A DNA stretch of 64,000 bases, from positions 2,480,001 to 2,544,000 of the forward strand of contig OZ017754.1 of the NCBI GenBank assembly GCA_963969365.1, given 5' to 3'. The notes below the pieces were generated by a model. The model searched no databases. It had not been told where the DNA came from and saw only the letters and a list, made by a program, of their open reading frames with translations. The position numbers were made by a program, and so were the translations under genes. This stretch comes from Asterochloris sp. CNOR1. Its lineage: Eukaryota; Chlorophyta; Trebouxiophyceae; Trebouxiales; Trebouxiaceae. This document shows positions 1 through 64,000 of the stretch, one piece after another; within the stretch, counting starts at the first letter, position 1, and each line of letters starts with the position of its first letter.

Positions 1-51
1 AGCCGCTTTGGATTTAGCCAAAGGTGACCAAGCTTGCTGAGGAGGCCATGA

Positions 52-3000
52 CTAGCCGCTCGAAGACGTTGATGCACTTGCTGCGGCGCCGGCTGTAGCC
101 ACGATTGCAGTCGAGCTTGCAGACGATGAGGCACTGGCCTTCAGAAGGGTGGTGGCTGCTGGGACAAGCAGTGTCTGCCCTGCTGGCGGGAGGCCGAGGC
201 AGTTGATCAGTGTGCTGACGCCAGCTGAAGCGGAAGCTGTGGAGGCCACCTGGGTCACAGCTTGTGAAAACCCTGTTGCAAAGTTGGTCGCGGTGTAGAG
301 CTGCGCCCCAGCCGTGGCGTAGGCCACTGCAGCATGGCAAGTTGTTCGCCAGGGATGTGGCTGGCAAGCAACCACAGACGACGCTAACAGGCCATTGCGC
401 TGAGGCTACATATACTGGAGCAGAGCTGGGCATGCAGCTCTGGGAGGGACAGCTGCGCCCGCATACATGGAAGAGACCCTCATGCACTGGGGATGCATGC
501 TTGACGCCATCATTGAGCACGACGGGAGGCTGACAGGCCCTCTTGACACTGGATCATGGCAGGTCCAGCTCCATGCAAAGGAAGCAACCAAGGGCAAACT
601 CACGTCCAAAGGCGGTCTGGATTGGAGTGCAGCTGTTGGGTGGCAGATCTTTGGCAAGCTCCGTCAGGAAGCAGTATCCCAGCTGAGAGTACTTTGGGTC
701 CAGGCTGAAGATGGCAGCGATCAGGCTTGTTGCTGTGGAGGTGAACTGCAGGCGACCAAGGCATGCATTGCGGAGAGTGCTCGAGCTATCAGACTGTCAG
801 CTGATCATGCCCAGTGAAGCCTCTCTGGACTGCTGTCCAGATGGCAACAACACGACGTCCTCTTTCCACAGAGCACCGCATGTCACATGGCCTGGGCAGC
901 ACGGTGAAGGCAATCAGGCCACCAGAACATTTACCTGTGAGGAGAAGTTCCGGCCTGTGAGCAACACATCGACCAACCTGCTCACCTGAGGGCTTTTTGC
1001 TTCCAGCAAGGCTACCAGGATGTCTGCGTAGGCAGCGCCCAGGCAGCACAGGTTTGTGGGCCCGCCCGCGGCAGCCGCCACTTGGGTCAGTGCAGCGATG
1101 GTGTTGTTGGTGGCTTGCACCACACTAGCTGAGGCAGACGCAGAGGCTACTGATGTGCCAGCTCCTGATGAAGCATAGGCCTGCAGAGACCAGCCTGTGC
1201 TCGAGCGCCAAAGAGACGGGCAACATGATCTACAAGCATGTGGCATGGTGTGCATCAGCTGAGGCAAGTGCCGAGCGTTTGGCAGCAGGTGCAACGCTGC
1301 AAGCAAAGCACTGAGATCAGCCTGGTGAGTGCTGCAACATACTGTTGTGACGTTTGGGGTGCACATCGGGGGCGTCAACAGCCTCACCGAAGCGACGGCT
1401 GTGGCAGTGGTCTGTGCAAAGGTCGGTGCCACGCTGCAGAACCCTTGTGGGGCAGCGGTGAAGGCCTGGGCATAAGAGCTAGCCACCGCTGGTGTGAAGG
1501 TCTGCAAAAGGAAGCAGTCAGTACGATTTGTGAACCAGCAATAAGGAGACAGAAGGTCTAGCAAACACACACAGAGATGCATTTACAGAGCCCATCCATG
1601 CTGCAGGCATGCATTGGGGTCTTAACAGCTAGCTGACTGCAAGGTGGAACCTGCGAACAACAGTCTCACCTGGGTGACAAAGCATGTGGCTGCGGCTGTG
1701 GCCACGGCAGCGGCAGTGCACTGGCTGCCTGAGGCACTGGCCAAAGCAGTGGATGTGGCTGTGGCAGTGCAGGTGCCAGCGCCTTGCACCACAGTCGAAG
1801 TAGCATCAGCAGTTGCATTTGCTGCGCATACGGCAGGAGGGGGAATGAGGACCGGGACTGGCTTGAGCGGGGGCACGGAGATGGGCGCCGGCGCGGTCTT
1901 GTTGCCTGTGCCTGCAGGTGCAGTTGTGGCTTGAAAGGCCAGGCGGTGGCAATGCCTGTGCAGGCTTGGTGCTGGTGGGCTCGGCCGCAAGGCCTCCAGA
2001 GGCAGCCCTGGCTGGGTGCTGGCGCCTACAGATGCGGGTGTGCCATACAAGCAAGGCAACGGCTGGCTTAGAGTGGTGGAGTCAGTCGCCGATGCAGCCC
2101 AGGGATGGCGCTGCCATGAAGACTGACACTGCTGTACCGGACATCTGCTGAACTGACGTCACCAGGGGCATCACAAGGAGCATGCAGTCCCTGTTTCGGC
2201 CTTTTCTGCTTGGGCCAAGTCAACATCGGGGAGCAGCTGCTCACCTGATGTAGCGTTTGCTGCAGCGCTCGCGTTAGCACTACCAGTTCCGTCTGCAGGG
2301 TGAGCTCAATGGTTGGCATCAGGGAGTGCCACAAGCCCCTTGAGACAATCATGCAGTATGCGTCAGCAACAGGGGCTAGCCTCTGGGATCAGTGCTGCCA
2401 TTCATGGAACTGCAAATCAGGCAGCAGCACCACGTGACGGCCCCTCTAGGACCAGCGCTGCCATGCTTGCAGTGACAAGTCAGGCAGCAGTGCCCAGCAC
2501 CACAAAGTGGAGGTGGTCTGTGCATTGGCCTGTCCCCATGCTCAAGGCTCAGAGTAAAGAGGGCGCAGCTGCTCACTTGCTGTAGCGTTTGCTGCTGCGT
2601 TCGCGTTAGCGTTACCAGTACCGTCTGCAGGGTGGGAGCACAGGTCAGCATCAAGAAAGCCATGAGCATCTCAAGGCAATCATGCAGTATACGTGCGCAG
2701 CAGGAGGCTGCCCTCTTGGATCGGTCTGCATGAGACTACGAGTCAGCCAGCAGCACCAGACACCTGCCCCTCTAGGACCAGCGCTGCCATGCTTGCAGTG
2801 AGAAGTCAGGCAGCAGTGGCCGGCATCACGATGGGGGGGGGGGGGGGGGGTGTGAGCATTGGCCTGTCCCCATGCTCAAGGCTCAGTGAGAAGAGGACGC
2901 AGCTGCTCACTTGCTGTAGCGTTTGCTGCTGCGTTCGCATTAGCGTTACCAGTACTGTCTGCAGGGTGAAAGCACAGGTCAGCATCAAGAAAGCCACGAG

Positions 3001-5499
3001 CATCTCAAGGCAATAATGCAGTAGAGGTGAGCAGCAGGAGGCTGCCCCCTCACATCAGCGCTGCCTTATGTGGTACTACAAGTCTGCCAGCAGCACCAAG
3101 AAGCCGCCCCTCTGGGACCGTCATGCGTGCAGAGGCAAGTCAGGCAGCAGTGCATTGGGCACGTGTCCAGCATCACAAGGCGGGTGTGGTCTGCATTTTG
3201 GGACTTTCCCTATGCTCAGGGCTCAGCAAAGAAGAGGGGACAGCTGCTCACTTGATGCGGCAGCTGCGGTGGCGTTAGCGTTAGCGTTACCGGCACCATC
3301 TGCAGGGTCAAAGCACAGGTCAGCATCAGGGAGTGCCACGAGCTTCTCAAGGCAGTATGCAGTGAACGTGAACAGCAGGAGGGTGCCCTCTAGGACCAGT
3401 GCTGCCCTGCATGAGACTATGAGTCAACCAACAGCACCAGACACCTGCCCCTCTGGGACCAGCGCCGCCGTGCGTGCAGTGACAAGTCAGGCAGCAGTGC
3501 ACTGGGCACATGATCAGCATCAAAAGGCGGGTGCAGTCTGCTATCTGGATTGTCCCGATGCTCAAGGGTCAGTGTAAAGAGGGGAGATCTGCTCACTTGA
3601 TGCGGCGAGTGCGGCTGCGGTCGCATTAGCATTGCCAGTACCAGATGCAGCTGCAGAGTGAAAGCACCATGTCAGCATCAATGAAAGCCACAAGCATATC
3701 AAGGCAATCATGCAATATGCAAGAGCAGCAGGGGGCTGTCCTCTGGGATCAGCGATGCCTTGCATGCAACTAGAAGTCAGCCAGCAGCCCCCCGCGGCTA
3801 CCCCTGTGCCATTGGCGCCGCCATGCATGCGAAGACATGCCAGAAAGCAGACCACACTCAACGCTCAAGGCAAAGTCAAAAAGAGGGAGCAGCTGCTCAC
3901 CTGCTTTGGCAGCTGCAGCTGCGGTCGCATTACCATTACCGTCTGCAGCGTACATGCACAGGTCAGCAAGAGGGCAACGAACATGGAAAGACAAGTCAGC
4001 CTGCGGTGATCAGCAGCTGCCCCTTTGGGATCAGCGCTGCCATTGGTGCAATGCCCAGTCAGGCAGCAGTGCCCAGCATCACAAGGTGTACAAAGCCTGG
4101 TTTCTGGCCTTGCCCGATGCTCAAGGCTCAGTGAAGCGAGATACCAGCTGCTTACTTGATGCGGCAAGTGCGGCTGCAGTGGCGTTAGCACTACCACCTG
4201 CAGGGTGACAGCAAACGACAGCATCAGCTAAAGCTGCAAGTCTCTCAAGGCATTTATGCAGTATGCATGAGCGACATGGGCCTGCTTTCTGGGATCAGTG
4301 CTGCCCCTGCATACATCTACAGCTCAGCTGGCAGCAGCAAGCAGCTGCCCCTCTGGGACCAACGCCACCATGCGTGCAGTGACAACTCAGGCACAGCAGC
4401 GCGCGACAGCAAAGCCTAGCTGGTGACTGTCAGCCACGCCCACAGGCATGCGGAAGTCACTTTACCACAACTTGAGACACTGAGGCCAAGCAGTGCCCGA
4501 CACCTGCCACCCATTTGTGCTTGCCACAGAGGATGCTTGCGGCTGACATGGCAACTTGGCTCGATGCTAACAGCTGAATGGCCAAAAGCCAGCTGTAAGA
4601 TTTGGTCCAGATCTCCAAAAATAATAGATGGCGGCAACATGGTGCAGTGACACACAACAGCTTGGTGCAAACTGCATCAGCCACCAGGGAGGGGACCTGC
4701 CACCACATGCCTGGAGGATTTTTATGAGAGTGCAAGTCGCTCACCACTCTGAAGCAGGAAGCGCCTTGAAGAGTCGGCTGCAGCACAGGATAGCGCATTT
4801 GTAAGGCCCATGCGGCGTCTGTGCACACACCACATGGTTTCTGATGCCGGTGCAACAAACAGCAATACACACAGGCTTTATCCAGTGATGGGGCGAATCA
4901 TGAAGGTCAGACATGTACAAACACATGGCACGGCAGGGTCTGCCTTGAATTAACAGAACACCAGCTGCTGCGCCCAGCTGGGCCTGCAGGATTCTGCGCG
5001 AAAAGAATGCACTAGTGTACACATGTGCAATGTGCTTTGCATTTTAAGTGTTGCTGGGAATAGCAGCAGGTAAGGCCTAGGGCAATCTGGGAGGGTGCTG
5101 GCAGCTGATCACATGAGCATCAGAGAGAGATTTAGCTCGGTGCAGCCGAACTTACTTGCGGGCTTGAGCGAGAACCGCTCCTGAGAGCTGGCTGCAGGGC
5201 AGAGCAGCAAATTGTGAGGCTCATGCAATCAACTTATAGTAGGAGAAAGATGATGTAACGAGGCTGGTCAGTGGATGAAAGCATCAAGCTGCTGTTGGCA
5301 CGGCATTGGCACTGGGGTTCCGGCCAGGCCAGGCCAGATATTTGGCATGTGTTCAATATCTCCATCAGATTTCTTCCATCACACAGGGGGAAGACTCTGC
5401 AAAGGCGGCCACAGCAGGAAGGACGCCAGGCTCACCTGTGGCGGTGTGCAGGGGAGCTGCCAGCAGGCAGAGGCCAAGGAGGATGCTGAGCCTATTCAT
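52..5499 (-). CDS. Secreted Asn/Ala-rich cysteine-containing protein, copy A (15 exons)
   Basis: Not a family I recognise. Exons in transcript order: 5436-5499, 5156-5191, 4745-4777, 4156-4197, 3901-3942, 3597-3650, 3252-3299, 2911-2958, 2577-2624, 2245-2292, 1670-1911, 1388-1501, 986-1180, 604-745, 52-326. Phases agree throughout and give 476 codons plus stop. Exon 1 is a signal peptide (MNRLSILLGLCLLAAPLHTAT), so the product should enter the secretory pathway. Exons 4-10 are mini-exons encoding about 16-residue Asn/Ala/Gly units with N-A-T and often N-G-T or N-S-T sequons. The rest is an Ala/Ser/Thr-rich region with ten cysteines, including GTCT, TCF, GFC and NLCCLG, all shared with the gene at 49774-54264. 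This suggests a glycosylated wall or extracellular-matrix protein, which is inference. The start was chosen as the ATG opening the signal peptide, with the phase-1 junction after it conserved in all three paralogues. Confidence 0.8.
2220..4420 (-). repeat. ~330-bp tandem repeat array carrying seven mini-exons (copy A)
   Basis: Seven full units and a partial eighth (about 4260-4400) repeat at spacings of about 332, 334, 341, 345, 304 and 255 bp. Each unit holds one exon of 42, 48 or 54 nt bounded by CTGCAG and a GTGAGC or GTAAGC donor on the minus strand, plus a related intron body with recurring words such as CAAGGCAATCATGCAGTATG and GACCAGCGCTGCCATGC. Every exon is phase 1-1, so units can be gained or lost without shifting the frame. 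Lengths differ by multiples of six nucleotides. Confidence 0.85.
2833..2850. repeat. Poly-G tract, 18 G (poly-C in the sense of the intron)
   Basis: An 18-base G run lies in an intron of the mini-exon array. The matching tract in the other copy (10969-10982) has 14 G and slightly different edges, which accounts for most of the one-base change in offset between the two copies. Confidence 0.9.
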
Positions 5500-6216
5500 G
5501 ACGCTCGCACTGGTCGAGGGGGCTGGAAGAGGGATGGATGTACGGTCTCTCGAGCTGCAGGCACACCAAATGTCTCGACAGCTTCAAATAATGGAGTTGG
5601 GACAGCAGCTGAGGAATGCTGGAGCATTTCGGAGGGTTGCCAAAGAAGGACAATGGAATTCAGCTCGGTCAGGAGTTGCAAGAGGGCTGCTTGCTATGGA
5701 AGCTGTACTGGAAAAATTTAAGTTGCTTGCAATCGGTAAAGCTGCCCTACTGCCGAGTATTGATCCAAGTAAATCAGCCAGACAAGGAGTGCGGCATGCT
5801 GGATTCAGATGCTGTCATTCACAGAGCAGCTGATGCGCCAGTGATCTGTAGGGCACCACCGGCTATCCCTGCTTGGCGGCAGTCGTGCAGACAGCATGCT
5901 GGCATCAGTGCCTGGAAGTGCCAGATGACATCACCCTAGAAGGACAACGAGACCAGGTGCTGCTTGTAGGACTGCCAATCTACACATGTCCTGGATTTCC
6001 TCCATCCACAGATCATGATGATGCCCTTGCTACCACTGCTGCCGGTAGCCTGTCAGTCCTCTGCAGAGCGACTTGCTTGGCAAAGGAGCAGCCCTGTTGC
6101 TCCTGATGCCAGCTCAGGGATTCCATCTTTCACCTTCGAAGCCTGCTGACACAGCATACTACTGCAAGGAGCTGCGTTTCTGCCAGCCAGCTCCCATGCC
6201 ATATGCAATGCAGTGA

Positions 6217-6420
6217 CTACAGCCGCAATAGTGGCCCGCTAGCTCTAGCCATGTGCCTCAGGGCGCGCTGCTGCCATCGCCAAATTTCAGCCAGGCCAAC
6301 AGCAGCCTCTTGAATGGGAATTGCTTCAAAGGCAACCAGGGCTGCCGATGTCCCTGATGGGCCGCTTAAGGCGGGGGTGATTCTTATGGCAAAGAGCCCG
6401 CACCAGATGGATAATCTCAC
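6217..6420 (+). pseudogene. Reverse transcriptase remnant, left copy
   Basis: Diverged DNA counterpart of 14181-14444, with GCCAACAGCAGCCT and GCGGGGGTGATT words in the same order. Reading frames are broken, so it is not coding now. The assignment rests on the better-preserved right copy. Confidence 0.35.
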
Positions 6421-6426
6421 AGTTCT

Positions 6427-7164
6427 GTGAGTCCATCATCAGGCCTGTGTTGCATCATGTCTTTCAGGAGGCATTCTCCCTGGTCTGTGTCGCAAGGTGC
6501 TTTTGCAGTTGAGTTTTTGCCTGAGCCAACAGATGGCACCCCCCAGCTGGACGACTTGCGCTATTTGACTGCTGTCTACTCAGCCGCTGGACCTCCACAA
6601 CTGCTGGAAAACATCGCGCATTTCATCATCAGCGACACACGTCCTGGGCTACAAGGCGCAATCACCCCAGTGGAAATCTGAGGTGGCACTATTGCCTTGA
6701 CTGCAACAATTGTCAGCAGAGGCATGCCTTCCGAAATCACACTGGGCCGCCCCCATGTTGGGCATGGCCACCAGCTGGTAACTGGGCGCTATAGGTTCTA
6801 TTTTATAGACTCCAGCCGCCACACATATTTTGGAGGGCAGCCTGTTATTCCCATCATGATTGTCCCCACCTCAATTTGCTTCATCCTCCCCTTAAGCCCC
6901 GTTGTTGACGCTGTTGCTTGGCATCATGCACAACTCAAGCTGAAATTTGAGGTTGGTCAGATATGTGGCACCTGGTCACCTGTTGTGAACAGCCTTCTGG
7001 TGGGTGACCGGGTTTCTCTTATTGCAGGCTGCATGCCTGAATGGGGAAAATGGTATCTGCGCTCAGCCAAAGCTGTGAATATAACACTCGATCACGAAAG
7101 CAGAGACTGTGGACAGTATTCATGTATGCAGAACATTTTTGCCCAGCCAGACCAGACCACCTGA
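6427..7164 (+). pseudogene. Intronless open stretch with one in-frame stop, unknown
   Basis: Two open segments, 6427-6681 and 6697-7164, are in the same frame and separated only by a TGA at 6679-6681 and a few codons, giving about 245 codons in all. Segments such as DDLRYLTAVYSAAGPPQLLE and GRYRFYFIDSSRHTYFGGQP look protein-like. I cannot assign a family. It lies between the duplicated blocks and has no copy on the right side. It could be a decayed mobile-element gene or chance. Confidence 0.25.
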
Positions 7165-8137
7165 ACACCAGCTGCAATGCTTGAGCTTTGCATGTGAGGG
7201 ACCCCTGGAGGCTTTCTGCTGGCAACATGAGATGAAGCGGTGGCAGCTGTGCTATCTGACCTGCTTGCACTTCGCAAAGCACTTGTGTGCACACTTGACT
7301 CCTGACAACAGGATAGAGCTGCTTGCAAGGGAAGGTCTATTTTTCTTGACTCAGCGATGCTCCTGGCCACTAAATTTGTTGCACAATTGCTTGTGCACAG
7401 TGCGGGCATGACACGCCCACCCACCTGGACATTTCTGTGTCGCCTTGATATGCATTTTAACAGGGCTGCACAAGCTTTGCAAGTTGCACAACTCACCTGT
7501 TCGGCAGTGGCTGCTGCGCATGTTACCCCTCCTGGCCCATCCTGCCCCTCAAGCATCAGGACCAGTCCAGCAGACCAGATCTCACCTGGGTCTGGCGGTG
7601 AAGCCTTCTGCACCTTAGAACCTGTATATTGACAAGGCCACCTGCAGGCTGCAGGCCTGGCTCACCGAATGCATGAATCTCTTCTGTGCAGATCTGCACC
7701 AAAAGAAGTAGCCAGCTGTTTGTGACAGGACTTGGCACCAAGTCCAGAAGCAAGTATGATTAAACGGCAACTGAGAACCTTCCCATCTCACTTATGGTCA
7801 GGTTATCTTGATATTCAGCACTGGACAAATGAGGTCCATCTTTGCATACCTTGTGACCTCAAAGAAACAGAGGAAGGCCAACCTGGATTCAGCCAAGGTG
7901 GCTGAGCTTGCTGAGGGGGCCATGACCGGCCGCTTGATGACAGTGCAGAGGTGGACAGCTGTTTGTTGAAATGATGACTTGGGTACCAGGACTAACAGCA
8001 CAGGGCAATCGGGGTATTGTTACTTTCATACATATGTGGTCAGATAATCTTGAGTGTAGCATGACAAGTAGGGGATCTGTACGCGTCAACCATTTGCATG
8101 TCTTGTGACCTCAGACAAAAGCAAAGAGACAGAGGAA

Positions 8138-11100
8138 AGCCGCTTTGATATTAGCCAAAGGTGTCAGAGCTTGCTGAGGAGGCCATGACTAGCCGCTCGA
8201 AGACGTTGATGCACTTGCTGCGGCGCCGGCTGTAGCCACGGTTGCAGTTGAGCTTGCAGAAGATGAGGCACTGGCCTTCAGAAGGGTGGTGGCTGCTGGG
8301 ACAAGCAGTGTCTGCCCTGCTGGCGGGAGGCCGAGGCAGTTGATCAGTGTGCTGACGCCAGCTGAAGCGGAAGCTGTGGAGGCCACCTGGGTCACAGCTT
8401 GTGAAAACCCTGTTGCAAAGTTGGTCGCGGTGTAGAGCTGCGCCCCAGCCGTGGCGTAGGCCACTGCAGCATGGCAAGTTGTTCGCCAGGGATGTGGCTG
8501 GCAAGCAACCACAGACGACGCTAACAGGCCATTGCGCTGAGGCTACATATACTGGAGCAGAGCTGGGCATGCAGCTCTGGGAGGGACAGCTGCGCCCGCA
8601 TACATGGAAGAGACCCTCATGCACTGGGGATGCATGCTTGACGCCATCATTGAGCACGACGGGAGGCTGACAGGCCCTCTTGACACTGGATCATGGCAGG
8701 TCCAGCTCCATGCAAAGGAAGCAACCAAGGGCAAACTCACGTCCAAAGGCGGTCTGGATTGGAGTGCAGCTGTTGGGTGGCAGATCTTTGGCAAGCTCCG
8801 TCAGGAAGCAGTATCCCAGCTGAGAGTACTTTGGGTCCAGGCTGAAGATGGCAGCGATCAGGCTTGTTGCTGTGGAGGTGAACTGCAGGCGACCAAGGCA
8901 TGCATTGCGGAGAGTGCTCGAGCTATCAGACTGTCAGCTGATCATGCCCAGTGAAGCCTCTCTGGACTGCTGTCCAGATGGCAACAACACGACGTCCTCT
9001 TTCCACAGAGCACCGCATGTCACATGGCCTGGGCAGCACGGTGAAGGCAATCAGGCCACCAGAACATTTACCTGTGAGGAGAAGTTCCGGCCTGTGAGCA
9101 ACACATCGACCAACCTGCTCACCTGAGGGCTTTTTGCTTCCAGCAAGGCTACCAGGATGTCTGCGTAGGCAGCGCCCAGGCAGCACAGGTTTGTGGGCCC
9201 GCCCGCGGCAGCCGCCACTTGGGTCAGTGCAGCGATGGTGTTGTTGGTGGCTTGCACCACACTAGCTGAGGCAGACGCAGAGGCTACTGATGTGCCAGCT
9301 CCTGATGAAGCATAGGCCTGCAGAGACCAGCCTGTGCTCGAGCGCCAAAGAGACGGGCAACATGATCTACAAGCATGTGGCATGGTGTGCATCAGCTGAG
9401 GCAAGTGCCGAGCGTTTGGCAGCAGGTGCAACGCTGCAAGCAAAGCACTGAGATCAGCCTGGTGAGTGCTGCAACATACTGTTGTGACGTTTGGGGTGCA
9501 CATCGGGGGCGTCAACAGCCTCACCGAAGCGACGGCTGTGGCAGTGGTCTGTGCAAAGGTCGGTGCCACGCTGCAGAACCCTTGTGGGGCAGCGGTGAAG
9601 GCCTGGGCATAAGAGCTAGCCACCGCTGGTGTGAAGGTCTGCAAAAGGAAGCAGTCAGTACGATTTGTGAACCAGCAATAAGGAGACAGAAGGTCTAGCA
9701 AACACACACAGAGATGCATTTACAGAGCCCATCCATGCTGCAGGCATGCATTGGGGTCTTAACAGCTAGCTGACTGCAAGGTGGAACCTGCGAACAACAG
9801 TCTCACCTGGGTGACAAAGCATGTGGCTGCGGCTGTGGCCACGGCAGCGGCAGTGCACTGGCTGCCTGAGGCACTGGCCAAAGCAAAGGATGTGGCTGTG
9901 GCAGTGCAGGTGCCAGCGCCTTGCACCACAGTCGAAGTAGCATCAGCAGTTGCATTTGCTGCGCATACGGCAGGAGGGGGAATGAGGACCGGGACTGGCT
10001 TGAGCGGGGGCACGGAGATGGGCGCCGGCGCGGTCTTGTTGCCTGTGCCTGCAGGTGCAGTTGTGGCTTGAAAGGCCAGGCGGTGGCAATGCCTGTGCAG
10101 GCTTGGTGCTGGTGGGCTCGGCCGCAAGGCCTCCAGAGGCAGCCCTGGCTGGGTGCTGGCGCCTACAGATGCGGGTGTGCCATACAAGCAAGGCAACGGC
10201 TGGCTTAGAGTGGTGGAGTCAGTCGCCGATGCAGCCCAGGGATGGCGCTGCCATGAAGACTGACACTGCTGTACCGGACATCTGCTGAACTGACGTCACC
10301 AGGGGCATCACAAGGAGCATGCAGTCCCTGTTTCGGCCTTTTCTGCTTGGGCCAAGTCAACATCGGGGAGCAGCTGCTCACCTGATGTAGCGTTTGCTGC
10401 AGCGCTCGCGTTAGCACTACCAGTTCCGTCTGCAGGGTGAGCTCAATGGTTGGCATCAGGGAGTGCCACAAGCCCCTTGAGACAATCATGCAGTATGCGT
10501 CAGCAACAGGGGCTAGCCTCTGGGATCAGTGCTGCCATTCATGGAACTGCAAATCAGGCAGCAGCACCACGTGACGGCCCCTCTAGGACCAGCGCTGCCA
10601 TGCTTGCAGTGACAAGTCAGGCAGCAGTGCCCAGCACCACAAAGTGGAGGTGGTCTGTGCATTGGCCTGTCCCCATGCTCAAGGCTCAGAGTAAAGAGGG
10701 CGCAGCTGCTCACTTGCTGTAGCGTTTGCTGCTGCGTTCGCGTTAGCGTTACCAGTACCGTCTGCAGGGTGGGAGCACAGGTCAGCATCAAGAAAGCCAT
10801 GAGCATCTCAAGGCAATCATGCAGTATACGTGCGCAGCAGGAGGCTGCCCTCTTGGATCGGTCTGCATGAGACTACGAGTCAGCCAGCAGCACCAGACAC
10901 CTGCCCCTCTAGGACCAGCGCTGCCATGCTTGCAGTGAGAAGTCAGGCAGCAGTGGCCGGCATCACGAGGGGGGGGGGGGGGCTGGTGTGAGCATTGGCC
11001 TGTCCCCATGCTCAAGGCTCAGTGAGAAGAGGACGCAGCTGCTCACTTGCTGTAGCGTTTGCTGCTGCGTTCGCATTAGCGTTACCAGTACCGTCTGCAG

Positions 11101-12589
11101 GGTGAAAGCACAGGTCAGCATCAAGAAAGCCACGAGCATCTCAAGGCAATAATGCAGTAGAGGTAAGCAGCAGGAGGCTGCCCCCTCACATCAGCGCTGC
11201 CTTATGTGGTACTACAAGTCTGCCAGCAGCACCAAGAAGCCGCCCCTCTGGGACCGTCATGCGTGCAGAGGCAAGTCAGGCAGCAGTGCATTGGGCACGT
11301 GTCCAGCATCACAAGGCGGGTGTGGTCTGCATTTTGGGACTTTCCCTATGCTCAGGGCTCAGCAAAGAAGAGGGGACAGCTGCTCACTTGATGCGGCAGC
11401 TGCGGTGGCGTTAGCGTTAGCGTTACCGGCACCATCTGCAGGGTCAAAGCACAGGTCAGCATCAGGGAGTGCCACGAGCTTCTCAAGGCAGTATGCAGTG
11501 AACGTGAACAGCAGGAGGGTGCCCTCTAGGACCAGTGCTGCCCTGCATGAGACTATGAGTCAACCAACAGCACCAGACACCTGCCCCTCTGGGACCAGCG
11601 CCGCCGTGCGTGCAGTGACAAGTCAGGCAGCAGTGCACTGGGCACATGATCAGCATCAAAAGGCGGGTGCAGTCTGCTATCTGGATTGTCCCGATGCTCA
11701 AGGGTCAGTGTAAAGAGGGGAGATCTGCTCACTTGATGCGGCGAGTGCGGCTGCGGTCGCATTAGCATTGCCAGTACCAGATGCAGCTGCAGAGTGAAAG
11801 CACCATGTCAGCATCAATGAAAGCCACAAGCATATCAAGGCAATCATGCAATATGCAAGAGCAGCAGGGGGCTGTCCTCTGGGATCAGCGATGCCTTGCA
11901 TGCAACTAGAAGTCAGCCAGCAGCCCCTAGCGGCTACCCCTGTGCCATTGGCGCCGCCATGCATGCGAAGACATGCCAGAAAGCAGACCACACTCAACGC
12001 TCAAGGCAAAGTCAAAAAGAGGGAGCAGCTGCTCACCTGCTTTGGCAGCTGCAGCTGCGGTCGCATTACCATTACCGTCTGCAGCGTACATGCACAGGTC
12101 AGCAAGAGGGCAACGAACATGGAAAGACAAGTCAGCCTGCGGTGATCAGCAGCTGCCCCTTTGGGATCAGCGCTGCCATTGGTGCAATGCCCAGTCAGGC
12201 AGCAGTGCCCAGCATCACAAGGTGTACAAAGCCTGGTTTCTGGCCTTGCCCGATGCTCAAGGCTCAGTGAAGCGAGATACCAGCTGCTTACTTGATGCGG
12301 CAAGTGCGGCTGCAGTGGCGTTAGCACTACCACCTGCAGGGTGACAGCAAACGACAGCATCAGCTAAAGCTGCAAGTCTCTCAAGGCATTTATGCAGTAT
12401 GCATGAGCGACATGGGCCTGCTTTCTGGGATCAGTGCTGCCCCTGCATACATCTACAGCTCAGCTGGCAGCAGCAAGCAGCTGCCCCTCTGGGACCAACG
12501 CCACCATGCGTGCAGTGACAACTCAGGCACAGCAGCGCGCGACAGCAAAGCCTAGCTGGTGACTGTCAGCCACGCCCACAGGCATGCGG
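8138..12589. repeat. Recent segmental duplication, right copy
   Basis: Partner of 1-4453. Its left edge near 8138 carries a few clustered differences from the other copy. Just left of it, 7876-7950 is a diverged version of the same 3'-end sequence (GCCAAGGTGGCTGAGCTTGCTGAG), so an older partial copy of the gene's 3' flank precedes it. Confidence 0.9.
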
Positions 12590-13616
12590 ACGTCACTTTC
12601 CCACAACTTGAGACACTGAGGCCAAGCAGTGCCCGACACCTGCCACCCAGTCCTGCTTGCCGCAGAGGATGCTTGCAGCTGACATGGCAACGTGGGTTGA
12701 TGCTAACAGCTGAAAGGCCAAAAAGTCAGCTGTAAGATTTGGCCCAGATCTCCAACAGCAATACATGGCGGCAATATGGTGCAGTGACACACGGCAGCTT
12801 GGTGCAAACTGCATCAGCCACCAGGAAGGGGACCTACCACCACATGCATGAAGGACTTTTTGAGAGAGACAGTGCTTTAGTTCAAGTTGCTCACCACTCT
12901 GCAGCAGGAAGCGCCTTGAAGAGTCGGCTGCAGCACAGAGCAGCGCATTTGTGAGGCCCCTATGCATGCGGAATCTGTGGTTTCTGGTGCCGATGCAGCA
13001 ATCAGCAAAACACACAGGCTTCATCCAGTGATGAGGCGGATCATGAACGTCAGACACACACAGTCTGTGTGTGTGCAGCGGCACAGCACCGGCTGCTTCA
13101 AACGAAGGCATCAGCTGCTGTGCCCAGGATTCTGCGTGAAAGAAATCTGTGTACTGCTTGCATTCGAGTGTTGCTAGGAAGTGCACTAGGCAAGGCCACC
13201 CAGGAGGGCGCTGGCGGCTGACCACATGAGCCTTCAAAGACACATCTAGCTCGATGCAGCTGAACTCACTTGTAAACTTGAGCAGGAAGCGCTCCTGAGA
13301 GCTGGCTGCAGGGCAGAGCAGCAAACTTGTGAGGGTCACGCGGGATGAGGAATCAAGTCATAGTTGGAGAAAGATGATGTAAGAAGGCAGATCAATGAGC
13401 ATCGAGCTGCAACAGGTACAGCATTGTGTTGGGGGGCTAGGCAAAGCCTGGCAAACAACTTGGCATTGGCAAAATATCCCTCAGATTTCTTCCATCACAA
13501 AGGGGAAAGATTCTGCAAAGGCAGCCACGTGCAGGAACAACTCCAGGCTCACCTGTGGCGGTGTGCAGGGGAGCTGCCAGCAGGCAGAGGCCAAGGAGGA
13601 TGCTCAGCAGATTCAT
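8189..13616 (-). CDS. Secreted Asn/Ala-rich cysteine-containing protein, copy B (15 exons)
   Basis: Tandem paralogue of the gene at 52-5499, with identical exon layout and phases. Exons in transcript order: 13553-13616, 13270-13305, 12895-12927, 12292-12333, 12037-12078, 11733-11786, 11388-11435, 11047-11094, 10714-10761, 10382-10429, 9807-10048, 9525-9638, 9123-9317, 8741-8882, 8189-8463. It also predicts 476 residues. Differences from copy A that I can see: MNLL instead of MNRL at the start, LLKFT instead of SLKPA in exon 2, Gly for Ser at the start of the eighth exon, Phe for Thr in exon 11 and Thr for Ile near the C-terminus. Exons 4-15 are nearly identical to A while exons 1-3 and their introns have diverged, which fits gene conversion of the 3' part. 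Role unknown: a secreted, heavily N-glycosylated protein is inferred from the signal peptide and repeated N-X-T sequons. Confidence 0.8.
10357..12556 (-). repeat. ~330-bp tandem repeat array carrying seven mini-exons (copy B)
   Basis: This is the counterpart of the array at 2220-4420, with the same number and order of units. Exons are at 10382-10429, 10714-10761, 11047-11094, 11388-11435, 11733-11786, 12037-12078 and 12292-12333. Identical unit order and near-identical sequence mean the array existed before the last homogenisation of the two loci. Confidence 0.85.
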
Positions 13617-15910
13617 GGCGCTCGCACTGGTCGAGGGGCTGGACAAGGGATGGATGTACGGCCTCTCGAGCTGCAGGCACACCAAATGCCTCGGAAGCCT
13701 TGGCGAATGGAGTTGGGACAGCAGCTGAGCGAAATGTGCAATGCTGGAGCATTTCGGAGGGTTGTCAAAGAAAGACAATGGAATTCAAGATTGCTTGAAG
13801 CCCCGTATCAGTTGAGGTTTTGCTGTGGTTCCATTCGAGAATGCTGCCCTGCTGCCAGGGGGTGCTCCATGCAAGTCAGCTGAACTTGACTGCGGCATTC
13901 TGGATCCTGATGCTGTCAATTTTCAGAGCAGCAGATGCGCCAGCGATCTGCAGGGCGCTACCAGCTGTCCCTGCTTGGTGGCAGTCATGCAGACGGCATG
14001 CTGGCATCAATGCCTGGGCGTGCCAGATGACATCACCCTAGAAGGACAACGAGACCAGGTGTAAGACTGACAATGCACATGTCATGAATTTCCTCCATTC
14101 ACAGAAAAAGACCTTGCTACAACTACTGCCGGCAGTCTTTCAGGCCTGTCCAGAGCCAGGGACCTGGCCTGCAGCTCCTAATGCCAGCTCAGAAGGCTGC
14201 TGACACAGCAGACCCCTGCGAGGAGCTGCTGGGCTGCCAGCCAGCAGTAATGCCTGAGGCAATGCTGCAGCTGCAATTGTGGTTAGATGCCCCTGGCCAT
14301 GTGCCGCAGGGCGTGCCGCCAGAGTTGGCAAGGTTTAGCAAGGCCAACAGCAGCCTGAAGGATGCAAAGGCGAACGGGGCTGCTGACATCCCTGCCGAGC
14401 TGCTCAATGCGGGGGTGATTGTCATGGCAAAGAGTTGCCCTTGACGTCAAGTGATCTTTCACATTGCAGAAGGACAGGGGCATGCGCCTGATTGAAATTC
14501 AAAGTTGAATAACATGTAATTCTGCTGATCAACTCCAAGTGGACGTCATGCAGATCTGCAGTCCGTCACGTAACATTGGATGACTCTTTGAGCAAAATGA
14601 AGGCTGACATCTGAGCTACTCAAATGAGAGGCTGAAGGTACAGCTACACACCCTGCTCAGTCTCATCGTTGACGCCCCCACAGCTTGAAGCGGCCCTTAG
14701 GAGGGTTTGCATCCTTGCTGTCTGTTGCTTGTGACACCGTTGGCCCAGCGACCCTGACAACAGCTGGCTGCGCTGTCGTCAGGCCAGACCCTGCTGCCAC
14801 AGGATTGCCACGTTCTTCTTCAGTTCCCTCCACATCAGATGCAGATTCCTCACCAGACGAAGTGCCGGCGCTGCTGCCAGAGGCTGCTGAGGCAGCTGGA
14901 ATTGAATCTGCGACTTCTGGCTTGGCAGCGGCCTCTGGGCCCTTGCCTGCCACTGCTGCAGAGGGGGCAATGGCTGCTGGCGGCTCCTGTGCCATAGCTG
15001 CGCCGTCATCGCCAGCTGTGATAGCCTCTGCAACAGTTGCCTGCACATCCTCTGCCGTGCCAGCCGACTTCTGCACTATGCTAGAAAGGGCTGCACCCAT
15101 GGCGGCAACCTCCTGTGAGGCTTCAGGCTGCTGCAGCTGAGCCTGCTCAGTGCCCTGCTGGCGGCCCCCCTGTCGGATGCTGCTGCTGCCACTGCTGCTG
15201 TGTCGAAGGGCCTGCAGCGCCTGCTGCCGCCGAGCAGAGGAAGCACCTGCGCACGGCCATAAGAAGCTCTGTATTCAGCTGCTCTAACACATACTGTGAC
15301 CAGCGGTATTGTGTGTAATGATATTTCTGTTGTTGCGAGCTGCAGGCCTGCATGGCGCAGGAGGTGTTGGCAAAGAGACAGAACTTTTTTAGCATTGATG
15401 CTCAACCACACAAGCCAACCTTGTGCACAGCATTCAGGTGTGTGACATTTTGCTTGCCCAGCCATCCCAGACTACCTGAACCTCAAGAAGGTTGCCTGGG
15501 CTTACATATTTTGATCCCAAAGCAGTTGTTTGTTGCCGAATTGTGATGGAACAGCTGCACCTGTCTGACCTGCATGCACAACCTTCGCAGAGCACCTTGC
15601 CCATGTACCCACCTGTTACTTCACAGTCTGGAACGCACCTGGCGCATGCACACTTTTGGACTTATGGCAGTGAGGCAGGTGCTTCTGTGACATGCCCCTG
15701 GACTCAGCTGATGCTCCTGGCATTGCTTGCGCACGATCCAGACCTCACAACACCCACCCACCTGGGATCCCTTGTGGTGCTTGCTAGATCTGCTTCAACT
15801 AGCCTGTGCAAGCTCCATAAACTGCTGAGTGTCTGTAGCTCAACTCACCCGGTTAGCGATGGCTGCTGCACATCTTACACATCCTGCCAATCGAGCATCA
15901 AACCCAATCC
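12590..15910. repeat. Diverged extension of the ~8.1-kb duplication, right copy
   Basis: Partner of 4454-7760. The last matching patch (about 15420-15900) lies inside the last intron of the C2/coiled-coil gene. The 3' terminal exon of that gene (14663-15223) interrupts the match, so the duplication is older than, or was broken by, rearrangement at this gene's end. Confidence 0.6.
14181..14444 (+). pseudogene. Non-LTR retrotransposon reverse transcriptase remnant
   Basis: The open segment contains LKDAKANGAADIPAELLNAG followed by a hydrophobic stretch. This resembles the start of the palm region in LINE-type reverse transcriptases, where a K-A-P-G-P/D-G-I-P-A-E-L-L-like motif is typical. No catalytic YADD box or endonuclease domain is seen nearby, so this is a short fossil. 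It sits in the duplicated 5' flank of the secreted-protein gene B. The call is a motif-level judgement only. Confidence 0.4.
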
Positions 15911-18900
15911 GCCAGCATCATGCTGACCTGCGCTTAAGAGGAAAGCTTGCTGCATGGGCCCCAATACATGTATATTGCGCAGTATGCACCAAGCCTACCC
16001 ACCCACTCATGCTCCCTGGGCGCAGTTGCATTGCTGGTGCCTGCACAAGCCACATTCATGCCATTACCTGCGCTGCGTGGCGGCGCCTGCTGCATGGGCT
16101 CCAGCCTGACCCCTGAGGGGCTGCTGACCAGGCCCTGCCTCCTGGCAGCCTCCGCGCCTGAGCCTGACTGTCCTTCACTCAACATCCCGCCCCAGTCCCT
16201 CTCCCGCCCCTGACCTCTGCTGCTGGCGCCGCCATAGGGAGCTCCATGCTCAGGCAGGGCGGCTGCTATCAGGTCCACGTCTGGCAGGGGGCCCCAACCA
16301 CTTGGGGCGTGCATATTGCCTAAGGAACCGAAGCCGCCCAGCAGCTGAGCATCCTTCTCAGCGATGCGCGTCTTGAGGGTGGCAATCTCACGCGCATACC
16401 TGCATCATCAACACAACTGACATGGCCCGTCGGCACTTTTGCAGGAATAAGGCTTTTGAAGTGAGCAGCTGGGGCCCTTCAGACCATGTGCATCTTGGGG
16501 GTGCCTGTTTCATGCGAACACCTGCATACAGGCAGCCAGTGGGACATAGTTGACTGCTTGCCTCAGCAACTGAGCGAGTTTTCCAGCATTGCAGTGCACT
16601 TTTAGACTGATGTCTGACGTGCATGCAGGGTCGAAGTGTGAGCTTTTCCACAGGTACTTTACAGCTATCTTCTACACTTAGGCTGGTGACCAGTTTACAT
16701 CTGCAGTGAGTAGCTTACAGGCAAAGCGGGGCACTGCAATACATACTGCTTGAGGCTGGCAACTGGCATTTGCAGCCGTGCTGGACCATTACTGCAGGCA
16801 AAACTTTTGGAGTCAGGCAGCATCACCTGCTGGCAGTGCATGCGGTGGCGACATCGAGGCTGCACCTGTTCACAAGCGCTGAAGCACAGGCAGCTTACCT
16901 TTTAGTGACATCAATGAGCTCGTTCTGGGCAGCTGCTGCAGATGTCTCTGCTTTCTCAGCACGCATGGTGGCTGCCATGCGGTCAGAGTCATAGTCTCCA
17001 GCAATGCTGCAGGAGCAGCGCATGAGGCTCAGCCTGAGATACATCTGAACAAGCAGGGGGCACCTATGTGCTGTTCAGTGCAAGGCATTGCGCAATGCAC
17101 AAACAGCAACGTCAGACAGAGCACGTTGTTGTCCACCGTGAGGTCCTTGAAGCACAGCACAGCCACAAGGCGTACTGCCAAGGCCCCAGCTGGCATGCAG
17201 CAATGCAGCTTTTTCTGACTGGGCTGCAGGACATCCTTTACAAGTGCGCCCCACAAGAACATTGCATTTGAAGCACAGCACATGGAGCTGGGACTCACTG
17301 CCGGGCATTGGCTTCTGCGTTGCGCGCTGCCTCGAGCTGGGATCGCAGGGATTCCAGTTCCAGGGCCAGGGCAGCCACCTGAGCTTCATGCACGGCCCCT
17401 GTCTGAGCCGCAGCAGCCTCCTGGATGGCCAACTCGGCCACTCTGGCTGCCCTGCACAAGGATGCAATACTTCAATTTTAGGCCTGAAGTCCAGTACCCC
17501 GCTCCTTGACAGCAGCCCCTTTTTGGACAGTCTCTGAAACAGCTGCCCTGCAGCGGCAAACATAGCTTTGGTAGAGTTCGGCCCCCTGTTGTTTGGCTTC
17601 TGCCCCCTGCACAGCACTCCCAGCCGCCCTGATTGCCCTGCACAGAGGAGACTCAACTGAAGCAAAAAGCTCAGCACATGATATTTGCCGTACTTGGAGG
17701 AATGCCTGTGTGCTTTGCCCTCTGCTGCTGAAGCAGCCTGGCGTCTCGGCACGGCCAGACACAGAAGTGTGTCAGCATTGACGTCTTGTCATGGGCTCAT
17801 GTGCTCTGTATCTGTGTTGTTCAGCTCATTGCTGGGAGGATGCTGCTTGCTGGACAGCAGCCTGAGCTGCCCTGACTGCAGCTGCACAGGCAGATGTAAC
17901 ACAGGGCCCCTGGGCATGGCTGCAGCAGCCACACTTGCTGTGAGTCCAGCCCAGCACTGCACTTGTGGAGAGTCCTGAGTCACACCAAGATGCCCTATGC
18001 TGATTGCATTCTGCTCACCAGCCGCACCCTGCAGCAGTCAGTGTACTGCACTGATGTCGCTCCCGCTCTTACTCCTTGAAGGCCTGTCGATGTGTGCTCC
18101 TGCACCGTCCTCAGGCTCAGAGAGACACACTCCATCACCCAAGCCACAGGAAAGCCCAGATTGTGGGAGTCCTCCCTGACTACCCCTGCCTCCTCCTCTC
18201 TCTGTAACTAATCTCACATTGTTTGCAGCATCCTCCCTAGACGCAACCCTCTTTGCCCACAGCGCTGCAACCACGCCGCAGTGTTCCATTCTGACAGCCT
18301 GCACCTTCATATTCACTCAGCTGCTTGCCGATGCAACAGGCGCTCAGCACAAAGCTGTCAACCCAACATGTTCTGCCTTCCCAGCCCCTGCCTCTACCAT
18401 TCCCACCTGGCTTCCTCCATGTCAGTCGCCCTCTGTGCCCGCAGTGCCTCCAGCTCGGCGCTGCGCTCCAGCCTGACAGCCTCAACCTCAGCGTGCTTCT
18501 CGGCCCGCACCCGCTCTGTCTCCACAAACTTTGCCTCCCGCAGTGCCTCCAGCTCGGCCGATAGCTGGGACCGCACACGCTCCACATCAGCGCTGGCCTG
18601 AGTGCGGATGGCATCGACATCCCTGGCAGTCTGCTCCCTACATGTGCAGCAGAGCGTTTTCACAAACTGGAGACCTACATGCAGATCACAGCCAAGCCAT
18701 TGGCTGCCTGCGCAATGCTGGGGTGGGTGTCTGCGGGAGCATGTGCTGCACTCCACCAACAACCTGAACACCCCGGACCGCCTACTTCCTGAACAGGAAG
18801 GGCTGACCGGCCATGAAGGCTGACCTCGTTGCGGCACCTACTGCAGGCAAGTTGTGCAAGGCACCTGCTGATCTGCCAGAGCTGCAGCTTCCTTGGCCAC

Positions 18901-21900
18901 CAGCTGGCAAAGGGTTGTGAGTGCGGGTCGTTGTGCCTTTGCAGCACAATGTTGCAGCGCAGCACTGCTACCACAGACTGCTCAATCTGAAGGTGCTCCC
19001 AGCTGCAGCTGGGGCCCACCAGATATTGTCCTTGCACGCAGGTAGCTGTCCGCTGCCACATGCGCTGAAGTCTTGTGGCTGCCTGTGCGACCATGGCAGC
19101 TTTCAATCCATCCAGCAGGCCCCTGTGGCCCTTGGCCCCTCTGGCCTCCTCCTTCCTTTTTGAGGCTGCAGCTGTGTCTGTGCAGCTGGCTCCGTGACAT
19201 CTGGCTCTGGCATAATCTGGTGCATCACCACAAGACAGCAGCCGGTGAAGTGCCGCCGCTGAGCCCCACCTGGCTGTCTGCATGATGCAGGCTAATCTCT
19301 GCAGCCGTCCAATCCTTCAGCAACCAAACCTGCTCTTCATGCATTGATCACCCTGCCCCACCTGGCTTCCTGCACAGTTGCAGCAGTCTGCACACGCATC
19401 ACATCAATCTCTGCAGCCGCCCGGGTGCGTGCCTCATCGCCAACCTCCTGCAGCTGCTTCTGCGCAGCTGCCACCTCCTCTGCTGCTGCCTTCTGGATGC
19501 GCTGGATCTCTTCAAAGCGGCTGTTGCTGAGCAGGCGCTCCAGGTCCTGCTTGGCAGCTTCGGCCTGCAACCCAAATGAAGGGCTGGGCCGGCCAGGTAT
19601 TCCTGCAGGTTTGGCAGGTAGCTGGACAGCAGCAGGGCAAGAGGGCACCCACCCTCACCCTTCTCTCAGCATGCCAAGGAGCCATTTGCAGCTACTGCTG
19701 GAGCAGTGCAGCGGCATCACAGGCACGCTGTGGACACAGCCAAACAACTGTGTCTGCCAGCTGCCTAGACCCTCACCTTGCCCGAGCACCCAGAGAAATG
19801 TCAGAGCACCTGACTGGCAGAAGGCTGAAGCCAAAGGCTGGCTGCTCTTCTCGTGGCGGGCACCATGTACTGGATGCAGCAGCTGGGAGAGGCGCAGTAC
19901 CAAGCGGACGGTCCTGCACTCCTGCCAGCTGCTACACCACAAAGGCTGTGGAGTGTGCAGGCAGCTGCCATGTAGAGCCACTCAGATGCCCTGCTGCAGG
20001 CCAGATCTGCTAGGGAGGGGCAGGCCAGATCTGCTTGGTGACTTTGGCAGCAGCTCACCTCCTGGCGGGCAGCATCTACTCGGTCCTGCGCTTCTACCAG
20101 CTGCTGCTGGTGCCGCTGGGCAGCCACCTCCAGTGCTCGCTTCTCGGTTGAGGCCTTTTTGAGCAGGCGCTCCAGGCGAGCAATGATGGCCTCTTGGGAA
20201 CGCACGGTGCCCTGCAGACGCAGCGCAGCTCCATGAACTGAACATTGAAGGGGATCTGGCACGGGCTGGCCGCATGCTGTGGGGGTCGCAGAAGCTTGCT
20301 GTGGTAATGCCCTGGCAGCGGGTATTGGAGTGATGGCAAGGCGCAATGAGGCATGATTAGATGATGGGGAGCCATTGTCGGAAGGTGAACCTTGCACCGC
20401 CTTCAAGACCCTGCGGGTTGCGGCTACCAGGCGCTGATGCAATACATCCGCCAGAGACGGCATGCAAGCTGGTTGAGGCCCCACTTTATGCTGCACCGGC
20501 GAACAGCTCAAATGGCCGCACACAGATGTGTCAGAGGGGGGCTGCTGCAGCAGCACACCTGCAGCTGCTGCGTCTCCTGAAGGTGGCCCTCCAGCTCCCG
20601 CATCTGCTGCGCCTGCATCAGGTGCGCATCCTGCAGGGACCAACACTAAACAGATTGAAGGCGCAGTGCTGCAAGATTGTGTTGCAGCGAGGCGCCTGCC
20701 CAGTTGGCTTGCAGCAAGTGTGCCGCTATAATTTTGCATAGCAGCATACATGGGATGCAGACAATTGCTCGGGCTCAGGACATCAAGCAAGAACTCTGTC
20801 AGTGTATGCACACCAGCATCCAGCAGCACCCTGCCGCATGTTGTAGCTCGTATCATTGAACTCAGATCCCCTTTGGGCTAGAGACCCTCCATCAATAGCT
20901 GCCGCAGCATGCACACATCGACTGACGCAGAACAGGACCCAGGACTGTGCGCAGACACCAGCATCTGACATCCCTATTGGGCACCTCTGCAGCTCAGAGT
21001 GCCACCCTTACGACCCCTGTGATGGGAGCCCTTTGCGTGCACCTGCTGCAGCAAGCCTGCAGCTGCCAGACCACAGATCATCACTCCAGACAACAGCGCT
21101 TGACAATCAAGGTGCCCAACTGCAGCCTGAAGTGCTGCTTCTGCAGCTCCCTGGCCTGCAGCCCCCGCATGTGCCAACAGATGAACCATAGTTCTGACAG
21201 CAGCGTCTGACACTCCTGAAGCCCACCTGCAGCGAGGAGTGCCACTTCTGCAGCCCCCTGGATTGCAATGCCAACGGTTCATGCACAGACCTGACCGCAC
21301 TGCCTGTCACTCAAGCTCACCTGCAGCTCAGAGTGGCGCTTCTGCAGCTCCTTGGACTGCAGCCCCTCTGTGTGCAGCTGCTGCAGCTTGTGCACCAGCT
21401 CCGCATTGCGGCTCTTCTCGCGGGCAACAGCAGCCAGCGCCTGGAGGGCTCTGTCAGCCAGCTCCCCACGGCTGAGGTCATTCAAATTCTCTAGCTTGGG
21501 CAGCGCCTGCACAGCAATAGCACTCAGACGCAGCATGGGGAAGAACTAAGCCAAGTGTGAGTCCAGAGCAGGCCTATCTGCCAGCTCCCCATGGCTGAGG
21601 TCCCTCAAGTCCTGTAGAATTTTTTCGTCAGCACCTGCCCTGGATGGCGTTAATAAGCATCGGGGTGGCAGTACAGCAGCACTGAGCTGCCAAGCACGCT
21701 TGTGGTCTTGGGAGGGCTCAAGACAAGATGAGCAGGACCCAAGCAGGACGTCAGCTCTTCTCAGCAGCACTGCATCTTTACGCCAGATACTGTTGAGTGC
21801 CCCGCCTGCACAGCCTTGTCTGCCCAGACCAGCTCTATCCCAGTATTGCTGCCCCACCTGCGCACCGGGACCTCTTTGTGCAGCAGCAATCGAAGCTGGC

Positions 21901-24900
21901 GTGACTCATTAGACACAGCAATAAGCCGCCCATCTTGAGGAACTGCCACTCTTGCGCCCCTGAGACGAGTAGCTTTCCAGCTCTCTGTATGCAGCGCAGC
22001 ACAATACTCATGGAGCAGCTCATGCAACAAGCACCCTCCCAGAGCCACCTGCCTTAAGCACCAGTGCTCATCCTGCAGCAGCGGCTACACATCTCAAAAC
22101 GACAGCGAAGTCACAAGGCATGCATTCTGCCAAAAGTGAACGAAATAACAAGATGTTAGCATGGGCAGCTGGCTGCACCCACAATTGACACCCTTGCTGA
22201 AATGTTGGCGCTCGTCCTGCAGCCGCGCATGAGCCTCAGCTAATGACAAGAAAGAGTCCTGTCAAGCGCAGCACTATCCACCCTGACTCGGCAAACACTA
22301 CTCCTGCAGCATCAAGGGTGTCCCCATTCTCTATGTGCACTGCAGCAGCATGCTCATGCAGGACCTAGCAGGACCCAGACGTACAAAAGCCCGCACCTTG
22401 TGAACCTGACGCTCGTCCTGCAGCAGGCGCCGCAGCTGAGCGACGTCCCGCGACAGGGCAGCGGTTCGACCCTCTGCATCCCGCACACGCCAGAGCGCAA
22501 TCTGGGCGCCGGCCTGGGCCCGCAGGGTGCCTGCCTGCAGGGTTTCCAGGACCCCCTCCTTCCTGGCTGTGTCGGCTGCCAGCAGGCACATCAGGCTGTG
22601 GAGCCGAGCGGGGGACATGGCACTGACGCCAGCGTCAGGCCCTGCAGGGTGGAGAGAGGTATGAATGGCAACAGCTGCAGCAAGCTGGCTTGATGGCTTG
22701 GGTGCAAGCATGCCGTGTCTGGCTGGCGGGAACAGAGAGACTTTGAGACAGGCAGCACCAGCAGGATCACAAGGGAGATGAACTGCATGTTTGCCAGCGA
22801 GCCTGCCAGTCTAGTGACTGCACGTGGGAGCAGAGTGTCTCAGAGGGATGCTTTGGTGCTGCGTGGCACCCGACATGCTGAACATCAACAATGATGTAGG
22901 AAAGGGTCGGACACGCTGTAGCCAGTCCGGTGTTGTGTAGTGCTTCAAAGTAAACAGTCCTCACCAGCAGCATCTGCCTCTGCCTCACCCTCCTCCTGGG
23001 CCAGCCTCTGCAGGTGCTGCCGCCAGGCAGCTGCGCTCCACAGGCGTGCCTCTAGCGCAGCCTTCTGCCCAGGCAGCTCAGCTGCAGCAGCCTCTGCCAC
23101 AGCTGTGGGCAGCGCTCGGCCCAAAAATTGTGCCAGCACCTGGGGGGGTGCCAATTGCAGCTCCACGCTGAGCTCTGCTGCCGCGCCCGCTGTGCCAGCT
23201 GCTGCAAGGCTGCTCAGAGGAATGGTCAGGCCTGCCAGCCAAGTGCTACTGCTGGCTGCACTTCCTCCCTGCACAGCCTGCTGCCTGCCCTCTGCAGCGG
23301 CGCCCTTGCCTGGGGCCTGCTGCTTGCCTGCGTCTGAGGCGCTGTTTGAGCCTGACTGGGAACTGTCTGATGACTGAGCAATCTCATTTGAGCCTGAGCC
23401 ATCCTCAGAGCCTTCCCCGTCTGCTGAATGCCTGCTCCCAGCTGCACAGCATGAAATGGCCTGATACAGGGCTTGTTCAGATCAGCTGCAGCTTTGTAGA
23501 GCAGAGCAGAGCAGAGGAGCAGCATGCATGTCAAAGTCAAGACCAGAGCAGAGCCCGGCCCCAGCATTGCTGACCCAGCTACATCTGCAGCCAGGTGTGT
23601 GCAGCTTCATGTTTGACGCCTTCCAAAGGCAGTCAGCTGCCTCATATACCTTCAGATGATCTCTGACTGCCTTCTTCAGCCGCTTTGCCATTGGCAACGG
23701 TCCCGTCTCTCTGCTTTTGAATGGGCATGCCGGGTGCATGCAGCTCCAGCAGCAGCGCTGCCCCGCCTTTGCTCAGTATGTGCTCAGGAGCACGCAACAC
23801 CACCTGCAGGAACAACCACTGCGCATCACGCGATGCCTTCTCCAGAAATCACAGCAGGTGCAGCTGTGGTAACCTGGGCTCCTTTGGTCCACAATATGCT
23901 GAGATGCGCAAGCAGGTCTCCTTGCTGGTGCACTCAACCCTAGCAGCAGCACATACATGCGCGAGCGGCACAGATCGACACAGCACAGCACATGAGGGTA
24001 CCATCTCACAACAACAACCACCTGCCAACTTCAGCCTTACTGATCTGTCAGCGCTCACCGACGGCATGCCGGCTGGCCAGGTTCCTGAGCGGCACAGGGC
24101 AGTCGCACACTCTTGCTGGCCCGCATTGACAGCTGCTATGGCGGCTGACACTGACTTGGGCGCAGCTGCATCGACCTCTGGAAGCTCCAGGGAGGCAGTG
24201 CTCATCTCAGCGGGCATGCTGCCCACTATGCGCCAGCAGGTCTGCACATCCGCTGACCTGCAGCCAAAGATGCAATGTCAGTTGCCAGCTCTTATACAGC
24301 TGGCTGCTACCAAAGCTCCTGCATCCTTTACATTGAGGCGAAGCACATGACAAGAGCGGGCAGTGCTTACCTGAGCGCCTCAGGCAGCCTGGCAAAGGCT
24401 GCGTCTAGCAGTAGCTGCTTGCTGCCATCCTTAGCAGGCAGCCCCTGCAGCTGCTGCTTTGCGCTCGCCAGCCAGCGCAGGCAGATGTGCAGCGTGGGGC
24501 GCAGGGTTTCCTGAGCACTGCCCCCCACAGCGATCCTCATGTTGTAGAAGCGCCCATGCACCAGCTGCTTCACAGGGATGGTGCACCTGCAGCATGGCGG
24601 CGGGACCACTTTCAACATGTGAGCGTGGGGAATGGACAGATGTCCATGCAGCAGCTGCTTGAAGGCAATGATGCACCTGCAGCAGCACAGCTTCTGTGAG
24701 TAGCTACGCTCAATAGTAGGTGCATCACTGCTGTGAGTAGACTCATGTGGTCAGTGTGCAAGAGCAGCACACAGCCTCCAAATGAGCATGCCCTCCAGAT
24801 GTCCACCTGATCGTGGCTGCCTCTGTTTCAGCACTTCTGATCAAGTGTGCTGGTTTCATATGCATGAGGCGCAGGCAACGCTTGCTGTGCCCAGGAGGGC

Positions 24901-26855
24901 AGCTCACTTTGCAAGGCCCATGCCCAGGGCGTCATTCACTATGCCCAGCACCAGCACGCCCTGCTGAGAGGGGAGCGGCAGCTCCAGCACCTCGTTCCAC
25001 ACTGCAGCACGGCATGAGGAAACAGATCTAACACAGCCAGAGACTGGTATCACGTGAACTGCAGGATGGTGCAGTGGCAAGTCTGCCTTTCACGCACAGA
25101 GCATCTTTGGGCAGCCGAGGTCAACCCAGCTCATGTACACAGCTGCTTTGACCCTCCTTGCTGACCTGGGTTGCAGCTCTCAGGAGACGTACTGGTCAGC
25201 GCCTGCACATCACCGTCTCCCCCGCCGTCAGGCTGGAAGGCTGCGCTGACAAAGGCCGACGGGGCTGCGGCCCTGTCTCCCCTGCGGGAGACCAGCGGCA
25301 GTGGAGTTGTCAGGACACTGCCGTCACAGACCTCTGATTGCACAGCCTGAGTTCCACATGCACCCGCTTGGCTTCTTCACCAAATCAACCATGTGAGCTC
25401 CAGACTGACTTGTGCGTCCCAACAGTCTACATTGGCTGCAGGTCTGCCTGGGGCAATATGACGTCCCACAATGCTGAGAAAGTCACCTGGGCACCTGAGG
25501 CAGGTTTTCAGCCCGCGCCACCAGGCACAGCAGGCTGCCTATGGGGCTGTATGGCTGCTGCGACTGCTGGCTGCCTGGTGCAGAGGTGGAGGGCTCGGCA
25601 GTGACCAGCTCCCCCTGCCGGTGGCTGCTCTCCACTGCAGGGGGCCGCATGTCCACCAGCATCAGCTCCAGCTTGACCTCCTGCAGCATGGTACAATGAT
25701 GAGTCAACTATGGTGTCACCACGAGCAGGTTTGCACAGGCTGTTAGTCGGCTGTCAGCTGGGATCTGAGGTGCTGTGCCAGCTCCTGCAGCGCTGCAGTC
25801 AGAGGCACGGTCTGCGTTAGTCGTGCTGCATATCTGGGCCTTGTACAGGTTTGCTGGCACCAGGCATGGGACTGCTCATGGTCAGAACTTGGAAGAGCTG
25901 GTCGAAGTGCAGGTGAAACGGAGACATCATGGGCGCTGCACTTCCTGCAAAGGGCCGCTGTCCTGTCTGTGTCCCTGGCAGCACACCTGCTTCCCCCTGT
26001 GCTCTGCTGCAGCCGCCTTGCCGGCGCCCTTACCCTTCCCTGCATCCTGGTCGGGCAGTGGCTGCAGCACTACTGTCACGGGCACCTGCTCGTTCTGCAG
26101 CAGGCGGTCTGCCATGGGTCCTGCAGCGCATGCTTGAGGGATCAGCCATCACACTAGGTGTCTCGGCAGGCAACAGAGCATTCAGATGTTTCCCAAGTCC
26201 TACAGGCATGCTGCGTGAGGACCATCAATGCTAAACTAGACATTGTGTGTGTGGGTAAAGGCTGCAGACGGCTCCTGCCTGCCAGCTTGACGACCCCCTC
26301 AGCTAGCAGGTCCTGCTGCTCCGTCCCGCCAGGTGTGAGAGGCCGCGGCAGGCTCTCCTGCAGGGGCAGTGCCAGCAGCCGACACTGTAGGGCAGGCACG
26401 GGGTGGCTGCCTGCGGGAGCGTCGCTGCCCCTCGGCTGTGCCGGCAGGTGCAGGAGGAAGGTCTTGTTCTGGAAGTCAGGGGCCTGCGACGCTAGCGCCA
26501 CCTCTGTCCTGGCTGCCTGCAGGGGGGCCGGGGCCAGCACAGCACTTAATGAAAACACTTGTCCCTCTTACAAGGGTGCAAGTGATGCTGTGCAACACGC
26601 TAGACACAGCACTAGATCTGATGGACAACAATCACAAACATCTAGCTTACTGTGAGCTGCTCTGGTGATGATGGCTCCTGCAAGCTGTGGACGAGTTCTG
26701 TGCCATGAGCAACACAGGCACTGACAGCCACCTGGTACTGCCTTGCTACCTGCACACAGCATGTCCTCTTCTCTGCATCAGCAGCTCATCAAAACCAGAA
26801 TTGGAGGTGAACTCACCTGAAAACTGGTGCCAAGCATGTGCACTCGCACAAACAT
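14663..26855 (-). CDS. C2-domain and coiled-coil protein (many exons)
   Basis: Phase-consistent 5' exons: 26817-26855 (start, MFVRVHMLGTSFQ), 26651-26731, 26279-26516, 25987-26120, 25495-25680, 25166-25346, 24908-25001, 24371-24586, 24022-24257, 23650-23708. A C2-like domain spans exons 5-8, with LLCLVARAENLP, then NPVWNEVLELPLP, VLVLGIVND and RPTLHICLRWL, in the beta-strand order usual for C2 domains. Further exons (about 22980-23440, 22397-22642, 21319-21509, 20558-20634, about 20058-20213, 19370-19570, 18410-18640, 17298-17455, 16905-17005) encode heptad-like coiled coil (EIQRIQKAAAEEVAAAQKQL and similar). The last exon, 14663-15223, is Ala/Ser/Glu-rich and ends RFKLWGRQR. The layout recalls ciliary or centriolar proteins such as CEP120 or CCDC33, but I cannot assign an orthologue. 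Phases between the coiled-coil exons were not all checked, so two genes remain possible. Confidence 0.6.
20987..21270 (-). repeat. Three decayed copies of an exon end (C2 gene)
   Basis: Three copies (about 20987-21010, 21120-21166, 21227-21270) resemble the 3' end of the coiled-coil exon at 21319-21509, whose plus-strand word is CTGCAGCTCAGAGTGGCGCT. All lie in the following intron. Confidence 0.6.
24641..24686 (-). repeat. Decayed copy of an exon start inside an intron (C2 gene)
   Basis: The segment resembles the 5' end of the exon at 24371-24586 plus its acceptor: CCATGCAGCAGCTGCTT corresponds to CCATGCACCAGCTGCTT, and both are followed by TGCACCTGCAGCA. It lies in the intron directly upstream of that exon in transcript order. 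Confidence 0.65.
26273..26278 (-). other. Possible GC-AG intron donor in the C2/coiled-coil gene
   Basis: The exon 26279-26516 ends in GGCAG followed by GCAGGA. Phase 1 here fits the next exon (26120 downward, read as G-P-M-A-D-R). Nearby GT sites do not fit the phase as well. It is a weaker donor than the one at 58466-58471. Confidence 0.4.
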
Positions 26856-26949
26856 TATTGCTTCAGTCTGAACTTCTGGAGGTATGAACTTCTAGAGGTT
26901 GAGGAATGATGGCGCAGCTTCCGTTCTTGGAGATGTAGGTCTCATACGG

Positions 26950-27500
26950 TTGTCATGCCAAGACAAGCCTTGACCGTCACATTCTCACATTGGCTGAGGC
27001 AAGCTTGCAAGCTCAAGTGCATCACACATTTCGAACTACCAGTCAACAAAGTTGCAGTCTTCGCTCCTTTAAGAAAATGGAACCACCACACTTTCGTGTC
27101 GTCTGCTCATGAGACCTTACATGTCGGTATTCAGAGTGATGTGCTTGATTTGGTGGCCTCAACATCGAAACTTTCGAGCTGAGGCCTGGGGCAGGTGCAG
27201 CATGCTGATCCACTTGGCTGCCTGGGCAAGCTTCCTTCGATGACCAATGGCTGCTGCCTGCTGATGGCCTGTATTCCTTGCTCATGACCACGTCACTTTG
27301 AATTCCCTCCTTCTGATGCAATCCTCTCCTCATTGCACACAGGCACCCATTGATGGCATTTGCAGCCCGTCTGAGCCTGCTGTTCTTGTGGTTGTCCGCA
27401 TGCAACACCACATCTGCAGGCCGGAGCCACACAGTCAGACTCAGGTCACGAGCACATGGCCTGGGGCGCCACGACAGGCATCCTGATGGGGACAGTCTAG
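26950..27500. repeat. Diverged direct repeat, left copy
   Basis: Matches 30480-31030 in the same orientation. Shared words in order include AGTCAACAAAGTTGCAGTCTTCGCTCC (against AGTCAAAGTCGAGATCTTCTTCGCTCC), GGTGGCC, TCCACTTGGCTGCC, GATGGCCTGTAT and GCAGGCCGGA. No gene is evident in it. Confidence 0.65.
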
Positions 27501-27900
27501 GTGGGAGACTGCGGGCAGGACCATGTGGCACAATCCCACCAGCTCCCTCTTACTGTACCTGCACCTGCATGGGCTCACGCATACCTTGCCAGCACTACCT
27601 TCATGCCATTGTGTGCAAGCTCACAACAAGCACCTTGGCTTGCGAGCAGCGATGCTTCAAGGCAGAGCTGGACACCTTCTACAAGCAGCTATGATTTGCA
27701 GTGCGCCTGTGCCCTGCACACGGGGTCCTACGCGTGCCTTGCGAACCAGCAGACTGAGCTGTTCCTGCGGCCTGCCAAAAGCAGTACACTTTGTGGGCTG
27801 GCAGATTGCCAAGTCTCAGCATGTCCTGCATGGCCTGCACACAGCTGTCCCGCCAGCTGCATGGGGGTGCCGCACGGCACTCAGCGCTGCTGGACGCGTA

Positions 27901-28839
27901 GACACTATACGAGCAGCAGGCAGCTCAGGTGAACCATGAGGTGTTCTTGGAGCAGCAGGCAGCTCAGCTGGGGACTCAGATGCCCCCTGCCGGGCAGCAG
28001 CAGCCAGCTTACTTCGAGCAGGAACACACTGCTTTTGAAGAAGATGTGCAGCATCAGCAACTGGACCAGCACAGCGGCCACCGTGCAGGGTGGCAGCAGT
28101 AGGCTGGCAGGGCCCTGGCAGGACAGCGTGGCATTCCTGCCAGCAGTTGTCGGCAGTAGGGTGCCTCAAAGCATGGTCAGCGCTGCTGGCGGTGTGTCGC
28201 CTCAAAGTTTAGCTGGGGCAGCCGGCAGGGCAGCCCCACACAGCTTGCCTGGCGCCACTGGGGGCTAGCCTGCTGATATGGGCTACCAGGCACAGCAGCA
28301 GGCTTCTGTGCCACTCAGTAGCTCTGCATGGCCAGTATTTGGGCAAGCAGGCCCTCAGGCTGCAGCAGCATCAGGCTGCAGCAACGCAGGCAGGCCACAC
28401 AGATACAGAGCTGCAGCAGCCGGCTCCAGTACCCCAGAGTGGCACTGCCGGCACAAAGTCGCTGCAGCAGGCTCCAGGAACTCAGGGTGGCTACACTGGC
28501 CCAATGCAGCAGCAGGCTGCAGCACCCCAGGGTAGCTACACTGGTGCAATGTTGCAGCAGGGCGGCACTTCCTTGCCTCAAGTGCCGCACGCACGAATTG
28601 GCCACCTGGCGCCGCTGCCAGCCGTTGTCAATGGCTGGTCCCAGCTGGTGCTTGTGCCCATGCAGCAGCCGGCTTCTGGAAGGCCATACCTGCCTGCAGC
28701 TGCTCCACCTGGACCTCTGCCTATGTACAACAGCCTCCAGATGCTGAACCTGCCACAGCATTGCCCATCAGACTCACTCAATGCAAGCTGTCAGAGATTT
28801 GATTGTGACATTCCGATCTGTCAGAGGCACAACCTCTAG
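27901..28839 (+). CDS. Gln/Ala/Pro-rich low-complexity coding stretch, hypothetical
   Basis: Open segments in changing frames encode Gln-rich peptides: YEQQAAQVNHEVFLEQQAAQ near 27907, GYQAQQQASVPL near 28281 and repeated GGYTGPMQQQ / GSYTGAMLQQ units near 28490-28560, ending at a stop at 28837-28839. The frame changes need introns or reflect decay. I could not settle on splice sites except a possible acceptor before 27902. Similar Q-rich tracts occur in RNA-binding or transcription proteins, but no folded domain is visible. The start is unknown. Confidence 0.3.
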
Positions 28840-28901
28840 ATCAGGGTGCTGCTTGTGGTGACAAATCCGACCCAATGTGTTCACAGGAGAATATCACAGC
28901 T

Positions 28902-29801
28902 TCACATGTGGGGACAGCAGCCACTTTCAAAGAATATCTGCAGCAGCTGCATGGTATGACTGTCAGAGGCAAGCTGTAGGCTGCCCTTTAATTGATCAGC
29001 GTCAAGGGCTTCGCAAAGCTGAAACATGTCTTGAACCTTGGCATAGTGGAAACCATCTCCATACCCATAATCTCCTGAGTTCAGTTGCACACCAAAGTCA
29101 CCAGTCAAGAAGGCTGCTTTTAGGCCACTGAAGCTCACTGTGGGGCGGTCACCAGGCTGAGAGGCATCTGTCTGGTATTTACCCACTCTGGCCTCCTGGC
29201 AGCACACCAGCAGCTGACGCAGTGCTGGGACTGAGTCCAGCCCCAGGTCTAAACAGGACCCCAACGGCTCATGACCAAATCGTGTGGGATCATGCCCTCT
29301 ACAGGCCAGGAGGCCAGTCTCAGCCATGACTGCCCTCACGCACAGGGTCTCCAAGCAGCTGGACTCCACATCCAGCTCTAATTGATGGTGATAGGGTTCG
29401 TCTCCATGCGCTAGGCAGTGCCCTGTGGAGCGCAGCACAGTGACAGACAAATCCCTTACGGTATCACTGTTCCAGGAAATGGGGCAATCTACACCCCACG
29501 TAGTGGTCAGCCTCGCCTCAAGGTGCACAGCTGTCAGTGCTGGCAGCTGTGGCCAATTGAAGTCACCAGCATGTAGCCTGTCGGTGCAGAGCGCCAGCTT
29601 GCATTTCTGCACATACCTCAGCACTGGTCCCTTTGGTGGCCAGAGGTGCTGCCATATGAGCCAGCATTTGCCCGCTGAGAAGCTGGCTTCTGCCGAGCCA
29701 GCTAGGAGCCGCCACTGGCGGCACACGCAGGCCGCCTGCCTCTTGGAAGGCCAGTCGAGGCAGTCTAGGATTTTGGGGACAATGTCGGGGCTTGTCAGCA
29801 C
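28902..29801 (-). CDS. F-box-like protein, intronless
   Basis: A single open frame of 299 codons. Residues 5-34 (PDIVPKILDCLDWPSKRQAA followed by CVCRQWRLLA) match the F-box pattern: an I-L-x-x-L start, a short spacer, and the C-x-V-C-R-x-W core that binds SKP1 in SCF ubiquitin ligases. The remainder has Leu-rich segments (LPALTAVHLEARL, VPALRQLLVCC) that could be a substrate-binding region, but no clear repeat. It is the only long uninterrupted gene in a window of intron-dense genes, which suggests retroposition or recent arrival. It lies between the diverged direct repeats at 26950-27500 and 30480-31030. The start is the first ATG, just ahead of the F-box. Confidence 0.6.
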   Translation of the reverse strand: MLTSPDIVPKILDCLDWPSKRQAACVCRQWRLLAGSAEASFSAGKCWLIWQHLWPPKGPVLRYVQKCKLALCTDRLHAGDFNWPQLPALTAVHLEARLTTTWGVDCPISWNSDTVRDLSVTVLRSTGHCLAHGDEPYHHQLELDVESSCLETLCVRAVMAETGLLACRGHDPTRFGHEPLGSCLDLGLDSVPALRQLLVCCQEARVGKYQTDASQPGDRPTVSFSGLKAAFLTGDFGVQLNSGDYGYGDGFHYAKVQDMFQLCEALDADQLKGSLQLASDSHTMQLLQIFFESGCCPHM

Positions 29802-30479
29802 CTGAAGAGCTGCAGTGGCGCAACCACAACGTTGTGAACTGGCATATAAAATTCGATGATTGCAGGCGGCATCAGGAAGAGACCAAAGTCTACCTGGAGA
29901 CAGATCCTTATCATCACCTTTGGACTGCTTGGCTGCATCAGCACCATTGGAGAGTCAGACGCCTGCTGCCTGAGACTCCTCATTGGCTGACTAGCAAGCT
30001 CCCCTACCTGGAGGTCTTTCCTCCTCTCGTCCCTGGTGTGCAATGAACGCACGCCCGGTAGAGCGAGCGTCATCCATGCTCTACAATAGGGTTCCTGAGA
30101 GCTGCAGCAGAACACAGACTGCGTCAGAGGTTCAAGAAGAGCCAAGTGCACCTTTCACAAAGATAGCTGGCAAGTCTGATGCTCACACAGGAACATCACA
30201 AGCTCCCCCGCCTAAAGACAGGGTGCAATCTCGCTCTGGACGGGTGTGAAGTCTGCTGTTCACCCAGCAGCGGCCAGCTTGGAGCCTTGACAATGGGACA
30301 TAGGGGTGCAATGCTGCCCTAGGATCCAAGGCAGATCACATGGCACAAGGCCTACCTCGATGATTCGCCAAGTGTTTAGCAGCTGATCAGGTGTCCTGTA
30401 CAGTGTGTGAGAGCCTGCAGCATGTTTGTAGGGTTGCCAGGCACATCGCAAGATTGTTTTTACAAGGCTTGACCATCAC

Positions 30480-31030
30480 AGTCTTACTTGGCTGAAGCAG
30501 GCTCGCTCAAGTGAATTACAGCACACTCAAAGCGCACATCTCTTGGACTCCATCATCAGTCAAAGTCGAGATCTTCTTCGCTCCCTTATGCTGTGGTGTT
30601 GCAGTGTTGCAGTCACTTGCTCAAGAGCCTCCATTCTCAGTTCGGATTGACGAGCTTGATGTGGTGGCCATAGCATCGAACCTTTCGATCTGAGGCTTGA
30701 AACAGGTGCAGCACTCATCCACTTGGCTGCCCGCGTAAGCTCCCTTTCGATGATCAGTGGCTGCTCCCTGCAGATGGCCTGTATACCTTGCTCGTAACCA
30801 TGTCACTGCCTAGGCCATGCTGCAGATGCTTCCTCATGAGGCAGCCCTGTCCTCACAGCACACAAGCAACCTTAGATGGCACCTGCAGCTCGTCTGGGCC
30901 TGCTGTCTCCATTGTGTCCGCTTGCAGCACCGCATCAGCAGGCCGGAACCACACAGCCAGGTTCAGGACGAGCACATGGCCGAAGGTGTCACAACATCCA
31001 TCCTGATGGGGACAAGGTGGCGTCCCTGAT
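30480..31030. repeat. Diverged direct repeat, right copy
   Basis: Partner of 26950-27500, about 3.5 kb away. Together they bracket the Gln-rich stretch and the F-box-like gene. The broader interval 29802-32305 shows no other supportable gene. Confidence 0.65.
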
Positions 31031-32305
31031 TAAGACCGTAGCTGCGCCTCCCAGCACCCAGGCCCTATTTAGCTGCTGACGTGCTGTCGGGGGTCAAGAA
31101 TTCTGTGTTCGTGGGGGAAAGCCTGGAGATGAGCACAGCCTGGGCAAGCCTAGACACAATGAGACTGCAGGCCTTGCAACTGCTTCACGAGCTGTTCATG
31201 GGCCAGAGCTCTGACTGAGGCTGCATTCATGGTCCAAAGCTTTGCCAGTGTGAGCCAGTCAGCGGCTGACCTGGCCCACCGGGCGCAACACCTGATTCTA
31301 CGCTGCCGGTGAGATCCACGATGAGCTGCAATTGAAGGTTGATGCCAGTCTTTGCTGAGGGTGAGTGGCCCGCCAGCAGCTGAGCAGCCTGGACATTCTG
31401 CAGGCAGATGGACGTCCTGCAGGCAGCAAAGCGCCCTGCCGCCTGCTGCCACAGACTACACGCGAACATCTGCTCTGCCTTCAGACGCTGTTGCATCAGC
31501 CCTGTGGTGCAATGATTCCAGCGCTGGCTCAGCCATGTTGTGCACTGCTCCTTGACGTAAAATTGTCAGCAGCATATGCGTGTGAAGTCTGGTTCACAGC
31601 TTGCCGTTCTATGTCTCAAAGCCAGGCCCAACCCAACTAGACGCAGCCTGGAATAGAGTCCCAAGCCTAGCTCCTCACCCCAGCGTACAGGTTGCACTGT
31701 GTGCCGACAATTTGGGGCTGCCTCAAGCAGTATCAAGCAGTCCAGCTTTCTTATATGAAAACAGAATTATACAGTGCTTGCAGGCTGGGCCCCTGACACA
31801 TTGCATGCCTCAAAGCTCAGCACACCTCTTGCACTAGATACCATGGGCCCCTGAAGGCTGGTGGAGCCTGCCTGTCCATCCCTTTGTCTCGAGATACTCT
31901 CTGGGTCTCTTACAAATCCGCTACGCTTGCAGACAATACGGACACCTTGGAGTTGATTGATGTGGTCACAGCCATGCCGAGTTCCTGACATTCCAGCGGA
32001 GCTGCAGCAGAAACTGAAAGCGCACCAGCCAAATGTGCCACGCAGGGCTACGTAGCGTATACACAGTGGAAATGGCAGTGACTGATGGTCCATGACTCCT
32101 GCTGGCTTGCAACTGGTGTGAGGGGCAAGGCAGCACAGAGGTTGAAACCACATGACATGATTGGGAGGCTTCCGGCTCACAAGCCTATGAGAACAGGCAC
32201 TTCACTCTCAGAAGCTGGGAAATGACATTCTGAGCACAACACAGCGGTGTCACAAATGCTTAGCAACCGATTGGAGACTGTCAAGGATACCAGTTTATTT
32301 ACTCC

Positions 32306-35300
32306 TTATGTCACAAAGAGCCTCTTGCCAGTTACAAGTGGGTCAATGGGGAAGACACGGCGCAGCTCCAAAGCCTGCCCCAGGGTGATCTCACTCTTGC
32401 TGTCACTCAAAAGAACGCTTGGTCCCTGAAGAGCAGAGCGAGCAGTACAATGTTGAGGGCTGGGGTGGTACAGGAGACTCTGTATAACATCCGGCTGGCC
32501 GCCGTGCAGGGGCCAAGTGTTGTGCTGAATGACGGCAGCAGCGAGATCATACATTACTGCCTTCAAGGTATCCACTGCCGATAACCCTTTGCCAGCGAGC
32601 CCACCTGGATGCGCTTGTTGCCCATGATTGACCGCCTTGCGCGCCGTATGTGTGCAGCAGAAGGGATGTTGGAGCCCTCTGGGATGACTGCAAGCAGTGG
32701 CACAGTGTATGCAGTCTGCCCTCTTGTCCTGGAGGATGCACAGCAGAGGTGCTGTCAAAGCACTCAGTGTGAATGCAAACAGCTTGCGGTGATATGGCGA
32801 TGCCCTCCTTCAAGAAAATTGCAGATCATGAGCATGCACATGAGCAAGGGAGCGAGCACTTGCTCTGCAGTCATGGCCGGCAGGGATCTCCTTGCTGGCA
32901 TACAACACATCAGCAAACAGTTGGAACTGACAGCAGTTCAAGAAATCATAACCTGATAGATCTTGCGCAACTGCAGCCTGGCATTCTGCTCTCAGACCAG
33001 CGTCTCCTGCTACAAACCCCTCCAGACTGAGCGCTCCAATCGCCTGCAAACGAACACAATGAGCTTCAGCACACCTTGTGAAGAGCACAATCCAGTTGCT
33101 GAGCAGACAGCAGCATACCAAATCTGCACTTTATTTCATGCCAGACAGATCACAAGCCTACAAGCATGAGCAGATGTGTGCGCCACTATCTGAGAGCTCC
33201 GGACGGGGAATGAGCTTATACACAGTGCCCAGCCCACTACAGTCTGACAACAGTAATCTTCTACATGTGCAACTTTCGTGACTGCAGCATGAGCATTCCC
33301 CACCAGTGCATCCTGGGCAGTCAGCTGCTGCGCCTTTCAGCACACAGGACACTACCTGAGGAGATCACTGCAAGCCAGGCACGCAACAAGCATTTAACAC
33401 TGGTGCAGTCAGTGACTGAAATGGGTTCTGACTCAGCGCAGCTGCGCTAGCACAGCAGCTGCACTAGCACAGCAGCTGCAACCAGTCCCCACCTGTGCTC
33501 CCTGGGCGATTAGCTGCCGCTCCATCCACTCCAGCGAGACCGGCAGCATCAGGGGCAGCTGGTGTGCCAGCCTTTGGGCCAGGCCCAGCAGCCACTGTGC
33601 TGTCTCCTGATAGTGCAGCCGGGCCGCCTACAAATAGCACAAAAATCTTTGGGCTGCGTTGCACTCAGAGTAGGGAATGCAGTTTCACTAAGGTCAAACC
33701 CTGGTTGGGCCATGCCCTCTTCAAAAAAAATACCAGATTCAATGGGGCCTGCAACTTACCTGGCTTCAGAACAGCGGTAGCAGCAGAAGTGGTCACAACA
33801 CTTGGCACCCTAGCCTGGCACTATACAACAAGGGCAGCTTGGATGTGGCACGGTCACAGGTGTCAGCAACTCAGCCTGGCCATGCCAAAACTGGCAAGCA
33901 GCCTGGCCCTTCTGCAGCATGTTGGCAAGGTCTCTCATCCCAGCTCCCCAGGTAAGAGTCAAGCACAAAACACAAATGCAGGCTGCTGAGGCGAGTCTGC
34001 CAGCATCGCCACTGAGTATGTAGGGCAGATAGTCTTACGACATACACATGTCAGTATGTATCGATCGGCGGCTGAAGGTGCATGGACGCACAACTTCATC
34101 ACTGACTTTACCTCAGCATTGCAGCTATCTGTGCAATGAGGTCATTGTCAGCAAGCTCTGGCATGCAGATGCTTTTTGCAGCTACCAAAGTTTTGCAACG
34201 TTGAGGAACAACCAGAGCACAGGGACAGCAGCTTTCTGAGAGCCTGCCTGCTGCAGCTGCAGGCGAGCCTTTGGTGATGAGTCAGGTCGCTTACCTCCAG
34301 TGCTGCAAAGAATGCTGTATAGGCAACGAGCTCATCCCGGCTGCCCTTGGGCAGAGTGTCGAGCCTCATGCTGCTCACGCAGCTGACAAGCCTGCGTCCC
34401 TCCAGCGTCGAGACCTGCCCATCCCTGCTGGCCTGCCTGAGCAGCTCCTGCGCAGCCTCTGTGGCCCTGGTGGCAGCGCCTGCTGTGTCCTGCTGGAGCA
34501 CGCAACGCCTGCATGGCAGATTTGATGCAACCTCAAGCTTGTTGGGAAAGTGCCACTGCTGGAGGAGCAGTGTTGAGGGCAGTGGCCCTGTTGGGGGCCA
34601 CCTGCTGTGCATGCAGTGCCGATGTGCAGGCGCCAGTCCTTCCACACCAGTTGCTCAGCCCTGAAAGGATCTGGAGGCAGTCCTGCTGCATCCGCTGTTC
34701 GGCTCTGTCATGACCTGGCCTCTGCCAGCAATGTTTGTTGAGTGCAGAAAAACAGCGGCCTATCACAACAGCAGTGAGCATGTACCGGCAGGCTCAGTCT
34801 CCACGTTATGCTGGCCCATGCATCAAGCTGTAGTGTAGGCAGACCTCACATATAAATTGGCATAGCCAGCGTGCAAACTACTGATAGTGTAGCCTGACAG
34901 AGCCTGGAGGAGCAAGTGGATGCCATATGGCTTGCTGCCGGATGTACTAGCTGGATTGGTTGACACCCTTGCTAGCATGCTGCATTGCTGGCTGCATCGC
35001 CAGCTTGAAACGTATTGGCAGGTCTGCTGGCAGTATGTGCTCCAACGGTCCCTCAATAAGCAGCAATGGCATTGGTCCTCTCTGACCTGCATGTCTCCTG
35101 TGCCTAAGCCAGGGCTGCTGCCCCCTCAAATGCAACAGCAAACACTCAAAGGCTGGCGTCTGCGTGACTCCTGCCGCATGTCAGTCACCTCTCAGGGACT
35201 GCTCAGCACCCTCTCACCTGCAGGCCTCCAGCACGTCCGCCAGGGCAGGTACTCCATCAGCCGCACCAGATGACGCCGGCTCTGAAGTGCTGGCATCTGC

Positions 35301-38300
35301 ATGGCTCCTACGGCGTGCCTCCAGAAACGGCACCTCCCACTCTGCGTCTTGCATCTGAGCAACCAGCTCCCGTGCAAGCTCCCACTCCCCTGCAGCCGTG
35401 CAGGTGTCAGCTGCAATAGTCAAAAGTCTCAAGTGCGGCAGCTTGGCTACCAGCTGCCTGGCAGACTTCCGCAGCCATGCAGGCAATGGCAAAAGCTGCA
35501 GGCAGCGCATGCGCTAGCTTAACCTTTGCAGCGGAACTCTCCGACCCCCTTGTTGCAAACCTGACACCGGCCTGCCGCCTCACAAGCCAGCGCCAGCTGG
35601 TGCCCAATATTGTGCCGCATGGCCTAAGGGACCGGCATTGCATGGTCTGGCTCATTCTCTGCGGTGGCTCCTGCCAATGCCCATGTTGAGAACCGACTCT
35701 GAAGTGCCCACGAATTCCGTAATCTGACAGTACCTGCTGCTTCACATGCCAGCGCCAGCTGATGCCGAGTCTCATGCTGCAGCGCCTCAGGCACAGGCAG
35801 CGCATGCGCCAGGGCATGCGCCATCTCCCACTCCCCGCCACCCAGCAGCACCACGACCGCCCTGGTCAGGTCATCCACTGACAGGTAGCAGCAGGCCGCC
35901 GCAAGTGGCTGTGCCGCCAGCCTCAGGGTCAGAGCCTGCAGCCAGGCATTGCTATGGGAGGTCAGATCTGCTGCAGAGGTGGGTGGCCCCATTGTCGGAG
36001 AGCGATCTTAGCAGGACTCATGGGATTGTGGTGGTATTGTCATGTCCCCTGGCGTGTGGCAGCAGGCTGCTGCAAGTGGCTGCCCCACCAGCCTGAGAGC
36101 CTGGGCCTGCAGCAGGGACCAGCGTGATCAGAAGCTTGAGGTGGAGGCCTGGCCTGATGGACTAGTCTAACACAGACCTGGTCCCTAAAGATGCGGCTCT
36201 GTCTGAGCGGTGCACTCAGCAGTCAGGCAGGCTCCTGTCGTGAGGGTACCGGGTTGCTCCTGCAGCCACCTTAGGCCAGGCCCTCTGTGATGTGAGCTAG
36301 AAAGGTGCATTGGGTTAGAAAAAAATGCTTGGCATCCTGTTTTGAGGGCTCATGCACCGCGAGGGGCCCACCTGCTCGCTGCGGATGCTGCGCAGCAGCT
36401 GCAGGCAACTCGGTGGCAGGGCAGCTGCTCCCCGGGGTTCCTGCTTGACGGATTTGAGCGGCTTCAGCAGAGGCGTCTGCAAGGCAGGGCAATGGACGAC
36501 AGCTTCAAGTCCAGACTGCTTGATGAGCTGACGCAGCAGCAGGCCAGGTAGTTGTGCAAGATGCACCATGTGCACATGTGGCAGGCATTGTACACGATTC
36601 ATCAGGCATTAGGTTACACTGAGGCCCTCTGCAGCAAGCAATGTCAACATAAGCTGCTGTGGTCCAGCTTGGTGCCTCAAGCAAGAGACTTGGCTAACTG
36701 ACTCGAAAGTACCAGCAGCTGATGCTGACTCCCTATGTGCTGTGCAAAACTCCGCAGTGCTGATTACAGCTGATACCTTGGCACTAGTCACGCCACATTG
36801 CAGCAACACCAGAGCTGCAAGTCAACTCTGAGGCGGGCGCCATAAAGGATGCCATGCACCCCCTGCTGTGCTGATCTGCTTCACCAGCAATCATGCTGCA
36901 CTCCAGGCCTGCTTCTGCGCACGGCTTATGGCAGGTATGTACCAAACAGGCGTGTATGTGTACACCAGAGTGGCGGCTCACATTGAAGCGAAGCCCCTCT
37001 GTGCTGCCATCCGCCGCCTTGCCCGCCTTGATGTTTGCCAACACAGCCGCAGCCGGCATGCGGGCGCCCTCACTCCTGTGTGAGCTTGCGCCTGCTGCAG
37101 CCGCAAAGGCAAAGGCGTCCTGGAAGCATCCCTCCCCCTGCAGCCGCTCCACCAGAGCTGCACTGCCTCCGCTGGCAACCTGAAGCGCTGCTGTCTCCTC
37201 CACTGCGGGGCAGACAACAACCATCTTGGTTGTATCGTCAATGTTGACTGAGACATGGTCTAGCTCTGCTGCAGTCTGTGGGAACCTGCGTAGCTGCAGC
37301 CAGTCAGCACAGGTAGCATGAGCCCCTGGAAGCTGCCGCCACTGGCTGCCTGCAGCGCAGCCGTCTCATCCACTGCAGGCAGCAATGGCTTTGCAGATTG
37401 ACTGAAAGTTTACACCTACATTGTGCAGGGCGGCATCAACGTCCAGGGCCCCCTCTTCCTGGAGTACCAGAGCAGGCAGCATCAGTGGTGGTGCTGCCTG
37501 TGGTCTGCTTGAGTGTGGGCTGGAGCGCAAACGTCCCACTCCATGCAGCTGCTGGACCGTGACAGCCATGTGCTGTCCCTGCTGGCAGTCTGCAGTGCTG
37601 CTGTAACCTGTGCTGAGCAATCAGCTCAGGTTGGCTGGCAGCGTTTGAGTTGTGCCTCCAGGGTGGTAGAGGTGTTGCAGCCCTCATGCAAGGTATGCAG
37701 GACAAGCAGCATGCCATAGGCTACTTGCATGACTTCCTAGAAAGCTGCTGCATCTGTCTGGCATATGCTGCAAGGTTGCTGCGGGCACCTTTGTTGCTGA
37801 AGCTGTCCTGCCTGAACACCTGCTGTTGTCGCTGCAGCACAGCGCAGCATTGCAGTGTACTGACCTTTGTGCAGTGGCAACACTGCCATGAGAAGTGCCG
37901 GCGGCAGCAGCAGCTGCCCTGTGTTTGAGGCAAGCTGAGGGTGCCACAGATACATGCTGCTGCTGAGAGGATGTGCCAAAATTCCTTTCAGCATGTCAGA
38001 CGACACTATGACAGCGGTAGATGTCAGCCTTCCACGCACACTGGGCCTTGCTGGGGGGCCTGCACATGCCTGAGGGAGCAGCGGCAGCAGCACCCGCCAA
38101 CGGCTGGTGCGAAACTGCAGTCCTGACATGCAAGGACACTGCGAGCTCTGCAGCAAAAGCATCAAGCGGCTTGGGGACAGGCTGGGAAAGCTTGCATGCA
38201 CTGCCAGCTGCCTCCTGCCTGGACAAGGTCTTGCCCCTCCACTCAAATGAGATTCTGCCTGCAGCTCAGTGTCCACCTTCTGGCAGGGCGACACCCACGA

Positions 38301-41300
38301 CGCCTCATCAACAGCAGGCGCAAGTTGCCCCCACCTGAAGCCCCGGCTGCGGTCGCAGCTGCCGCTCGCCGCTCCATCAGGGCTGCCCAGAAGTCCAGGG
38401 ACACTGCCGGCGCCACAGCTGTGGCCAGGTCCCACTCCCCCACACTGACCATGGCATCGCAGTAGGCGGCCATGTTGCCAGCCCGCAGGTGGAGGGCTGC
38501 TGCCTCACGGAGAGCATCTTCCCTCTTCACGCCCCTCACCCCCATCACCTAAAGGCACAGCACGGCCTGTCTGGCCACACCACATCAGGCTCCACAGACC
38601 TCCAGTGCAGCTTCCAAAGCAGCCCACAACACCCGCCACAGCCTCGCAATGATACACTCCGCAGCCACTCCGATCTTCTAAGCTGCAAAACCTCCTGTTG
38701 CTGTGCCAGGCAGGCCCAACTAGCCTCCAGTGCAGCCTCCCACTCTCCACGTTCACAGCACCATCCTGCTTCCTCAAGCAGCCCGGCACTTTCTTGAGCC
38801 GCACTGCCACCAGTGCAGCGGCTGAGCCAGCTTGCTGGAGCCACACATTGACTGCTGCGGATGCCCACTTCTCCTCCTCATCTCTTACTGCCTGGCGAAG
38901 TGCCCCTCTGAATGCAGCTCCCGAGCCTATCTGTCAACGCCACCATCTGACGGTCACGGACATGTAACACACCTTCACTGCTTCCCAGCCTCTGCTGCTG
39001 CGTCTGCCGGCTCAAGCGCAGTTCCTGCACTTGTTAGCACCCACTCCATGTGCCAATTAATCCCAGACAAAACCGCCTGCAGCCCTTACACCTTCTCATG
39101 ACACACAGCCTGCGGCCGCTCTCGCTGTCTGCCCAGCGCCTGCCCCAGTCTTGGCAGCTTCTAAATCTGTTGCATCAGCCAGCCGCAGCACCACAACAAC
39201 ACACACTACAGCCCACTGTTTACAACCTGCCCCACCTTCTCATGCCGTACAGCCTCCCGCTGCTGTGCCTGCCGCCCCAGCGCTGGCCCCACAGTCCTCC
39301 AGTGCAGCTCCAGTGCATGTTTGCAGGCACCAGGGCAGGCCCCGTCCCTGACCAGCAATGCCAGGTCCCACAGGGCCTCCACTGCACTTGGGGGGCGCCA
39401 ATGGGTGAACAGGGCTCTGTGGCGAATGAGGCTGTCTGCCTCAGATGCCAGCATGGCCTGCAGAGAGTCATCTTGTTGTGTGGTCAGCAGCAGCAATGTT
39501 GTGGAGCTCAAGCATGCCTGCATGGTGTGGCAGAGCTGCCTGCAGGGAACTCATTATGTGCAACGACGGGCAGTCTGCAAATTTGTGGTGCCTTCTTTGG
39601 CATCACCTCACTGCTGTAGGCTTTCCTGGCACATCATTTGGTGGTCGCAGACTAGATTAGATTTCATCAGTCACCTGCAGCGCCGCTGCCAGAGGCCCAC
39701 ACAGCGCAGCAGGCGCCCCTGGCTGCATCGCGTCTGCAGGCTGATCGGTGAAAGGTTTGCCCATGTAGGTACGCAGCAGCACGCCACGAGTGAGGCTTGT
39801 AAGGCTCCAGATCCTGTACATTGACATGGTTGAGGTGCCAGCGTCACATTTGGTTGATTGTTGCTGGCAGGCTGTACAGCTTACAGGCGCATGACCACCA
39901 GGCTTTGGGTACGCAGCTCATTGCAGGATGCTGTACAGCAGCCGCCACTGTACCTGCCTTGGCCAGCATCTGATCTGAGAGGCTCAGTGCAGCGGTGTCA
40001 GGGGACAATCACGCAGCACTGGTTGCAGAACTGCACTCAATGCCAGCAATGCACTTGACCATTTGCTGATGCATGATGAGCACTCCTGAAGCCCTCAAGA
40101 GCACCTCAGTCAACTCCAGCACCCACCTGATAGTTGTGTCGCGGGAGCAGGTGACCGCCATGAAGGGGAACATAGGCAGAGTGGTGATGCCGTACACCTG
40201 CAGGCACATGTATCAACAGAGTCCCCGCCAGCCGGCAGATGCTGTCGGTTATGGAAATCTGTTGCGCTGAGGGCATGTGAAACCCTTTGTGCAAACCCGC
40301 TTTGGGCTGAAGTGCATGCCTTGGCCAGCGCCACATGTTGTTGTGCACCAGCCAGGGTACAACGGGCAGGCCTGTTGCTGGACAGCAATTCCTCCGGCAG
40401 AGACCTTACTCAGCGTACGCACAAGAAGCTGTCAGGCTGTGTGGTGAGCCATCATTGCAGGTTGTGCAGGCTGAGGCAAGCTGCTTATTTGATGCAGCAT
40501 TGCAGCATGTGCATGCCGTGCAGTCATGCACAACTGTGCTCGCATGGCACAACCATACAATGTACAGCAGTCCAGGCCACAGCATCCCAACTCCTGAGAG
40601 CAGAAGACATGCCACCTGCACTGTGAAGAGTCAGAAGAGAGGTCTGTTGGCCCCAGGCCACCTGGATCAGGCTTGCTGTACTCACATCAGCCTGGTGATC
40701 GCGCACGACATGGAGACACTCCCCTCTGCGGACGTCCCACACCCTGATGGTTGCATCCCAGCTGCCTGCAGGGCAAGCTGCCTTGTATAACAATCAAGCA
40801 CATGCAGCCTGCATCTGACAGGCTGTGTCAGATCTGCCTTGGCTGGCGTCTTCATGTTGGCCAAGGACTGTTTAAAAGCCAACGTGGGCACTGCTTCACA
40901 CTGCAGCACATGCCATGTGAGCTAACATTCAGAGCAGCAGTCTGCTGTGCAGATCCTGCTGGCACCCAGCAGCACATGTGGCAGCACTTGCAGATTCACA
41001 AAGCTTGCACTCTGTTGGGGCTGCCAACCTGTGATGGCCAGATAGGGGACTTCTGTGTGCCACACCAAGCCCCGCACATGGTCCCTGTGGCCCTGCAGCA
41101 CCACCAGCTGACCCGAAACAGTGTCCCAGACTCGCGCAGTGTTGTCATCGCTGCCCGACAGTAGGAGCCCCTGCAGCATAGCAGCTCTTCCATAGTTTCT
41201 GCTGTGGAGGCCAGCTGTTACGACATCGGTGAAGTGCAGGTTGTAGCCATCTCAAACGTTTTGTCAAGACCTCATGTCAGCCATGCAGGCAAACTCAAAT

Positions 41301-44300
41301 ATGTCTGGCGGGCAATCTCTGACCTTCAGCAGCAAGGAAGCACCCACTGGAGGTCCCTAGGACTGACAAATTCCGCAGAAGGTTCTATATGCAGGCCCAG
41401 CTTGCATGGATGACACAAAGCTCACCGTAAGCAGTGGCGACCATGCCACGTTGAAAACCTTGGCTGCATGCCCCTGCAGCTTTGCCAGTGGCTGCAGCTC
41501 CTGAGGTTCGCTGCCATTCAGGGGCACTGCTGGCTGCAACGGGAGCTGCCATAGCAGGATGTTGCCTTCCTCGGTGGCAGTGGCCAGGACCTGCAGTGCC
41601 AAGGGTTACTGACGGCCAGCTCTGGAAAGGGCCTGTATTGTTTTGCAAAGGGCAGCCATGCACAGTCCCTGTGGCAGAGCCTGGACAAGGGGCTGCCACC
41701 ACACAGAGCAGCACGCTTTCCACAGTGCTGCACATTGCTCCTTGAGTCAATAGTGCATGCTCAGCCAGCACTTGAAACTGTTATGCAGAACTGCAGCGCT
41801 GGTCTAGATTGTGCGGCACCAGCAGCCAAATATATGCAACCTGCTGCAGATCTACAGGTAATGGGGCAGGCGTCACGGCGAAATGAAGCAGGGCACCAGT
41901 GTGGCATCCGTAGGGGACTGACCTGGTGATCGTGTGGATCCCAGGCCAAGCCGTGCAGGGGGCAGTGGTGCCTGAGGGTGTGTTGCAGCCTGCCATCTGG
42001 GGAGAAGATGACGCAGGTGCCGTCCAGGGATGTGGAGGCCAGCAGGGCAGCATCTGCTGGGTGCCAAGCCACCCTGCAAGGTGGACACAGCTGTCATATT
42101 CAGGCTCAAGCTGTCACATACTTATCTGTTCAGCAGCTGGTGTGACAAAGCCACCAGACTAGCTTTTAGAATTGAGCAAGGTAGACACCATGGGGGTTGA
42201 GGTTGCAAAAGTCTCATGCTGCTGGTGCTGGGCCAGCAGGCCTGTCCACATGTTGCAGTCCAAGATGGGCTGGCAGCTAAGGCTACAAGGACAACATGGT
42301 GCACGGACAGGGAGAATGCGCGCTGCCATTGCAGGGAAAGCTGCCGTCTGAGCGGACAGCATTTCTGTGTCATCATCCTGCTTACTGCTGATGCATGACC
42401 CATGCAGCATTTCAGAGCCACAGACAAGCTCTCATCAGGCCAAGTGCTTGCCAGGAGGTCCCTCTGCCACTAACCACTGCCTAGTCACTACACAGCCTCA
42501 ACAGCATGTGGACACCCCTGAAGCTTGTTACTGCGGTGACGCAAACACATTCCCTCAGTTTCCTGCAGTAAGGCCTGTGCATGCTTGTCAAAGGCTTGCG
42601 CACAGGCTTCCTTTGCCAGGTTTTAGCAGCAGTTCTGTACAGCCCAACATGAGCTTTGGTACCATTTGTTGGCCAAGCCACAATCTGCAGCAGGGCCTGG
42701 ACAGCATTGCAAGAGGCTTGCTGGCCAGCTTCATAGCGAAGGGCTCCGGCCGTCACCAGCGTGAGCATGCCCCACCTGTAGGAGCACTTGCTGTGGTGCA
42801 AAAGACTTGTTGAGCATCTGCCTGCCGCAGGGCCTGTGCAGAGTTGTCAAATACTTGCTCACCAGCATACTATGAACAACCTGAGGATGTGCCCATGGGT
42901 GATAGAGGTTGCCGTGGTGGTGCAGGCTTGTAAGCAACTGTCAGATAATGTGTGGCTCTGCCACAGGAAGCTGCTCAGCAGGCCTTGGCTACACTGCTCA
43001 GGCCCTGCTGCAGCACTAACAGCCCCAAGGGTGTGCTCACCTGTGAGAGTGCTTGCTGTGGTGCCGCAGGCTGGCCACCAGGCGGCCCCTCTTGATGTCA
43101 TACATGTAGATGCCTCCGTCTGCGGATGACGCGGCCAGCTTGCTGGCATCTGGGCTCCAGGCTATAGAGTAGAGAATGCTGCTGGCGCCATGCAGCGTGG
43201 CCCTGCACAGGCAGGCCTTCCACTTGAGAGCAGCAAGTGCGCCCATCAGGTTGCTGATCTGTGGCCGCAAGGTTGATGCGGCACTTTAGGACGCTGCTGC
43301 TGCTGTGCAGTGTGGCCCTGCATAGCACTTCTGAGCCGCAAGTGCACCTGTTGGGAAGTGCCCTGAGAACCGAGGATGTCTTGCAAGCAGCACTCACTGC
43401 ACATCACAAGGCCTCTGTTCGTGCTGCTTCTTCTATGCAAGAGGGCAGCGCCATTAGCATGCAGCAGGCTGCCATTGCTTGCCCAGGGTGAAAGGCCAGG
43501 TGTCTGCACTTGAGGATGCTCCTGTGCTTTCATCCTGCCAAGAGCGGCACAGCGCACACCTGCACTCCCCGCTGCCCATGTCCCACAGCTTGACCACCTT
43601 GTCGTAGGATGCCGTGGCGCACAGGTAGGGTGCTATGGGGCTGCAAGAGCAGTCAAAGATGGTCTCTGTATGCCCGCGGTCATTGGCCCACACCAGCTGC
43701 CTCTTGGCAGTGTCGTAGATCCCGCAGGAGCCGTCCCTGCAGCAGGGCAGGTGCAGCTGCCACCTTCTGGGTGAGACTGCAGGGCAGGGACATGTGCTGC
43801 GGCTTGCTGTCAGTCGAAGCTGCAGAGCAGGGCAGGTGCAGGAGTCTGCTGGGGGCTGCGACTGCACAGCCATGCAGATGCGCAAGCTTGCTTCAGCAGC
43901 ACAGTTTCATAAAGCTGAGCATGGCACATAGGCGGGTGCACCACATGCCCACTCTCAGATTGCCATGCATGTCTGGCAGTGGCCGCATTTCACCATGACA
44001 TATGGGTGTGCAACTGCTGAGCCCCTGTGCATGGTCCAGCCTGAGGAGCGACAAAATGGAGCATGCAGGTGTGCCGCCGCACCATTTCGCGGTGCAGCCG
44101 GCAGACAAAATGCTGTACAGGCCCAGTGAATCCCTCTGCATATGTCCAGCACCTGATGAGGCAGATACCCTGATGAGGCAGACACCCATGGTGAACAAAA
44201 ACGAGATCCTTGGCAAACCCCACCTGCAGGCAAGCAGCACCTGGTGGCTGTTGGGCAGCACGGCACATGAGGTGATGCCCCCCAGCCCAGTGTTGAGCAG

Positions 44301-46783
44301 CTGCAGGGGCTGGGGCTGGCTGACGTTCCAGGTCTGCAGGACGCCGGCCCGCTCTGAGGCTGACACAAAGCTTCCAGGGGCTGCCGAAATAAAGGCTGCA
44401 ACCCTGGACCCTGCTGGCTGCTTGGGAAAGCTGGCGACCTGCAACATGAGGCTTTATCAAATCAGCATGTGTGGGCATGAGGATCGCAAGTCTGGACCTC
44501 CTGGGCTGCTTGACGGAGCCAGGCGTGTGCACTGAGAAGACATCTGCAGCTGCAGAGGTCTCGGCATCTTAACAGGGTGCATGAACTCTCCTCGCCCTGT
44601 AGTTGCTGCTCTGCACAGAAACTAGCTGTCAGGGCAGAGACGAGGAGCAGCAGCAACTGACCTGAGACAACGTCTGCAGCTCATACAGCGCCATCTGGCC
44701 CCCCTTATGGCAGACCAGCAGGTAGCTGTCCGACAGGGGGTCAAACTGCACGTCGCTGACCCCTGCCTCGAGCGCCATCTTTTGCGTCCCCTTCTGGGAC
44801 ACCCTCAGCAGCACCACAGTGCCGTCTGCACAGCCCAGGGCCAGCAGGCCAGGGCTGCAGGTGCTCTGGCTGAGGCAGGTGAGACTGCTACCGGCGCTTA
44901 GAGAGTAGAGCCGCTCTGTCTGGTGCTGCTTGAAAGCCCAGCTGTGCAGCTGGCCCTCGCCTGCAAACAGCAGCCTGTCGGGGTCCGACACTGCCCTGCA
45001 GGCAGGAAGACCTGACCTTGCAGCAGCAACTGGGAAGTAGTCACAGGTTGACGCTACTTGGAGGCCCCCAGCAGTCACCCTTGAACAGCCCTTAAGCAGC
45101 CTGTCGGCGTCCAAAGCTGATGAGCACGCATAACGGCCCTGCTGAGCAGTAGCCTGCCAGGCACACAGCAGATGGTTGCAGGTAGCGGCCTGTTGGGGTC
45201 CAAGACTGGCCTGCAGGCAGGAAAGGCTGGCAGTGCAGCAGCCTCTGTGGGTGGACCACTGCCCTGCAGGTAGGGAGGACAGCTGGCCGCCCCCACCAAC
45301 AACAGCCTGTTGAAATCCATGGCTGACCTTAAGAGGTCTGTACATGGGATTCTGAAGAACTGTGATAGCAGGGCAGGCCCCATGCTGCCCACTGAGGTGC
45401 AGAGAGGCACATCCCAGGCTTTGCAGAGGTGTCCATTGCTTTGAAAGAACTTGCAAACAGGCGGCAAGCCGCTTCCCAGAAAACATCTGGCAACAAGTAC
45501 CAGCCAAGCAACACAGAGACCTGCAGAATACATTGAGTGGCTGGCCCCCCTGCAGATGGCACGCGCAGCAACGCTGCCTGGGGCAAGCAAGCTGGCACTT
45601 ATCAATCTTCCTTGACGCCCCCTCATTCATGTAGCTGCTCTTCACCAGTGCAGCCATCGCACAGTGCCAGACAAGCATCATACCAGAACCTGGCTGCTCC
45701 TCACCACTGCAGGTGGCGCACAGCGATGCCTGCTGGCAGGCAGAAGAGCTCTACCTCATCCTCCACGCTCCAGACCTTCACAGACTGCAGGTGCAGACAT
45801 GCGAGTGTGGGGTGGGATTAGTAACTGGTTGTGGGGAAGCCATGTCTCGCCGTGGTACAGCCCACTCCCCTGCTGACAGGCCTGGGCTGTTGCAGGCAGC
45901 GATATGTGAGCAAGCCGAGGCCTGCTGAGCCTGCATGTGCAGCTATCCAGCCTGGCACCTGCCTGACAGGATGTGAAGTGGAACTGGCCCCTAAGCTGCC
46001 ATAAGGCCAGGGGTGCAATGCATGCAGCAGGCGCCTGCTGCAGTCTGGAGGTGCAGCTGTGCAGCCCAGTACCAGCCTGACTGCAGCGCCAGGACGTGCA
46101 GTGCAAGTGGCCTTCCAAGGCCTGAGGCAATGCATGCATCAGGCGCCTGCTTCCTTTGTAGGAGCAGCAGTGCAACCTGGCTGCTGCGCCTGCATGTGAC
46201 ATGGCCTACAGCCCTTTTGGCAGGACCGTGGCTGTGCAGGTACAGGCCGATCAAGCAACAGCTGCGCTCAGCATGTGCAGGGAAGAAACGACTGCTGAAC
46301 AGCCGCAACAAGGCTGCTCCCTGAGCTCGCAACGCACCCTCAGCACCTGATCTAGCGTGACAATGGCCAGGAGGTCTGGGTCATATGGAGAGAAGGCCAG
46401 TGCCACCACATGGCGATCAAATCTGCTGACGATCTTGCACAGCTGGCAGGGCTGCCTCTGGAAGATGTACACTGCCAGAGAAGAGGCGTAGGCAAAGAGC
46501 TGGCCATCTGCAGTGACTGCCAGTGCCTGCAGGTAAAGCAGAATGGGCTCGGTCATGATTGGCATTCAAAATCAGCATGATGCCATCAGACGAGTGCTCT
46601 CACATAGGCATTTCATGCCAGTCTTGGAGGCATCAGGCACAACACATCACTGAGGTCCAAAGTTCGGCCGGTCAGCACAAAGGGGTTGGCATCAGCTGCG
46701 AACATGAGCTCATCCAGGAGTGCATGTCTCACCTGCGGATGGCTCTGCTGCACTCCAGCGGCAATCAGCCGGACTTGCTGCAT
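32306..46783 (-). CDS. WDR17: WDR17 homologue (WD40 repeats plus alpha-solenoid)
   Basis: Phase-consistent exons: 46733-46783 (start, MQQVRLIAAGVQQSHPQ), 46338-46526, 45705-45784, 44662-44995, 44224-44438, 43560-43736, 43041-43202, 41923-42073, 41426-41590, 41029-41170, 40686-40765, 40127-40197. They encode successive WD40 blades, including GHTETIFDCSCSPIAPYLCA, LQGHAAKVFNVAWSPLL and GHRDHVRGLVWHTEVPYLAI, which match WDR17 blade for blade. Past the propeller, exons near 39236-39510 and 38335-38548 carry the WDR17 linker and helical start (REDALREAAALHLRAGNMAA, then VSVGEWDLATAVAPAVS). Later helical exons near 35.2-36.5, 34.3, 33.5 and 32.95 kb lead to the terminal exon 32306-32574 ending LVTGKRLFVT. 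Exact borders between 39.9 and 32.6 kb are unresolved. WDR17 function is poorly known; its phylogenetic link to cilia is an inference. Confidence 0.88.
43298..43350 (-). repeat. Decayed copy of an exon start (WDR17 intron 6)
   Basis: GCAGTGTGGCCCTGCATAGC matches GCAGCGTGGCCCTGCACAGG at the start and acceptor of the exon 43041-43202, and both are followed further on by a GCAAGTGC word. It lies in the upstream intron. Confidence 0.6.
45095..45330 (-). repeat. Three decayed copies of an exon start (WDR17 intron 3)
   Basis: Segments at 45095-45121, 45187-45225 and 45301-45330 resemble the first bases of the exon at 44662-44995 and its acceptor. The plus-strand exon word CAGCCTGTCGGGGTCCGACA recurs as CAGCCTGTCGGCGTCCAAAG, GCCTGTTGGGGTCCAAGACT and CAGCCTGTTGAAATCCATGG. 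The second copy also keeps CCTGCAGGCAGGAA. Confidence 0.7.
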
Positions 46784-47784
46784 GTTGCTATCGAGATGAG
46801 GGGCAAGAAGGAGAAATGACAGCGACAGACCTCTCTGTTTCGTAGTAGGGTGACTCCCAATCCAATGGCCGATATAGCATGCCTGTGCATGATGGAAAGT
46901 CCTGGGGAGTGCTCTGATTGAGGGGTCACCTGAATTCGCTGGCAGAATGTAGGGCAGCTCCTTGCTGTCCGGGCTACCAAGCTTGCAGACACCGCCCTCG
47001 GGCAGCAGAAGTTTGTCTGCAGGCCTAAAAATCCAAAAATATACGACTCCGATCTCTGAGCCCAGCATCTGAAAAGCCTTATTCAGGACCCCTCGGGAGG
47101 TACTATGGAGGACGTTACCTTCCTGTTATTGCCGGGCAACCCAATTTTGCGCACCCACAAAGTCATATCATGCAGACATTGACCGCGTGAAATTCTCTTT
47201 CTCATCATAGCAAACCCTGACATAGCTGGTGGCAGCTGAGTGCAGATCCACCTGGACGTTTGGGACACGCACAACAGGTAAAAGAGTTTGGTACGGTCTG
47301 GGGTGCAGTAACTCTCTACAGAGCATGTTCCTGATATGCAGGGGCACCTTGTGACAGGCTCTCTGTGTATGCATCTGCAGCATTACATCCGCCCTGGGCG
47401 GAGGGCCACATGTCCCAATTGACACACCCATAAAAGGGTTTGCCGGGGTGAGCACGTGGCTGCTGCCGTTGCTGCTGATGCTTCACAGGTGAGGCTGCTG
47501 ACAGTGCCCTGACTGTAACAACAAGCTGCAGTAGATCAGTCACCCTGCCTGCAGCCACCTGACTGTCTCACGTGTGTGCTACAGGGAGCCCGCCGCAGCA
47601 TCAGGCAGAGGTGTGACAGCGCGCAGTTTGAAACACCTGCGCCTGGAACTTGCAATGCTCCGGACATCCAGCTAACTAAACCATGGCCAAATGGTAGGCT
47701 AGAGGGCGTCAATATCTGTGATCAGGCTGCTGGTGCTTTCCAGTTCAAATAACCTGAGTCAAAGAACTTCTGTGCTGTGCTACA

Positions 47785-48231
47785 GGCCACTATGACATTG
47801 ATGCAAAGTGTGTTCTCCTTCGCGCTGCGGCGGCCATCCACCAGGCTGTCCTTTGCCTGTCAGACACTCTGGCAAAAGAGATTGCAAGGGAAGTTCAGAA
47901 GATGTCAGGGAAGCAGGCAAGCGCTTGGCAGCACTGCACTGCTGCCAGCAGGCTGGCTTCTTTCTGTGAATTCACGCCCTTGGGTCTGCGCCCTGCAAAG
48001 ATACTTGTCACAACCACTTCAGTGAATTGCTTCTGCAACAATCAAGACTTGTGCTTGCAGGTAGCTACCGCTGCCGACGACAATGTGCACAAGCCCAGGC
48101 AAGTCACTTGTCCTGTTGCAGATCTGTGCCTGGTGCCTGATTGGCGCATGCAGCTGCGTTTGACAACCTCTGGCGAATACATACATCCTGTTTGGAAACA
48201 AACTGGAGCCTCAACATCTGAGCCTGTGTGA
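47785..48231 (+). CDS. Open stretch without clear start, unknown
   Basis: A possible acceptor (GCTACAG) at about 47785 opens a frame running to a TGA at 48229-48231. It begins GHYDIDAKCVLLRAAAAIHQ and continues into a helical-looking AKEIAREVQKMSGKQ. No upstream exon could be joined and no family is recognised. It may be the last exon of a small gene in the ~3-kb gap between the WDR17 homologue and the secreted-protein gene. The rest of 46784-49773 shows nothing I can support. Confidence 0.25.
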   Translation, partial: GHYDIDAKCVLLRAAAAIHQAVLCLSDTLAKEIAREVQKMSGKQASAWQHCTAASRLASFCEFTPLGLRPAKILVTTTSVNCFCNNQDLCLQVATAADDNVHKPRQVTCPVADLCLVPDWRMQLRLTTSGEYIHPVWKQTGASTSEPV

Positions 48232-49773
48232 GTTTTGTTGGCAGTGCTTCCTGACTCCCTGTGCGCAGTTCTTACAGGAGAACATGCTCAACAAGAAGCT
48301 GAGGTCCAGAGTACAATGATGCATCAAACAAGCACAGCACATACCCACAGCTCCCTGCACAGACTTTGCAACACCTGGTTAGCGTGGTGGCGTACATTTT
48401 GTGTCTGGCAACACCTGGAAGCCGCTGCAACTGGGCACATCGACGCTTTTGGCTGGCTGCAGCAGTTTGGCCAGCTACGAACCACGTGTGACTCTGGTCA
48501 CAACCAGGTTCTGTCGCAGTGTGAGGCTGGGATCACTACTGCACAAGCCGCGACTGCCCTGCACGCAGTGTTATCTCCGCCTGAGCTTTGCCTGAGCTTC
48601 CCTCTGCTCGCATTGGACCTGATGTGCACAGGGCCTTCAAGCTTGCTCATGTGCAACCCCTTGGTTGCATCAAGGGTTCCCAAGACATGCAGAGGATCTT
48701 ACTTGCGCTGACCATGGCAGGATCTCCTAATTGCCTTGGAAAGCCAGCTCTGTTCCCTCACTTGCCAGAAACCTCAGCCCTGAAGTCATAAGATGTCCCC
48801 CAGCACCCCTGCTGTCCCCACCATCAGCGGCCCCTACCATCAGGCTTAGGCGTGTTGCATGCCTGCTTAAAGAGGTCTTGGTGACCGCTCATGAATGCAG
48901 GCACTGGCAATGTGCCTGCCACCTGGCTGGGAATCTCATATTTCACGGTTTGGAGTTTCTGCGCTGAGACTGAGCCAACAGCAGTTTCCTGAAGCGCCGC
49001 TACCTGGAGAGTCACTCACAGGTGAGATGTTGCTTGCTTGACTTCCTGCATCAAGGATAGCAGTTTATCAGCATCCAGGCTTGCCTGCTGTTGAGGCATA
49101 ACTGTACCTGGCAAAATACAGGCCTGGTGACTGTCTGCAAGCTTTTCAGATCCTGATGGCAGACCCAGATCCTGTAGCAAATCTGCTGGACATGCTACGT
49201 GCGATGCAGCTGCAGCTGCATGGCTGCAGGAAAATGCTGGTCACCTTTGCGGCAGGGCAAGATGTCAGGACCTGTGACCCTTTTCTCCCATTTACTGGGA
49301 GCGGTGTCTGGCAGCCACGCTGAGGCAGGGCCAGATTGCGAGGACCTGTGGTTTCACCCAGCAAGCCTGCTGCTGAGCTGCAAATGCAGCTCAGAGGCTA
49401 GGATTGCCTCATAAAGGGCTGTGCAGGTGAGCTGGTAACTTTGCTGCTGCTGGTGTGCTCAAAAGGCAATGTTTGCAGGGTGGTTGCACTGCCTCTTGCT
49501 TTGAGCACTGCTGGCACAGTCTGTGTACAGCTATACAGCAAACATGCGCCTGAATCTTGAGGTTTGCCGCCAATGAGGGGTTTGGGTAAGCCAATGCTGC
49601 ATGCACCGCGTGGGGATGACAGGTGTCAACTTCATTGGCCCCGTCCAATAAATTTGAAATTAAGTTCACAAACGCATTGTTGCTGCCAGCACCTTCCTCA
49701 AGGCCTGTTCAGCTGCTGTACAGATCTATTGTTGCTCAGCCTCAGCTCTGGCAGCACCGCATTAGCATTAGCC

Positions 49774-52700
49774 ATGAAGAGAGAGCGGGCACTCCTCCTG
49801 GCGGCGTGCCTCCTGGCAATTACATTCCAGCCTGCTGTAGCAGGTAGGCCTCTGCTGCAATGTGCACCAGTGTGCTGCTGTCTCGGGCAGCCTGGGGCAG
49901 CAGCGGCGTGCTATGCTTTGGGCTCAACGGTGCCTGGTGGCTGTAGTGCACATGGCAGCATTGTACTGTATAGCCTGGGGGACCTCAGGGGAGCCTACCT
50001 GGCTGCAGTGTCTGCCATGCAGTATTTGTTGAGCACAGCAAGGCACCTGCCCGTGGTGCCAGCTCAGGGGGCAAGAAGCTGCGCAGTGCAGCGCTGCATG
50101 TGCATGCGCTGTGTATGCACACAGCTGCCCTGCTGCATGGCAGCCCATTGGGCGCCTGCTGACATTGGCTTGCCAGGCTGACTTGTGCAGTCTCCTGTTT
50201 GGTGGCCTTACATAGACAGCGGCAAGCGCATGAGATGTGCCTGCCTGCCTGACACCCCTTTGCTGTCTTCTGCCCTGCAGAGAGCGCTGCCCAGAGGCAC
50301 CTGTTGCAAGAGTGTAAGGCTGCTAGAGCTGGCATTTGACTGCCTTGCCCTATCCATCTCACAAATATGGCGCCTGAGCCCTAACCACAAGGACAAAGCT
50401 TTTTAGAAAATCACATCTGCACAGCTCCTGCCTTGATGTGCTTTGTTGTCCTTGCTGCTGCCTTGATTGCTTACAGCAATTGCCCCCCTGCAGTTGCTTG
50501 ATTCAGCTGCGTCTTGTCTGTTATGCTTACTTAGCATCCTTGCACCTGCTGCCCTGCAGCACCCCCTTCCCCTGAAGTCAGTGCGGGCAATGGGTGGGTA
50601 TGTTAGACAGCTGCTGTTCTGAATGTGCAGCACAAGCAAGCTCTCATGCCTGCCTGTCTTGCATGCTACTCCCCCCATGCTGCCTTGTTCCCCCCGAGCT
50701 CTGCTACCACTCCTGAGAGGTATCCTTGCAAGTGCAGTTGCCAGCATGTGAAGGCATCTGATGTGCACTGCCACTGCGACGCACAGCGGTGACCCTGAGA
50801 GCTCACACTGTCGCTGATTGTGACTTGCAGGGGAGCTGGCGGGGCTGCCGAAGGAGCTGGCTCATCCGCTAATGGAGGTCCCAGAGCAGCAAACGGCAAT
50901 AACATCAACACAGCAGGCACTCCAGAAGCCCCCACCGGTGAGCCTTGCCCCCCTTCCTCTTGTTACTGCCAATGGTCTCACCTTCTTAAACATGAAGGGC
51001 CCATCTTAGGGATGACCAGCTTAGCTTACTGACTGTGCAGCCGAACCAATTGTGACCACGTCAGTCCCCTCAGCCATGGATGCCCCATTGACGACAACAG
51101 CATCCCCCACCACCACAGAGGAGCCCTCTACGACAACTGCCGTCCCCACAACAACTCCGGCGCCGGTGACCACAACTGCAGGCCCCACCACCACTGGTGT
51201 GCTATCTTCTACCAATTGGTGTCCTTTGCTACTGTGCTAACTTCTTGATCGCACCCAAGTCGGCTACTCAGCCGTTCTGCAGTCACATAGCTGCGTTCCA
51301 GGCAAAGTCATGGTAGCTGCGCTGCAAATCAAGCTACTCTCCTGGCGCAGCTGTGCCTGACTCAGCTGTCAGGCTGTTTTAGATGTGCCTGCTGTTGCCT
51401 CACCCTACAGGAGCTCCTGGCTCGACCACCACGGCCCCCACCACCACTGCTGCCCCTGGCCAGACCACTGCCGCACCGGCCAGCACTCCTGCGCCAATCC
51501 TTCCTGTCTCCCCCCAGTGTCAAGGCAACGCTCAGGCACAGGTATGTGTTTGGTGGCAGCAGCAATTTGGTGAACGCTTGCCATATCGATTGCAATACAT
51601 AGCGCTGGGCTATTGCTCAGGTTCAAGTAAGCACTTGGTAGCAGCAGCTGCTTGGTGATTGCTTGCCATCGCAACTGCACAAGTGCAGGTGCATGGGACT
51701 TGGGACTTGGAACACAGCACAGCAGTAGCCAGGCTTGGTGCCAGCGCAACACCTCTCGTGAGCCGTGCTTTGAGCAGCAGCTGGCTGCATCAGCTGCTTG
51801 CATGGAGGCCTCAGCAGACTACATCAGCAGACGGCCAGCAAGCAAGCCTAAGCGTGCAGGCCCCTAGGCCTGTGTACATCAGCAGACAGCCTAAATTGCA
51901 AGGCAGGTGGTTTAATGCAGCATGGCCCAAAGTTACTTTTTTGCCCTAGAAACTCATGACCTTCTACCTGCAGGCCGTTGCCACCGGCGCGGGCACCTGC
52001 ACCGTCACAGCAACAGCGACGGCAATTGCATCTTCCACCGGCAACACGTGCTCAGCTCAGGTGAGCCTCTCTGTTGTCCCCCCACCACCATACACTGACA
52101 GCTTCCTGGCGCTGCAGCTGAGAAGCATAAGCAGGACTGATCTGCTGGCTGCATCCAAGCAAGTCACGCTGCAATTGCACAGCCCTCGCTGAGGAAACCG
52201 GCATCCAGTGTCCGACCTGTACTGCCTGCGTCTTGTGCCTGCGACCTTCACTTCCTTGTCGGTCTGCAGGCCAGTGCTACTGCCACCGCCACCTGCTTCA
52301 GCCAGCCCAACTTCAGCCGGAGCACTGCAACAGCAGTGGCGCAGTCCTTTGCTCAGGCCGCATCCACTGCCCAGGGGGGCTTCTGTGCAGTGGCCCCAAT
52401 CTTTGCACAATCTGTGGCAACTGCCATTGCAGCGGTGGGTTCAGTCTCCATTTATTGGGGCACACCCTCTGCTCTGTATGCTCAGCCGAGCCAGTCACAG
52501 AGTCATTGCCTCTGCTCCCCACTCATGCATTCCAAATTCATGCTCACTCTGCCACCCAGCCCAGGCTGTGCTGCCTTCAACGTCATCAGCAGCTTGTAGC
52601 AGATCACTGCCATGTCTAAGCAGTGACTGACATTTCTCTGCTGTGCTGTGGCGGGCCACCAACCTTGCAACTCTGCTTCCAGTTGCATCTCTATTTGTGG

Positions 52701-54264
52701 GTGCTCCCTCCCTTGAAACCATGCTGTGCTGCTGCAGGCTCTGCCCGCCGCTGGCAGTGTGGCCGCTCAGGCCACCGCCCAAACTACCACCCAGGCAACA
52801 GCCAATGCCCTGCAAGTACTGCAGGAGCTGGTGGCCTTGCCAGGCGTCAACCTGTGCTGCCTGGGCACCAGCTTTGCCAACCTGCTGCAGCAGCTGCAGC
52901 AGGCAGGGGGCAACCCTACCAGGGTATGTCAGGGTGGACCTGCTGCCTGTGATGGAATTGTGCAGGTGCCAGATTGAGAGAGAGCTTGCAAATGTGGATG
53001 CTGCTTTGCTGGAACACTGCCTCTGTTTCAGCAGCTGCAGAAGTTCTGTAGCAATGGCGCACTTTGCTCAGTCTAGATGTGCTCCGCAGCTGCAGCAGCC
53101 TGGTGACCTCACAGATGCACATCTTCTGCATGCATGCTGTGTGGCTCAGTTGGGCTGGCAAGTATACCTCTGGTTCAACCTGAACGGGAATCACTGCCAA
53201 CTGCTCCGCTGCTGCTCGTGTTGTGCTGCACACAGGTAACAGTCCATGCTGCACGGATCAGGTGCACCAGCAACAGGACCAGCACCCTCCGTTGAAACTC
53301 ATGCACTTACACACATTCTGCATCATGCCTGCAGTTCCAGGCAACTGCTTCGGCCCTGACATCAGCCATCTTCAGCCTGAACCCCAAGTTCTCCCAGCTG
53401 GCAGTCTGCTTTGTCACCCGGCTGGCCGCGCTCGACTTTGGCTGCAGCATCCTGACCACCGTGTTCGGAGGTCAGCCAGCTGTTCAGCAAGAAGGCCTGC
53501 CCTGCATCTCCTGCATGCAAGGAATCAGCCTTCGCTCTGCCTGTGTACTCCAGCTGCCACTGGAGGTCCTCCTTGTGTGCCTGCCAGCCTGCTTTGTGGC
53601 CAGCTCCTGGTCACTCATGTCAGTGATGCACAGGCACCCCCTGCAGCAGGAGAGCCCCGACGCTCCTGCTGCAGCAGTGGCCTGTGCTGTGTACTGCGGT
53701 CTGCAGCGGCCCTCCCTATAGTCAAAACCAGCGTGAACAGCACAGCCATTATGTCACCGACCCTGTAATGTAATTTGCTGCCTGAAGTGGCCCATGCAGG
53801 CCAGACCAGCCAGCTTGCATCGCAGCACTTTCCAGCATTGCTGCTTTACTAGGTTCTGGCCTCGTAGTGCCTCAGACCAGCCTGACAGCAATGTCATGTT
53901 GGCGCACTGACTCTTCATTGGGATCTGCTGCCTGCAGTGGCCTTTTCTCTGGCCCAGACCAGCCTGAACAGCGCCAGTAACTTCAGCACAGTCTTCTCCA
54001 CTGCCATCTCTTCCCTGGCAAGCAGCAACCCCACAGGCCTGTCCACCCTGCTGCGCTGCCTCAACATCCCCAGCGTGACTGTGACTGTCCCACAGGCTAC
54101 AACTGCACTAGCTCAGGTGAGCCATGACCACTGATGTTGTTCCAAAATGGCAGCCAGAGCCCACACCGCACCTCACCTACGACATGTAGAGGTGCGCTGC
54201 ACTGCTGAAAATTCACTGTATTCTGCAGGCCTCTGCATCTGCTACGGCCACAGCCAGCGGTTGA
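49774..54264 (+). CDS. Secreted Thr/Pro-rich cysteine-containing protein, diverged third paralogue (10 exons)
   Basis: Exons: 49774-49843, 50836-50937, 51041-51196, 51411-51541, 51974-52060, 52270-52434, 52738-52923, 53335-53470, 53938-54116, 54229-54264, giving 415 codons plus stop. The protein starts with a hydrophobic signal peptide (MKRERALLLAACLLAITFQ), then a Gly/Ala/Asn segment, then a mucin-like stretch of TTT, PTTT and TTTAP runs (exons 3-4), then the Ala/Ser/Thr-rich C-terminal region. The same ten cysteines as in the genes at 52-5499 and 8189-13616 are present (GAGTCT, TCF, GFC, NLCCLG, VCF). Four C-terminal junctions share position and phase with those genes. One intron falls before the TCF motif instead of after it, and the last intron is absent from the paralogues. 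The exon 2 acceptor is uncertain: the stronger-looking site five bases upstream leads to a stop in the next exon, so I used the downstream AG. Confidence 0.78.
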
Positions 54265-54659
54265 GTGGCACAGCAATGACCCTATGTATACAGGCTGATC
54301 AGCACTTTATCGTCCCTTGGCCTGGGTGCTCATCAATTCTGTGGATAGAATGACAGGAAGAGGGGCCACCACACTTGCTGGACAGTCAAAAACAGACTCA
54401 GACCTTCAAGAAAATAGCAGTTGTCAGTGCTGCGTCAGTCTGCTGAAGTGATGTCAGACGTGTTTCAAAGCTAGGCGAGAGCGATGGTGCGGCCTTGATG
54501 TCAGTCCTTTGTCAGTCAGCTGATGAACTAGAGAACTGGGTATGGTTGCACCAAGATCAGGGCTCCTGTGGCACTCATATCCAACTGCATGTGGGCCATG
54601 CACCTCCTGAGAAACGTAGCGCTCAACCTCCGTGGAGCTTGTAGTGATGCAGAGACCTG

Positions 54660-57600
54660 TCATGCGTGCTTCAAGCTGGCAACTCTGCTGCGCGGGCGCC
54701 TCGCCGACCCGCCCCTAGGCTTTGCCGCCGGTTCCAGCTTCAAAAACTTCTGCCGACGCGTGCTGCCAGAGCTCCAACTGGCACCCCTGCCCTCTGCTTT
54801 CTGGGCGCTGCCACTCAATCTGAAGCCAGGCATGGTGGCCGCTCTGCTGGTGGCTTGTGAACCGCCACCCCTGCCACCCCTGCTGCTGGAGCCCCTCCCT
54901 CCGCCCTTGTGGCTTCCGCTGGAGCCCCTCGCGCCGCCTCTGCTGGCAGAGCTGCCGCCCCTGCCCCCAAAAGAGCTAGGGTCACCACGGCTGCCCCTGT
55001 CAGAGCTTCCCCGTCCTGCCCCGGGGAAGGTTGTCCGCCCCTGGGCAAACCCGCTGCCGGGACTGCGGCTGCTGCCTGGCTCAGAGCGGCCGACGCTGCC
55101 TCTGCCTGTGCCTCTGCCTGTGCCTCTGCCTGTGCCTCTGCCGGCCCCACGACCGCCCTCACTGCTGCCAAAGCTGCCGCTGCCCCTGCCCCTGCCTGAG
55201 CCCCTGCCTGGCCCGCTGCTGCGGCCACCTCTAGATGAGCCTCTGAAGCCCGTGCCTACACTGCCTGAGGGGCCAGGCCCCACACTCCCAGCGAATTGTG
55301 TGGCAGGTTCGCTGTCGTCCCAGGTCCTGGAGCTTTCAGATCTTCCCGAGCTGCGCCCGCCCCTGCACAAGCAGCGAGCATGCATCATGAACAGGTTTCA
55401 CAGGACTTGATTGGTGGCTGGCTCATGCTGTCGTCCCAGGCCGGAGCGCCTTCAGACTGACTGGAGCCATGCTCGCCGCTGCACAAGCAGCAATGAGCAC
55501 GTGTTATTGCGAATCTCAATCTTCTCATACAGCTCTGTGATTGCCTGCATGTACGAGGTGAGGAAGCCATCAAACCTGCAGGAGGCTTGCTCGTCCCCCC
55601 ACAAGCAGTGAGCATGCGTGATGAGATAACTATCAACACTCAGCTTGGTGGCTGGCTCAGCGGAGCTGGATCAGCCAACCCTGCTTGATACCTGGGCTGC
55701 CCCTGCACATGCAACAGGAACACTCACCACTTGAAGCTCCTTGGCTGAGGTGCCATGCCCTGCACACAAGGACTCACTGGCTGCTGCTGGCACCGGCCAA
55801 TCTCCCGGATTAGTTGCCTCTGTGTGAAACACAGAGCAACCCTGGCAATCAATTACTTCAGCTGCTGACAGCTGGGCAAGCCTCTGGAAGCCCAGGCAGA
55901 TACTGACCCAGTGCAATGATATCAAGGTTGCCTGGCAATCACCCACCTGCTGCTGCTGGCAGCTTTCGAGGCTCCCCGACCTGCAGCTCCCCCCCTGCTG
56001 CTGGCTCCGCCCCTGCCAGTGCCTCTGCCAGTGCCTCTGCCCCGACCAGCCTCGCCCCTGCCTGCTGCTCTGTTCTTGCTGTCAGGCTCCTCAAACCTCT
56101 GGGCCCCCCGCAGCCCCTTGCGTGAGGCCTGCTTGCGTTCAGCCACGCGGCGCTGCAGTGTCTCGGGCTTGGGCCTGCGCAAGTAGGATGTGAGCGTTTT
56201 TGAGAACCTCTGTCAGGTCTGCTTTAGCTTGTGACCCATAGCATGCGCAGGCAATAACATGAGTGAGGCCTTCTGATGTCACAGTATATCTGTCAGGGCT
56301 TGCTTGCAGATCAGCCACGCACCGCTGTAGCGTCCTGGGATTGGGCCTAGCAGAAAGATGATACAGTAGCACCAGCTCACATCAGGAATACTGATGCCTA
56401 ATAAGGCTGCTTTGTGCCACCTCTGGAGCCTTGAGAGGGCGGCGGTCGTGAGGCGGCTGCATGAGGTTGCCCCACAATATGGCCCCAGGTCATGTGAGTG
56501 CAGCTGGCGTGGCACAATCAGCTGCCCGCATGACAAGTGAGGTCATGCACAACTGCAGCTGGCCTGATACTGCTTGATGCCTATGCAACTGCTGCATGGG
56601 TGATGCTGGCATCGCACCAAGGGCCGCTGCAGATATAAGTTCATATGCAGCACGCCGGAACGGTCTCTGAGCTACAACCAGCAGCCCTTGCTGTTGCAAG
56701 CCGGCCTCATGTCAGGTGTCAGGGCGCATTGTGCAAGGCACCCATTGCCACTCATGATATCAGTCATGGCAGCCCACCTCATGTCGGGCGGCAGGGAGCG
56801 CTTGTCGGCGGACAGCTCATCCAAGGCCAGCCCCTTTTGCAGCGCCCGCTCAATCCTGCCAGCCAGCACCTGCAGGTGGATGAAGTGATGTTCTGGGTGC
56901 CCATTGCAATAAAGGGGGCTGTGTGCCATTTGAGGCCTCCTGACTCAGCAGCCGGGGTGTTGAATTAGCTCACTATGCAATCGACAGAGAGACAAAGTGC
57001 CTCAGCAAGTTCTGCATGGCTGCTCAACACCAGCTGTCTCTACTGCCTAGCACAGGCGCTGTAGTCCATGCTAGCTTCATGCAGCCCCCATCCTGCCTCA
57101 TGTGTACAGGAATGGCCACACTTGAAGCCCAGATCCCGTCTGGTCCCCCATGTAGGTGACTTGTTCTTGCTGCCCTGCCCACGCGCTGTCCACCCCAAGA
57201 TGGCTGTAGTCCCATTGCTGCCTGACCTGTCCAGGCGCAGTGACACTTCAGGTGCACTGCTCACCTGGTCCCCTTTGTACACGAGTGAAGTGATCTGCCC
57301 CTGCTGCCCTGCACGGGCTGTCCGCCCCGAGCGATGGATGTAGTCCACCGGGTTGCGGGGAAAGTCAAAGTTGACTATGTGATCGACATGGCCAGGAATG
57401 TCCAAGCCCCTGCAAGGGAAGTCTATTACTACTTCAGCCTCAAAAGAGCAGAGCTTGCTGCAGTCTGTCTAGTTGTCATTAAGGCCTTGAACATTCAGTG
57501 CCCTCTGTGCAGGAAGGCAGACATGTGGGGCACAGCCTGCTGGATTCTGAGGTCAACGAGCTCGACTGCTGGTGCACACACCCTGTTACTGCAGTGGCAT

Positions 57601-60600
57601 CTGCCTGTGCAGCAAGCTCTACCTGGGGCCACGGCTGGCTGTGCAGGGCTTGCATATTAACACCTCAAGCTTGGCATCATGGCCATGAATGACTGAGCAG
57701 CAATGCCTGAAACTTGCGGCCCCACAGAACATGCTGGTGCAAGCTGGCGAGTGCTGACCTGGCAGGTTCTCAGTGGCAGGGGCCTCTCACCTGGCGGCCA
57801 GGTCTGTGCACACCATGACAGGCTGCTCCCCCTCGCCGCTGTCCCCTGCTGCAAACTGGGAGATGGCCTCTTTGCGCCCATCCAGTGGCACATCCCCATG
57901 GTAGCAGCAAGTGGGCAGATCAGCTTCCTGCAGGTGGATCATGGAGCCAGTCAACACACTTTTGAGAAGTAGGGACTGATTGCCGGCGCATTTTGCTCAT
58001 GGTAGTGGCAGATGGGCAGCCCAATCCCCTGCAGGGCAGGCACACAGCGGGATGAAGCACAAGCCCCATACTGCTTACACCCAGGTGCAGCATATGGGCG
58101 TCGCCCTGCTGCAGTGGCACAGGGTGGTCTTGGCGGCAGCATCAGGAGGTTGACCAGCCTGGAGTGCGTGTCATTGTACGCCGCATCCTTCTGTCAGACG
58201 GCGTGCCTCAGATGAGGACCGCCCCTCCTAAGTGTAGTTTGGTGTCACACATATGACTGTGTTTGCGCATGCACGCAGGCTCGGCACTGCAAACATTGTG
58301 TAACACACCTGTACAGGTCATGTGCAGTGCAGGCCTCGACACCTTTATGAGATGCTAACTTGGCAGGTCTGGAAGCTCTACGCATTGTGAAGCGCAGCCA
58401 ATTGGCTTTCCATCCAAGTTGCAAGTTGAAAAGGAAAGTCCAGGGCTGAGCCGCGCTGCATGCATACTTGCCTGCAGATACATCTCGGCGGCACGACAGC
58501 TGTCCAGGGTGTTGCAGAAGACCATGGTGCGCTGCCCACGGCGCTGCTGGGGGCGCAGTATCTGCAGGGCAGGGTCTGAGGGGGTTTATGGGGGGTTGAT
58601 TGTCAGCCCCATGGCTCTGGCCAACAAGACTGACCGCCTGGCTGACAGCCGAGCCGGGATAAAAGACGCAAAAGGCAATTGTGGTGGCTGGCACAGGTGG
58701 GCTGCTGTGCGAAGTTCAAGCTTGGTCGGCTGCCACCCACTGCTGCTGAAATGATGACTGTATTGCTGATACCAAAGTTAGCACAAAAGCAGCAGTCCTG
58801 CACTGAGGCAAGTGCATCCCTGCAGGTCACACGTAGAGGCAACAAAGCAGCCTATTGGCTCTGCAGGTGGCAGCTGCAGTGTGTCTGCAGCGCTGCAAAA
58901 GCAGTGCTCTTGCTTCTGCACTACAGGCCAGACCTGCCAGATGTACCTTTTAGCACCTGTATCAGTGTCCTGCTGACAGCCGAGAACAAGCAGCTCGTTT
59001 GGTCTTTGTGACGGTGCAAGCAGAGGTGAACATGCCTAAGAGCGCCCACGAAAGGTTCTGGACGCACCTGGACGAGCGTGGCCAGCTTGTCCTCTGTCCC
59101 TTTGAGCGTGACAAAGCTGTGCTTGGCCCCTGCCACGCCCTTGTGCAGGCTGCTGGTCTCTGCGCTGATCATGGCAGGGAAGCGCTCCCTGACAAGCCGT
59201 TTCACGTCCTGCAGCAGCTGAAAGACTTTCGTGTTGTTTGCGGTGAACATGGCAGGGGAGCACTCTCTTGGGAAGCTACTCCACACCCTGCAACAGGTAG
59301 AGTCAAGCACTGAAGCCGCGTCTAGGGCAGGGAGATCCTCCTGATGCACTGCTTCACATCCTGTACAGACAATGAGTTGGAGCTTGCCTGGCAGGCTGTT
59401 GAGCTCAGGGTCAAATTCGACTGCCCTTGATGAGCAAAGGCCCTACGTTCTGCAACCTCAGCTAAAAGCTGCTTACAATACTGCTCTTGCCCAAGCAACA
59501 TTGGTCAGCAGCCAACCTCAATTGCCTATCGCTGGGATTGGGGACATGGCAGGCTAAAGTCTGGCAGGCTGACGCAAGGCCTCAATCGCAAGTGTGAGCC
59601 CACCTTCGTAAGTGTCGCAGCCACCAGGACGACCTTTGCTGGCTCTGCCTTGCTGCGCAAGGGGCCTAACAGCTCCTGTACCTGGTCGCCAAAGTCCCTG
59701 TGACAGGAGCATGGGGTCAAACGTTGACATCACTTATGCAAAAACTCGGCCATCTTCCTTCGTGAAAACCCTTTAGGCTAGCAATGCCAGAGCTTTGAAG
59801 CCAGAGCTTCTGGCGCAAGAGGCACAGGACGCTCTGTACCTGACTGCCAGAGTCCCTGCAGGCAGAGAAGAGGGGTGCAGACAGGACTGAAGCGGGCTGG
59901 GGTGCACCTTGGCTGCAAGTCAAAGTAAAAGCAGTGAGCCTGCACATGCGGCCAATGCCTGATTGACAGAGGCCCTGCAGGCAGAGCACAGCAGCACTGC
60001 GTCATGTTCATCATCCTGAGTTGAGCCCATCTCAAAATCGTATTCAGATCACTTTTGCTGAGCAAGTAGTGGTTGTGGAAACACGCCCCATCCATGTTGC
60101 AAGGCACCTGTTTGTTGATTTGCTGATCTCTGGGCTCAGGACTTGCAAAATCATGCAGGGACGGACTACATGGCAGGCAGGGCGGACGAAGCTCTGCATC
60201 AACATGCATGACGGCAGTCACAGCTGAGGTTGGGCAATGCTGCCAGCCCCAAGTGGCTGCTGAATGGGTGAGCAATGCCCGTCACACAGCCACCTGCAAC
60301 TAAGGGCCATAAAAAAGCTCAGTGCTCCATCAGGCAGCCTCCTGCTCACACAATGAGGATCCCTTTGTACTCAAGGCCTTTTCTCTCAGCAGAGACACCC
60401 CCCACTACTCCAGCAGCGACCAGACTCAAAGCCGCTGCCCCAGCCCTAGTTCAAGACCACACGCCTGACACTGTGCACATCATGGTTGCGCTCGACACCC
60501 TGCAATACTCCAGCAGCCAACCAGACTCAAAGCCACTGCCCCAGCCCTAGTACAAGACCACACGCCTGACACTGTGCACAACATGGTTGGGTTTCAACCT

Positions 60601-63600
60601 TATCAGTCAGATCACAGCTGCCCAGCATGATGTGAGCCTCCACACCACCTGCCTCTTGACCTGTGGACATTATGTCCAGTCTTGTGGCAGCCCTTTCAGT
60701 ATCTGTCACTGCAGGGAGAAGGGCATACACTGCCCACCAATTTGTCCAGCATGGTGCCTGCATCATCCAGTGCGTGTGCCCAGCATGGTGGCAGCCTCTC
60801 CATCACCTGCCACTGCACGATTTGACATCCAGTCACTGCCCACCTGTCCAGCATGGTGTCGGCCTCGTCCAGCACCAGCCACTGCACGTCCCCGTAGAAC
60901 AGGTTGCCCTTCTCCGCGTGCTGCAGCACCTTCTGGGGCGTGGCCACCAGGATGTCCAGAGGGGCCGCCAGGCAAGCTGCCTGCTGCGCCAGGGTGCCGG
61001 CTGCAGGCAGACACAAGCACAGTTGGAGTGTAATGTCATGAGGGGCGCTGCCAGCAGGTCGGCAGCGCCAACCAAAGCGGGCAAGAACATCTGGACAGAG
61101 CAATGTCACGAGGTGTGCCGCAGTTGCCTTCAGCAGGCTGCGGCTGGCTGACAGATGCCAGAGGGGCTGCCAGCGAGGCCACCTGCTAGATGATGAGAGC
61201 ATCAAAAGAAGGCAAACAGCGCCAACTGCAGTCCACACGGGAGATTGCACCTTGTTTGTGTAGCACATTTGTGCCAAACTCGAAGTCATTTGCAAAACTT
61301 TGTTGAACAGCAGCCTCTTTGCAGGAGCTAGAACGAAGATGCCTCCAAGTAACTGCTGCCTGGACGCAGTGCTGGACCTGGGCATTTTCGGCCAGAAGAG
61401 CCAAGCGTTATGTGGTGCAAAGAAGCTATGTGTCACAAGTCTGCCAGTCCCACCTCCATTCACACAGGCTGACCGGAACTTGGCAAAATGAGACAGCGAC
61501 TTGGCAACCTGCAGGATCTGGTCCGTCAGCTCTCTGGTGGGCCCCAGCACCAGCACTCGCGGACGCCTGGGCTTGCCTGCTGAGACGCCTGACAGCTCTT
61601 GAGACTTCAAGAGGTGAACCTGAACACATTGAAGGAGGCGTCAAGCAGTCAGCAATTAGAGAGAAGTGCTGCTCTTCATGTACAGGATGTCGGGCAGGCA
61701 GACCTTGCGGTTGCCTTCCTAGCGGGATGCACTTTGCTCATCACTGGAGGCAAGATGGCATCAGGCCAAGCTCGGGCAGCTGCAAGGACAAAGATTTGCC
61801 CCAGACGGCTTGCAGTTGTCGCTTGGCCCCAATACTACCTCCGCGTGGTGCATCTGATGTTCCATCGGGAGAAACTCCAACACTTGGTGCGGCCATGGCA
61901 GGGCCCCACACAAAGTGCTTACCAAAGGCAGCAGGTAGGCCAGCGTCTTGCCTGAGCCTGTGTGAGAGGCTATGAGGACATCCTGCTTGCTCAGAATGGC
62001 AGGGATTGCTTTGGCCTGCATACAAATTTATTGTCAGCTACACAACAAAGCTCATCAATTTCATGATACAAGGATGCACACATGGCCCATGGAGTCTCAG
62101 CCAGTGAGGGGTGGTGCATTGCACATGCTGGCTTGGCTGGTATCAGGCTGTGTGTCATGTAACACATGTGAGATTGGCTGCACCTGGACTTCTGTGGGCT
62201 CCTCCAAGTTCTGCTCTGACAAAGCATGCAGCAGCTGCTCTGTGAGGCCTAGAGACGCAAAGGCTGCTGAGCGAATGGCTGCTTGCTCAGATGGCGCATC
62301 TTGCAGCGCCATGGCAGCAGCGGCAGGCACCTGCAATGCTCTCCTGCAGCTGATGTGCGTCCTGTTGCACGTCTTGAGGTCGCCAGAGACATGCTGCAGG
62401 AGACGGCATGAGCCATATGAGTGGGTATGCAGCCAGTATCTCAGTCTCGGCAGGATCAACAGGACCGGAGTGGATGATGAAAGCCGGAGCTGCATCATGT
62501 TTTGAGGGCGCCAGATCACCAACTCATGCAACCTAAGTGGGACTGTGCGACAGCTCTGCGCCTCAAGCTTGCGAGTGACTGCTTCAAGGGGAGGCTCTCA
62601 AGCCTCCATTCTTAGGTTTGCAGTGAGCACAGGAGCTCAAATAGATGTCTCCAGATGGGAGGGTTCACCCGTCAGGTCTGAACACACCTGTCAGATGACC
62701 AGCACTGTGCCACAAGGCAAAGCTGGCTGGGGCCATGGAAGGCATACTGCATGCAGCAGCAGTAGCGTGCCGGGACTGTATCTTGTGCTCCGCATGCCTC
62801 TGCTGCTTTTCTGAGCCGCCCCATGTCACAGCATACACCAGCTGTGCCACAGTATGTGTGAGACATCTTTTGCAGCACTCAGAAGGACCCTCGAAATTAG
62901 TGGTACTGCAAGAGGAGGCCGTCGCCTATCATGATCCCCCAACAGCAGCTCAAGACCCTTTAGCTTGTGGGCTGCACAAGGTTGTTCTGCACAAGAAATC
63001 CTTCTCCATCAACTGCCCCAGCTGAGTTTCTCAGGTGTTGATCTCTGCGGACTGACATCAAATGTGAGACAACTGCCTTTTGCAAGCTTCTGTGCACAGG
63101 TGTATTGCAGTTATCATGGAGTAACACAGGCAGATGGCGTTGGGTTTTCCCAATTGCTGCACTAGAGGTGTTTATGGTGCACACAGGGAGCACATGTGCC
63201 CTGCTCAGCAGACATCCATAGCATGAGACTACTCAGCACTGGAGGCTGGGGGTGTTGCATGAAATGTTTGTGTAGCTATGGTTATTGTACATCAGCAAAT
63301 AAAGTCACTTTCCAGTCATTTGCCTTTCTTGCTATCAAGGTGGACCTCTGTGGCTTGCTGGTCCGGCGCTATACCTGTAGATGAGGCACCCCGCCTTTGT
63401 CTGCGTATCAATCATCAGGTGTTAGTCTCAATCGGCACTTGAACAAAAGCAAAATGCAACATACAAGCTCAAGCACAGCTATTACCTCAAAGCTTCCTCC
63501 TCTTCTGCCTCTGCCTTGTCCAGGAGCACAAATTTGTCCTCCTCTGCATCTCGATCCTCTGCTGCAAACAGGAGATGGTGTTTGCAATTGGTGTGAGCTC

Positions 63601-64000
63601 TGAAAAGGTGCAGATCCTGTCCCTCAATCTGAAGGAGCAATGCCAGGCAGCGCAGCATGCTGCATACATGCATCATCACACGAGAGGATGTTGTCCATTT
63701 GTGGCCGTAGCCACACATGTCGCTTGACCATATGTGGCAGCCAAAGAGAGCTGCCCACCTCAAATGGCAGGAGCAAGGAGCGGATTCAGCTGCTCTGGCA
63801 TGTCTGCGCCAGACCCACGCATATGCAGAGCCCCCAAGCAGAGGACATGATCAGCGCAACAATGTGGTGCCAAACAACGGCAGACACTCACCTGGTGTTG
63901 CCGTGCCAGGCAGTGGCACAGCCTCAGGTGCAACCTCATCGTCATCTTCAGGTGAGGGCTCCTCAGCGTACCTGCAGGGACATGATCATGTCAGCACTGC
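54660..64000 (-). CDS. DEAD-box ATP-dependent RNA helicase, RH39-like (5' end outside window)
   Basis: Exons: 63892-63971, 63486-63561, 62184-62330, 61923-62015, 61454-61604, 60844-61000, 59604-59697, 59068-59208, 58472-58561, 57791-57927, 57265-57409, 56778-56869, 55947-56174, 54660-55362. Phases agree from 62330 to the stop. An exon linking 63486 to 62330 is missing. Helicase motifs in order: Q motif region FASLGLTEQLLHALSEQNLE, motif I SHTGSGKT, Ia PTRELTDQ, Ib ATPQK, II LDEAD, III AAT, IV MVFCNT, V CTDLAARG, VI HRSGRTAR. PRRPRVLVLGPTRELTDQ, NLFYGDVQWLVLDEADTMLD and SSLHKGVAGAKHSF follow Arabidopsis RH39, a chloroplast helicase needed for 23S rRNA maturation, so a plastid ribosome-assembly role is inferred. 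The transit peptide would lie outside the window; the visible N-terminus is acidic. The C-terminal ~310 residues are Gly/Arg/Ser-rich. Confidence 0.9.
55098..55142. repeat. 12-bp coding minisatellite
   Basis: Perfect CCTCTGCCTGTG repeats encode alternating RGTG units in the C-terminal tail of the helicase on the minus strand. Further GC-rich near-repeats extend to about 55230. A similar short run occurs at 56018-56045 in the preceding exon. Confidence 0.8.
55428..55625 (-). repeat. Two decayed copies of the last helicase exon start
   Basis: CTGTCGTCCCAGGCCGGAGC and CTGCACAAGCAGCAATGAGC (about 55428-55500), and CCCACAAGCAGTGAGCATGC (about 55590-55620), match CTGTCGTCCCAGGTCCTGGA and CTGCACAAGCAGCGAGCATG at the start of the exon 54660-55362. 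Confidence 0.6.
56299..56352 (-). repeat. Decayed copy of a helicase exon start
   Basis: TCAGCCACGCACCGCTGTAG and TTGGGCCTAGCAG match TCAGCCACGCGGCGCTGCAG and TTGGGCCTGCGCAAG at the start of the exon 55947-56174. The minus-strand peptide is RPNPRTLQRCVADLQ against RPKPETLQRRVAERK. It lies in the upstream intron. Confidence 0.7.
57141..57216 (-). repeat. Decayed copy of the motif VI exon
   Basis: GCTGCCCTGCCCACGCGCTG, TCCACCCC and GATGGCTGTAGTCC correspond to GCTGCCCTGCACGGGCTG, TCCGCCCC and GATGGATGTAGTCC in the exon at 57265-57409. It lies in the following intron. Confidence 0.65.
58466..58471 (-). other. GC-AG intron donor in the helicase gene
   Basis: The exon 58472-58561 ends CTGCAG and is followed by GCAAGT, the usual form of a GC donor. 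Joining it to the acceptor before 57927 keeps phase 0 and gives EMYLQ followed by EADLPTCCYHGDVP, as expected between motif IV and the next conserved segment of RH39. No GT donor nearby gives this junction. Confidence 0.75.
59800..59862 (-). repeat. Decayed copy of a helicase exon (motif III exon)
   Basis: The minus strand reads RDSGSQVQSVLCLLRQKLWL, against RDFGDQVQELLGPLRSKAEP in the functional exon at 59604-59697. It lies in the upstream intron with its own CTGCAG acceptor. A fainter copy may lie near 59945-59990. Confidence 0.7.

Follow-up and report, generated by a model that had tools for sequence, protein, structure and literature searches.

A tandem array of sequon-bearing, phase-symmetric mini-exons fills a variable spacer slot in two sister genes of a probable green alga

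The window analysed here (the whole stretch of 64,000 nucleotides; GC content 57.3% overall and 53-61% across 2-kb steps) contains two tandem genes, A and B, in which seven consecutive mini-exons of symmetric phase each encode an N-A-T sequon. This gene architecture is real, coherent, and uncommon, combining a symmetric mini-exon array with a sequon in every unit, at a slot that is filled differently in sister genes. We consider it probable that the array forms the N-glycosylated spacer of a secreted extracellular protein and that it is spliced constitutively, with all seven exons included in order. On this proposal, transcripts of A and B would encode a protein that opens with a signal peptide and the short RRFLLQS segment and continues through a flexible spacer into a conserved, Cys-containing domain of approximately 300 residues. 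The spacer would go back to a single symmetric (phase 1-1) mini-exon that was duplicated in tandem, together with its intron, a long time ago. Its proline-free Gly/Ala/Asn/Thr sequence has 11 sequons over 110 residues; these would receive N-glycans in the ER, and occupied sites would make the spacer an extended stalk. The same slot in the sister genes is filled by Pro/Ser/Thr-rich sequence, a type that usually carries O-glycans.

Gene A runs on the minus strand from position 5499 to 52 of the window, and its 15 exons join at canonical splice sites into one stop-free frame of 476 residues. Gene B is a tandem copy with 15 matching exons. The features of both genes are as follows.

5436-5499, minus strand: gene A exon 1, signal-peptide-like as judged by eye, MNRLSILLGLCLLAAPLHTAT, phase 1 at its end
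5156-5191, minus strand: gene A exon 2, 36 nt, phase 1-1
4745-4777, minus strand: gene A exon 3, 33 nt, phase 1-1, with the RRFLLQS motif; paralogs have similar motifs
4156-4197, minus strand: gene A mini-exon 4, 42 nt, GGSANATAAALAAS
3901-3942, minus strand: gene A mini-exon 5, 42 nt, NGNGNATAAAAAKA
3597-3650, minus strand: gene A mini-exon 6, 54 nt, AASGTGNANATAAALAAS
3252-3299, minus strand: gene A mini-exon 7, 48 nt, NGAGNANANATAAAAS
2911-2958, minus strand: gene A mini-exon 8, 48 nt, NSTGNANANAAANATA, with NST in A and NGT in B
2577-2624, minus strand: gene A mini-exon 9, 48 nt, NGTGNANANAAANATA
2245-2292, minus strand: gene A mini-exon 10, 48 nt, NGTGSANASAAANATS
1670-1911, minus strand: gene A exon 11, GTGNKT start, then a Pro-rich hinge and the first Cys block of the conserved domain
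1388-1501, minus strand: gene A exon 12, conserved domain
986-1180, minus strand: gene A exon 13, conserved domain, NLCCLG
604-745, minus strand: gene A exon 14, conserved domain
52-326, minus strand: gene A exon 15, end of the conserved domain and stop codon
8189-13616, minus strand: gene B, tandem copy, 15 exons matching gene A
12333-12292, 12078-12037, 11786-11733, 11435-11388, 11094-11047, 10761-10714, and 10429-10382, minus strand: the seven mini-exons of gene B

Exon 1 of gene A, which has equivalents in the first exons of the paralogs B, C, D, and E, encodes a hydrophobic leader that reads by eye as a predicted secretion signal. Also by eye, the GTGNKT start of exon 11 resembles the head of a unit. 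Close to gene B, a short repeat with 81% identity is found at 7860-7941 and 8122-8204, and its second copy overlaps the gene B stop codon (8189); this may be what is left of the 3' end of a further copy. A 101-bp tandem repeat is present in two copies (91% matches) at 60394-60589 of the window, adjoining a minus-strand open stretch (60696-61640) that reads by eye like a DEAD-box helicase.

A preliminary description of this DNA had reported seven exons of 42-54 nt, all of phase 1-1, in each of the two tandem genes, and we recover the same seven at 4197-2245 in A and at 12333-10382 in B, placed between the N-terminal motif exon and the conserved domain. The shared phase of exons 4-10 is largely a single inherited fact, since a duplicated exon keeps its phase. 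The acceptor is CTGCAG in all seven gene A mini-exons, and the donor is GTGAGC in six and GTAAGC in one. Each of the seven carries one N-A-T, in A and B alike, and the three additional sequons with an Asn codon split across the exon junction are present as described, with exon 8 adding N-S-T and exons 9 and 10 adding N-G-T. The earlier estimate of about ten sequons is slightly low: exon 10 also encodes an N-A-S that was absent from that list, bringing the count to 11 within the 110-residue array and 14 across the whole protein. The units are indeed arranged in tandem, but their spacing, put at about 330 bp, is not uniform and measures 255, 292, 351, 341, 334, and 332 bp from start to start. 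Within the array, the sole difference between A and B is a Ser to Gly change in exon 8, which keeps the sequon.

The family comprises five genes (A-E) and a telomere-truncated copy. Searches of the genome itself (56.4 Mb, 21 contigs) with C-terminal proteins as queries, at E-value cutoffs of up to 0.001 or 0.01 and with counts that are lower bounds, find relatives only within approximately 100 kb of contig C9, namely A, B, C, D, and E. The remaining members are located as follows.

49774-54264 of the window, plus strand: gene C, diverged paralog with 12 exons and 439 residues, TTT-AP-type spacer, same C-terminal domain
C9:2564959-2569353: gene D, PPPTQP spacer with one large Pro-rich exon
C9:2579262-2573684 (downward): gene E, WSPSP/TTAP spacer
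C8:3105823-3108280: telomere-truncated paralog (L005), with telomere repeats starting at C8:3107843

The first exon is signal-peptide-like in every family gene, and each also has a short Arg-rich segment with LLQ or LQQ (variants RRFLLQS, RHLLQE, RRALQQQS, and RRGLLQS), and the variable slot lies between this LLQ-type motif and the conserved domain. It contains N-A-T mini-exons in A, B, and the telomeric copy, and other low-complexity sequence in C, D, and E. In gene E, exons 2-8 (57, 111, 63, 90, 150, 39, and 36 nt) are all of phase 1-1; the first of them carries the LLQ motif, and the run includes a (WSPSP)n exon. With such a run at the same place, a frame-neutral spacer zone exists in at least two lineages of the family. 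The slot phases of gene C are 1-2, 2-1, and 1-1. In gene D, the Pro/Thr-rich exon 3 (C9:2565952-2566502) changes frame internally, which points to a pseudogene, a sequencing error, or a missed intron. Sequons number 14 in A, 14 in B, 2 in C, and 0 in the modelled part of E; gene D has none in exons 1-2 or in its C-terminal part, and its exon 3 has 0 or 1, depending on which of two Pro/Thr-rich frames is read. The sequon-rich lineage of the family is thus A/B only; with so few in the paralogs, sequons are not a requirement of the family as a whole.

The conserved domain anchors the gene models. Over the C-terminal region, A shares 48% identity with C and also 48% with D, and exon junctions within the domain agree in phase among the three genes, with extra introns in C and D; paralog identity and shared junction phases together fix the strand and splicing of this part. 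A Pfam scan of A, C, and the C-terminal part of D, with E-values up to 1 allowed, matched no family in A or C and gave a chance-level match for D (E 0.27), with no pherophorin or other wall-glycoprotein domain among these three. NCBIfam gave three chance matches over the 3 members (best E 0.17). Against PDB sequences, gene A alone produced four weak matches, the best to a galactan synthase (E 0.053), and a three-sequence profile produced none. All the matches listed are at chance level, and a known domain for the C-terminal region was rejected. Outside this genome, no relatives were confirmed among 52 viral-contig and 33 genome-contig pattern matches, in collections of viral and bacterial or archaeal sequence, so that this result is little informative.

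To gauge how unusual the array is, a pattern of acceptor, N-A-T, and donor was counted. It matches 14 times in the window, against 0.02 expected from 100 shuffles, a figure that expresses rarity and not independent discovery because the pattern was derived from these exons. Genome-wide, there are 33 matches: 14 in A and B, 1 in the telomeric copy (whose second mini-exon exceeds the length allowed by the pattern), and 18 scattered singles outside the family. The reversed control pattern has no match in the genome. A second array elsewhere in the genome was not found by this search, which misses arrays with other splice hexamers or other sequons.

Four evolutionary lines suggest that the mini-exon array encodes protein, with a modest signal for codon positions. 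All nine units have lengths divisible by six (42, 42, 54, 48, 48, 48, and 48 nt, plus 54 and 66 nt in the telomeric copy), and the seven introns (213, 250, 297, 293, 286, 284, and 184 nt) show no frame constraint. Across the 36 unit pairs, there are 0.19, 0.17, and 0.355 differences per codon at positions 1, 2, and 3 in an alignment whose scoring favoured equal residues. A frame-blind alignment of the 36 pairs gives 115, 117, and 178 differences (178/410 at third positions); among the 46 gaps placed in this way, 10 have lengths that are not divisible by three, which speaks against coding. In four disjoint, hand-chosen unit pairs, there are 9, 8, and 18 differences (18/35 at third positions, P = 0.02), with one of the four lacking any third-position excess (3, 3, 3), and when four disjoint pairs were drawn at random 200 times, third positions made up 0.44 of the differences on average and 0.29 at the lowest. 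The N-A-T is kept in 9/9 units in five nucleotide spellings, and its position within exons 8-10 differs from that in exons 4-7. Stronger nucleotide conservation of mini-exons than of introns was not found (50-96% versus 63-81% identity). Among the best-kept intron parts are the opening 45 nt, donor included, and the acceptor end, where a branch-point-like TGCTGAC occurs in five of the seven introns. Intron conservation is not confined to splice signals, because a mid-intron block, CACTGCTGCCTG, is present in six of the seven (five of the six gene A array introns, within 4155-2293 of the window, and the intron of the telomeric copy); this block is kept as well as the acceptor end or better.

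The 63-81% identity between introns of different units indicates that the unit duplications are old. By contrast, A and B are nearly identical over approximately 4.4 kb (31-4454 versus about 12590-8168 of the window), with 11 substitutions and one gap column in a tract that extends from intron 3 to just past the stop codon. In 250-column steps, identity is 94.8% at 4607-4359 and 74-88% in the six steps from 4844 up to 6312. This sharp change suggests gene conversion between the tandem copies, which appears to have spared exons 1-3. The preliminary description had supposed that such an array would let the spacer grow or shrink; growth or shrinkage at present is not supported, since A and B are near-identical with seven units each and the introns between units have diverged, and a recent expansion was rejected on the same facts. 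A decayed eighth unit in intron 3 was also considered and rejected: BLAST shows similarity in its 3' part (4256-4396), but no exon is seen there by eye. The telomeric copy has kept exons 1-5 (exon 3 has 35 nt, versus 33 in gene A), and both of its mini-exons retain phase 1-1 and N-A-T. It is interrupted in the intron after the second mini-exon by TTTAGGG repeats, degenerate and then regular, that begin directly after its CACTGCTGCCTG block, as if the chromosome had broken inside the gene and been repaired by telomere addition.

How the array should be read depends on what the sequons are and on whether the exons are used. The sequons could be a by-product of an Asn/Thr-rich (X-Ala)n repeat that serves as a flexible or silk-like linker, with glycosylation absent or incidental. 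Small residues do alternate along the array, with Ala, Gly, or Ser at 55/55 even positions and Asn, Ala, or Thr at 47/55 odd ones, and paralog E, as far as modelled, has no sequons, and C has few. Shuffles that hold the alternating-residue classes within each exon already yield 6-7 sequons on average. However, the 11 observed exceed both this mean (6.7, P = 0.006) and that of 10,000 full shuffles (4.1, P = 0.0004), although these P values overstate independence because the units descend from one another. Retention of N-A-T in all nine units despite its shifting place within the exon, and of the exon 8 sequon through the Ser to Gly difference between A and B, likewise argues against a mere by-product, which appears unlikely to us.

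Somewhat less likely again is a device resembling micro-exon genes, in which regulated or stochastic skipping would generate isoforms that vary in spacer length and glycan number. The earlier claim that skipping carries no frame cost is borne out, as all 128 inclusion patterns of the seven mini-exons preserve the frame without introducing a stop, and the resulting proteins have 3 to 14 sequons. Five of the seven have A as the last base before the donor, where G is usual, and U1 pairing should be weaker as a result. Symmetric phase is itself no evidence for skipping, since only symmetric exons can be duplicated along with an intron without breaking the frame, and any duplicated exon is expected to show it. 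The junction codons, moreover, match the in-order neighbours in 8/8 cases (Asn arises from A followed by AC or AT, and Gly or Ala from G followed by GT, CT, or GC; P = 0.018 by shuffling), although perhaps only three junction types are independent because the units share descent. Skipping exon 4 or 6 singly would change the junction Asn to Asp, and skipping exon 5 or 10 would change another junction residue, whereas skipping exon 7, 8, or 9 leaves the Asn unchanged; with three of seven skips neutral in this respect, the fit favours in-order inclusion weakly. The donors (GTGAGC or GTAAGC) and the CTGCAG acceptor are also kept in 7/7, which speaks against skipping. Schistosome micro-exon genes (MEGs) are described as generating such isoforms (PMC4350168, PMC4015677). 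Finally, the 42-54 nt segments might be unused altogether, with exon 3 joined directly to exon 11, a junction that is likewise in frame and stop-free. Unit lengths divisible by six in 9/9 cases, the third-position excess, one peptide written in five spellings, and conserved donor and acceptor ends make this very improbable. Our preferred reading remains an N-glycosylated spacer that is probably built from all seven exons.

Parallels exist in other systems. In tropoelastin and the titin PEVK region, repeated small symmetric exons encode low-complexity, extensible spacers, as here; a sequon in each exon is not known from those arrays. Hydroxyproline-rich glycoproteins of plants and green algae are secreted and carry a low-complexity, glycosylation-prone spacer beside a folded domain. 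Paralogs C, D, and E, with their Pro/Ser/Thr-rich spacers, are like them in this respect, whereas the A/B array spacer is without proline. In schistosome MEGs, most exons are very small and symmetrical and serve alternative splicing (PMC4350168, PMC4015677); these exons are mostly multiples of three (PMC4350168, PMC4015677, PMC10526429), account for up to 75% of the coding region (PMC4015677), and belong to genes of the platyhelminth lineage (PMC4350168). A and B resemble MEGs in having tiny symmetric exons in succession, separated by introns that are longer, and MEG products are secreted, as the A and B proteins may be (PMC4350168, PMC4015677, PMC10526429). Unlike in MEGs, the mini-exons make up 330 of 1431 nt, or 23% of the coding sequence and not most of it, the array is tandem-duplicated and followed by a long conserved C-terminal domain, and the host is probably a green alga, with TTTAGGG at the chromosome end. 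There is a sequon in each unit here, and the word glycosylation is absent from the main text of one MEG paper (PMC10526429). We do not class the array with MEGs because of the 23% small-exon share and the probably different lineage. Among the titles and abstract openings listed on micro-exon genes, exon arrays, glycosylation, wall proteins, and photobiont genomes, this array is not described.

A bolder reading, which we regard as quite improbable, is that the family exchanges the glycosylation chemistry of its phase-1 slot by exon turnover (N-glycan in A/B, O-glycan-type in C, D, and E), with the N-terminal motif and the Cys-containing domain on either side fixed; in A/B, exon inclusion would add one to three N-glycans at a time and choose between Asn and Asp at some junctions. 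With one to three predicted N-glycan sites contributed by every small exon, the genes are a clean natural case in which transcripts could reveal both spacer length and site number. Across the sister genes, one slot holds differing low-complexity sequence next to a flanking domain that is kept. If the glycosylation proves true, N-glycan and Pro-rich spacers would substitute for each other in an algal extracellular protein.
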